Part shown: one piece after another, positions 1 to 41,897 of the stretch
How positions within the stretch are numbered: the first letter of the stretch is position 1
Layout of the letters: the number at the start of each line of letters is the position of its first letter
Assembly (NCBI GenBank): GCA_009787015.1
Contig: WRGU01000048.1
Coordinates: 1 to 41,897, forward strand
Length of the DNA stretch: 41,897 nucleotides
Source: Candidatus Saccharimonadota bacterium
GTDB taxonomy: Bacteria; Patescibacteriota; Saccharimonadia; Saccharimonadales; Saccharimonadaceae
Reading direction: 5' to 3'
Position numbers and translations under genes: made by a program
Notes under the pieces: model-generated
The model's input: the letters and a program-made list of their open reading frames with translations, nothing else
Database searches by the model: none
Told to the model about the DNA's origin: nothing

Positions 1-179
1 GTGAAGACGGTAAAATCCCCATAAATTGTTATTTCCTGCCCACCGGCGATGGGTCCTTGGGCGGGAGTGATGTTGGTTGCTGTCATCGCATCAACTGTTG
101 CGACGAATCCGCTGAATACCATGACCGTCGACGCCGTAACTAATAATACTGACGCCAACATTTTCTTCAAACTTGCCAT
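1..179 (-). CDS. Secreted protein, N-terminal part only (IPT/TIG-like domain)
   Basis: The gene runs off the left edge, so only about 59 residues are visible. They show a signal peptide (basic MASLKK start, hydrophobic stretch, small residues near VDAMTA) and then TNITPAQGPIAGGQEITIYG, which matches the opening strand pattern of an IPT/TIG immunoglobulin-like domain (P..G...GG..ITI.G). Such domains are common in bacterial surface proteins. The start is supported by a strong AGGAGG about 11 nt upstream (191-196 on the plus strand), unlike many leaderless genes here. Full length and other domains are unknown. Confidence 0.75.
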   Translation of the reverse strand, partial: MASLKKMLASVLLVTASTVMVFSGFVATVDAMTATNITPAQGPIAGGQEITIYGDFTVF

Positions 180-239
180 TTTATATCTAACCTCCTGTTA
201 TACACACATACCCTAAACAAACCTGATGTATACATAAGG

Positions 240-267
240 ATTATAGCACTACCCCCCTATGGGTCAA
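240..267 (-). promoter_or_regulatory. Sigma70-type promoter of the IPT/TIG gene, with palindrome near the transcript start
   Basis: On the minus strand TTGACC and TATAAT are 16 nt apart, with TGC before the -10 (extended -10). The transcript would have a leader of roughly 55 nt carrying an AGGAGG site. A perfect 10-bp palindrome ATGTATACAT lies at 226-235, at the predicted transcription start, and could be an operator (inference). Confidence 0.6.
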
Positions 268-276
268 GTGTTTATT

Positions 277-759
277 TTACATTTTTTCCGTCGTCATAAG
301 GTCATGCGTGATCGCCGTCGCCAATGCGTCCGCCGCGTCGTCGGGTTTGGGGATAGTTTTGAGGTTGAGGTGGATTTTGACCATTTCCTGAACCTGGTTT
401 TTTTCGGCGCGACCATAACCGGTCAAGGTTTGTTTGATTTGCAGCGGCGTGTATTCGTGAATCGGCAAATCATTTTGCGCAGCAACGAGGATTACCACGC
501 CGCGCGCCTCGGCGACCGAAATCGCGGTGGTGATATTGCGCGCGAAAAACAATTTTTCAATCGCCATCACGTCCGGTTTGGTGGTCGCAATAATTTCCGC
601 GAGTCCATCATAAATTTCTTTCAATCGTTCGGCGATTGGCGTGTGCGGCGGCGTCGAAATCACCCCGCCGTCGATCATTTTGGGCGGCTTGCCGGCAACG
701 AAATCCACCACCCCAAAACCTAAAATTCCCGTACCCGGATCGATGCCGAGAACTCTCAC
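277..759 (-). CDS. ruvC: Holliday junction endodeoxyribonuclease RuvC
   Basis: RuvC cuts Holliday junctions symmetrically during recombination, normally loaded by RuvAB. The 160-residue length is typical. The four acidic catalytic positions are visible: D7 in VLGIDPG, E68 in MAIEKLFF, and the D140/D141...D144 cluster in KPDDAADALA near the C-terminus. It starts with GTG at 759, and this GTG overlaps the TGA stop of the upstream lamin-tail gene (GTGA, 756-759), so translation is probably coupled. ruvA and ruvB are not in the window. The pairing of a core recombination gene with a surface-protein gene is probably just compact gene packing. Confidence 0.95.
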   Translation of the reverse strand: MRVLGIDPGTGILGFGVVDFVAGKPPKMIDGGVISTPPHTPIAERLKEIYDGLAEIIATTKPDVMAIEKLFFARNITTAISVAEARGVVILVAAQNDLPIHEYTPLQIKQTLTGYGRAEKNQVQEMVKIHLNLKTIPKPDDAADALATAITHDLMTTEKM

Positions 760-2603
760 TCGACCTCCGCGGCGAAATCACGGCGACGAGTTTTTCGCGA
801 TAATTTTTGGAAAAATTGTCCGATTTCCATGCGATATTGCAGCGCCACAACCGCCAGTGTCGCCAAAACCACCCCGCCACTCGCCCATTTCCACAAATTA
901 TTTTCGCCCGGCGGATTCATTTTGACCGCATACTGCCCGGGCGCGGTCGATACGATTTTACGACAACGATTGGTTTCCGGATTACGTTCATAACCCTCGG
1001 CGCAGGGCTTCGGTCCGCTCGTGTCGCTCGCAATTTTACGGCAACGATTGGTTAGGGGATTTCGCTCATAGCCTTCCTGGCACGGCGTCAGGGTCGATTC
1101 GCTCTCCAATTTTTTGCACCGATTAGTTTCCGGATTACGATATTGCCCCGGAGCGCACGGCGCGAGCACCGCCGGTTCGACGATTTTATTGCACCGCCCG
1201 GTTTCGAGATTGCGAAAATAACCCGACTGACACGCCGGAAATTCCTGAAAAATATTACCCCCCCCCATTGTGATCACATAGGTCTGCACCCACTCGCCGT
1301 CCACCAACGCCCATGAAGTATCTTTTGATAAATTCGCGTATTCGACCGCATCGACCTCGTTCTTGCCATCGCTCGACAATAAATACACCTTGCCGGCGGT
1401 GGTTTTTGTTAGCGTCAATTCCGTATCCGCGATTTTAATAACCTTTAACGCACCAACCGGCAAAATGTCGTTGTCAAAAGCATAGTATTTCGTCGCCGAT
1501 CGATTTGTCATCAACCGACAATCCGTCAAATCCACATCGTGGTCCGCCGCATTCATAATTTCAATAAACTGCTCGTCCAGATTCGCCCCGATTTCGTTCA
1601 AACGCAGTCCCTCGCACAAATTCGGCGGCACAGGCAACGGATTCGCCGCACCCGGCGTTGGCGTAAAAATTTCCTGCCACTCTTCACCAATCAACGCCCA
1701 CGCCGAACCGGATTTTAACTTGCTGTACGACACGCAATCTTCCTCGACCAAACCATAAATCGACAAAATACAAACCGTACCGCCGGTTGTTTTATTTAAT
1801 TTCAGCGTCGTATCGATAATTTTAACCACACGAAATGCCGCCGCATCCAAAAATTCCGCACCAAAATTCCACATTTTCGACCCGCTCGGGGGATTGCCGC
1901 TCTCGTTATATGTGATAATCAGGCAACCAGCCAGATTTAGCGGTACAGCGGTCGGATTAAAAATCTCAATAAATTTGTCGTTTTCATCAACATTCGCAAC
2001 AATTTCCGTGATTTTCAGCTCCGCACAAGCATTCCCCGTTGGTTCTATCGGCTCTGTCGGCGGTTCAGGATCAGTATCGCCGCCATCACCTGGCTCGGGA
2101 TCAGGATCAGGATCAACCGGCGGTTTGACAACCTGTTCATTCGCCGCACCCGGCGTCGAATTCGCATTTTGCCAAATCCCACCGATCAACGCCCACGATT
2201 TATTTGCACTTTGCTTGTTGTAAATCACTTCGTCAACCACACCATCCGCCGACAAAATACGAATTGTGCCGCCGGTTGTTTTATTTAATTTCAGCGTCGT
2301 ATCCGTAATTTTAACCGCGCGATATTGCCCCGCGTCCAGAATTTCTGCGCCAAAAGCCCACGTTTTTGAACCACTCGGAGGATTTCCGCCCTCGTTCAAT
2401 GTAATAATTTGACACCCAGTTAAATCCATCGGCGCGGCGGTTGAATTGAAAATTTCAATAAATCTATCGACTTCATCAACATTCGCGAGAATTTCCGTCA
2501 ATTTCAAACCCGCACAACCCTCTGCAATCGCTCCCGCCCGCACCGGCAATTGCACCGCAATTAACACTAATGTTATGACAATTACCCAAGCAATTTTCTT
2601 CAT
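756..2603 (-). CDS. Exported lamin-tail-domain (LTD) surface protein with four Cys-rich C-terminal repeats
   Basis: The 615-residue protein has an N-terminal signal peptide, then three copies of a lamin-tail domain (about residues 28-150, 190-310 and 325-440), each with the pattern L.(I/L)NEI.AN.DE..(R/K)FIEI.N....P.(D/N)L.GC and a Ser-Trp-Ala-Leu (SWAL/AWAL) element near its end. A Pro/Asp/Glu-rich linker separates the first two. Four short repeats follow, of the form C..GY.RNPETNRC.KI, which probably form disulfides outside the cell. A single membrane helix (WASGGVVLATLAVVAL) and a basic tail end the protein. It is likely a membrane-anchored surface protein; its ligand is unknown. A G9 tract at 1258-1266 lies in the third LTD domain (codes for MGGGN). 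The promoter places the -10 6 nt before the ATG. Confidence 0.85.
   Translation of the reverse strand: MKKIAWVIVITLVLIAVQLPVRAGAIAEGCAGLKLTEILANVDEVDRFIEIFNSTAAPMDLTGCQIITLNEGGNPPSGSKTWAFGAEILDAGQYRAVKITDTTLKLNKTTGGTIRILSADGVVDEVIYNKQSANKSWALIGGIWQNANSTPGAANEQVVKPPVDPDPDPEPGDGGDTDPEPPTEPIEPTGNACAELKITEIVANVDENDKFIEIFNPTAVPLNLAGCLIITYNESGNPPSGSKMWNFGAEFLDAAAFRVVKIIDTTLKLNKTTGGTVCILSIYGLVEEDCVSYSKLKSGSAWALIGEEWQEIFTPTPGAANPLPVPPNLCEGLRLNEIGANLDEQFIEIMNAADHDVDLTDCRLMTNRSATKYYAFDNDILPVGALKVIKIADTELTLTKTTAGKVYLLSSDGKNEVDAVEYANLSKDTSWALVDGEWVQTYVITMGGGNIFQEFPACQSGYFRNLETGRCNKIVEPAVLAPCAPGQYRNPETNRCKKLESESTLTPCQEGYERNPLTNRCRKIASDTSGPKPCAEGYERNPETNRCRKIVSTAPGQYAVKMNPPGENNLWKWASGGVVLATLAVVALQYRMEIGQFFQKLSRKTRRRDFAAEVE
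1258..1266 (-). repeat. Nine-base G tract inside the lamin-tail gene
   Basis: A run of nine C on the plus strand (nine G in the coding strand) spans Gly codons around residue 450. Gain or loss of one base would shift the frame before the Cys repeats and membrane anchor. Confidence 0.8.
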
Positions 2604-2609
2604 ATAATG

Positions 2610-2637
2610 ATTTTATCACAAACGTGAAATTTGTTAA
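2610..2637 (-). promoter_or_regulatory. Leaderless promoter of the LTD gene
   Basis: Minus strand TTAACA, 16 nt, TAAAAT, then CATTAT and the ATG at 2603. With the -10 only 6 nt from the start codon the transcript should begin at or next to the A of ATG. The promoter overlaps the 3' end of the neighbouring gene. Confidence 0.65.
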
Positions 2638-3482
2638 TCTTCGTCGTCGCAAAATCCATCTTGTTCGCCAAGATCCGGAAACAACCGATAATACGATATC
2701 GGATCTATCCCTGCTTCGCCCAACGCATCACGCAATTCGCCCATCATATTCGTCATCGCCATCGCGTCTAACCCGTCCAATGTCATCATCGCATCCTCCG
2801 TGCTGCTATCTAAAGCAATCTGCCGGATAAGTTCTTTCTGATTTTTCAACTTTAATAGTTGTGCGTTTTCCGGCAATTCGAAATGTCGCCGCATGTTCGC
2901 CGCATCGTAAAATGTGAGCACTTCATCCATACAATTGCGCGACAGATATAGCGGATTCCCGTTAATGCCGTTGCTCGCCTTGACCGCGGCGTGGATAATA
3001 TATCTACCATAGGTCGGATTATTTAACCCCACCGCCGTGCCCAACGGTTCATCGCCCTTGCAATCCGTATAATTCACATGGTTGGATAGCTCCAGCGACA
3101 TTCTGCGCTTGGCGTAATTATGTCCAAATGCATTACTGATTTTACCCACCAAACCCGTGGCGGCGGCGTTAAAACATACATCTGTTTTCAAAATTTTGGC
3201 GCAACTATGATACGACGCCATGATTTGCAGCGATCGCCTCGCAATCGCTAATTTTATTTCTTTGCGTTTGGCCACGTCGGATTTTTCCATTTCAAAAATC
3301 ATTTCATCAGTTTTCGTAGGATCAGGTTCCAATTCGCCAACCTGAACAATATTGGGGATCTCCCCCTGCGTGCGAAAAACCGCATATTCGTCGTTGAATT
3401 TCCACCAAGAATCCAGGTCGACCGTAAAACCACGCGCCCCTGTTCTGGCGTCAATACACTCTAAAAACCTAAAACCAGCCAT
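2634..3482 (-). CDS. Hypothetical cytosolic protein
   Basis: I do not recognise this family. The product is 282 residues, with no signal peptide or membrane helix, an aromatic-rich N-terminus (LDSWWKFNDEYAVF), a charged central helix region (MEKSDVAKRKEIKLAIARR), a few Cys, and an acidic tail (FPDLGEQDGFCDDED). An upstream in-frame start at 3725 would run through recA and its promoter; the start at 3482 is chosen because a TACAAT -10 lies exactly 6 nt before it. The promoter is nearly identical to those of one of the 15718-18928 paralogs and of the methyltransferase at 6805, suggesting shared expression. Function is unknown. Confidence 0.75.
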   Translation of the reverse strand: MAGFRFLECIDARTGARGFTVDLDSWWKFNDEYAVFRTQGEIPNIVQVGELEPDPTKTDEMIFEMEKSDVAKRKEIKLAIARRSLQIMASYHSCAKILKTDVCFNAAATGLVGKISNAFGHNYAKRRMSLELSNHVNYTDCKGDEPLGTAVGLNNPTYGRYIIHAAVKASNGINGNPLYLSRNCMDEVLTFYDAANMRRHFELPENAQLLKLKNQKELIRQIALDSSTEDAMMTLDGLDAMAMTNMMGELRDALGEAGIDPISYYRLFPDLGEQDGFCDDED

Positions 3483-3488
3483 TTTACC

Positions 3489-3517
3489 ATTGTAGCACAC
3501 TTTGTTAAAAAAGTCAA
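3489..3517 (-). promoter_or_regulatory. Leaderless promoter for the gene at 2634-3482
   Basis: Minus strand TTGACT at 3512-3517, a 17-nt spacer ending TGTGC, TACAAT at 3489-3494, then GGTAAA and ATG. It interleaves with the recA promoter on the other strand, so the two could compete for polymerase. Confidence 0.75.
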
Positions 3518-3530
3518 TATATGATACAAT
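3502..3530 (+). promoter_or_regulatory. recA promoter
   Basis: TTGTTA at 3502-3507, 17 nt, TACAAT at 3525-3530. The leader is about 20 nt and contains AGAAGGGGG before the ATG at 3556. No LexA-type dyad was recognised. Confidence 0.6.
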
Positions 3531-3555
3531 GTTTTCATTAAAAGAAGGGGGATTT

Positions 3556-4590
3556 ATGGCGAAAAAAGATAATAAGGTTATGGGAACGAAAGCAACCGAT
3601 GACGAAGGCAAGAAAGCCGCGCTCAATTTGGCGGTCGAACAATTAAATAAGCAGTTCGGCACGGGCGCGATTATGACGCTTGGCGACGCATATAAAATTT
3701 GCGTGGAAACGATTCCGTCGGGCACGTTGTCGCTCGATTTGGCGCTCGGCGGCGGTTATCCAAAGGGTCGTGTGGTCGAAATTTACGGTCCAGAATCGTC
3801 GGGAAAGACCACTTTGACTCTGCACGCTATTGCTGAGGTTCAGAAAAATGGCGGCGCGGCGGCGTTCGTCGACGCGGAACACGCGCTCGATCCGTATTAT
3901 GCCAAGCGTTTGGGGGTCGATACGGCGAATTTGCTCGTTTCGCAACCGGACAACGGCGAACAAGCGCTCGAAATTGTGGAGACTTTGGTGCGTTCCAATG
4001 CGGTCGATTTGATCGTTTTGGATTCGGTGGCGGCGCTCGTCCCGCAAGCGGAAATCGACGGCGATATGGGCGATTCCCTACCTGGTTTACAGGCGCGGCT
4101 CATGTCGCAGGCACTGCGCAAACTGACCGCGATTATCAACAAAAGCAAGGCGACTGTTATCTTTATTAACCAAATCCGCATGAAGATCGGCGTGATGTTC
4201 GGCAATCCGGAAACCACGACTGGCGGCAACGCCCTGAAATTTTACGCGTCGCAACGCGTCGATATTCGCCGCATTGGACAGATTAAAACCGGCGAAGACG
4301 TCATCGGCAACCGCGTCCGTGTAAAAGTCGTCAAAAACAAAATTGCCCCGCCCTTCCGCCAAGCTGAATTCGACATCATGTTTAACGAAGGCATCTCCAC
4401 CACCGGCGACGTGTTGGATTTGGCGGCGGAAAATGACGTGGTGGCGAAATCCGGCGCGTTCTATAAATATAACGACGCGACTATCGGTCAGGGTCGCGAA
4501 GCGGCAAAACAATATTTGAAAGACAATCCGGAAATTTTGGCGGAAATCGACGCGAAGGTGCGCGAGAAACTGAAAAAGGACGATTTGTAA
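3556..4590 (+). CDS. recA: Recombinase RecA
   Basis: RecA forms filaments on single-stranded DNA and catalyses strand exchange. The 344-residue product has the Walker [10 protein letters not shown], the Walker B region [12 protein letters not shown], the L1/L2 region with [32 protein letters not shown], and the usual C-terminal domain. The acidic tail is short and ends in KLKKDDL. The start at 3556 is chosen for the strong AAGAAGGGGG upstream; a longer reading to 3502 would overlap the promoter. It heads a plus-strand run with dut, a 50-aa ORF and recX, gaps being 3-5 nt. Confidence 0.98.
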
Positions 4591-4595
4591 TTGTC

Positions 4596-5030
4596 ATGCG
4601 AATAAAGATCAAAAAAACGCGCGATAATGTTAGCCTGCCGAAATACCAAACATCGGGCGCAGCGGGTTTTGATCTTCATGCCGCAATTGACGAAGTCGTC
4701 ACCATTGAGCCAAACGGGATTGGCGCATTCCCGACCGGCATCGCAGTGGAAATCCCCGCGGGTTATGAACTGCAAATTCGCCCGCGCAGCGGTTTAGCGT
4801 ACAAACATCACGTAACCATGCTCAACGGCATTGGTACGATTGATTCGGATTTTCGTGGCGAAATGCAGGTTTTGCTGATTAATTATGGCAATCAGGATTT
4901 TATCGTAACGCCGAACATGCGCATCGCCCAAGGCATCGTCGCGCGCGTCGAACATGTCGAATGGCAGGAAGTAGATAATCTATCCGAAACTGATCGCGGC
5001 GAGGGCGGGTTGGGGAGTACGGGACATTGA
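4596..5030 (+). CDS. dut: Deoxyuridine 5'-triphosphate nucleotidohydrolase (dUTPase)
   Basis: Trimeric-type dUTPase, which hydrolyses dUTP to dUMP and PPi, keeping uracil out of DNA. The 144-residue length is typical. Visible motifs: motif 1 AAGFDLHA, motif 2/3 with RPRSGLAYKH and the catalytic Asp region GIGTIDSDFRGE, motif 4 MRIAQGIV, and the C-terminal motif 5 RGEGGLGSTGH that closes over the substrate. It begins 5 nt after recA and is probably co-transcribed with it. Confidence 0.96.
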   Translation: MRIKIKKTRDNVSLPKYQTSGAAGFDLHAAIDEVVTIEPNGIGAFPTGIAVEIPAGYELQIRPRSGLAYKHHVTMLNGIGTIDSDFRGEMQVLLINYGNQDFIVTPNMRIAQGIVARVEHVEWQEVDNLSETDRGEGGLGSTGH

Positions 5031-5033
5031 ACT

Positions 5034-5186
5034 ATGCGTGAAATCGAAAAAATCGCTCCCGACGACGCCGATCACGACGTGGTCGAAAACGGCCTCTGGA
5101 CCTTCGCATCCAATTTCGGAATCTCGCGCGACATGGCGGTGAGATTGGGTCACGATGTTTTGATAAATCAGAATACGAGAAAATAA
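5034..5186 (+). CDS. Small 50-residue ORF between dut and recX
   Basis: An ORF too short for standard cut-offs fills the gap exactly: it starts 3 nt after the dut stop and ends 3 nt before the recX start. The product begins MREIEKIAPDDADHDVVENG and ends in INQNTRK; it is acidic at the N-terminus with a possible amphipathic helix (ISRDMAVRLGHDVL). No family is recognised. The tight spacing favours a real gene, but a chance frame cannot be excluded. Confidence 0.55.
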   Translation: MREIEKIAPDDADHDVVENGLWTFASNFGISRDMAVRLGHDVLINQNTRK

Positions 5187-5189
5187 CTC

Positions 5190-5780
5190 ATGAAAATCAC
5201 GAAAATCTCCCCCGCCGTTAAAACCGCTGGACGATATAATGTGTTCGTCGACGAGGAATTTTCGTTCAGTCTGGACGAGTCGCAACTCGTTAAACTCGGT
5301 TTGCGGAATGGACAGGAATTTTCCGCGGAGGAACTCGCCGAATTAAAATCCGAATCGGATTTCGGAAAAAATTACATTCGGGCGGTGGATTTGATCTCGC
5401 GACGATTGCGGAGCGAACGCGAAATTCGCGATTACGCCTTTCGCAAACAATGGACCAAGGAAAACACTGCGCGCGTAATCGAGCGTTTACGCGAACGGGG
5501 ATATTTGAATGACGCCAAATTCGCCGAAAGTTTCGTGCGTTCGCGCGCTAATTTGCGAAACTTCTCGCGGCGCAAAATGGAGTTGGAATTAATGAAAAAG
5601 GGAATTTCGAAAAATATTATTGGGGAAATTCTCTCCGAATCCGACGAATTTGACGAATCGGCAGCACTCCAAAAACTGATCGCAAAAAAACGCACACATT
5701 ATACGGACGAACGAAAATTGATTGCGTATTTAATGCGGCAGGGATTTAGTTACGACGACATAAAATCCAACCTAAAGTAA
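5190..5780 (+). CDS. recX: Regulatory protein RecX
   Basis: RecX binds RecA filaments and modulates strand exchange. The 196-residue product has a short N-terminal beta region (VFVDEEFSFSLDESQLVKLGL) and then the three-helix RecX repeats, with the hallmark RRLRSEREIRDYAFRKQW, RLRERGYLNDAKFAESFVRSR and YLMRQGFSYDDIKSNLK. Its place downstream of recA supports the call. The ATG is 3 nt after the small ORF. Confidence 0.93.
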   Translation: MKITKISPAVKTAGRYNVFVDEEFSFSLDESQLVKLGLRNGQEFSAEELAELKSESDFGKNYIRAVDLISRRLRSEREIRDYAFRKQWTKENTARVIERLRERGYLNDAKFAESFVRSRANLRNFSRRKMELELMKKGISKNIIGEILSESDEFDESAALQKLIAKKRTHYTDERKLIAYLMRQGFSYDDIKSNLK

Positions 5781-5800
5781 AAGTGATTTTCCCCATAAAA

Positions 5801-5835
5801 GGGTGACACCCTTAGCCCTTCACCCTTAGCCCTTC
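5801..5835. repeat. Small palindrome followed by a 14-bp tandem duplication
   Basis: Just after recX, AAGGGTG-A-CACCCTT forms a 7-bp dyad, and ACCCTTAGCCCTTC then occurs twice head-to-tail (5808-5821 and 5822-5835). There is no T-run, so a simple intrinsic terminator is doubtful. Confidence 0.6.
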
Positions 5836-5896
5836 ACCAGCGCTATCCGACCCCGACTGGGATTGATTTACATAACCGATACTGCAGAATGTTATT

Positions 5897-6709
5897 ATGG
5901 CAATACGAGATACCGTAATAAAATCCGTGTTTTGGATGTTCAAAATACGATTGCTCATGGCTGTGATTTTTGCGGTCGCGCTCATAGGGCTATTGGTCGT
6001 GATCGCTTCTCCTCGCAACCATTCAATTAGTAACCAAAATATTGTGGAAACGAAAAAGAGCACCTTCAACGAAATGCTAGGCAATTGGAGTATATACAAC
6101 AAAAAAACCGTGCAAAAATGCACGAAAGTCACAGGATTTATACCTCAAAAATGCCATGAATACCAAGATACTTATGTTTGGACACTAAAATTTAACGATT
6201 CCGACGGATCTGAAATTTTTTGCGATTTTGAGTCAGATTACAGCAGTGATAAAGGTTTTTATGACGATATGAAAAGGTGCAACGAAAACGTTGCAGCAAG
6301 ATTAGTAAGCAAATCAACAAACGGACGTGGCACTGAATTAATTATAAACTATGACATACAAAAAGATAAAGATCTTTACCCAAAAAATTTGACTTTCGAC
6401 ACTCTTGTGCGTAAAAAAATGATTAAAAAAATCAGCGCCAACATAAAAAGCGACGATTTCGGAGATTACCTAGACGAATATTTATATTGGCGATCGAGAA
6501 CCGCTGAAAATGCAAACATAAGCGTAGGGATCTCCGGTTGTTATGCTGACGGTCAGTGTAATAATTATATTATACAATCTAGCACTGACTTCTCAATTAC
6601 AGCGTACAGCAAAAATGTAAAAAGTAACGCCAGCAGCAAGAAAAGCGATGGCGACAGACCTAATATGATAATTTTAGACAGTTACCTCGACCTCGAAAAG
6701 TTGCGCTAA
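5897..6709 (+). CDS. Membrane-anchored protein of unknown function
   Basis: The 270-residue product has one N-terminal membrane helix (LLMAVIFAVALIGLLVVIAS) after a short basic segment, so most of it should lie outside the membrane. The rest is polar and Lys/Asn-rich, with scattered Cys (VQKCTKVTGFIPQKCHEY, ISGCYADGQCNNY) that could form disulfides. Codon use is visibly AT-rich (many AAA, ATA) compared with the recA group, suggesting different origin. The family is not recognised. A CAGAAT lies 6 nt before the ATG, a weak candidate leaderless -10. Confidence 0.7.
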   Translation: MAIRDTVIKSVFWMFKIRLLMAVIFAVALIGLLVVIASPRNHSISNQNIVETKKSTFNEMLGNWSIYNKKTVQKCTKVTGFIPQKCHEYQDTYVWTLKFNDSDGSEIFCDFESDYSSDKGFYDDMKRCNENVAARLVSKSTNGRGTELIINYDIQKDKDLYPKNLTFDTLVRKKMIKKISANIKSDDFGDYLDEYLYWRSRTAENANISVGISGCYADGQCNNYIIQSSTDFSITAYSKNVKSNASSKKSDGDRPNMIILDSYLDLEKLR

Positions 6710-6715
6710 AATCGC

Positions 6716-6748
6716 ATCTTGCTACAAAGACGGTCTTTGTAGCAAGAT
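6716..6748. terminator. 16-bp perfect hairpin after the membrane protein gene (copy 1 of a pair)
   Basis: ATCTTGCTACAAAGAC at 6716-6731 is perfectly complementary to 6733-6748. It lies 6 nt after the stop codon. A poor T-stretch follows (CATTTTACTC), so termination is plausible but not certain. A near copy sits after the next gene. Confidence 0.65.
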
Positions 6749-6769
6749 CGCATTTTACTCTGTTAAGTA

Positions 6770-6798
6770 TTGATTTTTTTATTAAAGTATGCTATAAT
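6770..6798 (+). promoter_or_regulatory. Leaderless promoter of the methyltransferase gene
   Basis: TTGATT at 6770-6775, 17 nt ending ATGC, TATAAT at 6793-6798, then GGTAAG and ATG at 6805. It is the plus-strand counterpart of the promoters before the genes ending at 2634 and 15718. Confidence 0.8.
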
Positions 6799-6804
6799 GG
6801 TAAG

Positions 6805-7635
6805 ATGAGCAATTTTGAGGTGTCCCCCCCCCGATTCGAACAGCATGTCGCGGCGACTGATATTGATCGCGATAAGGAAATCAAAGTTCAGATCTGGAAC
6901 GACCAAAAAACCGTGCATTACGACAGCAGCAACCGACCCGGTTATTTCGCGGGTCGAACATACGCCGACATGATGGCGCACCTGTTTCCCGATGAGTTTG
7001 ATTTTTCCGGAACAGTTTCGAAAAGCAGCGGGCTGAGCCTGACCGAATTGTGGCGAGAACAAGCAACGCACGAAAACGTCCGTCGACGCAATGTTATGGA
7101 TCAGAATTACGCACCGCCGTATTTCGGCGGTTACAACCGCATGATGGCGGACGGCAATAATATTTTGAGTATTGGTTGCGGACCGGCAACCGGCGAAGCG
7201 CGACTGTCCATCCTACACCCCGAATTATCAGTCATGGGTATCGACATCGCCATTCGCGAACGCAACAAATTCGTCATTGGCGCGAAAGGCTTGCAAATGG
7301 CGTGCGGTGATGCCGGAAACATGCGCAACCTATTGCCCGACAATTCGATCGACGGTATTATCGAATCCCAATCCGCGACAGCCTGGACACTGGACGAAAA
7401 AGAATTGCGCAAACAAGCACGCGAAAAAAGCCGTGTGGCGAAAATTGGCGCAGTTATGCGAATAACCTGTATGCTCGATGACGACATAGTTCGCGCAAAA
7501 CAACAGATGAAACGTTATTATGGTTTTGAATCAACACTCAAAGGCATGGGGTGGGCGACCGAACTTGTCGCGCTTCATGATCCTGGCGAATATAACCTCA
7601 GTTGCGTCATGATCGCCGCCGAAAAACAACGTTAA
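6805..7635 (+). CDS. Class I SAM-dependent methyltransferase, substrate unknown
   Basis: The 276-residue product has a SAM-binding motif I ILSIGCGPATGEAR (about residues 120-133), a motif II acidic end VMGIDIA, a motif III region MACGDAGNMRNLLPDNSIDGIIESQSAT, and a C-terminal strand typical of a Rossmann methyltransferase. The N-terminal 100 residues are unusual and may recognise substrate. A nine-C run at 6824-6832 lies in codons 7-10 (VSPPR), so a one-base slip would abolish the protein. The gene is flanked by two near-identical hairpins and has its own leaderless promoter. No neighbour suggests a substrate. Confidence 0.8.
   Translation: MSNFEVSPPRFEQHVAATDIDRDKEIKVQIWNDQKTVHYDSSNRPGYFAGRTYADMMAHLFPDEFDFSGTVSKSSGLSLTELWREQATHENVRRRNVMDQNYAPPYFGGYNRMMADGNNILSIGCGPATGEARLSILHPELSVMGIDIAIRERNKFVIGAKGLQMACGDAGNMRNLLPDNSIDGIIESQSATAWTLDEKELRKQAREKSRVAKIGAVMRITCMLDDDIVRAKQQMKRYYGFESTLKGMGWATELVALHDPGEYNLSCVMIAAEKQR
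6824..6832 (+). repeat. Nine-base C tract at the start of the methyltransferase gene
   Basis: Nine consecutive C within codons 7-10. As read, the frame is open. Confidence 0.85.
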
Positions 7636-7641
7636 ACGACC

Positions 7642-7674
7642 CTTTTGCTACAAAGACAGTCTTTGTAGCAAAGG
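7642..7674. terminator. Hairpin between convergent genes (copy 2 of a pair)
   Basis: TTTGCTACAAAGAC at 7644-7657 pairs perfectly with 7659-7672, one base between the arms, and pairing extends by a wobble and a C-G pair. The core is the same as the hairpin at 6716-6748. It separates the methyltransferase stop from the convergent PRC-barrel gene, so it may work as a bidirectional terminator. Confidence 0.65.
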
Positions 7675-7683
7675 ACTGCGCGT

Positions 7684-8280
7684 TCATTCCTGTTCGGCGT
7701 GTTTTGCGGCGGGTTTTGGTTTACGAAACGGATTTTCAAAATCGCCGGGGGCGGCGGGAGCGTTAGCGACGACTTTTTGCACCACTTTTTCCTGGACGGT
7801 GGGAGATTTAACGGTGATTTTCTGATTATCTATCGCGATAATTTGACTGCGCGCAACGGTCAGGTGCGCGATGGATAAACTTTTCATCATGGTCGGTTTG
7901 AGGTACAGTTGCTGGATCATAAAAGTTTCCGGATCGAGCGTGTAATTGTCCACCCGCCCGAGTTTATGGCGATGTTCATCGATCACCCACAACCCGGACA
8001 GTTCAAAACGAAAATCCATGACCTCGCCGAGCCGCACCATGCCGTCCGGCGACAAAATATTATCCGACGAATCCACAATCGCACCGAGTTCGCCAAATTC
8101 GCGAATATCCTCCGCGAAAACCACCGCGGGTGAAAAATCCACCATCGGTCCGGAAACGTAAAACGCCACAATTTTCAAACTGCGCGGATCAACAATCGCC
8201 GCATCCAATCGCGCCAACGGCTGCCCCGTCTGCAACGACATCACCGGCGCACCCAACATGTTCTGGATTGTTATAAGCAT
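7684..8280 (-). CDS. PRC-barrel domain protein
   Basis: The 198-residue product appears to hold two PRC-barrel-like beta domains: residues about 1-75 (VMSLQTGQPLARLDAAIVDPRSLKIVAFYV) and about 80-150 (LGEVMDFRFEL..LWVIDEHRHKLGRVDNYTLDPETFMIQQLYL). Family members bind RNA or membrane-associated partners; no enzymatic motif is seen. The tail is Ala/Pro/Lys-rich. A start 18 nt upstream (8298) exists but would overlap the TACAAT that sits 6 nt before 8280, so 8280 is preferred. It lies downstream of the PspC gene, possibly with its own start site. Confidence 0.8.
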   Translation of the reverse strand: MLITIQNMLGAPVMSLQTGQPLARLDAAIVDPRSLKIVAFYVSGPMVDFSPAVVFAEDIREFGELGAIVDSSDNILSPDGMVRLGEVMDFRFELSGLWVIDEHRHKLGRVDNYTLDPETFMIQQLYLKPTMMKSLSIAHLTVARSQIIAIDNQKITVKSPTVQEKVVQKVVANAPAAPGDFENPFRKPKPAAKHAEQE

Positions 8281-8286
8281 AAATCC

Positions 8287-8295
8287 ATTGTAACA
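8287..8295 (-). promoter_or_regulatory. Extended -10 for the PRC-barrel gene
   Basis: TGTTACAAT is read on the minus strand with the TACAAT 6 nt before ATG. No convincing -35 is visible, so this is probably a secondary start inside the PadR-PspC operon. Confidence 0.45.
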
Positions 8296-8311
8296 CATTT
8301 AGCGCAAATGG

Positions 8312-9460
8312 CTACTTTTTCGTGTCAATTTTGATCGGACCAATATCGACTTTGACGCGATCACCGTCGGTACGAACATGCACATTTAATTCATCGCGGA
8401 AAATTTGACCGGCGCGCTCAACGCCGGGCTGTCCTGCCCGCGATAACCAAATGCCGCCGCAGGTCGCCGCCGCCATGAGCAGCATAAACATGATCACCAC
8501 ATTCGCCCACAATCCACGACTCCATTTCGCGCGTACCATCGATACGGACAAACTAATGAAACTGAAAAGTAGCATAAACACGAAGCTCAAAACCAATATG
8601 ATACTCGCCACAAACAGCGGTTTCATCACAATACTGACCGAAAAAATCATCACGATCACCCCCGCCATCGCGACCGTGAATGCGATCAAGGTCGGCACAA
8701 AACCGATCAACAGAATTATCCCGAAAAACGCCATGATGCCGTGCACGATCGGATTGACGCGATGAGATTCTCGCTGGGATTGAAAACTTTTTTTGACCCT
8801 CTCGGCTGTTTCTTTGCCAGTTTCAATAACACGTTCACCGGCATTTTTGACCTGTTCTTTGATCGATTCGATATCGACCGACTCGCCGCGCATTTCCAAT
8901 TTTTCGGATGCAGTTTCCGCCGCCGGCGCAACGATCCAAACCACGATATAGACGAGAAGCAACATGCCCACACTCGGGAAAATCACCAAGATCACGAACA
9001 AAACGCGCAACAACGTCACGTCCCAACCGGTATATGCCGCTAACCCCGCGATCACGCCGCCGAGCACCGCATTGTCGGTGTCGCGATAGAACTTTTTGGT
9101 CGACCTGCCGTCGTCTTTGCCGCGCGTGAACAAGTTGTCGCGCCAATCGTTGTCCTTGCTCTTGCTCTTTTTCTTACTGGAACCGGAATTTGAACCGGAA
9201 CTTTCCTCGCCGGAAAAATCAGCGGGCGCGCCTAGTTGTTCTTCGATTGCCGCAACATCGCTCTCGGTGATGACGCTGTCTTTGACCACGCCGCGCGCCG
9301 CCAAAATTTCCGTCATGCGGATTTCGATGTCCTCCATGGCGTCGATTTCGTCGCCCAAACTTTTTCGAACTGCGATTAAATATTTTTCTAACTCTTTTTT
9401 GGCACTCACGTCAATGTCGTACGATACTCGCGCCAGATGGATTTTGGTAATTTCGTTCAT
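8312..9460 (-). CDS. PspC-domain membrane protein
   Basis: The 382-residue product starts with a cytosolic helical domain (MNEITKIHLARVSYDIDVSAKK; about residues 1-80) with a pattern seen in PadR-linked HAAS-like sensors, then a Ser/Lys linker, then a PspC domain (YRDTDNAVLGGVIAGLAAYTGWD, about residues 125-185) with its membrane helix. An amphipathic stretch follows and then about three more membrane helices (residues 235-345). PspC proteins take part in envelope-stress sensing. The start codon overlaps the stop of the padR gene (ATGA, 9457-9460), a classical pair in which the regulator controls its membrane partner. Confidence 0.88.
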   Translation of the reverse strand: MNEITKIHLARVSYDIDVSAKKELEKYLIAVRKSLGDEIDAMEDIEIRMTEILAARGVVKDSVITESDVAAIEEQLGAPADFSGEESSGSNSGSSKKKSKSKDNDWRDNLFTRGKDDGRSTKKFYRDTDNAVLGGVIAGLAAYTGWDVTLLRVLFVILVIFPSVGMLLLVYIVVWIVAPAAETASEKLEMRGESVDIESIKEQVKNAGERVIETGKETAERVKKSFQSQRESHRVNPIVHGIMAFFGIILLIGFVPTLIAFTVAMAGVIVMIFSVSIVMKPLFVASIILVLSFVFMLLFSFISLSVSMVRAKWSRGLWANVVIMFMLLMAAATCGGIWLSRAGQPGVERAGQIFRDELNVHVRTDGDRVKVDIGPIKIDTKK

Positions 9461-9819
9461 TCTTCACTCCCTTCCAGAGTTTTAATTGATGTATTTAGCG
9501 ACCCGATATCTTCTGCTAACCTATTCTTTACCGCCCGGCCATATTCGGTAATTTTGTAATATTTACGCGGCGGACCTTGGTCGGATTCATGCCATTCATA
9601 ATCGAGTAAATCGTCCTTGTGCAACCGCGACAACAGCGGATAAATCGTACCTTCCGCAACATCAACATTGGCGCGCCTCAATTCATTCAAAATTTCCGAC
9701 GTATAAACAGGTTTTTTAACGATCAGCAGAACCATGTAACAGAGCAGTCCTTTACGAAATTGCGTGCTCAAACTTTCGGCATATAATTTTACTTGTTCAT
9801 TGGAAAAACTGTATAACAT
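9457..9819 (-). CDS. PadR-family transcriptional regulator
   Basis: The 120-residue product has a winged helix: QFRKGLLCYMVLLIVKKPVYTSEILNELRRANVDVAEGTIYPLLSRLHKDDLLDYEW, with the PadR signature EGTIYPLLSRL and a wing GPPRKYYKIT, followed by a C-terminal dimerisation helix. It is first in an operon with the PspC and PRC-barrel genes. The start codon overlaps a perfect 10-bp inverted repeat (9811-9834), so autorepression is likely. The signal sensed is unknown. Confidence 0.93.
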   Translation of the reverse strand: MLYSFSNEQVKLYAESLSTQFRKGLLCYMVLLIVKKPVYTSEILNELRRANVDVAEGTIYPLLSRLHKDDLLDYEWHESDQGPPRKYYKITEYGRAVKNRLAEDIGSLNTSIKTLEGSEE

Positions 9820-9834
9820 ACTACTATGTTATAC
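9811..9834. promoter_or_regulatory. Perfect 10-bp inverted repeat, probable PadR operator
   Basis: GTATAACATA and TATGTTATAC are separated by 4 nt. The dyad covers the -10 element and the first codons of padR. PadR proteins are known to bind dyads in their own promoters; the match to any published consensus was not tested. Confidence 0.8.
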
Positions 9835-9854
9835 CAAATATTTTGCCGTGTCAA
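9826..9854 (-). promoter_or_regulatory. Leaderless promoter of the padR operon
   Basis: Minus strand TTGACA at 9849-9854, 17 nt, TAACAT at 9826-9831, then 6 nt to the ATG at 9819. The -10 lies wholly inside the inverted repeat. Confidence 0.7.
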
Positions 9855-9865
9855 GTATTTTTTGA

Positions 9866-10666
9866 TTATTTTAGCCTTCTCAACAAATAAAATCGCTCTT
9901 GGTTGCCGTTTGCGCCTTTAATTTCACTATCGGCTTTATCCTTAACAATAAAATATTGCCGCGCCCAGATTTCGAAATCGTGCAGGATTTTGCGGCGTTC
10001 AGTATCGTTTTTTATAACGCCGGCATTTTTGACACGATTCCCCGTTTCAAATTGCGGTTTGACCATTGCGATAATTTCCGTATCCCGCCCGCACAAATTT
10101 TGCGCCACATGCGGCAGAATTTCACGCAAGGAAATAAATGATACGTCCGCGAGGATTAAATCCAGGGATTGAATGATAGCGCGCTCCTTCTCGCCGTTTT
10201 GCCCCACTCCATTCCGATCACTAGATTGCCGTGGTTCAAAACGGCTCGCGTCGCTACTCACGACATCGCGAATATCCGTTTTTTCATGCAATTCAATGTC
10301 CGACCGACCGCGCAATTTCGGGTGCAGTTGGTTCGTGCCGACGTCGATGGCGATGACTTTTTGCGCCCCGCGCGACAATGCGAATTCAGTAAATCCACCG
10401 GTCGATGAACCAATGTCCAAAACAATTTTATTTGTGAAATCGATCTTTAATTTCTCGGCGACCGATTTTAATTTTAACGCCGCGCGCGATACGAATTGTT
10501 CGTCCTGATTTAGTTTAATTTCCGAATTTTCCGACACGAAAAAACCGGGTTTCATAATCGCCCGCCCATCGACCGAAACTTCGCCGAGGCGGATGTAATT
10601 TTCCGCTTGCGAACGGCTGGCGACCACGCCGCGCCGCACGAGTTCTTGATCCAAACGAAGTTTCAT
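9866..10666 (-). CDS. tlyA: TlyA-type rRNA 2'-O-methyltransferase
   Basis: The 266-residue product has an N-terminal S4 RNA-binding domain (MKLRLDQELVRRGVVASRSQ...VSVDG) and an FtsJ-like methyltransferase domain with VLDIGSSTGGFTEFAL (SAM motif), VIAIDVG and LILADVSFISL. TlyA homologs methylate 16S/23S rRNA riboses. The start at 10666 is chosen because it overlaps the mnmA stop (ATGA) and has GGAGGT upstream. About 30 residues between DIRDVVSSD and LDLILADVSF have no expected counterpart in the family; this segment has a 9-bp inverted repeat (10193-10245). Confidence 0.92.
   Translation of the reverse strand: MKLRLDQELVRRGVVASRSQAENYIRLGEVSVDGRAIMKPGFFVSENSEIKLNQDEQFVSRAALKLKSVAEKLKIDFTNKIVLDIGSSTGGFTEFALSRGAQKVIAIDVGTNQLHPKLRGRSDIELHEKTDIRDVVSSDASRFEPRQSSDRNGVGQNGEKERAIIQSLDLILADVSFISLREILPHVAQNLCGRDTEIIAMVKPQFETGNRVKNAGVIKNDTERRKILHDFEIWARQYFIVKDKADSEIKGANGNQERFYLLRRLK
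10193..10245. repeat. Inverted repeat inside tlyA, in-frame extra segment
   Basis: GCCGTTTTG (10193-10201) and CAAAACGGC (10237-10245) are perfect inverse complements 35 nt apart. They lie in the region coding for the extra loop (about residues 133-162). Confidence 0.55.
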
Positions 10667-11892
10667 GCAAGCACCTCCGTCGCGGAGGCGAGAATGCCGC
10701 CGCCAACACAAATTTCGCCATCGTAAATCACGATTGATTGACCGGGCGCGATGGCGCGTTCGGGATTTTGTAATTTTAATATAATTCTATCGCCATCGGG
10801 CGAAATTTTCGCATCAATTAATGACGCGCGATGGCGCACGCGAATTTGGTAATTTTTGTCAAAATCCGGCGCGCCGTTGATAAAATGAACGTCGGACAAA
10901 ATAATTTCTTCGCGCCAGAAATCATCGTTGTTGAGATCCGCCGAAACGTAAACCTCATTTTTCACCATGTTTTTATCGACGACATAGTACGGCAGGCCGC
11001 CGCCAACGCCCAAACCGTGCCGCTGTCCGAAAGTATAAAAAATCGCACCATCATGCCGACCTAAGACTTTGCCGGTTTTTTTATCAATGATGTTGCCCGG
11101 TTTAGTTTCGACGAATTGCGACAAAAATTCGCGAATGCCGACGCTGCCGACAAAACAAATGCCTTGGGAATCTTTTTTGCGCGCTGTGATTAAACCGCGT
11201 TTTTCGGCTTCGCGGCGCACGTCTTCTTTTGTTAAAAAATCACCAATCGGAAAGAGAGTTTTTTCCAGCGCGCTTTCCGTAATTCTGTATAAGAAATAGG
11301 TTTGGTCTTTGTCTTTACATTTTGCCATGAGAAGTTTTGTTAAATTTTCAGATTGTTTTTCTGAATCACTGATTATCTGCGCGCGAGAGGCCGATGGAGT
11401 CAACCGAGTGACAGGGTCCCCGCTTGATTCATCAAGCATGGGGATGTTACCCGGCTTGAATCGCTCGGACTGAGCCGGTGATGAAGAAAAATAATCTGAA
11501 AATTTGTTGTGTACTCGCGCGTAATGACCGGTTGCGATCATGTCCGCGCCGGCGGCGACGGCGGCGTTCAAAAACAACCCGAATTTAACTTCCTGATTAC
11601 ACATAATGTCGGGGTTCGGAGTGCGTCCCGCCGAATATTCACGGATCATATAATCGACCACTAAATCTTTATATTCGGTCTGAAAATCGAAAACTTTGAA
11701 CGGAATGCCGAGTTTGACCGCCACGCGTTTCGCATCCGCCAGATCCTCCGCCCACGGGCATTTCATACCGGGCAAATCCTGCGTCCAGTTTTTCATATAG
11801 ACGCCAGTGACATCGAAACCTTGCTCGATGAGCAGTGCCGCGGTGAGCGACGAATCAACGCCGCCCGACATGCCAACGTAAACTTTGGTCAA
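10663..11892 (-). CDS. mnmA: tRNA-uridine 2-thiolase MnmA
   Basis: MnmA activates U34 of Lys, Glu and Gln tRNAs with ATP and transfers persulfide sulfur to make s2U. Visible: the PP-loop GMSGGVDSS near the N-terminus, the catalytic Cys in TPNPDIMCNQEVKFG, the second Cys in SQGICFVG, and the C-terminal beta barrel. At 409 residues it is longer than the usual 350-380; about 50 extra residues (130-183) sit between GHYARV and LLMAKCKDKDQTYFLY, exactly where the gene holds a 164-bp inverted-repeat element. The gene overlaps the desulfurase upstream and tlyA downstream by 4 nt each, so all three are coupled. Confidence 0.96.
   Translation of the reverse strand: MTKVYVGMSGGVDSSLTAALLIEQGFDVTGVYMKNWTQDLPGMKCPWAEDLADAKRVAVKLGIPFKVFDFQTEYKDLVVDYMIREYSAGRTPNPDIMCNQEVKFGLFLNAAVAAGADMIATGHYARVHNKFSDYFSSSPAQSERFKPGNIPMLDESSGDPVTRLTPSASRAQIISDSEKQSENLTKLLMAKCKDKDQTYFLYRITESALEKTLFPIGDFLTKEDVRREAEKRGLITARKKDSQGICFVGSVGIREFLSQFVETKPGNIIDKKTGKVLGRHDGAIFYTFGQRHGLGVGGGLPYYVVDKNMVKNEVYVSADLNNDDFWREEIILSDVHFINGAPDFDKNYQIRVRHRASLIDAKISPDGDRIILKLQNPERAIAPGQSIVIYDGEICVGGGILASATEVLA
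11342..11505. repeat. 164-bp palindromic element inserted in frame in mnmA
   Basis: The 21-nt ends (11342-11362 and 11485-11505) are inverse complements with one mismatch; ATCAC matches continue inward. The centre holds a hairpin with arms GCTTGAT and ATCAAGC flanked by CCCC and GGGG. The element codes for a Ser/Pro-rich loop (SSSPAQSERFKPG...). Confidence 0.8.
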
Positions 11893-13025
11893 GATAGTTC
11901 CCTTTCGTGTCGTAAAATGTCGCGCAGAATCGGTTTTAGTGCCGCGATTTCGTCGTCAGTTGTCGATCGCCCCAAACTAATCCGAATTGATCCGTCGGCA
12001 ATTTCGGGCGTCAAGCCAATAGCGGTCAAAACATGACTGCGCGAACCTTTATTCGCCGCACAGGCTGAACCGGTCGCCACACACACGCCGTTTTGATCGA
12101 GCGCGAACACCGCCCGTTCGCCGTCCAAGCCCGGCAAAGAAAAATTCAACAGGTTCGGCAAACGATGTTTTTGACTGCCGTTAATTACTATGTCTGGAAA
12201 TTCCTGCACCAGGAATTTTTGCAAATCATCGCGCAGTTTTGCGAGTCGAATCACCTCATTTTTGCGATGTTTTTCCGCGAGTTCCAAGGCTTTCGCAAAA
12301 CCAACCGCACCCGCGACATTCTCCGTCCCGCTCCGTAACCCGAGTTCCTGCCCGCCGCCGACAATTAGCGGTTTCAACACGATGCCCGCCCGCACATACA
12401 ACAACCCGACCTGTTTCGGACCGTAACATTTTCCAGCGTTCAGTGTCATTAGATCCACGCCTAGCCGCGCGACGTTAATATCCAACAAACCCGCAGCCGC
12501 CGACGCGTCGGTGTGTAAATATAACGGGGTTTTATTGCCGTGTTCGCGTCGTTTGACACGAATGTCGGCGATGATCCGCGCGATTTCTTCGATTTCCTGG
12601 ACTGTGCCGATTTCGCTGTTTGCATAACCAATCGAAACGAGTTCGACATCGTCGGTAATCGCGGATTTTAATTCATTCAAATTAATCTGACCCTTTTCAT
12701 CAACTGGCAGAATTTTCCCATCGCGATTTTTCACGACATTTAACACCGACATGTGTTCGATTACAGTCGTGACGATCTTTCCATCGACCCCGAGCAGTGC
12801 CAAATTAACCGATTCGGTTGCACCGGCGGTAAAAATAATTTCGGTCGGTCGCGCGCCGATTATGGACGCGATCCGGTGGCGAGCGTCCTCGAAATCATTT
12901 CGAACCCGAACCGCGGGCATATAATTCGCCGACGGATTGTAAAATAGATCGGTCAAGTACGGCATCATCGCCGCCAAAACTTTCGCATCAATCGGCGTCG
13001 CCGCCGCATAATCGAGGTATATCAT
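11889..13025 (-). CDS. Cysteine desulfurase (IscS/NifS family)
   Basis: PLP enzyme that turns cysteine into alanine and a protein persulfide, here most likely supplying sulfur to MnmA. The 378-residue product starts MIYLDYAAATPID, shows the PLP-binding Lys in LNAGKCYGPKQVG, and the catalytic Cys in VATGSACAANKGSRSH. The longer reading to 13136 translates a spacer repeat and is rejected; the start at 13025 has TATACT 6 nt upstream. It is the first gene of a desulfurase-mnmA-tlyA operon with 4-nt overlaps. iscU was not seen, so an Fe-S role is unproven. Confidence 0.94.
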   Translation of the reverse strand: MIYLDYAAATPIDAKVLAAMMPYLTDLFYNPSANYMPAVRVRNDFEDARHRIASIIGARPTEIIFTAGATESVNLALLGVDGKIVTTVIEHMSVLNVVKNRDGKILPVDEKGQINLNELKSAITDDVELVSIGYANSEIGTVQEIEEIARIIADIRVKRREHGNKTPLYLHTDASAAAGLLDINVARLGVDLMTLNAGKCYGPKQVGLLYVRAGIVLKPLIVGGGQELGLRSGTENVAGAVGFAKALELAEKHRKNEVIRLAKLRDDLQKFLVQEFPDIVINGSQKHRLPNLLNFSLPGLDGERAVFALDQNGVCVATGSACAANKGSRSHVLTAIGLTPEIADGSIRISLGRSTTDDEIAALKPILRDILRHERELS

Positions 13026-13031
13026 GTTAAT

Positions 13032-13060
13032 AGTATAACAGATTATTGCGCGGTTGTCAT
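13032..13060 (-). promoter_or_regulatory. Leaderless promoter of the desulfurase-mnmA-tlyA operon
   Basis: Minus strand ATGACA at 13055-13060, 17 nt, TATACT at 13032-13037, then ATTAAC and ATG. Confidence 0.7.
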
Positions 13061-13065
13061 TAGTT

Positions 13066-13325
13066 GTCATTCCGCACTTGCTACCGGAATCTACCTCCCA
13101 CCGCTCGTCATTGCCGGGCTTGTCCTGGCAATCCATTACTTTGTATAAAAATATGCAACAATAATATTTCTATTTCATTGTGGTCCTCCGAAGTAATAGA
13201 CCCCGAAACAAGTTCGGGGTGACAAGCAAATACATCGTATTTGATATAAAAAGTCATAGCCATTGTCGCCGACATTTTTTACCTACCTTAACAGGGGTCG
13301 GTCGCCGACATAGTCGCCGACATTT
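13066..13325. repeat. Repeat-rich intergenic region between polA and the desulfurase gene
   Basis: About 300 bp without a gene. It holds three short hairpins of one style: GTCATTCCGCACTTG...GGAATCTAC (13066-13094), ATTGCCGGG/CCTGGCAAT (13110-13132) and CCCCGAA/TTCGGGG (13201-13219, inverted). It then has three copies of GTCGCCGACAT (near 13264, 13301 and 13312). No ORF with gene-like features is seen. Confidence 0.7.
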
Positions 13326-13330
13326 TGGCT

Positions 13331-15691
13331 TTACAACTCTGCCCAACTTTGACCGGTTTTGATGTCGACTTTGAGGCGAACGCCGAGGTTGGGATAGATG
13401 TTTTCCATGATTTGTTTTAACTTCGCACTGACTTCATCAACACATTCGGGGGCGCATTCCATCATGATGGAATCGTGGATTTGTAAAATCTGCCGCGCCA
13501 TTGCCCCGTCAATTTCCCGTTCGACACGCAACATTGCCATTTTCATGAGGTCGGCTTCTGTGCCCTGGATCGGCATGTTTGCCGCCGAACGTTCCGCGGC
13601 GGATTTTTGGATAAAGTTCGGCGAATTAACGTCGGGCGTGTTGCGCCGGCGACCAAACAAAGTTTCAATGTAGCCGTCGGTTTTGGCTTTCTGGATCGTG
13701 CGGTCCAGGAAATCGCGGATCGGTTTGCGCAGTTCGAAATATTCATTAATGAAACGTTTCGCATCGGTCATATTCATATCCGTCGCGATCGACAAACCGT
13801 GCGGCGACATGCCGTACAACACACCGAAATTGATGATTTTGGCGGCACGGCGTTGGGCGGGCGTGATTTGATCGACGGAAATATTAAAGGCTTCGGCGGC
13901 GGTCAGGCTGTGAACGTCGGCATTGTCGTCATTGAACATTTCGATCAGTTTCTCGTCGTGCGACATCGCCGCGGCGAGGCGCAATTCAAATTGCGAATAA
14001 TCGGCGCTGATTAAAATTTTTCCGGGCGACGCCACAAAAGCTTGGCGGACTTTTTTGCCCAGATCCGTGCGGACGGGAATATTTTGCAGATTCGGATTCG
14101 ATGACGACAAACGTCCGGTTGATGTCGCGTCCTGATGAAAAATTGTGTGCAAATAACCATTTTTGTCGACCAATTCCGGCAACGCGTCGGTATAAGTATT
14201 TTTTAATTTCGTAACTTCGCGATATTCGATAATTTCGCCGATGATCGGGTGCAAACCTCGTAATTTATCCAGTTCTTTCCGACCGGTTGAAAAATATCCG
14301 CGAATGGATTTTTTAATGCCGGTCGACGGCAACTGCATTATCTTAAACAGCGCGTCCGACAGTTGCGGTGCGGATGAAATATTAAATTCATACCCCGCGT
14401 GATCCCAAATTTTCTGCTTCTTATCGCAAATTATTTGCATTAAATCATTGCTGATTTCCGTTAGTTTCTGAACATCGACTTTCACGCCGCGCGCCTGAAT
14501 TTTGGCGAGTAAATTCTGCATTGGAAAATCCAATTTTTGCGCCAAATGATATAATTGCGACATGGATTCAAGTTCCGACCGCTGCATTTCGTAAAGTTTT
14601 TTCAGTTCTTCGAGATTCGCAACTTTCTCGACCCGACCGAGCAAAAATCCGGCGAGGCGCACGTCAAATTCGATTTCCGGCAGTTCCGCGTCCGCATTTT
14701 CGCGCAATAATTTCTCCGCCAAAACTTTGCCGTCATTAACCACAATTTTACCGTTCGACAATGTGAAAAATAATCCAGGATTATCGCCGGTTTCTTTTGG
14801 CTCTGGATCTTTATTTAATAATTCGGGCAAACGACGAATCAGTGATTTGAATTCCAATTTTTCGAGTTCGGCGCGCAATTTTTCGACGTCCACTTTCGTA
14901 ACATCCATTTTCGCTAAGTCTAGTTTCAGCGGCGCATCGCACCAAATTTTTGCTAATTCTTTCGACAGATACGCTAGGTCGCGCCCCGTTTCCAACTTTT
15001 CGCGCCAAGCGCCCTTAATTTTATCCAAATTTGCAAAAACGCCGTCCAGAGTTTCAAATTCCTGCAACAACGAAACAGCAGTTTTTTCACCGATGCCGGG
15101 CACGCCCGGAATGTTGTCGGAAGTATCACCCTTCAACGATTTCAAATCCAAAAATTGATCGACGCGCAGAGCATATTTCTGTTCGGTCGCCGCCACATCA
15201 AACTTTTCGATATTGGTGAAACCTTTTTTCAACGCGTATAGTTCGGTATTTTCATCAATCAGTTGCAATAAATCGAGATCCGACGACACCATGATTGTAC
15301 GTAGATTTTGCGCATTAGCGAGTTTATCAAACGTGCCGATGATGTCGTCCGCCTCATAATCGTCGAGTTCGTATAGCGGAAAATGAAAAGCGTCGAGGAG
15401 TTCATGAAGCGTCGGAATTTGCGCATAAAAGCCCGGGGGAGCGGCATGACGGTTTGCCTTGTATTCGGGATACATGGCGACACGGCGGCGAATATTAGTT
15501 TTCGCTTTGTCCCACGCGATTGCCACGTAATCTGGTTTGATCTGACTCAGAATTTCCATAGCGATCGACGCAAAACCATATACTCCGCCCGTCAACACAC
15601 CCTCACGCGTCGACAGATTCGGCATCGCATAATAACCGCGATAAAATACCGATTTCCCATCGATCAACACCAGCGTTTTTTGATCAGTCAT
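13331..15691 (-). CDS. polA: DNA polymerase I
   Basis: Family A polymerase for repair and Okazaki-fragment processing. The 786-residue product has a 5' nuclease domain (LVLIDGKSVFYRGYYA; DDYEADDIIG; LDLKSLKGDTSDNIPGVPGIGEKTA), a middle part too short to hold a 3'-5' exonuclease and without its DxE motif, and a polymerase domain with motif A SADYSQFELRLAA, motif B RRAAKIINFGVLYG and motif C QIHDSIMME. In motif C the usual HDE is HDS, so the catalytic Asp remains but the neighbouring Glu is Ser. The start at 15691 is chosen for TGCTATAAT 6 nt upstream; a longer reading to 15820 overlaps the next gene. Confidence 0.96.
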   Translation of the reverse strand: MTDQKTLVLIDGKSVFYRGYYAMPNLSTREGVLTGGVYGFASIAMEILSQIKPDYVAIAWDKAKTNIRRRVAMYPEYKANRHAAPPGFYAQIPTLHELLDAFHFPLYELDDYEADDIIGTFDKLANAQNLRTIMVSSDLDLLQLIDENTELYALKKGFTNIEKFDVAATEQKYALRVDQFLDLKSLKGDTSDNIPGVPGIGEKTAVSLLQEFETLDGVFANLDKIKGAWREKLETGRDLAYLSKELAKIWCDAPLKLDLAKMDVTKVDVEKLRAELEKLEFKSLIRRLPELLNKDPEPKETGDNPGLFFTLSNGKIVVNDGKVLAEKLLRENADAELPEIEFDVRLAGFLLGRVEKVANLEELKKLYEMQRSELESMSQLYHLAQKLDFPMQNLLAKIQARGVKVDVQKLTEISNDLMQIICDKKQKIWDHAGYEFNISSAPQLSDALFKIMQLPSTGIKKSIRGYFSTGRKELDKLRGLHPIIGEIIEYREVTKLKNTYTDALPELVDKNGYLHTIFHQDATSTGRLSSSNPNLQNIPVRTDLGKKVRQAFVASPGKILISADYSQFELRLAAAMSHDEKLIEMFNDDNADVHSLTAAEAFNISVDQITPAQRRAAKIINFGVLYGMSPHGLSIATDMNMTDAKRFINEYFELRKPIRDFLDRTIQKAKTDGYIETLFGRRRNTPDVNSPNFIQKSAAERSAANMPIQGTEADLMKMAMLRVEREIDGAMARQILQIHDSIMMECAPECVDEVSAKLKQIMENIYPNLGVRLKVDIKTGQSWAEL

Positions 15692-15697
15692 ACAAGT

Positions 15698-15706
15698 ATT
15701 ATAGCA
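15698..15706 (-). promoter_or_regulatory. Extended -10 promoter of polA, leaderless
   Basis: Minus strand TGCTATAAT, then ACTTGT and ATG. No good -35 is seen; the TGn motif can compensate. It lies just before the 3' end of the neighbouring paralog gene. Confidence 0.65.
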
Positions 15707-15717
15707 CGGCTCGCCGC

Positions 15718-16767
15718 TTATTTTCGGTATCGGATCAGTTTTCCACGATTCGCCACAGCTCTCACGGCGAGATAACTGTCGGGGTGAGCCGCCATCGGCG
15801 AGGTTATCGACATGCGCCATTCGCGCGGCGATAGTGCTTCGTCATAGTGCTGCGCAGTTTCTGCACCGAGCATTTCGAGCATCGGAATCGAAGGAAGTTC
15901 CTCCTCTGGTATGCCCTTGCTTTTCAAATCTTCCAAAAACTGTTCTGTGTCGACCGTACGACTAGATTCGCGAAGCTTGCGCGATGTTTTATCCATAAGC
16001 AGCACATTTGCACCGTACATCGCCGCATAACCACCTGCGATGATAATGAAAGGTAGAGGAGTTGTTCGCCTAAAAGCGTACGCGGTTATAGGCGCAAAAA
16101 AGAAGTCCGCAACCTCCAACCCGGCTAAAGCCCGTTCGCCGATAGCGTTGCACTCCAAAGTTCTCTGGATAATCGACTGATGCAAATTCTCGTCGAGCGC
16201 CGTCGCCCAGGCTTCGCTGTCAGTCATTTCGCGTTTCGGATTTTCCGTTAACTCGTCGATGCGTTCGTCAATCGCTGTCCGATTTAAGTAATTTATGGCG
16301 ATTGGTTTACCGAAACCATTTCGTATCAACTCATTATCGAGAATTGGCGAAAACAACAAATCGCCGCGCGCCGGTTCGGGCGGTTCGACGCGCTGACTTT
16401 TGATAGAAGTCGCCGCCATAATGCCACCGCTGTCGCGACCGTTAATCGTCTCTTCATAAACCGACCCCCCCCCGCTGTACTCTGACAAAATTTGCCCGCG
16501 GAACATACCGGGGCGGTTGATCGCACGAAAAAGTTTCTGGTTGACCATGATTCGTTCGAGGTCGACCATGGGTTGGTTGGTATTCGGATTGGTCGGAAAT
16601 CGAAAACGTGATATTAGCAGCGGATTTTTGCTCTGTATCTGTTTCAGTTCAATAAATTCTCGCGGCGACATACAAAAACGATCCGGCGTAATATCGCCCA
16701 ACTCGCGCTCTGACACTTCCTGCACCTGCGCCAGAGATGTCCAATTTTTAGAGTTAAAACCGCTCAT
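15718..16767 (-). CDS. Tandem paralog C of an unrecognised family
   Basis: The 349-residue product belongs with the two genes upstream. Shared blocks: an N-terminal SKNW.S...VQ, NPL.IS.FRFPTNPNT..PM.DL.RI, a Gly block YSGGGSVYEE.I.GRDSGGIMAAT, an acidic helix NPKREMTDSEAWATALDEN, and a C-terminal PREWRMSITSPMAAHPDSYLA ending GKLIRYRK. A hydrophobic stretch (about residues 215-255, LPFIIIAGGYAAMYGANVLLM) could be membrane-interacting. No signal peptide and no known catalytic motif are seen. The start 16767 has TACAAT 6 nt upstream. A G9 tract (16465-16473) encodes the Gly block. Function unknown. Confidence 0.75.
   Translation of the reverse strand: MSGFNSKNWTSLAQVQEVSERELGDITPDRFCMSPREFIELKQIQSKNPLLISRFRFPTNPNTNQPMVDLERIMVNQKLFRAINRPGMFRGQILSEYSGGGSVYEETINGRDSGGIMAATSIKSQRVEPPEPARGDLLFSPILDNELIRNGFGKPIAINYLNRTAIDERIDELTENPKREMTDSEAWATALDENLHQSIIQRTLECNAIGERALAGLEVADFFFAPITAYAFRRTTPLPFIIIAGGYAAMYGANVLLMDKTSRKLRESSRTVDTEQFLEDLKSKGIPEEELPSIPMLEMLGAETAQHYDEALSPREWRMSITSPMAAHPDSYLAVRAVANRGKLIRYRK
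16465..16473 (-). repeat. Nine-base G tract in paralog C
   Basis: Nine C on the plus strand, coding for three Gly in the conserved GGGS block. Confidence 0.85.
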
Positions 16768-16773
16768 TTTACC

Positions 16774-16802
16774 ATTGTAGCACACTTTTGTAAAAAAGTC
16801 AA
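16774..16802 (-). promoter_or_regulatory. Leaderless promoter of paralog C
   Basis: TTGACT, a 17-nt spacer ending TGTGC, TACAAT, GGTAAA, ATG on the minus strand: nearly base-for-base the promoter at 3489-3517. Confidence 0.8.
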
Positions 16803-16813
16803 GCGATTTATGC

Positions 16814-17902
16814 TTATTTTCGATATCTAATCAGTTTTCCGCTGTTCACGATCGCGGATAACGCCAAATGAGAGTCGGGGTGGAGCGATAACGGAGCGAA
16901 CGCCGACATGTGCCATTCGCGCGGGGCGGTGATTTCGTGATAGTATTTCAGGGCGCTGTAATGTTCGGCGGTGGAAATTTCCCTCGCCTTTTCGATTATT
17001 TCGGCGGTTTCTTCGTCTATCTCCTCGTCCCCGTACTCGTCCGCTATATTTGTTACAACTCCCGCGAGAACGCCCGCAAAAACGGCTTCTTCGTCGATCC
17101 TGCCCGCCATTTTCATTAACCTTTGTGATTGACGAAATGCGTGAATTAGATCACCCACATACGCCCCGCCGTAAAAAAGTGCTGGCGTAATCACTTTATG
17201 CGCCATAGCGCCATAAACAAACGGCGCTGTTTCCACCACGCTGGTTATCGGGTTTCCGCTCAAATTCAGGTTTACACTGTTGCGCTTGATCGACTGACGC
17301 AGATTTTCGTCCATCGCAATCGCCCAGGCTTCTTCGTCGGTCATTTCTTTTTTTCGTTTCGGATTCTCCTTTAATTCGTCGATGTGTTCGTGGATCGCGG
17401 TGCGGTTCAGTTTATTATTCCCGACCGGACGTGTTATGCCGGCGCGAAGCATGAATTTGGTAATTTCCCCACACATTCCCGACGGTGCGGCGATTAAACC
17501 CGTGCACGGCGGTTCGGGTGGTTCTTTACGTGCGCGTTTTGCGCCGGTCGCCGCCATAATCCCACCAACATTGCGACCACTGATTTCGTCATCATAACTC
17601 GACCCCCCTCCATTGAATTCGGTCACATTCTGACCAACAAAGTGACCGAAAAGGTTCGCTATTGCAACACGCCCCTGACTTACCTGGATCCGATCAAGAT
17701 CGATCATCGGTGCACCAGTATTGGGATTGGTCGGAAAGCGAAAATCAGTGATCGACAGCGGATTTTCCTTATAAAAACGGCGCGTCCCTATAAATTCTGA
17801 CGGGGTCAGGTTGTTCGGATTAAAATCATCGCCAAACGCTTCCTTTGTTTTCTTCTGAATATCCGGTATCGATATCCAATTCTTGGATTCATGTTTGCTC
17901 AT
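16814..17902 (-). CDS. Tandem paralog B of an unrecognised family
   Basis: The 362-residue product shares all blocks of paralogs A and C: MSKHESKNWISIPDIQKKT, FRFPTNPNTGAPMIDLDRI, EFNGGGSSYDDEISGRNVGG, EMTDEEAWAIAMDENLRQS and the C-terminal APREWHMSAFAPLSLHPDS...LIRYRK. It begins only 3 nt after the paralog A stop, with GGAAG just before, so it is in one operon with A. The Gly block codons are GGA GGG GGG, so the G-run is shorter than in A and C. A weakly hydrophobic stretch and an acidic region (YGDEEIDEETAEIIEKA) are in its second half. Function unknown. Confidence 0.75.
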   Translation of the reverse strand: MSKHESKNWISIPDIQKKTKEAFGDDFNPNNLTPSEFIGTRRFYKENPLSITDFRFPTNPNTGAPMIDLDRIQVSQGRVAIANLFGHFVGQNVTEFNGGGSSYDDEISGRNVGGIMAATGAKRARKEPPEPPCTGLIAAPSGMCGEITKFMLRAGITRPVGNNKLNRTAIHEHIDELKENPKRKKEMTDEEAWAIAMDENLRQSIKRNSVNLNLSGNPITSVVETAPFVYGAMAHKVITPALFYGGAYVGDLIHAFRQSQRLMKMAGRIDEEAVFAGVLAGVVTNIADEYGDEEIDEETAEIIEKAREISTAEHYSALKYYHEITAPREWHMSAFAPLSLHPDSHLALSAIVNSGKLIRYRK

Positions 17903-17905
17903 CTT

Positions 17906-18928
17906 TTACTTCCGATACCTTATTAGTGTGCTGGCGTTCATGAGCGCCGCGAGGGCGAGATGTTTGTCAATGTGAATGGCATGCGGGCTAAATAATGATA
18001 TGTTCCATTCGCGCGGGGCGGTGATTTCATCATAATATTGGGCGGCGCTCATGGGAATTTCGGGCGTTTCGTTGTCTGATTCCCCTGTCGCTTCTGTTTC
18101 ATTTGCCGCCGCGGTAGTTTTGGCATCGATTTTTTTCGCCTTGCTTATGAGGAATTTTCGCGTTCCATACGTCACCGCCAGATCAGTTCCCCAATACCAA
18201 GCAAATTCAAGGTATTTTTTGTAGTTTTCAGGAGAGCTAGCGATGCCCTTGTACGCAAAAGATTCAAACATAGTGAGAAGATAGCCTGTACTGACTATAT
18301 TCGATTTACGACTGCGAAGTATCATTGATCGGCGGAAATTTTCGTCGAGCGCCGTCGCCCAGGCTTCGCTGTCAGTCATTTCGCGTTTCGGATTTTCCTT
18401 TAACTCGTCGATGCGTTCGTCAATTGCGTCGCGATTCAACGCATGTTGCGCAATTGACCGGCAAGTTCCATAAACTCCGTGCCTGGTCTTATTATCTGTG
18501 TCTACTTCTGGCGGAAAAATCAACTCGCCGCGCGGCGCTGCGGGCGGTTTTGTGAGTTTGCGCTTGGCGGCGGTCGCCGTTAGAATGCCGCCAACATTAC
18601 GACCACTGATAGTTTCGTCGTAACTCGACCCCCCCCCGTTAAATTCGGTTATATCGTGTCCGACGGTATGTGCGAGAAACTTCGCGACGCGCAATAAATT
18701 CTGGCTCGCCTGGATCCGGTCGAGATCGATCGTCGGCGCGCCGTTGGCATTCGCCGGAAATCGAAAATTGGTGATTGACAGCGGATTTTCCGAATAAAAC
18801 CGCCGCGTCTCGAGATATTGCGACGGATCGAGGTCGTTTAAATCAACCGGTTTATCACCAAAAAATTCCTGTGTTTTTCTCTGAACATCAGATAACGCAA
18901 TCCATTTTTCCGATTTAGACCTGCTCAT
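17906..18928 (-). CDS. Tandem paralog A of an unrecognised family
   Basis: The 340-residue product starts MSRSKSEKWIALSDVQRKT and carries FRFPANANGAPTIDLDRIQ, EFNGGGSSYDETISGRNVGG, NPKREMTDSEAWATALDEN and the C-terminal APREWNISLFSPHAIHIDK...LIRYRK. A low-complexity Ala/Glu/Thr linker (TAAANETEATGESDNETPE) is before the C-terminal block. A segment of about 83 nt (18342-18424) differs from paralog C at a single base, pointing to gene conversion. G9 tract at 18629-18637. First gene of a two-gene operon with its own leaderless promoter. Confidence 0.75.
   Translation of the reverse strand: MSRSKSEKWIALSDVQRKTQEFFGDKPVDLNDLDPSQYLETRRFYSENPLSITNFRFPANANGAPTIDLDRIQASQNLLRVAKFLAHTVGHDITEFNGGGSSYDETISGRNVGGILTATAAKRKLTKPPAAPRGELIFPPEVDTDNKTRHGVYGTCRSIAQHALNRDAIDERIDELKENPKREMTDSEAWATALDENFRRSMILRSRKSNIVSTGYLLTMFESFAYKGIASSPENYKKYLEFAWYWGTDLAVTYGTRKFLISKAKKIDAKTTAAANETEATGESDNETPEIPMSAAQYYDEITAPREWNISLFSPHAIHIDKHLALAALMNASTLIRYRK
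18629..18637 (-). repeat. Nine-base G tract in paralog A
   Basis: Nine C on the plus strand within the conserved GGGS block. Confidence 0.8.
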
Positions 18929-18934
18929 CTCACC

Positions 18935-18963
18935 ATTTTATCACACATTAGCTAAAAAGTCAA
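18935..18963 (-). promoter_or_regulatory. Leaderless promoter of paralogs A-B
   Basis: TTGACT, 17 nt ending TGTGA, TAAAAT, GGTGAG, ATG on the minus strand, similar to the paralog C promoter. Confidence 0.75.
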
Positions 18964-18984
18964 ATGTTTTATGGCTATTTATGA

Positions 18985-20556
18985 TTACTTTCGAGTTGGT
19001 TCGGGGTTGTAGAGGTATTTTTTCGGGAATAAAATTGGAATTTCGTCGGGTAATTGAGTATCACCGTAAATTTGGGTGATTTTTTGCGCCGTGTCCGGCA
19101 AAAACGGGCGCAAATATTTCGCGATCAGGATTATTCCGCCCGATAAATGATCCAAAATTTCTGTCAACTTAGCGTCATCGCCGGATTTGGCGACTTCCCA
19201 AGGTTTGGTTTCGTCGACGTGTTTGTTGAGGTTTTGAATCCCGCTCCAGATCGTTTCGATCACGCCGTTGATGTCGAAACTGTCGTTGGATGCGAGTTTT
19301 TCCGGATTGGCGAAAATCTCCGCATCGGTCAATTCGGTTGGCGTCAATGTGCCGCCGCGGTATTTCTTGATCATATTTGCCACGCGCGAAACTAAATTGC
19401 CCAAATCATTGGCGAGTTCCCCGTTATAGGCCGACTCGAGCTTTTCCCAAGTGAAATCGCCGTCGTCAAAGGTCGGAATGTGCCGCGAAAAATAGTAGCG
19501 AAAAGCGTCCGCGCCATAATTTTCGATGATTTCGAGCGGGCTGACCACATTGCCGAGCGATTTACTCATTTTTGCACCACCAACGTTGATGAAACCGTGC
19601 ACGAGCAGTTTTTTCGGTAGTTCCAGACCGAGCGCGAGCAGGATTGCGGGCCAAATGATGGCGTGGAAACGCACGATGTCCTTGCCAACAATTTCAACGT
19701 CGGCGGGCCAAAAGTCGGTTGGTTGACCGACTAACTTCCCACGCCGCTCGTCAAGCCCGTCGTTACAGGTTTCCTCACCGACTCTCTCGCCGTCCTTCGA
19801 TAGTCGCGCGGAAAGTTGTTGCTCAACCTCCGGGTATCCTAGCACGGTGATGTAATTTGACAACGCGTCCACCCAAACGTACATGATTTGCGAGTCGTCG
19901 TTCGGGACGGGAATGCCCCATGATAACTTTTCTTTCGGACGAGAAATCGATACGTCCTGTGCGCCGTCCTTGATTAACTCCAAAATTTCCTTGCCGCGCC
20001 ATGCGGGCATGATATTTTTCGACGCGAATTCGCGAATTTGGTCGGTGAATTTCGAGACGCGCAGATAATAATTTGATTCGGACAATTTTTCGAGCGGCTT
20101 GTTATGGTCGGGACAAATGCAACTGATGTTTTTTGCTTCGGTTTCAGTCAAAAATGCTTCGCAACCTGAGCAATACCAACCCTCGTACGTTGATTTGTAA
20201 ATGACGCCCGCCGCGTCGAGTTTGCGCCAGATTTCCTGCACGCGGCGTACGTGATCCGGATCGGTGGTGCGCACGTTCACAATATAATCGAAATCCAAAT
20301 TCAATGTTTCGCGCATTTTCACAAATTCCGGTTGCAACGAATCGACCAATTCTTGCGGTGTTTTACCCTGCTCCTTGGCTTTCTGTTCGATTTTCGTACC
20401 GTGTTCGTCCGTGCCAATCGACATCAATGCCGGACGATTTAGAATTTCCGTTTGATAACGGAGCAAAATATCGCCGTACAAATAATCCATCGCCGTACCG
20501 ATATGCGGCGCAGCGTTGGCGTACGGAATCGCCGTCGTGATGTAATAGTTTTTCAT
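18985..20556 (-). CDS. metG: Methionyl-tRNA synthetase
   Basis: Charges tRNA-Met with methionine. The 523-residue product shows the HIGH-type motif PYANAAPHIGTA at the N-terminus, a zinc-knuckle region (CSGCEAFLTE...ISCICPDH), the KMSKS loop GAKMSKSLGNVV and the anticodon-binding helical domain. No C-terminal EMAP-type domain is present. About 36 extra residues (EQQLSARLSKDGERVGEETC...) lie before FWPADVEIVGKDI, matching a 108-bp inverted-repeat element. The start at 20556 is preferred to 20565 because the -10 TAGAAT overlaps the upstream ATG. Confidence 0.96.
   Translation of the reverse strand: MKNYYITTAIPYANAAPHIGTAMDYLYGDILLRYQTEILNRPALMSIGTDEHGTKIEQKAKEQGKTPQELVDSLQPEFVKMRETLNLDFDYIVNVRTTDPDHVRRVQEIWRKLDAAGVIYKSTYEGWYCSGCEAFLTETEAKNISCICPDHNKPLEKLSESNYYLRVSKFTDQIREFASKNIMPAWRGKEILELIKDGAQDVSISRPKEKLSWGIPVPNDDSQIMYVWVDALSNYITVLGYPEVEQQLSARLSKDGERVGEETCNDGLDERRGKLVGQPTDFWPADVEIVGKDIVRFHAIIWPAILLALGLELPKKLLVHGFINVGGAKMSKSLGNVVSPLEIIENYGADAFRYYFSRHIPTFDDGDFTWEKLESAYNGELANDLGNLVSRVANMIKKYRGGTLTPTELTDAEIFANPEKLASNDSFDINGVIETIWSGIQNLNKHVDETKPWEVAKSGDDAKLTEILDHLSGGIILIAKYLRPFLPDTAQKITQIYGDTQLPDEIPILFPKKYLYNPEPTRK
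19721..19828. repeat. 108-bp palindromic element inserted in frame in metG
   Basis: Imperfect ends of about 23 nt: GGTTGACCGACTAACTTCCC at 19721-19740 resembles the inverse complement of 19806-19828 (GGTTGAGCAACAACTTTCCG). 108 bp equals 36 codons. A small AGTCGGT/ACCGACT hairpin overlaps the left end. Confidence 0.65.
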
Positions 20557-20563
20557 GTATTCC

Positions 20564-20572
20564 ATTCTAACA
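20564..20572 (-). promoter_or_regulatory. Extended -10 of metG, leaderless
   Basis: Minus strand TGTTAGAAT with 7 nt to the ATG at 20556. No clear -35. Divergent from the promoter at 20593-20621. Confidence 0.55.
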
Positions 20573-20592
20573 TATTTCTTGAGATAAAAGTA

Positions 20593-20621
20593 TTGACTTA
20601 TCGAGCGTTATCCCATATAAT
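20593..20621 (+). promoter_or_regulatory. Leaderless promoter of the exported-protein operon
   Basis: TTGACT, 17 nt, TATAAT at 20616-20621, then GGTGCTT and ATG at 20629. The upstream in-frame ATG at 20620 overlaps the -10 and cannot be the start. Confidence 0.8.
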
Positions 20622-20628
20622 GGTGCTT

Positions 20629-21150
20629 ATGAAAAGGTATCAATATAAAAATCGACGGCGCAAGGGGAAAAAGTGGGTGTGGGTTACGGTTGTTGTGGTC
20701 GTTTTACTTGCTGCCGCGGGGGTTTTATTGTGGATGAATCGTGATAAAATTGATTTTTTGGGGGGCGGGTCGAAATCTTCTGAAACTGATGAAAAATCCG
20801 CGGACAAGGAAGATGATGGAGCTAAACTAGATAAAACTGATCCCAAAAAACCGCCGATTGAGCAGAATTGGACGTCCGATGATCGACCGATGACATTCGA
20901 TGTTTGGGTGACATATCAACATGCGGACGACCAAGCATTCCGAGTTCGCGTGCAAACTAACAAGTATTTGTCGGGCGGAACATGCACGTTAAAAATCGGC
21001 GACTATTCGGAAACGGTCAACGTCGTCCCCAGCGCGCAAGCGTCGACATGCGAAGGTTTTGACGTTCCGACGAGCAACTTTTCCGGCAAAAATTTCGTGA
21101 TTACGGTTGTATCCGGCGATGACATTAGCGCAGTGAAAGGAGAGTTTTGA
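20629..21150 (+). CDS. Single-pass membrane protein, unknown function
   Basis: The 173-residue product has a highly basic start (MKRYQYKNRRRKGKKW), one membrane helix (VWVTVVVVVLLAAAGVLLWM), a charged Ser/Asp/Lys linker (residues 45-80), and a small beta-rich external domain of about 90 residues with two Cys (GGTCTLKIG...ASTCEGF). The family is not recognised. The last base of its TGA is the first base of the next gene's ATG, so the two proteins are probably made together, perhaps as partners at the cell surface. Confidence 0.8.
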   Translation: MKRYQYKNRRRKGKKWVWVTVVVVVLLAAAGVLLWMNRDKIDFLGGGSKSSETDEKSADKEDDGAKLDKTDPKKPPIEQNWTSDDRPMTFDVWVTYQHADDQAFRVRVQTNKYLSGGTCTLKIGDYSETVNVVPSAQASTCEGFDVPTSNFSGKNFVITVVSGDDISAVKGEF

Positions 21151-23186
21151 TGCGAAAAATGAAAAGTTTTCTGATACTGACGCTCCTGATAATTATTGGC
21201 GCAGTGACGCTGTCGATGTGGTCGAATGACAAATCGGCGAATGCGTATTTGACTGGTTTTAATCCTGGAAATATCATCAGTGATTATGTTATGGGCAATA
21301 AAAGTACTATGACCGAGGCGCAGATTCAAACTTTTCTAAAAAGCAAGAATCCGTGCAATAAAAATACTAAATCCGACATCGATTGGGCGACGAATTACAT
21401 GATCACGTACAATAATGCGACCACATGGAATATCAAAGACGGACATTTTGTGTGCATGGCGGACGAAAAATTCGGCGCGGACGGTTTGGCGACGAATGAT
21501 GCGAACGGTGAAACTGCGGCGCATATCATTTGGCAAGCAGCGCAAGATTATTCGATAAATCCGCAGGTTTTGATTGTCTTGCTGGAAAAGGAACAGGGTT
21601 TAATCACCGATCAATGGCCCAACAACACCCAATATAAAAAAGCGACCGGTTACGGTTGTCCGGACACCGCGCCGTGCGATTCGCAATATTTCGGATTGCG
21701 CAGTCAAATTCGCTGGGCTGCAAATCTATTTCGAACGGTCTTAGACGGCGGTTGGACCAACTACCCCGTCGGCGTGAATTACATTTTGTATAACCCCGAC
21801 CGTTCATGCGGCGGCTCGAACGTCAATATCGAGAACCGCGCCACCTCGGCACTCTACCGCTACACTCCCTATCAACCCAACGCTGGCGCACTGGCCGCCG
21901 GTTGGGGCACCGCCGCATGCGGCGCATACGGTAATCGGAATTTTTATAATTATTTTACAAGTTGGTTCGGATCGACTATGTCCACCGAGGTCAAGAGCGA
22001 GCCAAACGCGGCGTATAGAGTGTATAGCAGTATACAGAATAGACACGTTATCACCGGGTCGCAAACGGAATTAAACGATTATGTAAACCACGGCTGGAAA
22101 CTTATAGGAAAAGTTTTTTCATACGACCCTAATGGAGGAACTGTATATCGTCTATATAGCAAAATAACTAATAGTTATTATTACACGACAGACACGAAAG
22201 AAAAAGGAGACCTCGAAAAAAACGGGTGGGTTGACGGCAACTCAACTTTCAAGTCAGATTTGAGCGGTCGACCTGTATTTAAGATGTTTAGCCAATCACA
22301 AAATATATTCTACTATACGAATAATATATATGAGTTGAGCGATTTGATTTTATCGGGTTGGAAAAATTATGGGGTGGCGTTTTATGAAAAGTCCGAGTAC
22401 TCAGACCCGATATACAGACTATACAGCAATATATCTAAGTCATATTACTTAACTAGCGACATCAAAGACGCCGTCAGTTGCATGGTCGCTGGGTGGCGTT
22501 TCGACGGCGTTATTGCAAACGCAGGTTCTAGCAACGACTTGCCCGTTTATCACATGTTCAGCCCAATAACCAGCAAACATTATTACACATCGAACGCAAC
22601 AGAAAAACAAAACTTAGTAGACAATGGCTGGCAAGGGGGCGGAACGATACTTGGAACCGTTCCAGACGGTATTGAAGTACACCGCCTATATGATAAAAAT
22701 ACCAATACAAATTATTTCTCGTCTAGCACAGAAGAAATATCCAGAATGATAGGAAATGGTTGGGTTGACGTTGGCATCGCGTTTTACTCTAATGGCGACA
22801 TTGCAATACGTAGAATGTACAATCCAGCAAATAATACCCATGCGTACATCAGCAGTTTAAGCAGAGTTTATGCTTTAGCAGGTAAAGGCTGGGTCGACCA
22901 TGGTATATCCTTCTTTGCATCATCTAAATCCGGACGCCCAGCATACCAAATGTGCGAAGAAGACAAAAAATATTTGCTAGCATTGTCGACAGAACAAAAA
23001 ACTAACGCGCTTAATAGCGGGCTGAATGAATGCGGCATAGAGTTTTATTATTCCGACTCTGGAAGAAAGATAACTGTCTTCGAAAGCCCAATCACCGGTT
23101 GGATGCTACTGTCGGCAACTGACGATGAGTCAATCGACATCAAAAATCACGGCTGGATAGAAAAAGGTAGTTTCTTTGTGAAATAG
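21150..23186 (+). CDS. Secreted protein: possible lysozyme-like N-terminal domain plus nine DUF5648-type repeats
   Basis: The 678-residue product has a signal peptide, an N-terminal domain of about 260 residues with AAHIIWQAAQDYSINPQVLIVLLEKEQGLI (helix-Glu pattern reminiscent of lytic transglycosylases), then nine repeats of about 40 residues of the form VYRLYS..T..YYYT....E...L...GW...G.AFY, known from DUF5648 modules thought to bind carbohydrate. The start is the ATG at 21150 (SD AAGGAGAG); a TTG one codon upstream is less likely. From about 22000 the codons become AT-rich (AGA, ATA), unlike the first third. Probably acts on envelope glycans of self or host; this is inference. Confidence 0.8.
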   Translation: MRKMKSFLILTLLIIIGAVTLSMWSNDKSANAYLTGFNPGNIISDYVMGNKSTMTEAQIQTFLKSKNPCNKNTKSDIDWATNYMITYNNATTWNIKDGHFVCMADEKFGADGLATNDANGETAAHIIWQAAQDYSINPQVLIVLLEKEQGLITDQWPNNTQYKKATGYGCPDTAPCDSQYFGLRSQIRWAANLFRTVLDGGWTNYPVGVNYILYNPDRSCGGSNVNIENRATSALYRYTPYQPNAGALAAGWGTAACGAYGNRNFYNYFTSWFGSTMSTEVKSEPNAAYRVYSSIQNRHVITGSQTELNDYVNHGWKLIGKVFSYDPNGGTVYRLYSKITNSYYYTTDTKEKGDLEKNGWVDGNSTFKSDLSGRPVFKMFSQSQNIFYYTNNIYELSDLILSGWKNYGVAFYEKSEYSDPIYRLYSNISKSYYLTSDIKDAVSCMVAGWRFDGVIANAGSSNDLPVYHMFSPITSKHYYTSNATEKQNLVDNGWQGGGTILGTVPDGIEVHRLYDKNTNTNYFSSSTEEISRMIGNGWVDVGIAFYSNGDIAIRRMYNPANNTHAYISSLSRVYALAGKGWVDHGISFFASSKSGRPAYQMCEEDKKYLLALSTEQKTNALNSGLNECGIEFYYSDSGRKITVFESPITGWMLLSATDDESIDIKNHGWIEKGSFFVK

Positions 23187-23189
23187 AAC

Positions 23190-24092
23190 TCATTTAATAA
23201 GTCTAGCAATTTTATTCCGTAAACCACGTGCCATATTCTTTAAAAATCGACACGACTTATTGTACGTCAACGTCTTCTTGATCTTTCTTGCGACTGAAAT
23301 CTCCGGCTCGCGCAAAGATGACATGTACTTTTCCATCAACTCGAATATGTCCGGATAACGACTTAGAATTATTTCACGGTGCTCCTCAATTAGTTTCAAC
23401 CGACGCTCGTTTCCGAATGATTTTGATTCATAATGAAAAACGAACGCATAATTCGCCGTCGCGCACTTGTACCCGCCCTGTCTAATTCGCATTGTAAAAT
23501 CATTTTCTTCCGCAAAGCCCGGGTTATATATCTCATCAAATAAACCATATTTATCAATGATTGAACGTTTTATCAGCATGCAAAACCCGTGCGCAGTTGG
23601 GCATATATACATCTTTGGCAAGAACTTTTTTAATTTTTTGTAGTAACTGTAAGATTTTTCCGGCTTGAACGCATATCGCATATCAAGAGGGACAGACCAG
23701 TTTGTAGCGTTGCTGCCACGCGGAGAAACCACACTTATTTTCCGGTCGGAATATAAAACCTCCCGCATTTCATCCAAGAATCCTGGCGTGACTTTAGTAT
23801 CGCTATTTAGCAACAATATATCAGTGTCTTTCGGTACTATTTTGAATACTGCATTATTGCAGTTGACCAGAAATCCAAGGTTCTTTTTATTTCTATGATA
23901 AAAGAAATTTTTGCAACTCCCGATTCTATCAAGAATATTTTTTTCTAATAGATCAGCCTCAGGTCCAATGTCGTTAACATAATAAACCAAGACATCGCTG
24001 CGATTTCCCACGTTATCAATTAGCGAATCGATATTTTTGTTAAGCGTATCCCAATCTGCATAAACTGGTACAATGATGCTTGTCTTTCTCAT
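23190..24092 (-). CDS. Glycosyltransferase family 2
   Basis: The 300-residue product has the GT-A opening TSIIVPVYADWDTLNKNIDSL, a metal-binding LLNSDTKVTPGFLDEM (DxD-like), and an acceptor-side acidic EENDFTMRIRQGGYKC. It probably adds a sugar to the cell-surface polysaccharide. The stop codon is 3 nt from the stop of the convergent gene, leaving no space for a terminator. The start overlaps the upstream GT4 stop (ATGA), with AAAGGAG before it. Codons are AT-rich. Confidence 0.92.
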   Translation of the reverse strand: MRKTSIIVPVYADWDTLNKNIDSLIDNVGNRSDVLVYYVNDIGPEADLLEKNILDRIGSCKNFFYHRNKKNLGFLVNCNNAVFKIVPKDTDILLLNSDTKVTPGFLDEMREVLYSDRKISVVSPRGSNATNWSVPLDMRYAFKPEKSYSYYKKLKKFLPKMYICPTAHGFCMLIKRSIIDKYGLFDEIYNPGFAEENDFTMRIRQGGYKCATANYAFVFHYESKSFGNERRLKLIEEHREIILSRYPDIFELMEKYMSSLREPEISVARKIKKTLTYNKSCRFLKNMARGLRNKIARLIK

Positions 24093-25381
24093 CTTCGTAA
24101 TACTCCTTTAATCCTGCTTAATATTTTATCAAATAGTTTGATCGGCAAATATAGTTTTCGGTTTACCGTTAATCCATGAACTTTTATGATGCCATCAAAC
24201 ATTGCCGTGATATCAGCAAGGTACAATTCCATTTCTAGCGGTTTCACCTCGCACAAAAGCTTGAAGAGGCTTTTATAATTACTCTCCAGATCGTACTTTT
24301 TGCAAACATTTTTTGATGCAACTCGCGCCTTGGCCTTCGCGGCTTCCATGTTGTCATACACGTATTTAATTCTGTCCGCCAGATCATCAGCGTCGCCTGC
24401 GTTATAAAAATAACCGTTTTTTTCATCGTCTATTATCTCGACAGAACCTCCGGCTTTCGCAGAAATAGTTGGCACACCTAACGCAATAGATTCAAGAGTC
24501 ACCAAGCCAAACGAATCAACAGATGAACACATCAGCGATATATCAGCATTTTTTGTATACAACAACGGCTCTTTTTTAAACCCAGTAAATTTCACCTGGC
24601 TATGTAAACCATTTTCCCTCACATACTTCTTTATGTCGTTATAGTATTCTCTATCTGATCTAGATCCGATCAGGTATAAGTTGGGGAACATATTACACTT
24701 CTTTAATCGTTCAATTGCTTTTACAGCATCGAGTTGATTTTTTATCCTCTGCACATTCCCAACTAGCACGATATTAAAACTATTATCATCAAACGGATTG
24801 TTGCCCTTGCTTCTTTCATCGATCTGCACTTTGTCTATCGACATAGGATAATTCACTAGCAACTTGTTTCTTAAATTATATTTTTCATAATTCAGTTTCG
24901 TCCACTCGGAATTGACAACTAATCCGACAGAAAGTTTGTCCATTATTTCTATAATGTGCTCTGCGGGCAATCTAGTCCGCCAAGCCCTTTTGTCGTCAAC
25001 CAGCTCATGAATCGAGCACACGTGCGGCACACCGCACACTTTCGAAGCATAAGCAAGCCATGGCATATCGATAGTGTATGTCATGGTTGCGTCAGGTTTA
25101 TTCTTCTCTATGATGTCAACTATCTTACTTATCGCCATTGCGTTCTCGGCCGTCGAAGCGTCGAACCCGCGTGCGTCTTGAATACCATGAATCCACCAAT
25201 CGCATGGCACTATATAGGTTTTTACATCTTTGTCTGCGAAATAATCACGAAAATTCCCGCCACCTCGGAATATTAAAATGGGATTCATACCTTTTTCTAT
25301 CATATGATCAATAAGCTGCACCGCCGCTCGATCCGCACCGCCCGTAATATTTTCCGATGGTAGCAATATCAAAATCTTCAA
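24089..25381 (-). CDS. Glycosyltransferase family 4
   Basis: The 430-residue product is GT-B: N-terminal Rossmann ILILLPSENITGGADRAAVQLIDHM, a hinge, then VLVGNVQRIKNQLDAVKAIERL and the donor-binding LMCSSVDSFGLVTLESIALGVPTISAKAGGSVEII (EX7E-type). It likely adds sugars retaining anomeric configuration in surface-polysaccharide assembly. The start codon appears to be TTG, with GGGGGTG upstream. Overlaps the next GT2 by 4 nt. Confidence 0.92.
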   Translation of the reverse strand: MKILILLPSENITGGADRAAVQLIDHMIEKGMNPILIFRGGGNFRDYFADKDVKTYIVPCDWWIHGIQDARGFDASTAENAMAISKIVDIIEKNKPDATMTYTIDMPWLAYASKVCGVPHVCSIHELVDDKRAWRTRLPAEHIIEIMDKLSVGLVVNSEWTKLNYEKYNLRNKLLVNYPMSIDKVQIDERSKGNNPFDDNSFNIVLVGNVQRIKNQLDAVKAIERLKKCNMFPNLYLIGSRSDREYYNDIKKYVRENGLHSQVKFTGFKKEPLLYTKNADISLMCSSVDSFGLVTLESIALGVPTISAKAGGSVEIIDDEKNGYFYNAGDADDLADRIKYVYDNMEAAKAKARVASKNVCKKYDLESNYKSLFKLLCEVKPLEMELYLADITAMFDGIIKVHGLTVNRKLYLPIKLFDKILSRIKGVLRR

Positions 25382-25418
25382 TTATCACCCCCTAACAGAA
25401 TTCTGCGTAATCTACGCT

Positions 25419-26336
25419 TCATTTAGTCTTCCTCCTTATTTTCTTAATCGGGCGCACAATGACAATAGCGATCTTGTACAAAAACGGTGTTTTTCTAATC
25501 ATATTGACTACGGGGGAAACCACACTCGACGCAATGTCCATAGCGCGATACTTCGCACCCGTGTTATACGGCACTATACCCTTTATTACATCACCGTCAC
25601 TGCCGGATAGCATTTTCCTAATCTTCCTGAAATTAGTATACCGCACCGCCTTTTTTTTAATGAAAGGAAACCGCTTCTTTATCATATTTTCGGGTTTAAG
25701 GTGTAATTCATCGGCGCAACGCACGGTGGTGGTGGTACAGATAGCGTCATACTTATACCCCGCCTTGTTTAGAATACCGGTAAGTTGCGTTTCATAACTT
25801 TGTATCACTTCTTTCACGTCTTTGTAATCTTTTACGTTTTTCCAGAAATTTTGAAATGCCGGCGATTCAATGACGGGTTTTTTGAACACCATGAAGTAAC
25901 TCTGTATGTGTTCCGGAATCGACCCGCCGTCAATCGGCATGCCATGTTTTTCGAATTTTCTAATCGTACCGCCCCAAAAATCGACATCTTTATTTTTCTC
26001 GAATTTTTCATAAATGGGGCGTATTGAAAACACCGGACCAAAACACGTATCATTCATTATGGTCAACTCGTCATATTTGGATAGTTTATCCCAACCAAAC
26101 TCGCTCATACCATCACGCCACGCCGCAAAATCAAAACCGGTGTTTTTGCGCTGTATGAATTTATCATATAGACCGTTCAGTTTCTCTTTGCCATCAACCG
26201 CAACTTTACTATTAGATATTAACACAACTTTATCGAATATTGGCTTCATCTGTTGTAGTTGATAAACGACATAATCATCAACCTTATTATATTTATTAAA
26301 GTGCACGTAAAAAAGAATTCCTTTTGTTCCGACCAT
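25419..26336 (-). CDS. Rhamnan-synthesis protein F (RgpF)-like glycosyltransferase
   Basis: The 305-residue product matches the RgpF-family pattern: ILFYVHFNKYNKVDDYVVYQLQQM, KVVLISNS, RKNTGFDFAAWRDGM, YDELTIMNDTCFGP, DFWGGT and IQSYFMVFKKPVI. RgpF proteins take part in rhamnose-containing wall polysaccharides, consistent with the rml genes here. The start at 26336 (IMVGTKG) is preferred because TAATG overlaps the upstream stop and GAGAGGA lies before it; a longer reading exists. Confidence 0.88.
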   Translation of the reverse strand: MVGTKGILFYVHFNKYNKVDDYVVYQLQQMKPIFDKVVLISNSKVAVDGKEKLNGLYDKFIQRKNTGFDFAAWRDGMSEFGWDKLSKYDELTIMNDTCFGPVFSIRPIYEKFEKNKDVDFWGGTIRKFEKHGMPIDGGSIPEHIQSYFMVFKKPVIESPAFQNFWKNVKDYKDVKEVIQSYETQLTGILNKAGYKYDAICTTTTVRCADELHLKPENMIKKRFPFIKKKAVRYTNFRKIRKMLSGSDGDVIKGIVPYNTGAKYRAMDIASSVVSPVVNMIRKTPFLYKIAIVIVRPIKKIRRKTK

Positions 26337-27307
26337 TATCTTTTTCCTCTCAAAAAACGGCATGGCGCAGAGATAAACTGACCGATTCTGTAACTTTTAG
26401 AACTTAGGATCGCGGTAATTATTTCGTCTTTTTCTTTATTGGCTCGCTCTAAATCGCGTGCATACTCGTTCAAATCATTAACCCCGCTCGCGATACAGTA
26501 AAATTCCTGTGCCCGTAATCTGTTAATATAATTCACATCAAAGTTAACACCGTACGTCCTGGCGACAAATTTCATAGCCATATCAAATAAATCTGTATAC
26601 GCCATCTTCTCGCCACATACATCAATCCGCCCAGTAAGCGCCTTGCTCATGGTTGAGTCGTGACCGACGCGATAGTTGTATAGAGTTTCGTCAATCACGG
26701 CTAATTTTTCTCCCGCCGCTACCAACAACTGCGGTATAATAAAATTATCTTCTAATATATTCGTTTTTACTACAGAATAGTCTACCGCGTCAAACAGATT
26801 CCTGCTAAACAATTTACATGGCGTCGTTTGTGCTAGTATGCGAGTTTCCGCCATGCGGTAATGTTCAAAGAAAAATTTTGCGTCATTTTCAACAATCTTG
26901 CTATTGTCGTGTATTCTTGCTTTAGGCTTATCTGTGGACATCCTCAAGCCGCAAAGGGCAACTTTAACGTTGTGTTCGATGATTGCGTTGTACATTTTTT
27001 CGACATAGGTTCTATCAACCGTATCGTCCGAGTCGACAAAACACACGTATTTGCTCCTGCTGGCGGCGACGCCGTTCTTTCGCGCCGTACTAGTTCCTTT
27101 ATTCTTCTGTTTAACAATCTTAACCCTTGGATCTCTTTTCTCATATTCGCGCAATATCTCATTACTTTTATCCGTCGACCCATCATTGACGCAAATTATT
27201 TCTATATCTTTGAACGTCTGCGCCAGCACCGAATCTAAACACTCGCCCAAAAATTTTTCCGAATTATAGATGGGGATTATGACGGAAACCAATGGCTCGT
27301 TCTTCAT
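26336..27307 (-). CDS. Glycosyltransferase family 2
   Basis: The 323-residue product begins VSVIIPIYNSEKFLGECLDSVLAQTFKDIEII and has the metal site YVCFVDSDDTVD. The C-terminus SSKSYRIGQFISAPCRFLRG is the short basic tail often closing such enzymes. It starts at ATGA overlapping the stop of the upstream AAA/DUF4143 gene, so its translation is coupled to a gene not obviously linked to glycan synthesis. Confidence 0.92.
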   Translation of the reverse strand: MKNEPLVSVIIPIYNSEKFLGECLDSVLAQTFKDIEIICVNDGSTDKSNEILREYEKRDPRVKIVKQKNKGTSTARKNGVAASRSKYVCFVDSDDTVDRTYVEKMYNAIIEHNVKVALCGLRMSTDKPKARIHDNSKIVENDAKFFFEHYRMAETRILAQTTPCKLFSRNLFDAVDYSVVKTNILEDNFIIPQLLVAAGEKLAVIDETLYNYRVGHDSTMSKALTGRIDVCGEKMAYTDLFDMAMKFVARTYGVNFDVNYINRLRAQEFYCIASGVNDLNEYARDLERANKEKDEIITAILSSKSYRIGQFISAPCRFLRGKR

Positions 27308-28509
27308 TTTGCCACCCCGCCCAGCAACCAATCAATCGCATTAACCTGTTTTATCCCATCAAAATTGTTATTTTCAGGATCGAGCGTCAATAAAAACTTC
27401 GGGTTATTATCGCCAAGTTTTTTAAGTGGAGTTAATTCTCGCGCCAATACACTTTCGTCTCTAACTGTTAATGCAACTTGGTAATATTCCACACTGCCAT
27501 CGGCGACCTTGACCATGAAATCGATTTCGTTGCTGTCGTTTTTTCCGACCCAAACATCATCGTATCGACGTTTTAATTCTAAAAATACGACATTTTCCAA
27601 AATTCGACCATAATCCGTCACAACGCTACCCGCGAGCAACGAACGAATGCCGACATCAACCAGATAATATTTAACCTGGGTTTTAAGGATTCTTTTTCCT
27701 TTGATATCGAAACGTTGCGCAGGATAGATCACAAAACTCTCCGCCAGTGCTGTTAAATACCTATCAATCGTAAAGCTCGACACAGGACGACCATTGCTCG
27801 TCAAATAATCGGAAATACCTTTGGCGGTCGTATAATTTCCGATGTTATCCATCAAATATTTCAATAAATCCGCCAAAATACTGTCGTTTTTGATATCGTA
27901 ACGCGCCACAACGTCCTTGTATACAACCGTGTCCAACACTGATTTAATGTATTCGCGCACCGATTCCGGATTTGTTTTGAAAAAATCGACTGCTTGCGGA
28001 AACGATCCGAATTCAATGTAGTTTTGATACGATACCGGTATATCCGGCTCTTCGAACGCCGATAGGTATTCAGAAAACGAATACGGCAGCATTTTAATCC
28101 GCACATATCGACCAGACAGATATGTCGCGAGATCCGAACTCAGAAAATATGCGTTCGATCCGGTTATATATAGATCAATATTTTCCCTCGTAAACAGACT
28201 GTCGACCATTTTTTGAAAATTCGGAATATTTTGAACCTCGTCGAGAAAAACGTAGTGCATTTGGTCGTTGGTTATTTTTGACATAATAAAATCGTGCGCC
28301 TTGACCGCGTCCAATAAATCCTGGTTCGCCATATCTTCAAAATTTAGGTAAATAATATGATCACCATCAACGCCACCGTTTTTGAGTTTATCAATAAAGA
28401 GTCTCAAGATCGTCGATTTGCCGCAACGGCGAATTCCGGTGATCACCTTGATTATTTGTTTGTCCCTATATTGATCGAGTTTATCCAAATATTTTGCACG
28501 ATTTATCAT
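27304..28509 (-). CDS. AAA family ATPase with DUF4143 domain
   Basis: The 401-residue product has an N-terminal AAA_14-type P-loop domain (Walker A GIRRCGKST, Walker B HYVFLDEVQN, sensor LYITGSNAYFLSSDLATYLSGR) and a C-terminal DUF4143 domain with a nuclease-like fold pattern (GRILENVVFLELKRRYDDVWVGKNDSNEIDFMVKVADGSVEYYQVALTV; compare E-x-DF). Such proteins are widespread in small genomes and mobile regions; function is not established. A strong leaderless promoter (28516-28544) drives it, and it overlaps the downstream GT2 gene by 4 nt, so it probably drives that part of the glycan cluster. Confidence 0.9.
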   Translation of the reverse strand: MINRAKYLDKLDQYRDKQIIKVITGIRRCGKSTILRLFIDKLKNGGVDGDHIIYLNFEDMANQDLLDAVKAHDFIMSKITNDQMHYVFLDEVQNIPNFQKMVDSLFTRENIDLYITGSNAYFLSSDLATYLSGRYVRIKMLPYSFSEYLSAFEEPDIPVSYQNYIEFGSFPQAVDFFKTNPESVREYIKSVLDTVVYKDVVARYDIKNDSILADLLKYLMDNIGNYTTAKGISDYLTSNGRPVSSFTIDRYLTALAESFVIYPAQRFDIKGKRILKTQVKYYLVDVGIRSLLAGSVVTDYGRILENVVFLELKRRYDDVWVGKNDSNEIDFMVKVADGSVEYYQVALTVRDESVLARELTPLKKLGDNNPKFLLTLDPENNNFDGIKQVNAIDWLLGGVAK

Positions 28510-28515
28510 GAAACC

Positions 28516-28544
28516 ATTTTACCGAATCGACATGTTTATGTCAA
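28516..28544 (-). promoter_or_regulatory. Consensus leaderless promoter of the AAA/DUF4143 gene
   Basis: Minus strand TTGACA at 28539-28544, 17 nt, TAAAAT at 28516-28521, GGTTTC, ATG at 28509. Confidence 0.8.
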
Positions 28545-28595
28545 GTTTTTTAAGTCCACTTAAAAAACTTTGGGGAATCGGAAGTTTTTTAAGTG
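28543..28595. repeat. 13-bp perfect palindrome and a third half-copy, upstream of the AAA/DUF4143 promoter
   Basis: AAGTTTTTTAAGT (28543-28555) and its inverse complement (28558-28570) are 2 nt apart. The half-site appears again as AAGTTTTTTAAGT near 28582. The dyad touches the -35 of the promoter, so it might be an operator. Confidence 0.7.
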
Positions 28596-28608
28596 AAAAT
28601 GGGTTTCC

Positions 28609-28646
28609 ATTATCAAAACTTATCAAAAATCGTAAGTTTTGATAAT
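28609..28646. repeat. 14-bp perfect hairpin, left copy of a flanking direct repeat
   Basis: ATTATCAAAACTTA and its inverse complement are separated by 10 nt. The right arm with loop (AAAAATCGTAAGTTTTGATAATAG) recurs in the same orientation near 29472-29495. Confidence 0.75.
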
Positions 28647-28683
28647 AGGAATGGGTGTTATCGCACAGTTCGCTCGCACTCTA

Positions 28684-28713
28684 TTGACACGCGATCATAA
28701 CGTATGATACAAT
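28684..28713 (+). promoter_or_regulatory. Promoter of the candidate structured RNA
   Basis: TTGACA at 28684-28689, 18 nt, TACAAT at 28708-28713 on the plus strand. No protein start follows. Confidence 0.7.
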
Positions 28714-28719
28714 CGAATC

Positions 28720-28799
28720 ACAAATGAAGCCAGTCCCGAACTGTCACCGGATGGTGTGCGTGTCTAGGACAACTAGAATAGGGGCTGGTTTCGGCTTTT
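28720..28799 (+). ncRNA. Candidate small structured RNA, about 80 nt
   Basis: Downstream of a good promoter, GAAGCCAGTCCC (28726-28737) pairs with GGGGCTGGTTTC (28781-28792) over 12 bp including two G-U pairs. It encloses two small hairpins: CACC-GGAT-GGTG (28745-28756) and TCTAG-GACAA-CTAGA (28763-28777), making a three-way junction. A CGGCTTTTA end could terminate it. No ORF is contained. It does not match tmRNA, SRP, RNase P or a riboswitch class that I know. It runs convergent to the DUF3800 gene and meets its stop codon. Confidence 0.55.
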
Positions 28800-29415
28800 A
28801 TTGGAAGTACCACAAATCATCTATGTGGTCTTTTATTATTCTCAAATAGTCACCACGATCTTTTTTGGTTTTGTCGGCTGATCGATGAATTGAACCGGCT
28901 ATAAGGTCGGCAAGTTGGATAAGCAAATTATTTCTAGAATCAACAAACCGAATGCGGGTAATTTTATGCCCGCCAACATTAACTTCTTTGCGCAGATAGG
29001 CTGCGGCAGACCGCTTATATTCGCGCCCAGCGTGCCCATCCAAACGGATATCAGCGTCCTTTAGGTCAGATTTCGCCAGCACCTGTTTGATTATATAGTT
29101 ATAAAACGATTCTTTTCTGGTTTTTAACTCTCGACTATAAATTTTTAACTTATCAACACATATAGCACGAACACGAAAATCGATGCGACAAACTTCCTCT
29201 AAAACCTCTTTGATTTTTAACTTGTTCGTTTTATTAAACTTGAACTCACTGCCTTCTTTCCAGCCGACCTTCTGCCGATACTTTTTCATTATCAGAGCCG
29301 CTTCTTCAGCTTCTAGTTTGTCGTTGAAAATTACGCAGGCAATAACAAAATGGCTGCTCGAACCTTTGTCTAACTTAAACCCAGGATCACCAGAATCATC
29401 TAGAAAAACCAACAT
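28798..29415 (-). CDS. DUF3800 protein
   Basis: The 205-residue product has the DUF3800 hallmarks: MLVFLDDSGDPGF at the N-terminus, FKFNKTN in the middle, LDGHAGREYKR, and the C-terminal IRFVDSRNNLLIQLADLIAGSIHR with the final Gln-x-x-Asp. This acidic layout is shared with RNase H-like folds and these proteins often occur with mobile or defence genes; activity is not established. It has an extended -10 (TGCTAAAAT) 6 nt before ATG. Together with the candidate RNA it is flanked by direct hairpin repeats. Confidence 0.88.
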   Translation of the reverse strand: MLVFLDDSGDPGFKLDKGSSSHFVIACVIFNDKLEAEEAALIMKKYRQKVGWKEGSEFKFNKTNKLKIKEVLEEVCRIDFRVRAICVDKLKIYSRELKTRKESFYNYIIKQVLAKSDLKDADIRLDGHAGREYKRSAAAYLRKEVNVGGHKITRIRFVDSRNNLLIQLADLIAGSIHRSADKTKKDRGDYLRIIKDHIDDLWYFQ

Positions 29416-29421
29416 GTGGAT

Positions 29422-29430
29422 ATTTTAGCA
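29422..29430 (-). promoter_or_regulatory. Extended -10, leaderless, of the DUF3800 gene
   Basis: Minus strand TGCTAAAAT, ATCCAC, ATG. No clear -35. Confidence 0.6.
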
Positions 29431-29451
29431 TAAAACTAAAATTGGAGGGAT

Positions 29452-29496
29452 TCCTATTACTAAAAGTAGCAAAAAATCGTAAGTTTTGATAATAGA
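29452..29496. repeat. Right copy of the flanking hairpin repeat
   Basis: CTATTACTAAAAGTA and TAAGTTTTGATAATAG form an imperfect hairpin with loop GCAAAAAATCG. Its right half matches the repeat at 28609-28648 in direct orientation over about 24 nt. Confidence 0.7.
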
Positions 29497-29521
29497 AAGG
29501 CGCAAAAAGCGGATTTATTTC

Positions 29522-31468
29522 TTATTCTCTGGTGATGATTTTCTTTAATTCTCGTAATGGTTTTGTGATTTTCCAGGATTTAGAATTAAGCATGTTGCCG
29601 ATTTGGGCATCCATCAAACGGAGTCTTGCGTATAAATCACCCACCTGATTGTTTATTGCATGACCTCTTTGCAACCACAGTATCAGCACTATTTGCATAC
29701 TTACTAGCCAGTTAATATATTCTTTGCTGAATTTCACTTTGCGCGGTTTCTGTTTGTCTATGTCCGCGAACAAATTTTTGACGACTACGTCTATCGAATA
29801 ATCCTTAACGGAGGTTTTGCGATGTTTTTTGTGAAATTCCAGCGCATTAAGATAGCCTTTTACTATTTCGTCCGAGATCACGCCAGCCTTTTTGCGACCG
29901 AAACCGCGTCCGGAGAAATTGCGGCGTTTGGCATCGTTAAAATTGTCCTCGTTGAGATAACCGCATCCGCCAAACCGACCGTAAATGTAAACTGGTACGC
30001 CGGACATTAGCGAGTAATTAACGTTTTTGCCGATCCCAATAATCAAATCGTATTCGTTATAGAACTCTGCGTCGACGTGGCGTGCATTGTTATTGTATGC
30101 ACCGATATAGTCGACTTTTATCGCTTGCGATTCCAGACTTTTTGATATTTCGAGTATTTCCAGCGACGGCTGACTGCTGCTGATCACGGCGATTTTTCTC
30201 AATTTTCCACAACGTTCCGGCAGGTTTTTGAATTCTTTTGGAACCGGATTACGATAATATCCCACCGAACACTTGCCAAAAATTCTTGTTAAATTATCTT
30301 CTGTTGCTTCGTCGGAAATAGACAATATTTTCGTTGCGATTTCTTTTTCGAAATCCGGCAAAAGTGGCGCATCGAGGGGAAAACCCACGAGCGATGACAT
30401 GTGCAAAAATATGAATTTTGGCAATTTTTTGGCTGAATTAATTTGCTTAATTATCGAAATTGGCAAAATATTAGCATTAACCCATATATAATCATACCTC
30501 TCAATTTCGAGCTGAACGTTACCCAATTTTTCTTCCTCGGTAGCCAGCACGTTAATATCGTCAGTTATAATTTTCCAATCATATTTTTCGCGGACATATT
30601 GCGCCAACGGACCATCAATATCATAACTAAACAGTTCTGTGTCCACGCCGAAATCGTTTAATTGTTCCGCCAACTCTATTACATTCATTTCGGCGCCGCC
30701 AAATGCCGCCAGGCTGAAACTGGTGATTAGGATTCTTTTGCCCTTGAGATTTGTATTGCGATCCCCCATAAAAGTGTCGGGCGTGTCGAATCGCGTTATA
30801 TTAAAAATCTCCTCGTCGATTTTATAGTCGCGATATACCGGTTTGTACATACGTCGAGACGGTACTTTTTTTAGTTTCATGCCAATTTCATCGTCCAAGT
30901 AGTCGTAGCCGGCGTCGCCGTTCCACTTGCTCTTTGGGTCAAGTTTTTTATAGAGTTCTTTGCGATGTTTGCGTAGTTCCGGTTTGATGTGTTTAAGGTG
31001 ATAGACGTTTAAGCCGGTTTTAATTCTTTTACAGTCGTCGTTTACGGGACATCGCGGCTCGTGTAGTTTAACATCGGGATACACATTGTCAGGAAAAACT
31101 GAAAAGATCATTTCTCGCTTTTTCTCTCCCCATATACCATCAATTCTATAACTCGTCGGGGTGTACATTTCGCGAAAATTGAATTCAAATGACACTCTCT
31201 GACCATAATATTTTTCTAACAACTTTCGTATTTTAACAGCGGATTTTTTTTCTAATCTCTCGTCGGGATCGATCACCAGTATATAGTCGGCGCCAGCCTG
31301 TTCGGCTTGGCGGTACATTTCGGCGCGATATTCCCCAGCACCTTTCAAGAATATTCCTTTTTCGTCAAATTTTATAATTACTTCGTCGGCTATGTCTTTG
31401 ATATTTTCTTTCAAATCATCCAGGTAATCCCCGTCGTATTTATATGACACGGTTGCGATGACTTTCAT
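29522..31468 (-). CDS. Two-domain glycosyltransferase (GT2-like plus GT4-like)
   Basis: The 648-residue product starts with a GT2-like domain (MKVIATVSYKYDGDYLDDLKEN; DYILVIDPDERL; residues 1-215) followed by a GT4-like half (KRILITSFSLAAFGGAEMNVIELAEQL; residues 240-560) with a weak donor site (SLMSGVPVYIYGRFGGCGYL). The tail SKSWKITKPLRELKK is typical of polysaccharide glycosyltransferases. It overlaps the wzt stop by 4 nt, so it belongs to the ABC-exporter operon. Fusion suggests two successive sugar additions; the GT4-half may be degenerate. Confidence 0.85.
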   Translation of the reverse strand: MKVIATVSYKYDGDYLDDLKENIKDIADEVIIKFDEKGIFLKGAGEYRAEMYRQAEQAGADYILVIDPDERLEKKSAVKIRKLLEKYYGQRVSFEFNFREMYTPTSYRIDGIWGEKKREMIFSVFPDNVYPDVKLHEPRCPVNDDCKRIKTGLNVYHLKHIKPELRKHRKELYKKLDPKSKWNGDAGYDYLDDEIGMKLKKVPSRRMYKPVYRDYKIDEEIFNITRFDTPDTFMGDRNTNLKGKRILITSFSLAAFGGAEMNVIELAEQLNDFGVDTELFSYDIDGPLAQYVREKYDWKIITDDINVLATEEEKLGNVQLEIERYDYIWVNANILPISIIKQINSAKKLPKFIFLHMSSLVGFPLDAPLLPDFEKEIATKILSISDEATEDNLTRIFGKCSVGYYRNPVPKEFKNLPERCGKLRKIAVISSSQPSLEILEISKSLESQAIKVDYIGAYNNNARHVDAEFYNEYDLIIGIGKNVNYSLMSGVPVYIYGRFGGCGYLNEDNFNDAKRRNFSGRGFGRKKAGVISDEIVKGYLNALEFHKKHRKTSVKDYSIDVVVKNLFADIDKQKPRKVKFSKEYINWLVSMQIVLILWLQRGHAINNQVGDLYARLRLMDAQIGNMLNSKSWKITKPLRELKKIITRE

Positions 31469-32679
31469 TGGATTACCTCGATCTTAACATCGGGATAGAA
31501 TAAACCGCTTGGACTATACTTAGCTTTATCCATACCAATAATCGAAAAGTTGCTTATACCATGATCCTGAATCAGAAATTTCGTGTATTCGCGAAACCCG
31601 ACGGCGACGTTCAAATAATATCCGCCTTCGGAAAAAACGTTTTGCACATCAAATCTGATCGTGTTTTTGCCCGCCTTTAAGCCAAATTGTTTCAATGACC
31701 TAGTCGACATGGACAAGGCGTCCTGTCCAAGTTGGTTGATGACATGGACTCCCATGACTAAATCTTCGTACTTTTGACCAGATTCAATATTAAATTCTAT
31801 TGAAAAGTCTTCGCGAAATTTTATAACTTTAGTCGTTCTTTCATCCTGTATGATATTTATCGACTTGATCATGACGTCGCTTATTTGATTTCCTATATTA
31901 CCGCCACTTGCGTCATTTTGCTTTTCCATAATATATTCATTTTGGAACATTTTACTGTATTGACTCGCAACCTTGTCGGGATTCCCGGAAGCAACAATTT
32001 GACCGTTCTCCAACATGATCGCTTTGTTACAGAACTGACGCACGGATTCCATTGAATGGGTTACAAGTATAACGGTCTTTGTCTGGTCTTTTTTTATACT
32101 GCCGAAATACTCATTACATTTCCTCTGAAACGCCTCATCCCCAACCGCCAGAACCTCGTCGAGTACTAGGATGTCGCCTTGTGCCTTGATGGCGACGGAG
32201 AATGCTAGGCGGACTTGCATACCGCTGGAATAGTTCTTTAATTTCTGATCCATGAAGTCGTGTAGTTCGGCGAAGTCGACGATTTCGTTGTACATGGCGT
32301 CAACTTCTGTGTTTGAGAATCCTAGCATTGCGCCGTTTAGGTAGACGTTTTCACGACCGGTTAATTCCGGGTTAAAGCCGACACCGAGTTCGATGAATGG
32401 TACGAGTGTCCCGTTGATTTTAATTTCACCATGATCAGGTGTGTAGATTTCTGATATTAGTTTTAGGAGCGTTGATTTGCCACTACCATTTCTACCGACA
32501 ATACCGAAGAAATCACCTTTTTCGACCGTAAAGGAAATATCTTTTAATACGTGTTGTTTTTTATAGCCTTTGATTCCTTTGATGCGGTTGATGAATGCTT
32601 GTTTGATGCCACTTGCGCGCTCGAGGGGGAGGTGGAAGGTTTTGGAGACATGGGAGAGGGTGACGGCGGGTTTGGTCAT
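31465..32679 (-). CDS. wzt: ABC polysaccharide exporter ATPase with C-terminal glycan-binding domain
   Basis: Wzt-type ATPase that powers export of finished glycan. The 404-residue product has Walker A GRNGSGKST, Q-loop region, signature NYSSGMQ, Walker B ILVLDEVLAVGD, and switch His VTHSME. Residues from about 260 form an extra beta-rich domain (VMIKSINIIQDERTTKVIKFREDF..) typical of Wzt proteins that read the glycan's terminal cap. The start has GGAGGATT upstream and overlaps the wzm stop (TAATG). Confidence 0.94.
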   Translation of the reverse strand: MTKPAVTLSHVSKTFHLPLERASGIKQAFINRIKGIKGYKKQHVLKDISFTVEKGDFFGIVGRNGSGKSTLLKLISEIYTPDHGEIKINGTLVPFIELGVGFNPELTGRENVYLNGAMLGFSNTEVDAMYNEIVDFAELHDFMDQKLKNYSSGMQVRLAFSVAIKAQGDILVLDEVLAVGDEAFQRKCNEYFGSIKKDQTKTVILVTHSMESVRQFCNKAIMLENGQIVASGNPDKVASQYSKMFQNEYIMEKQNDASGGNIGNQISDVMIKSINIIQDERTTKVIKFREDFSIEFNIESGQKYEDLVMGVHVINQLGQDALSMSTRSLKQFGLKAGKNTIRFDVQNVFSEGGYYLNVAVGFREYTKFLIQDHGISNFSIIGMDKAKYSPSGLFYPDVKIEVIQ

Positions 32680-33491
32680 TATAAATCCTCCGCGAATTTT
32701 TTGGAATGCTTATTGAAGATTACGACGCCGAAAATGAAAACTGTAATGGAAATCGCAATCGGAATTAATCCATACCACGCATGATTTAGCGTGTTCCAGG
32801 CGGTTGATACGGTTTCCGGCGCGATTAAATTGTGCCGGACATCCTGAATACTTTGCGTAACTGGGTTGAGCATCATAACTTTTGCCACCGCCGGAAAGTT
32901 CGCCATGACCATGGAAATTGGATATACAATCGGCATCGCATAAAATAGAGCCTGTAAAACCACCTCCCAAATGTGCGAGATGTCGCGATACTTCACGTAT
33001 AGCGTCGACAATATCAACGCGACACCGACAGCGAGCAAATAAAGTTGGATGATGCTCAGCGGCGTCAACACCGCCCACCACGTAAAATCAACGCGTGTAA
33101 TCAGTGCAAAAACTATTACGACAAACATGTTGATCGTTAGTGAAATCAGAGCGCTCATGGTCGACGCGATCACGATAATGTATTTCGGAAAGTTAATCTT
33201 GCGCAGCAAATCACCGCGCGCCACAATCGATTGCATACCAACACTGGTCGCTTCCGTAAAAAATCCCCACAACGAAATCCCGAGCAGCAACACGATCGGA
33301 TAAGTCGACGTGCCATCAGTAAATTTCAAAAATTTCACAAAAACCATGTACATCACCGTAAATAGCATCAATGGTTTCAACACCGACCACGCAATCCCGA
33401 GTGCCGATCCTTGATAGCGCAACTTAAAATCGGTTTTAACTAACTCCTTAAGTAAGACCCTGTGTCGTTTAGAAAATATTTTGTCAAACAT
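32679..33491 (-). CDS. wzm: ABC-2 type polysaccharide exporter permease
   Basis: The 270-residue product has about six membrane helices and the cytosolic opening LLKELVKTDFKLRYQGSALGIAWSVLKPL, typical of Wzm/TagG permeases, with YPISMVMANFPAVAKVMMLNPVTQSIQDVRH near the fifth helix. It forms the membrane channel with Wzt. A TATAAT lies 8 nt before the ATG, so the exporter may have its own start in addition to read-through from the rml genes. Confidence 0.94.
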   Translation of the reverse strand: MFDKIFSKRHRVLLKELVKTDFKLRYQGSALGIAWSVLKPLMLFTVMYMVFVKFLKFTDGTSTYPIVLLLGISLWGFFTEATSVGMQSIVARGDLLRKINFPKYIIVIASTMSALISLTINMFVVIVFALITRVDFTWWAVLTPLSIIQLYLLAVGVALILSTLYVKYRDISHIWEVVLQALFYAMPIVYPISMVMANFPAVAKVMMLNPVTQSIQDVRHNLIAPETVSTAWNTLNHAWYGLIPIAISITVFIFGVVIFNKHSKKFAEDL

Positions 33492-33499
33492 TGTTTTCC

Positions 33500-33508
33500 A
33501 TTATAACA
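33500..33508 (-). promoter_or_regulatory. Extended -10 before wzm
   Basis: Minus strand TGTTATAAT, 8 nt before ATG. No clear -35. Confidence 0.5.
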
Positions 33509-33510
33509 TA

Positions 33511-34500
33511 TTACTGCAACGGGCGCTTTAATCGTCGTATACTCCTGGGCGGTAATTTTGGTAAAATTATGGTTTTCAAATACTTTGCATTAATTTTCCT
33601 GTTCTTTTGAATTTTACGACGTTCGGACAGGGCATGCGGCAACAACATGAATCCTTTACAAACTCCCTTAAACGCAGGAACGAGTTCACCGCGTAAAATC
33701 TTGTACCCGAAAAACATCCAGTACGCCAAGAAAAACCGCCAACCAATCGACCACAATAATCGCGCCGGCACATTTTTCCAAAATACCATCGGTAAATTCT
33801 TGAAAACCTGCATCGTTGTAAAACCAGGCATTTTTTTGCTGGTCGCACTGTGTTTGTGATAAGCAATCGCGGATTTTTCGTAGTAGACTTTATGCCCCGC
33901 CAGTTGTGCGCGCCAATCGATATCGATGTCTTCGTTATAGGCGAAAAACTTTTCGTCGAACAAACCAATTTCACGAAATAAATCAGTTTTATATAATGTC
34001 GCCCCACCACTCGCACCGAACACAAATCCTGATTCTGGCGCAGTTTCAGTTGGTTGGTTTTCGGCACGTAGTTCCGGCACGCCCCATATCGTATATAAAT
34101 CGCCCGCGTCATCAATAGTTTTACCGTCTTCCGACAACAATAACCCCGTCACGATCGACGCACGGGTTTTTTGCATCGCCGCTACCAAATTTTTCAGCCA
34201 ATCTTTATCCGTAACCGCATCATTATTTAATAACGCAACCGCGTCAAGATTATTGTCCAAAGCATAACGGATTCCCTGATTCACACCACCAGTGAATCCG
34301 AGATTTCGATCGTTTTCCTGCCAAATAATTTTTTCATTTGTACGGACAATCGGTTTCAGTTTTTTCGCAGATGCATCGCCGCTACCATTTTCAATCAGAT
34401 AAATTTGATGATCTTTATACGTTTGATGCGATAAACTTTCCAAGCACTTCAGCGTATCGCTCCAACCTTTATAATTCAAGATAACTATCAAAACTTTCAT
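33511..34500 (-). CDS. Glycosyltransferase family 2, rhamnosyltransferase-like (WbbL type)
   Basis: The 329-residue product opens VLIVILNYKGWSDTLKCLESL, has NDRNLGFTGGVNQGIRYAL, the metal site LLNNDAVTDKDWL and the acidic YNEDIDIDWRAQLAGHKV, the layout of WbbL-like rhamnosyltransferases. Its place next to the dTDP-rhamnose genes supports rhamnose as donor. A TAAAAT lies 6 nt before the ATG but without a convincing -35. Confidence 0.9.
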   Translation of the reverse strand: MKVLIVILNYKGWSDTLKCLESLSHQTYKDHQIYLIENGSGDASAKKLKPIVRTNEKIIWQENDRNLGFTGGVNQGIRYALDNNLDAVALLNNDAVTDKDWLKNLVAAMQKTRASIVTGLLLSEDGKTIDDAGDLYTIWGVPELRAENQPTETAPESGFVFGASGGATLYKTDLFREIGLFDEKFFAYNEDIDIDWRAQLAGHKVYYEKSAIAYHKHSATSKKMPGFTTMQVFKNLPMVFWKNVPARLLWSIGWRFFLAYWMFFGYKILRGELVPAFKGVCKGFMLLPHALSERRKIQKNRKINAKYLKTIILPKLPPRSIRRLKRPLQ

Positions 34501-34509
34501 GATCGTATT

Positions 34510-35358
34510 TTACACCAGATATTTACCGTAGCCCGATTTCTTTAACGGTTCGGCTAATTCTTCCAATTGCTCGCGCGTGATAAAACCGTTTTCAAACGCG
34601 ATTTTTTCGGGCGATGAGATGATCTGTCCAGTACGATTCTGCATAACCCGCACAAAATCCGATGCGTCGGTCAGCGATTGAATCGTACCTGTATCCAACC
34701 AAACATCGCCGTTTTCCAATGTCTGTACTTTCAATTTACCACGACGCAGGTATTCGGCATTGACCGCAGTAATTTCCAGTTCGCCGCGACCGCTCGGTTC
34801 GACGTTTTTCGCAATTTCGATCACATCATTGTCGTAATAATACAAACCAACCACTGCGAAATTCGATTTTGGCTTTGCAGGTTTTTCTTCGATCGAAATT
34901 GCTTGACCAGCATCGTCGAATTCGACCACTCCGTAACGTTCAGGATCTGAAACTCCATACGCGAACACAATACCGCCATCCGGATCAGTACACTGTTTCA
35001 ATGAATCATCGAGCGCATGACCGTAAAAGATATTATCGCCCAGAACCAATGCGACTTTATCGTCGCCGATAAATTTCTCACCAATAATAAAGGCTTGAGC
35101 CAAACCATCGGGGGAGGGTTGCGCTGCGTATTCTAATCTCAAACCCCACTGCGAACCATCACCCAACAAATTTTGGAATGCCGTTTGATCATGTGGGGTG
35201 GTAATGATCAAGATTTCGCGGATCCCGGATTGCATCAATGTCGCCAACGGATAATAGACCATCGGTTTATCATAAATCGGCATTAATTGTTTGGAAATCC
35301 CTTTCGTAATCGGCCACAACCGCGTACCCGATCCACCCGCTAAAATTATACCTTTCAT
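34510..35358 (-). CDS. rmlA: Glucose-1-phosphate thymidylyltransferase
   Basis: Makes dTDP-glucose from dTTP and glucose-1-phosphate, step 1 of dTDP-L-rhamnose synthesis. The 282-residue product has the nucleotidyltransferase signature [18 protein letters not shown], the Lys in [29 protein letters not shown], and [11 protein letters not shown]. Length is normal. GGAGG lies before the ATG. Only 2 nt separate it from the rmlC-rmlD gene. Confidence 0.97.
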
Positions 35359-35360
35359 CG

Positions 35361-36773
35361 CTATTTTCCTCCTTTTAATTGCTTATCGATGTACTCTTTT
35401 AACTCCACTTCCCAATCCGTCGACTTGAACCCTGTGCTGTGCAATTTATCAAGGTTAAAATCGCTATTCGTCGGACGCGGTGCTACTGAATTTTTGCTGC
35501 CCGCAAAGTATCCGTCAGTTGAAATACCGGTCACTTTTAGATTCCTGTTCCCCGATAAATCAAAAATATCGCGCGTAATATCCGACCATGATTTGATTTC
35601 ACCGATATTGCTTGCATTATATGTGCCGTACGGCGCGCGCGTTTCGAGCAGATGCACAATGATTTTTACGAGTTCCGACGTAAACGTCAGCCGTCCCTTT
35701 TGATCGTTGACAACCCTTGGTTCGACGCCCTTTTCCGCCAAATCTAGCATGGTGCGCACAAAATTCTTGCCCTCACCGATCAACCAACTCGTACGGCAAA
35801 TGTAGTGTTTTTTCGCTAAACTCACTGCGATATCGCCGGCCGCCTTTGACTGACCATAAACCGACAACGGCGCAAAATTTTCAGTTTCCGCATGATTTTC
35901 CTTTGTCCCGTCAAACACATAATCCGACGAGATATGCACTAAAGTCAAATTGTATTTATTCGCAATTTCCGCCAAATTGCGCGGTCCAACGGCATTGATC
36001 GCCCAACACGGCACGCGCCCTTCCGGCGTTTCCGCACCATCGACATTGGTATATGCCGCCGCGTTAATGATCGTATCCACATTTTGCCAATCGACCTCTT
36101 CCAAACTATCCATTTTGGTAATGTCGGTCGTAGGATAATCGAGTGCCATCGCGTCCGTATAAACCGCCCGAAGCGCCGTCCCGAGTTGCCCGCTCGCACC
36201 AACAATCGCCACTGTTTTCGGCTTTATCGGTGTGATATCTTTCAGTAGTGGAGTGTTTTTGTCCTTATCAGAAATTATCGCGTTATCCAGCGGAATCGCC
36301 CACTTTGTACCAATCTCGGGATCAGCGAGATTCACTGCAACATATTTTGAATTCGGATTCCAATGATCATTTACCAAATACACGTATGTTGTATTATCCT
36401 CGAGCACCTGATATGCGTTCGCCACACCGCGTGGCACAAAAACTGCTTTGCTCGGATCGATTTCAATCGAGAAAACTTTACCAAAAGAATCGCCGGCGCG
36501 CAAATCAACCCACGAACCAAAGATCTTGCCATTAGCGATTGAAATAAACTTATCCCACGGTTCAGCATGATAGCCACGCGTTACGCCTCTTTTCGTACTA
36601 AATGCGACGTTATTTTGCACCGGATTTAACTCTGGTAATCCCAATTCGACCATCTTCGCATTCTGCCAGTTCTCTTTGAACCACCCGCGGTCATCGCCGT
36701 GAACCGGCAAATCCACCACCAGCAAACCCGGAACGTCGGTTTTCGTAATTTTTAATTCTTTTTCAAACTTCAT
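35361..36773 (-). CDS. Fused dTDP-4-dehydrorhamnose 3,5-epimerase / reductase (RmlC-RmlD)
   Basis: One 470-residue chain holds two steps. Residues about 1-185 are an RmlC cupin ([44 protein letters not shown]). Residues about 188-470 are RmlD ([60 protein letters not shown] with Y...K). In the cupin the usual HGF near the second motif is NAY. Fused RmlC-RmlD proteins occur in some Actinobacteria and CPR. GGAGGG lies before the ATG. Confidence 0.93.
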
Positions 36774-36776
36774 TGT

Positions 36777-37793
<1,017 letters not shown>

Positions 37794-37804
37794 TTATCTT
37801 TACT

Positions 37805-37832
37805 ATTTTATCACAGAAACAGCTCTCGACAA
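37805..37832 (-). promoter_or_regulatory. Promoter of the rml-polysaccharide operon
   Basis: Minus strand TTGTCG, 16 nt, TAAAAT. A leader of about 20 nt carries the Shine-Dalgarno. It abuts the 3' end of the LysM-CHAP gene. Confidence 0.55.
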
Positions 37833-37848
37833 AGCAAAGTTTCAACAA

Positions 37849-38970
37849 TTAGTGAATATACGTATAACTATACGGATTAGTGATGCGGTTGTAATTCGTG
37901 ATGCCGAACCCGCCATAGGCGGAGTTATTCATTTCGGAAATCGTGATTGTGCCGTCGTCGTTGATCGATTCGACGACCGCGACGTGACCGTAATAACCGG
38001 CGGTAGTTTGCATGATAGCGCCGACCTCGGGGATATTGTCGACCACATAACCGGCATTGCGCGCCGTCCATGCCCACGCATTCGCATTCCCCGAAATGCC
38101 CGCCATGTTGCGTCCCAACTGAATGCGGCGGTTGTACGCGTACCATGTACAGTTGCCGTAATAGAAAGTATTCCCCGCCGCCAACGGCGCATCCGGCGCA
38201 CGGTAACCGCCGACACTGCGCCAACTGTTGCTGTTGCCCGTATACACCGGTTGCGTAACCGGCGGCACATAACCCGGTCGTTCGGTTTCCGGCAAAATAC
38301 CGCCCGGCAAAATCAATTGCACACCAGCACTGATGTCGTCTTCATCGATATTATTGATGGACAACACGCCCATAATGTCAGATTTATATCTTTCAATAAT
38401 TTTCGCTAAGTTATCACCATCCTTGATCGTATAAACCACACCATCAACGATCGGAATCGTCAGTTCCGCACCAACAGCTACGCTGGCGTCCTTCATCTTG
38501 TTCGCCCATTGAATAGTTTGGGCGGATAAATCGAAACGCGCTGCAATCGATTCTAACGTGTCACCATCCTTAACCGTATATTTGGTGATCGCAGAAGTCG
38601 CCCGAATGTCGTCATCCGAATCGTCCACACCATTCGCCGTATTGAGGTCGACCATCGCCAAAATGCGCGACGATTCGCTCTGTTCCGAAACCGCCGGCGC
38701 AACGGCGAGATCCGTTTTCACGGCCGCCTCGCTCGCATATTCGATGGCCTTGCTGGCGTCAATTTCGGCAACAATCGTGGACGTTGATTGATTAGCAGAA
38801 ACCTCGCCCAAACCGCCATTAACGGATTGGGCGTTCGGGTGATATCCCGCCACAACAATCGCAATCAAAACAACTAGCACGCCGCCATAAATGCTAAAAT
38901 CAAGCCATTTGCGGCGAAAACTACTCTTTCTGCCTCTGTTATGTTGTTTGATAGAATGATTCTCTTTCAT
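37849..38970 (-). CDS. Membrane-anchored LysM-CHAP peptidoglycan hydrolase
   Basis: The 373-residue product has a basic N-terminus, a membrane helix (SIYGGVLVVLIAIVVAGYH), an Ala/Ser-rich stalk, two LysM domains (ITKYTVKDGDTLESIAARF; VVYTIKDGDNLAKIIERY) that bind peptidoglycan, and a C-terminal CHAP domain with the catalytic Cys in YYGNCTWYAYNRR and His in YYGHVAVVESI. It likely cuts wall peptides in division or growth. The start at 38970 (MKENHS) is preferred; the TTG at 39009 gives a longer N-terminus lacking Shine-Dalgarno. Confidence 0.93.
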   Translation of the reverse strand: MKENHSIKQHNRGRKSSFRRKWLDFSIYGGVLVVLIAIVVAGYHPNAQSVNGGLGEVSANQSTSTIVAEIDASKAIEYASEAAVKTDLAVAPAVSEQSESSRILAMVDLNTANGVDDSDDDIRATSAITKYTVKDGDTLESIAARFDLSAQTIQWANKMKDASVAVGAELTIPIVDGVVYTIKDGDNLAKIIERYKSDIMGVLSINNIDEDDISAGVQLILPGGILPETERPGYVPPVTQPVYTGNSNSWRSVGGYRAPDAPLAAGNTFYYGNCTWYAYNRRIQLGRNMAGISGNANAWAWTARNAGYVVDNIPEVGAIMQTTAGYYGHVAVVESINDDGTITISEMNNSAYGGFGITNYNRITNPYSYTYIH

Positions 38971-39020
38971 ACTTATCCGCCATTGACTTCTGGACACTTC
39001 TGTTGTCAATTAGCGTATTC

Positions 39021-39049
39021 ATTATAGCAAACCTTCAAGTTCAAGTCAA
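39021..39049 (-). promoter_or_regulatory. Promoter of the LysM-CHAP gene
   Basis: Minus strand TTGACT, 17 nt ending TTTGC, TATAAT. The start codon is about 45 nt beyond the expected transcript start, so this gene has a leader. Confidence 0.75.
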
Positions 39050-39080
39050 ATCACCGTTACCTCTGTGAAAATGCATTTTT

Positions 39081-39125
39081 ACCCCTGTTATTTTACAATT
39101 TTTTAATATCTTCACCCCTGTTATT
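39081..39125. repeat. Direct repeat upstream of the LysM-CHAP promoter
   Basis: ACCCCTGTTATT occurs at 39081-39092 and 39114-39125, 33 bp apart (about three helix turns), which would suit a dimeric regulator. Inference only. Confidence 0.45.
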
Positions 39126-39168
39126 AGCAAAAATTATCCACTATATCAAAAGTTTTTTAAAAAATGTA

Positions 39169-39197
39169 TTGACAAAAAAGCATAAGTGTGATACACT
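39169..39197 (+). promoter_or_regulatory. Strong plus-strand promoter, possible short RNA to about 39247
   Basis: TTGACA at 39169-39174, 17 nt ending GTGTGA, TACACT at 39192-39197. A T-run follows at 39239-39245 after GTGTTGGC, giving a possible transcript of about 43 nt or an antisense RNA into the repeat protein gene. No ORF follows and the fold is weak. Confidence 0.45.
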
Positions 39198-39243
39198 GTT
39201 TGTAATCGACCACCATATCGTATGTGTTTAGTGTTGGCTTTTT

Positions 39244-40992
39244 TTATTTTACTATCATCCCGGACAATCGACGCGCCAATATCACGGCAACAGCAATAGT
39301 TGCCAGACCCGCCACCAATAACCCGCCGATTTGAACTACGCTCAATCCGGTGTTTGGCGGCGTGATGGGGTTGGTTGGTCTACAGGTGATTGTGTCAATC
39401 ACAATTTCGACGTTCTCGCCCACTACGCCATTCAACCCCACCATCGGCACAATCTCCGTGGTATTTCGGGTATAGGTTTTTGTGTACGTTAAACCATCTG
39501 CTTTCGTCCAACCATTCGGAATCACGATTGGAACATTGGTTTTTAGGGTTACTTTCACAGGATCGCAGCCCGTCGCACCGGCTGAACCGTTGGGAGTATC
39601 AGGTTCAATGAGTGGCGGCACCACAATAACCGGTTCGGAAGTGTCGAGGTATTTGACGATGATGAAGTCAGTGCTACCTTTATTTAGCCCAATCAGATCG
39701 CCGTCGGTGGATCTGGAATATCCTACCGCGACATAGCCGCCGTCGGGGGTGGGGGCGATGGAGAAAAATTCGTCACTGTCGCTCCCGCCGAAGTTTTTGT
39801 TCCATTCGAGGGTGCCAGTGGAACTGTATTTAGCGATGATGGCGTCCCGGTCTCCCTTATTTAGTCCAGTTAGATCGCCATCGGTGGAATAGGAACGCCC
39901 CGCTACGATATAGCCGCCGTCTGGAGTGGGGGCGATGGAATTAAAATTGTCATTGTAATTCCCGCCGAAGTTTTTATTCCATTCGAGGGTGCCAGTGGAA
40001 CTGTATTTAGCGATGATGGCGTCATAACCACCCTTATTTAGTCCAGTTAGATCGCTGTTGGTGGATTCGGAATTTCCCACTGCGATATAGCCGCCGTCCG
40101 GGGTGGGGGCGATGGAGTTAAAACCGTCACTGTCGCTTCCGCCGAAGTTTTTGTTCCATTCGATGACGCCAGAGGGGTCGTATTTAACGATAGTGGCGTC
40201 ATAGTCACCTTTATTTAGCCCAATTAGATCGCCGTTGGTGGAGTTGGAAAATCCTGTTGCGATATAGCCGCCGTCAGATACTTGAGCGATCGAGTAGAAG
40301 TACTCTACACGGCTCCCGCCGAAGTTTTTGTTCCATTCGATGACGCCAGAGGGGTCGTATTTAACGATAGTGGCGTCATAGTCACCTTTATTTAGTCCAG
40401 TTAGGTCGCCGTTGGTGGATCTGGAAAATCCTGTTGCGATATAGCCGCCGTCAGAGGTGATGGCGACAGACTGAAATTGATCCCAACTACTCCCGCCGAA
40501 GTTCTTGTTCCATTCGATTTCGCCGTTGGAGTCGTATTTGACGATGATAGCGTCATAGCTTCCTTTATTTAGCCCAGTTAGGTCGTCGTTGGTGGAGTTG
40601 GAACACCCCGCTACGATGTAGCCGCCGTCGGGGGTTTGAGCGATAGAATAGAAACGATCGTCACCGCTCCCGCCGAAGTTTTTATTCCATTCGGTAGCAC
40701 CAGCGGGATTATATTTAACGATGATGGCGTCATTACTACCTTTATTTAGTCCGGTTAGATCGCCATCGGTGGAATAGGAACTTCCTGCCGCAATATATCC
40801 GCCGTCGGAGGTGAGAATGATGGACTCAAAATTCTCGGCACTGCTTCCCCCAAAATTCTTATTCCACTGCAACACGACATTGTCACCCGCCACCGCCTGC
40901 GCGACGCCAAACATATTCAATAATCCGGCGAATCCGAGCATGCCAACTAACGCTACTGACGCAAACACTTTTTTGATATTTATCTTTGTCAT
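39244..40992 (-). CDS. Surface protein with seven 59-residue beta-propeller-like repeats and a C-terminal anchor
   Basis: The 582-residue product has a signal peptide (VFASVALVGMLGFAGLLNMF...AQA), then seven repeats of about 59 residues (177 bp) of the form NKNFGGS..D.F.SIA.TPDGGYIA.G.S.ST.GDLTGLNKG..DAIIVKY...G..EW, which suggests a seven-bladed propeller. A C-terminal beta domain follows (VTLKTNVPIVIPNGW) and then PPNTG, a membrane helix and RR, resembling a sortase-type or anchor signal. AAAGGG precedes the start, which overlaps the upstream stop (ATGA). Probably an adhesin-like surface protein; ligand unknown. Confidence 0.85.
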   Translation of the reverse strand: MTKINIKKVFASVALVGMLGFAGLLNMFGVAQAVAGDNVVLQWNKNFGGSSAENFESIILTSDGGYIAAGSSYSTDGDLTGLNKGSNDAIIVKYNPAGATEWNKNFGGSGDDRFYSIAQTPDGGYIVAGCSNSTNDDLTGLNKGSYDAIIVKYDSNGEIEWNKNFGGSSWDQFQSVAITSDGGYIATGFSRSTNGDLTGLNKGDYDATIVKYDPSGVIEWNKNFGGSRVEYFYSIAQVSDGGYIATGFSNSTNGDLIGLNKGDYDATIVKYDPSGVIEWNKNFGGSDSDGFNSIAPTPDGGYIAVGNSESTNSDLTGLNKGGYDAIIAKYSSTGTLEWNKNFGGNYNDNFNSIAPTPDGGYIVAGRSYSTDGDLTGLNKGDRDAIIAKYSSTGTLEWNKNFGGSDSDEFFSIAPTPDGGYVAVGYSRSTDGDLIGLNKGSTDFIIVKYLDTSEPVIVVPPLIEPDTPNGSAGATGCDPVKVTLKTNVPIVIPNGWTKADGLTYTKTYTRNTTEIVPMVGLNGVVGENVEIVIDTITCRPTNPITPPNTGLSVVQIGGLLVAGLATIAVAVILARRLSGMIVK

Positions 40993-41897
40993 TTCAAACC
41001 CTTTCTATTAATTTTGGTTTTGGGCGCCCAGAGCACCAATATCGCCGCCGCAGAAAGAACCGCTAATCCGAGCATCGACCAGCCGGCAAACCGAATTGCA
41101 CCGCCCAACCCAGAGCTAGGGGGGTCGACAGGGGGGATCGGCGGTGGCGGTGGGGTCGTATCCATGTATTTAATAAGAACAGCGTCGCCAAACATACCTT
41201 TGTCAAAACCACCAACTCCTGCCACGGCATATCCGCCATCGACAGTTACGGCGACCGACGTAAACGCGTCACCCTTGACACCGCCGTGCTTTCTTTTCCA
41301 CTCAACCGTGCCGTTGGAACTGAACTTGATAATAATCGCATCGCTGATATTTCCGATGTTCAACCCCACCAAATCGCCATCGGTTGATGAAGAACGCCCT
41401 GCCACAACATATCCACCATCAGCGGTTGAGGCGACCGAGTGGAAGTAATCATACCCGCTTCCACCGAAGTTTTTATTCCATTGCGGGATGCCAGTGGAGC
41501 TGAATTTGACAATGATAGCATCATCGTCACCCTTATTCAAACCCGTCAAATCGCCGTCGTCCGATTCGGAATATCCGACAGCCACAAACCCGCCGTCGGA
41601 AGCTAATGCAACCGAATTGAAGCTGTCGTACTCACTCCCGCCAAAATTTTTTGCCCACTGCAGAGTGCCAGTGGAGCTATATTTCGCAATGATAGCATCG
41701 CGGCTACCTTCGTTCAATCCAACCAAATCGTCGTCCGCGGAGTCGGAAGACCCTACAGCGACATATCCACCGTCGGGAGTTGAAGCGACCGAATAGAAAT
41801 AATCGTAGTCACTCCCGCCGAAGTTTTTTGCCCACTGCAGAACGCCGGTGGAACTATATTTGACGATGATAGCATCATAATCACCATTATTCAGTCC
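40989..41897 (-). CDS. Partial surface repeat protein, same repeat family
   Basis: The open frame runs off the right edge, so the first visible Met is not the start. Four repeats of the same 59-residue type are visible, the last diverged (EWKRKHGGVKGDAF). A Pro-rich linker, PPSSG, a membrane helix (FAGWSMLGLAVLSAAAILVL) and a basic tail (KTKINRKGLK) end the protein. It overlaps the downstream repeat-protein gene by 4 nt, so both are made from one operon. No start, signal peptide or repeat total can be given. Confidence 0.82.
   Translation of the reverse strand, partial: GLNNGDYDAIIVKYSSTGVLQWAKNFGGSDYDYFYSVASTPDGGYVAVGSSDSADDDLVGLNEGSRDAIIAKYSSTGTLQWAKNFGGSEYDSFNSVALASDGGFVAVGYSESDDGDLTGLNKGDDDAIIVKFSSTGIPQWNKNFGGSGYDYFHSVASTADGGYVVAGRSSSTDGDLVGLNIGNISDAIIIKFSSNGTVEWKRKHGGVKGDAFTSVAVTVDGGYAVAGVGGFDKGMFGDAVLIKYMDTTPPPPPIPPVDPPSSGLGGAIRFAGWSMLGLAVLSAAAILVLWAPKTKINRKGLK

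Follow-up and report, generated by a model that had tools for sequence, protein, structure and literature searches.

A tandem triplet of genes from an undescribed protein family with candidate poly-G slippage switches in a Saccharibacterial genome

Background

Three tandem genes between metG and polA in a genome of Saccharibacteria are assigned here to an undescribed, fast-evolving, and patchily distributed accessory family, which occurs chiefly in Saccharimonadales. Two of the three genes, P1 and P3, contain nine Gs in a row, and slippage at this run probably switches their production on and off. We are about evenly persuaded of the reading as a whole, in which P1-P3 form an accessory, possibly membrane-associated family, P1 and P3 are phase-variable by poly-G slippage, and P2 is locked on. 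The source of the DNA is an ultrasmall, parasitic-type bacterium (Saccharibacteria), and the window, that is, the whole stretch of DNA that was analyzed, has a length of 41,897 nucleotides.

Results and discussion

Three tandem copies between metG and polA

The gene order on the minus strand is metG, P3, P2, P1, polA, and the three copies are intact ORFs. P3 (17906..18928, minus strand; 340 amino acid residues) comes first after metG. P2 (16814..17902, minus strand; 362 residues) begins 4 bases past the P3 stop codon and has the longest insert after the hydrophobic center. P1 (15718..16767, minus strand; 349 residues from the ATG at 16767) is the last before polA; an alternative longer GTG start at 16785 falls within its promoter.

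A full-length three-way alignment gave pairwise identities of 41-50% and contained the blocks FRFPxNxN, GGGS, LNRxAI..IDEL.ENPKR..EMTD.EAWA.A.DEN, and PREW...HxD..LA....LIRYRK in P1-P3, as a first-pass annotation of three tandem paralogs with shared blocks had proposed. A profile of the family recovered the other window copies at E-values of 1e-68 to 1e-81; thus, the resemblance is due to homology and not to chance. Residues that are identical across the copies are encoded by the same codon in only about half to 60% of cases. Therefore, the copies are old, and the protein sequence is what has been kept. The codons of P1-P3 are under purifying selection, with amino acids kept and many synonymous sites scrambled.

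One part of the alignment has a different history. In alignment columns 169-198, P1 and P3 have the same codon at 24 of 25 identical residues (permutation p ~5e-5), which marks a recent gene-conversion tract with 94% DNA identity (codon permutation test; 16184..16287 in P1 and 18336..18439 in P3, both on the minus strand). Because of this tract, the conservation of the acidic helix appears inflated. The shared blocks described in the first-pass annotation are all present, but the likeness of the acidic helix between P1 and P3 is partly recent gene conversion, and GGGS in P1 and P3 is a G9 run.

Two other origins for the block were considered and set aside. Its base composition gave no signal of horizontal transfer (GC 0.495, versus 0.49 in metG and 0.47 in polA), and no relative was present among viral contigs.

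Protein anatomy

The features kept throughout the family are W..LP close to the N-terminus, an invariant or nearly invariant Asn, an AWA..LN helix, a hairpin, and then R(R)WS..P..Q.DR ahead of a basic terminus; most members have a basic C-terminal tail such as LIRYRK, LIKYKK, or LLKARK. The strongly kept termini and the diverged, partly hydrophobic center that had been noted in the three copies were confirmed and extend to the whole distant family. In most members, the hairpin consists of a pair of weakly hydrophobic segments, each about 18 residues long, with a short loop between them and basic residues on either side; the mean Kyte-Doolittle (KD) hydropathy of the segments, about 1.1, is low for membrane-spanning helices. 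By hydropathy, this helical-hairpin region lies at residues 213-257 in P1 (15997..16131, minus strand), and the corresponding weakly hydrophobic region lies at residues 237-286 in P2 (17045..17194, minus strand). The central region of P3 (residues 211-267; 18128..18298, minus strand) is the least hydrophobic of the three, with KD values of 0.66 and 0.18. The window copies owe their extra length to an extension at the N-terminus and an insert that follows the hairpin. Members of the family have in common an N-terminal part that is soluble, a weakly hydrophobic helical hairpin, and a C-terminus that is basic and conserved, and are possibly membrane-associated. Of the checks suggested earlier for the family, profile searching was productive, since iterated profiles found homologs, and structure prediction was not: AlphaFold predictions with 3 and 6 sequences reached pLDDT values of only 39.8 and 40.1 and gave no usable fold.

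An undescribed and patchily distributed family

With a score over the curated cutoff as the criterion, or a convincing E-value for libraries that have no cutoff, the P1-P3 family had nothing over cutoff in Pfam, NCBIfam, PHROGs, or PADLOC, and a sequence-profile search of the PDB gave no match at E-values up to 10. The weak match to TadB_TadC_N (18.9 bits, versus a cutoff of 27) concerned one family member only. The earlier description of the family as unrecognised therefore holds for all of these collections.

Iterated profile searches found distant relatives across Saccharimonadales, which are single-copy genes of about 250-280 amino acids. Matches in distant genomes began at an E-value of 2e-8, and the alignment with them was consistent after iteration. 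Outside Saccharimonadales but in the same phylum, there were one strong relative (G831, E = 9.5e-29) and one weak relative (G697, E = 1.7e-4). The named records among the relatives are Candidatus Saccharibacteria. Of 393 genomes in the order, 16 carry the family at E-values up to 0.05, and in one taxonomic family the proportion is 12 of 93. This patchiness is not merely a limit of detection, because the nusA-clpC interval in three congeners of the carrier G489 has no room for the gene. One genome (G504) has only a C-terminal match, and in another (G127) the family gene has a frame break. The neighbors are housekeeping genes that vary by genome, namely nusA/clpC, murJ/lepA, rplS/rnhB, frr, and metG/argS or polA (names read by eye from translations, and assigned by profile only in the window).

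Among the genomes searched, G001, the sister species, is the only one of the same genus with an obvious relative, a single gene located directly after metG and before argS. In the phylogenetic tree, the window copies form one clade (support 99/94), and they group with the G001 copy at 100/100, with G001 outside the window clade. Therefore, the triplication occurred after the split from G001, and we consider it to be specific to the window lineage. Paralog number, which the first-pass annotation had singled out for comparison, does vary between species: there are three copies here versus one in each other genome found.

Poly-G tracts in the family genes

The three Gly codons of the GGGS block are GGG GGG GGG in both P1 and P3 and GGA GGG GGG in P2. 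As a result, P1 and P3 each have a G9 tract (16465..16473, where it reads C9 on the plus strand, and 18629..18637, respectively; both genes on the minus strand), a candidate slippage switch, and at the same codons in P2 the run is interrupted (GGAGGGGGG; 17603..17611, minus strand), which makes P2 a candidate locked-on copy. GGG accounts for 12.5% of the Gly codons here; therefore, three consecutive GGG codons would be expected by chance at about 0.2% per site. In distant relatives, this position is not occupied by a Gly triplet.

In G001, the ortholog has ten Gs (G10) at the codons in question, where its reading frame breaks, giving 137 residues followed by the remainder in another frame; this G10 could be an assembly error, as the G001 assembly is fragmented and 70% complete. 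In P1 and P3, the shifted frames stop within 3-46 codons in either direction. Both genes show two features of phase-variable repeat loci, a single-base run of at least 8-9 bases in an ORF, and a frameshift with an early stop if its length changes; a third, an excess of such runs over what composition predicts, is seen in the genome as a whole. Three features that the first-pass annotation had missed provide a different reason for the presence of several copies: the poly-G tract, the broken frame in the sister species, and the gene conversion.

Poly-G runs across the genome

The genome has 41 isolated G9 runs, whereas most relatives have none and base composition predicts almost none. In 336 kb sampled, there were four runs of 7 bases, one of 8, and 16 of 9, and none longer, with expected numbers of 3.4, 0.6, and ~0 under an order-2 Markov model; that all sampled internal runs are 9 bases or shorter may reflect the limits of assembly and not biology. 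Of the 54 contig ends inspected, 8 lie in G/C runs of 8-26 bases (P ~1e-18), and none in A/T runs. The contigs of G000 that break in G/C runs do so at the ends of L138, L141, L147, L153, and L092 and at the starts of L103, L107, and L130. Such breaks would be expected if the length of the runs differs among cells of the population or if assembly fails at them. Assembly of the window lineage is limited by poly-G runs.

Some runs lie in or beside the spacer between -35-like and -10-like hexamers (L105:14220, L105:11647, L112:19490, and L120:36; the first three placements were read by eye). Other genes with G/C runs include enzymes, among them radical SAM, RelA/SpoT-like, and methyltransferase genes. 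On L107, for example, G9 runs occur in a RelA/SpoT-like gene (9860-11314) and in the adjoining radical-SAM gene (8195-9763). The window itself contains two further candidate slippage switches, a G/C 9-mer at 1258-1266 in the gene of a lamin-tail-domain protein (759-2603, minus strand) and another at 6824-6832, just past the ATG of a methyltransferase-like gene (6805-7632, plus strand). G9 counts are also high in G028 (58), G112 (55), and G020 (34), whereas such runs are absent from most genera of the order, so that the trait is lineage-patchy.

Proposed switching and comparison with known systems

In the mechanism that we propose, slipped-strand mispairing at the G9 run would add or remove one G, and this would truncate P1 or P3 shortly after residue 100. 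P1 and P3 would each switch off and on independently, and P2, with its interrupted run, would stay on. More weakly, we suggest that the product resides in the cytoplasm and is anchored to the membrane through its marginally hydrophobic hairpin; the conserved N-terminal part and the basic C-terminal tail would both face the cytoplasm.

Genes that are switched by slippage usually sit at the interface with a host cell, a phage, or a competitor. By this analogy, a role of P1-P3 at such an interface is the most likely one.

A wider proposal, about which we are somewhat doubtful, is that this Patescibacterium runs genome-wide poly-G phase variation, in ORFs as well as promoter spacers; the tandem family would then be one switched output, whose two switchable copies and one locked copy would give combinatorial variants in an epibiont population. 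Should run lengths differ within populations, this would mean that obligate epibionts whose genomes are smaller than 1 Mb diversify by the slippage switch of Campylobacter and Helicobacter. Metagenomic reads would then show the variation directly, the fragmentation of such genomes at G runs would be explained, and the undescribed protein family would become a concrete candidate for a part in contacts with host cells, phages, or competitors.

The pattern found here is that of the slippage-prone phase-variable (contingency) loci with poly-G/C tracts described in Campylobacter and Helicobacter (PMC6321876, PMC4965091, PMC2823697). The likeness to these loci lies in a mononucleotide G/C run that is located within an ORF or in a promoter spacer, a large number of such loci in a small genome, and a frameshift on length change. 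The present case differs from them in that it concerns Patescibacteria and an undescribed protein family, for which variation of the run length within a population is a prediction. Closer in taxonomy, a Gracilibacterium has a hypervariable repeat gene with 9-base in-frame units that vary a protein repeat (PMC6851277). It shares with our case repeat-driven variation in a Patescibacterium, and there the repeat broke the genome assembly. However, its 9-base units keep the frame, whereas the single-base runs found here would break it. A text search of the open literature, which leaves most subscription journals outside, found phase variation together with Saccharibacteria or Patescibacteria in only five papers, and there as single occurrences, the nearest in subject being the same Gracilibacterium study.

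Alternative explanations

The main alternative is that the G9 runs are passive: the lineage would tolerate or generate poly-G everywhere (e.g., because its mismatch repair is weak), and the paralogs would belong to an ordinary accessory family that was duplicated and is not switched. We consider this explanation unlikely, although the occurrence of the 41 runs in genes of many kinds, including the enzymes mentioned above, and the high G9 counts in some other genera of the family speak for it, and the runs may represent a mutational tendency of the genome as a whole and not an adaptation of the P1-P3 family. It fits poorly with the family genes themselves: the site is not Gly-Gly-Gly in distant members, yet the run occupies the same codons in three diverged genes within the genus, and other synonymous sites in these three run-bearing genes are scrambled. 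Moreover, several runs lie in promoter spacers, as in known phase-variable promoters.

Other alternatives concern what the proteins do. P1-P3 might be secreted type IV secretion system (T4SS) effectors that enter a bacterial host, the basic C-terminus serving as an export signal and the hairpin inserting into the host membrane. The basic conserved tails in most members, the patchiness and fast evolution of the family, and a VirB4-like gene in the window genome agree with such a role, and a T4SS and clusters of putative effectors have been reported in Saccharimonadales (PMC12592800, PMC10768705). The putative effectors of TM7x resemble P1-P3 in that they too are Saccharibacterial genes, their function is uncertain, and they may vary with the host (PMC10768705, PMC12592800). 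However, those of TM7x adjoin T4SS genes, whereas the P1-P3 family was not found beside the T4SS genes detected here (the contig ends next to virB4) and has no similarity to their neighbors, and we regard the effector role as quite improbable.

A single-gene anti-phage or abortive-infection protein, with a sensing N-terminal part and the membrane hairpin as the killing part, would likewise be patchy, single, and fast-evolving; duplication with gene conversion is consistent with it, and phase variation would presumably limit its cost. We give this possibility still less credence, as PADLOC gave no match above noise and the neighborhoods consist of housekeeping genes and not of defense islands. 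Finally, P1-P3 might be intracellular proteins that are made constitutively and, as the first-pass annotation suggested, have one shared partner and variable specificity, which would account for the conserved ends and the variable center. A conserved core partner is hard to reconcile with the lack of the family in most related genomes, and this reading seems to us very improbable.

Promoters

P3 and P1 are each preceded by a promoter-like sequence of the leaderless type, on the minus strand, that ends 6 nt before the ATG: TTGACT-17-TAAAAT at 18929..18963 for P3 and TTGACT-17-TACAAT at 16768..16802 for P1. This arrangement, with the ATG six bases past the -10 element, is common to other genes of the window too. 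A near-identical 36-base promoter that reaches the start codon occurs at about 20 sites in the genome (16768-16803 and 3482 in the window, and L077-L096). A dedicated promoter regulon was rejected, because the shared promoter also precedes a folD-like gene and unrelated orphans; it looks like a general strong promoter of the window genome. Many of the 36-base copies precede orphan genes, and some have no ORF immediately after them.

Follow-up and report, generated by a model that had tools for sequence, protein, structure and literature searches.

A DUF3800 gene and its convergent small RNA form a compact, apparently mobile unit, often enclosed by a direct duplication of the host DNA around it

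We find that the DUF3800 gene of the stretch of DNA analysed here (the window, an entire contig of 41,897 bp from a genome of 0.86 Mb) and the small structured RNA that faces it are, as far as comparison of sequences can tell, the two halves of one horizontally mobile unit. As delimited by alignment, this unit measures about 0.73-0.95 kb and comprises a single DUF3800 gene together with a single DUF3800-IX RNA gene, which faces it and has a promoter of its own. Its mobility is argued for by the exactness with which the unit is shared among loci, by repeats at its flanks that are specific to each locus and by relatives in which a site of insertion is empty. The features of the window are collected in Table 1.

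Table 1. The unit and its borders in the window
Feature	Position	Strand	Remarks
Flanking direct repeat, copy 1	28601..28651	.	Strong hairpin; read as duplicated target
Sigma-70-type promoter of the RNA	28684..28713	+	TTGACA-18-TACAAT, 11/12
DUF3800-IX small RNA (RF02968)	28727..28795	+	Three-way junction bearing two hairpins and closed by a long P1 stem
DUF3800 gene (PF12686)	28798..29415	-	Encodes 205 aa; fold predicted to be RNase HII-like; 3' end faces the RNA
Flanking direct repeat, copy 2	29448..29498	.	One arm degraded, weak hairpin

An earlier note, made from the letters of the window, had pointed to a candidate RNA and a DUF3800 gene enclosed by a repeat, and both genes proved to be real. 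The RNA matches Rfam RF02968 over its full length (1-67) with 63.6 bits (gathering threshold 36.8; E 4.9e-13), the gene product matches Pfam PF12686 with 69.2 bits (cut-off 21; E 8e-19), and the two genes adjoin with their 3' ends facing. The genome has a single DUF3800-IX RNA; it also contains another, distant DUF3800 stretch, which is interrupted by stop codons. Among 86 relatives, 58 have at the 5' end of the RNA a -10 box that agrees in 5 or all 6 positions; the controls gave 13 and 8. The structure is well conserved: across 67 relatives 93.1% of the cells are paired, two-sided changes occur in 16 of the 20 pairs, and the three-way junction carries invariant loop and junction nucleotides, with a U-rich tail following the P1 stem. 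The covariation score of these 67 RNAs was 0.719, against 0.198 when shuffled and 0.146 at most in slid versions, in an alignment that was fitted to the structure and therefore favours it.

We collected further loci by protein alone. The query was an alignment of 15 DUF3800 proteins whose genes are linked to the RNA; it yielded 80 loci in genomes of bacteria and archaea and another 26 in viral contigs, most of the loci being metagenome bins. A covariance model built on 20 RNAs (matches taken at E < 0.005), the search that the earlier note had proposed, placed the RNA beside the DUF3800 gene in 76 of the 80 loci and in 18 of the 26 viral ones; Rfam added a 77th RNA-bearing locus (L065). Of these 76 RNAs, 75 face the gene and follow it immediately on its 3' side, the distance from the final DUF3800 codon to the 3' end of the RNA having a median of 22 nt (where measured). 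Two loci depart from this layout: at L111 gene and RNA share a strand, and at L034, a locus of the genome survey, the RNA lies upstream. Distances among the RNAs follow those among the proteins (Mantel r 0.74, reached in 0 of 2000 permutations), and together these comparisons show gene and RNA to be inherited as a pair, as read from their sequences.

So close a convergent arrangement, with a U-rich tail behind P1, might suggest that the RNA serves chiefly to regulate in cis: transcribed towards DUF3800, it would terminate transcription by its stem and tail and so limit read-through or expression of the gene, the pair being transferred passively. However, a conserved three-way junction with invariant nucleotides exceeds what a terminator needs, the RNA changes place or strand in L034 and L111, and some RNAs persist with no DUF3800 gene adjoining, so that we consider this explanation improbable. 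RNAs of the latter kind were seen at L028 (6857-6919), L041 (4363-4425), L031 (3760-3823) and L036 (6620-6688). No DUF3800 match exists anywhere in the genome that carries L041 (G066), and the RNA of L036 adjoins a 144-aa gene which is itself beside a SocA/Panacea antitoxin gene. Two units have two RNAs each, in tandem after DUF3800 at L102 (809-886 and 936-1013) and on either side of it at L068 (3816-3890 and 4654-4733). At L195 (G217:C2, 1414-1461) an RNA of another class, DUF3800-XI (RF02975), stands upstream of another DUF3800 gene and on the same strand, and therefore the layout varies among the classes of DUF3800 RNAs.

The distribution of the unit is sporadic. It was present in 19 of 393 genomes of the class, the carriers in the window's own taxonomic family being Candidatus Saccharibacteria (L059 among them is the same record as G030:C27). 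The protein tree interleaves Patescibacteria with Actinomycetota and others, and the nearest relatives of the window protein belong to Moraniibacteriota (61% identity) and Bifidobacteriaceae; since this is a quick tree, drawn largely from metagenome bins, by itself it suggests transfer and does not prove it. The boundaries of the shared DNA are more telling. In 198 pairs of loci that have at least 650 nt of DNA in common, the shared stretch runs from the start codon of DUF3800 (median -1) to the 5' end of the RNA (median -2), 95% of them stopping within ca. 32 nt beyond the latter. In 195 of these pairs nothing else within about 4 kb is common to the two loci, flanking sequence being shared in only 3, and units as similar as those of L049 and L050 (87% identity) or L074 and L122 (83%) have unrelated flanks. 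The comparison thus shows the unit, in the sequences at hand, at unrelated places in many phyla and inside phage contigs, where it lies near structural or lysis genes (terminase, head protease, endolysin). Its neighbours are mostly housekeeping genes and not defence islands. A search of annotated phage records gave no protein match, plasmids gave just distant DUF3800 proteins (24-30% identity), and among the genomes searched we found none with recent multiple copies, the genome of the window having one RNA.

The repeats that enclose the unit in the window are 78% identical over 51 nt without gaps, and contain an exact core of 24 nt, AAAAATCGTAAGTTTTGATAATAG, at 28625-28648 and 29472-29495, much as the earlier note had described it. 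With up to 3 mismatches allowed, this core had 0 matches in 100 shuffles. The whole genome holds two exact copies of it, both bordering the unit, and one additional match, with 3 mismatches, to the 19-nt centre of the core.

Direct repeats at the flanks are a property of many units, and not of this one alone. Flanking repeats scored above every one of 595 mismatched-locus controls in 20 of 100 units. In a second comparison, 16 of 76 units had such repeats, whereas of 696 control windows obtained by sliding within each locus 7 had them (odds ratio 26, P 2e-12). Where both copies could be delimited they are 17-97 nt long; they differ from locus to locus and range from perfect to decayed, and most of them are not hairpins. 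A longer repeat, of 323 nt at L011, was counted with caution because it is within a repetitive FISUMP-like gene. Several of the duplicated pieces are clearly copied from neighbouring host genes, often from a gene end. In a Saccharibacteria genome it is a yvcK/CofD-family gene whose final 65 nt are repeated; at L090 it is a transglycosylase gene (3' end), at L100 the sequence immediately before lexA, and at L055 the start of recX. Inverted matches between flanks were not raised in general, with one unit scoring 42. About one fifth of the units thus have duplications above background; the other four-fifths would have lost them through decay or inserted by another route. These comparisons show, as a pattern in the sequence, that direct copies of nearby host DNA often enclose the unit, and the 51-nt repeats of the window match this pattern.

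In the earlier note the repeats were hairpins at the borders of what looked like an inserted cassette. Copy 1 does fold strongly (-19.3 kcal/mol, z -9.8); the hairpin of copy 2 is weak (-7.3 kcal/mol, z -2.8) because one of its arms has diverged, which makes the description half correct. If the repeats were borne by the element, as hairpin termini that a recombinase recognises (for example attC-like sites, or the ends of a MITE or REP), the strength of copy 1 would follow. Yet each locus has a different repeat, mostly not a hairpin, and that of the window is absent elsewhere in its genome; this locus specificity contradicts element-borne ends, which we hold to be highly improbable. The repeats of the window would most simply be a target duplication that has started to decay, and not the end of an element, and the target itself most simply an intergenic hairpin between two genes. 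A DDE or IS-type transposon was also rejected, as there are no terminal inverted repeats or common ends and the duplication is neither short nor fixed in length; an integron cassette, as the flanking repeats are specific to each locus and offer no shared 3' recombination site (attC); and a MITE or REP hairpin family, as the genome has just the two flanking copies. The ends of the units, compared by eye, showed no terminal motif or conservation, and within the unit we found no transposase or recombinase.

A divergent relative of the window unit (31% protein identity) is inserted between pth and dprA, and in six relatives this site is empty, with the two stop codons side by side. For the window unit itself the one other genome of the genus (70% complete) gave no match, so that the search for empty sites recommended in the earlier note succeeded for the related unit and not for that of the window. 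Since the RNA accompanies nearly all the DUF3800 genes collected and empty sites do exist for a related unit, neither of the two observations which that note had named as telling against its inserted cassette was made, and the inserted cassette is supported, its shared DNA being the gene and the RNA.

On one side of the unit in the window is a large glycan-cluster gene (29522-31468) and on the other an AAA_14/DUF4143 ATPase gene (27304-28509), which stands between the unit and the next glycosyltransferase; glycosyltransferase, RgpF and ABC/Wzt genes are found farther away. The ATPase gene, on the minus strand, likewise interrupts the glycan cluster, and it matches the PADLOC phage-defence candidate PDC-S01 (E 1e-147). 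Directly upstream of it is a palindrome, AAGTTTTTTAAGT/ACTTAAAAAACTT (28543-28595), with similar copies on two more contigs of the genome (L174, G000:C41, ca. 1501-1551; L176, G000:C20, ca. 1501-1523), possibly an operator or a dispersed small inverted repeat. Elsewhere in the window a perfect hairpin, TTGCTACAAAGAC(G/A)GTCTTTGTAGCAA, occurs twice about 0.9 kb apart (6719-6745 and 7645-7671), near the ends of the plus-strand ORFs 5897-6709 and 6805-7635, and 177-nt tandem repeats span a coding region (39649-41893, a repeat protein).

The DUF3800 protein was modelled with AlphaFold2 at a pLDDT of 92.3. The solved structure closest to the model in Foldseek is RNase HII of A. fulgidus (E 2.7e-5, TM 0.60, 15% identity), pointing to an RNase H-like fold; a search of PDB chains by sequence gave no match. 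The model agrees with the published view of DUF3800 as a nuclease of the RNase H fold (PMC10910872; PMC12669027). Four acidic residues (D6, E57, D126 and D170) are invariant in the alignment of the 15 RNA-linked relatives and would be compatible with a metal-dependent nuclease.

The mechanism that we put forward tentatively, giving it somewhat less than an even chance, is that DUF3800 as an RNase HII-fold nuclease and the RNA as its structural cofactor constitute a selfish, homing-like mobile ribonucleoprotein unit, of which the window holds one insertion. The protein, a putative nuclease, would be the active partner and the RNA would be bound to it; the pair may open DNA by widely spaced nicks, and a target duplication of variable length would be left when the break is repaired or captures the unit, the flanking hairpin of the window being then nothing but duplicated target. 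All that goes beyond a mobile unit in this mechanism we infer. We read the RNA as a structural cofactor because it has no single-stranded guide and does not match the flanks of its insertions: compared with its own flanks, with other loci as control, it gave no signal in ungapped identity or complementarity, the largest z of four tests of pairing being 2.15, not significant after four tests. For the same lack of excess identity or complementarity to adjacent sequence an OMEGA (IscB or TnpB) guide RNA was rejected. That we are dealing with an autonomous class of mobile ribonucleoproteins, in which an RNase HII-fold nuclease with a non-guide RNA nicks DNA at widely spaced points and brings about the insertion of its own 0.8-kb unit, so that conserved ends are not required and the duplications left behind are long and variable, is a more specific proposal and we consider it rather doubtful.

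The main rival of a selfish element, in line with a role that the earlier note had raised as speculation, is a toxin-antitoxin or phage-defence module, in which an RNase H-fold effector is restrained or activated by the structured RNA. Such a module would spread by ordinary horizontal transfer, as a benefit to its host or by addiction, and illegitimate recombination of the host would both insert it and create the duplications. A nuclease-like fold with a strictly co-inherited RNA, a unit devoid of transposition machinery and the setting of the phage-contig units would all suit it, as would the accessory role of DUF3800 proteins in some class 2 CRISPR systems (PMC10910872; PMC12669027), and the weak matches of the unit, the only ones in PADLOC, to the phage-defence candidates PDC-M04A and PDC-S51. 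On the other hand, the neighbours are mainly housekeeping genes and not defence islands, orphan RNAs occur with no full DUF3800 gene adjoining (L028, L041), and a module alone does not explain the frequent long duplications at the flanks. The RNA, moreover, is downstream and convergent, unlike the upstream repeat array of type III toxin-antitoxin systems; the latter were rejected as a class, the RNA being usually single, with two tandem copies at L102. We regard a module as possible without being probable, and keep the selfish ribonucleoprotein as our preferred reading.

The RNA family, the protein family and their pairing are already catalogued. The pairing is not new: it gave the RNA family its name, and the Rfam 15 paper and a structure-prediction paper mention the link. 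In those portions of the DUF3800 literature that our search covered, we found no account of the mobility of the unit or of its duplications. DUF3800 RNAs are orphan structured RNAs beside nuclease-like genes, and orphan RNAs of like profile have earlier proved to be parts of RNA-guided nucleases. Once one such class is seen as half of a minimal transferable unit, with target duplications specific to each locus and with empty sites, its role can be put to the test as that of a mobile ribonucleoprotein.

Among known systems the nearest is the catalogued family itself. The RNA and gene of the window pass the curated cut-offs of RF02968 and PF12686 and stand side by side as in the family; the Rfam entry describes an RNA motif, to which the exact transferable unit, the flanking duplications and the empty sites are added here. 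IscB with its HEARO/omega RNA and TnpB with its reRNA are alike in being small mobile units that join a nuclease gene of the RNase H superfamily to an adjacent structured RNA. They differ in that DUF3800 is RNase HII-like, its RNA is ca. 70 nt long, convergent and with neither a visible guide nor a match to the flanks, and the unit has no IS ends or TnpA. The RAGATH-18 motifs, orphan RNAs from the same line of discovery, later proved to be nuclease guides (reRNAs; PMC11061315). Free-standing homing endonucleases resemble the unit as single small nuclease-like genes in intergenic positions, also near phage genes, whereas DUF3800 is nearly always accompanied by an RNA gene and often by long direct duplications, and its cleavage activity is predicted. 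RNase HII is the best match in fold, and the N-terminal D-(D/E)-S-G of DUF3800 resembles its D-E-A-G; however, the motif continues as GDPG in DUF3800 and as GRG in RNase HII.
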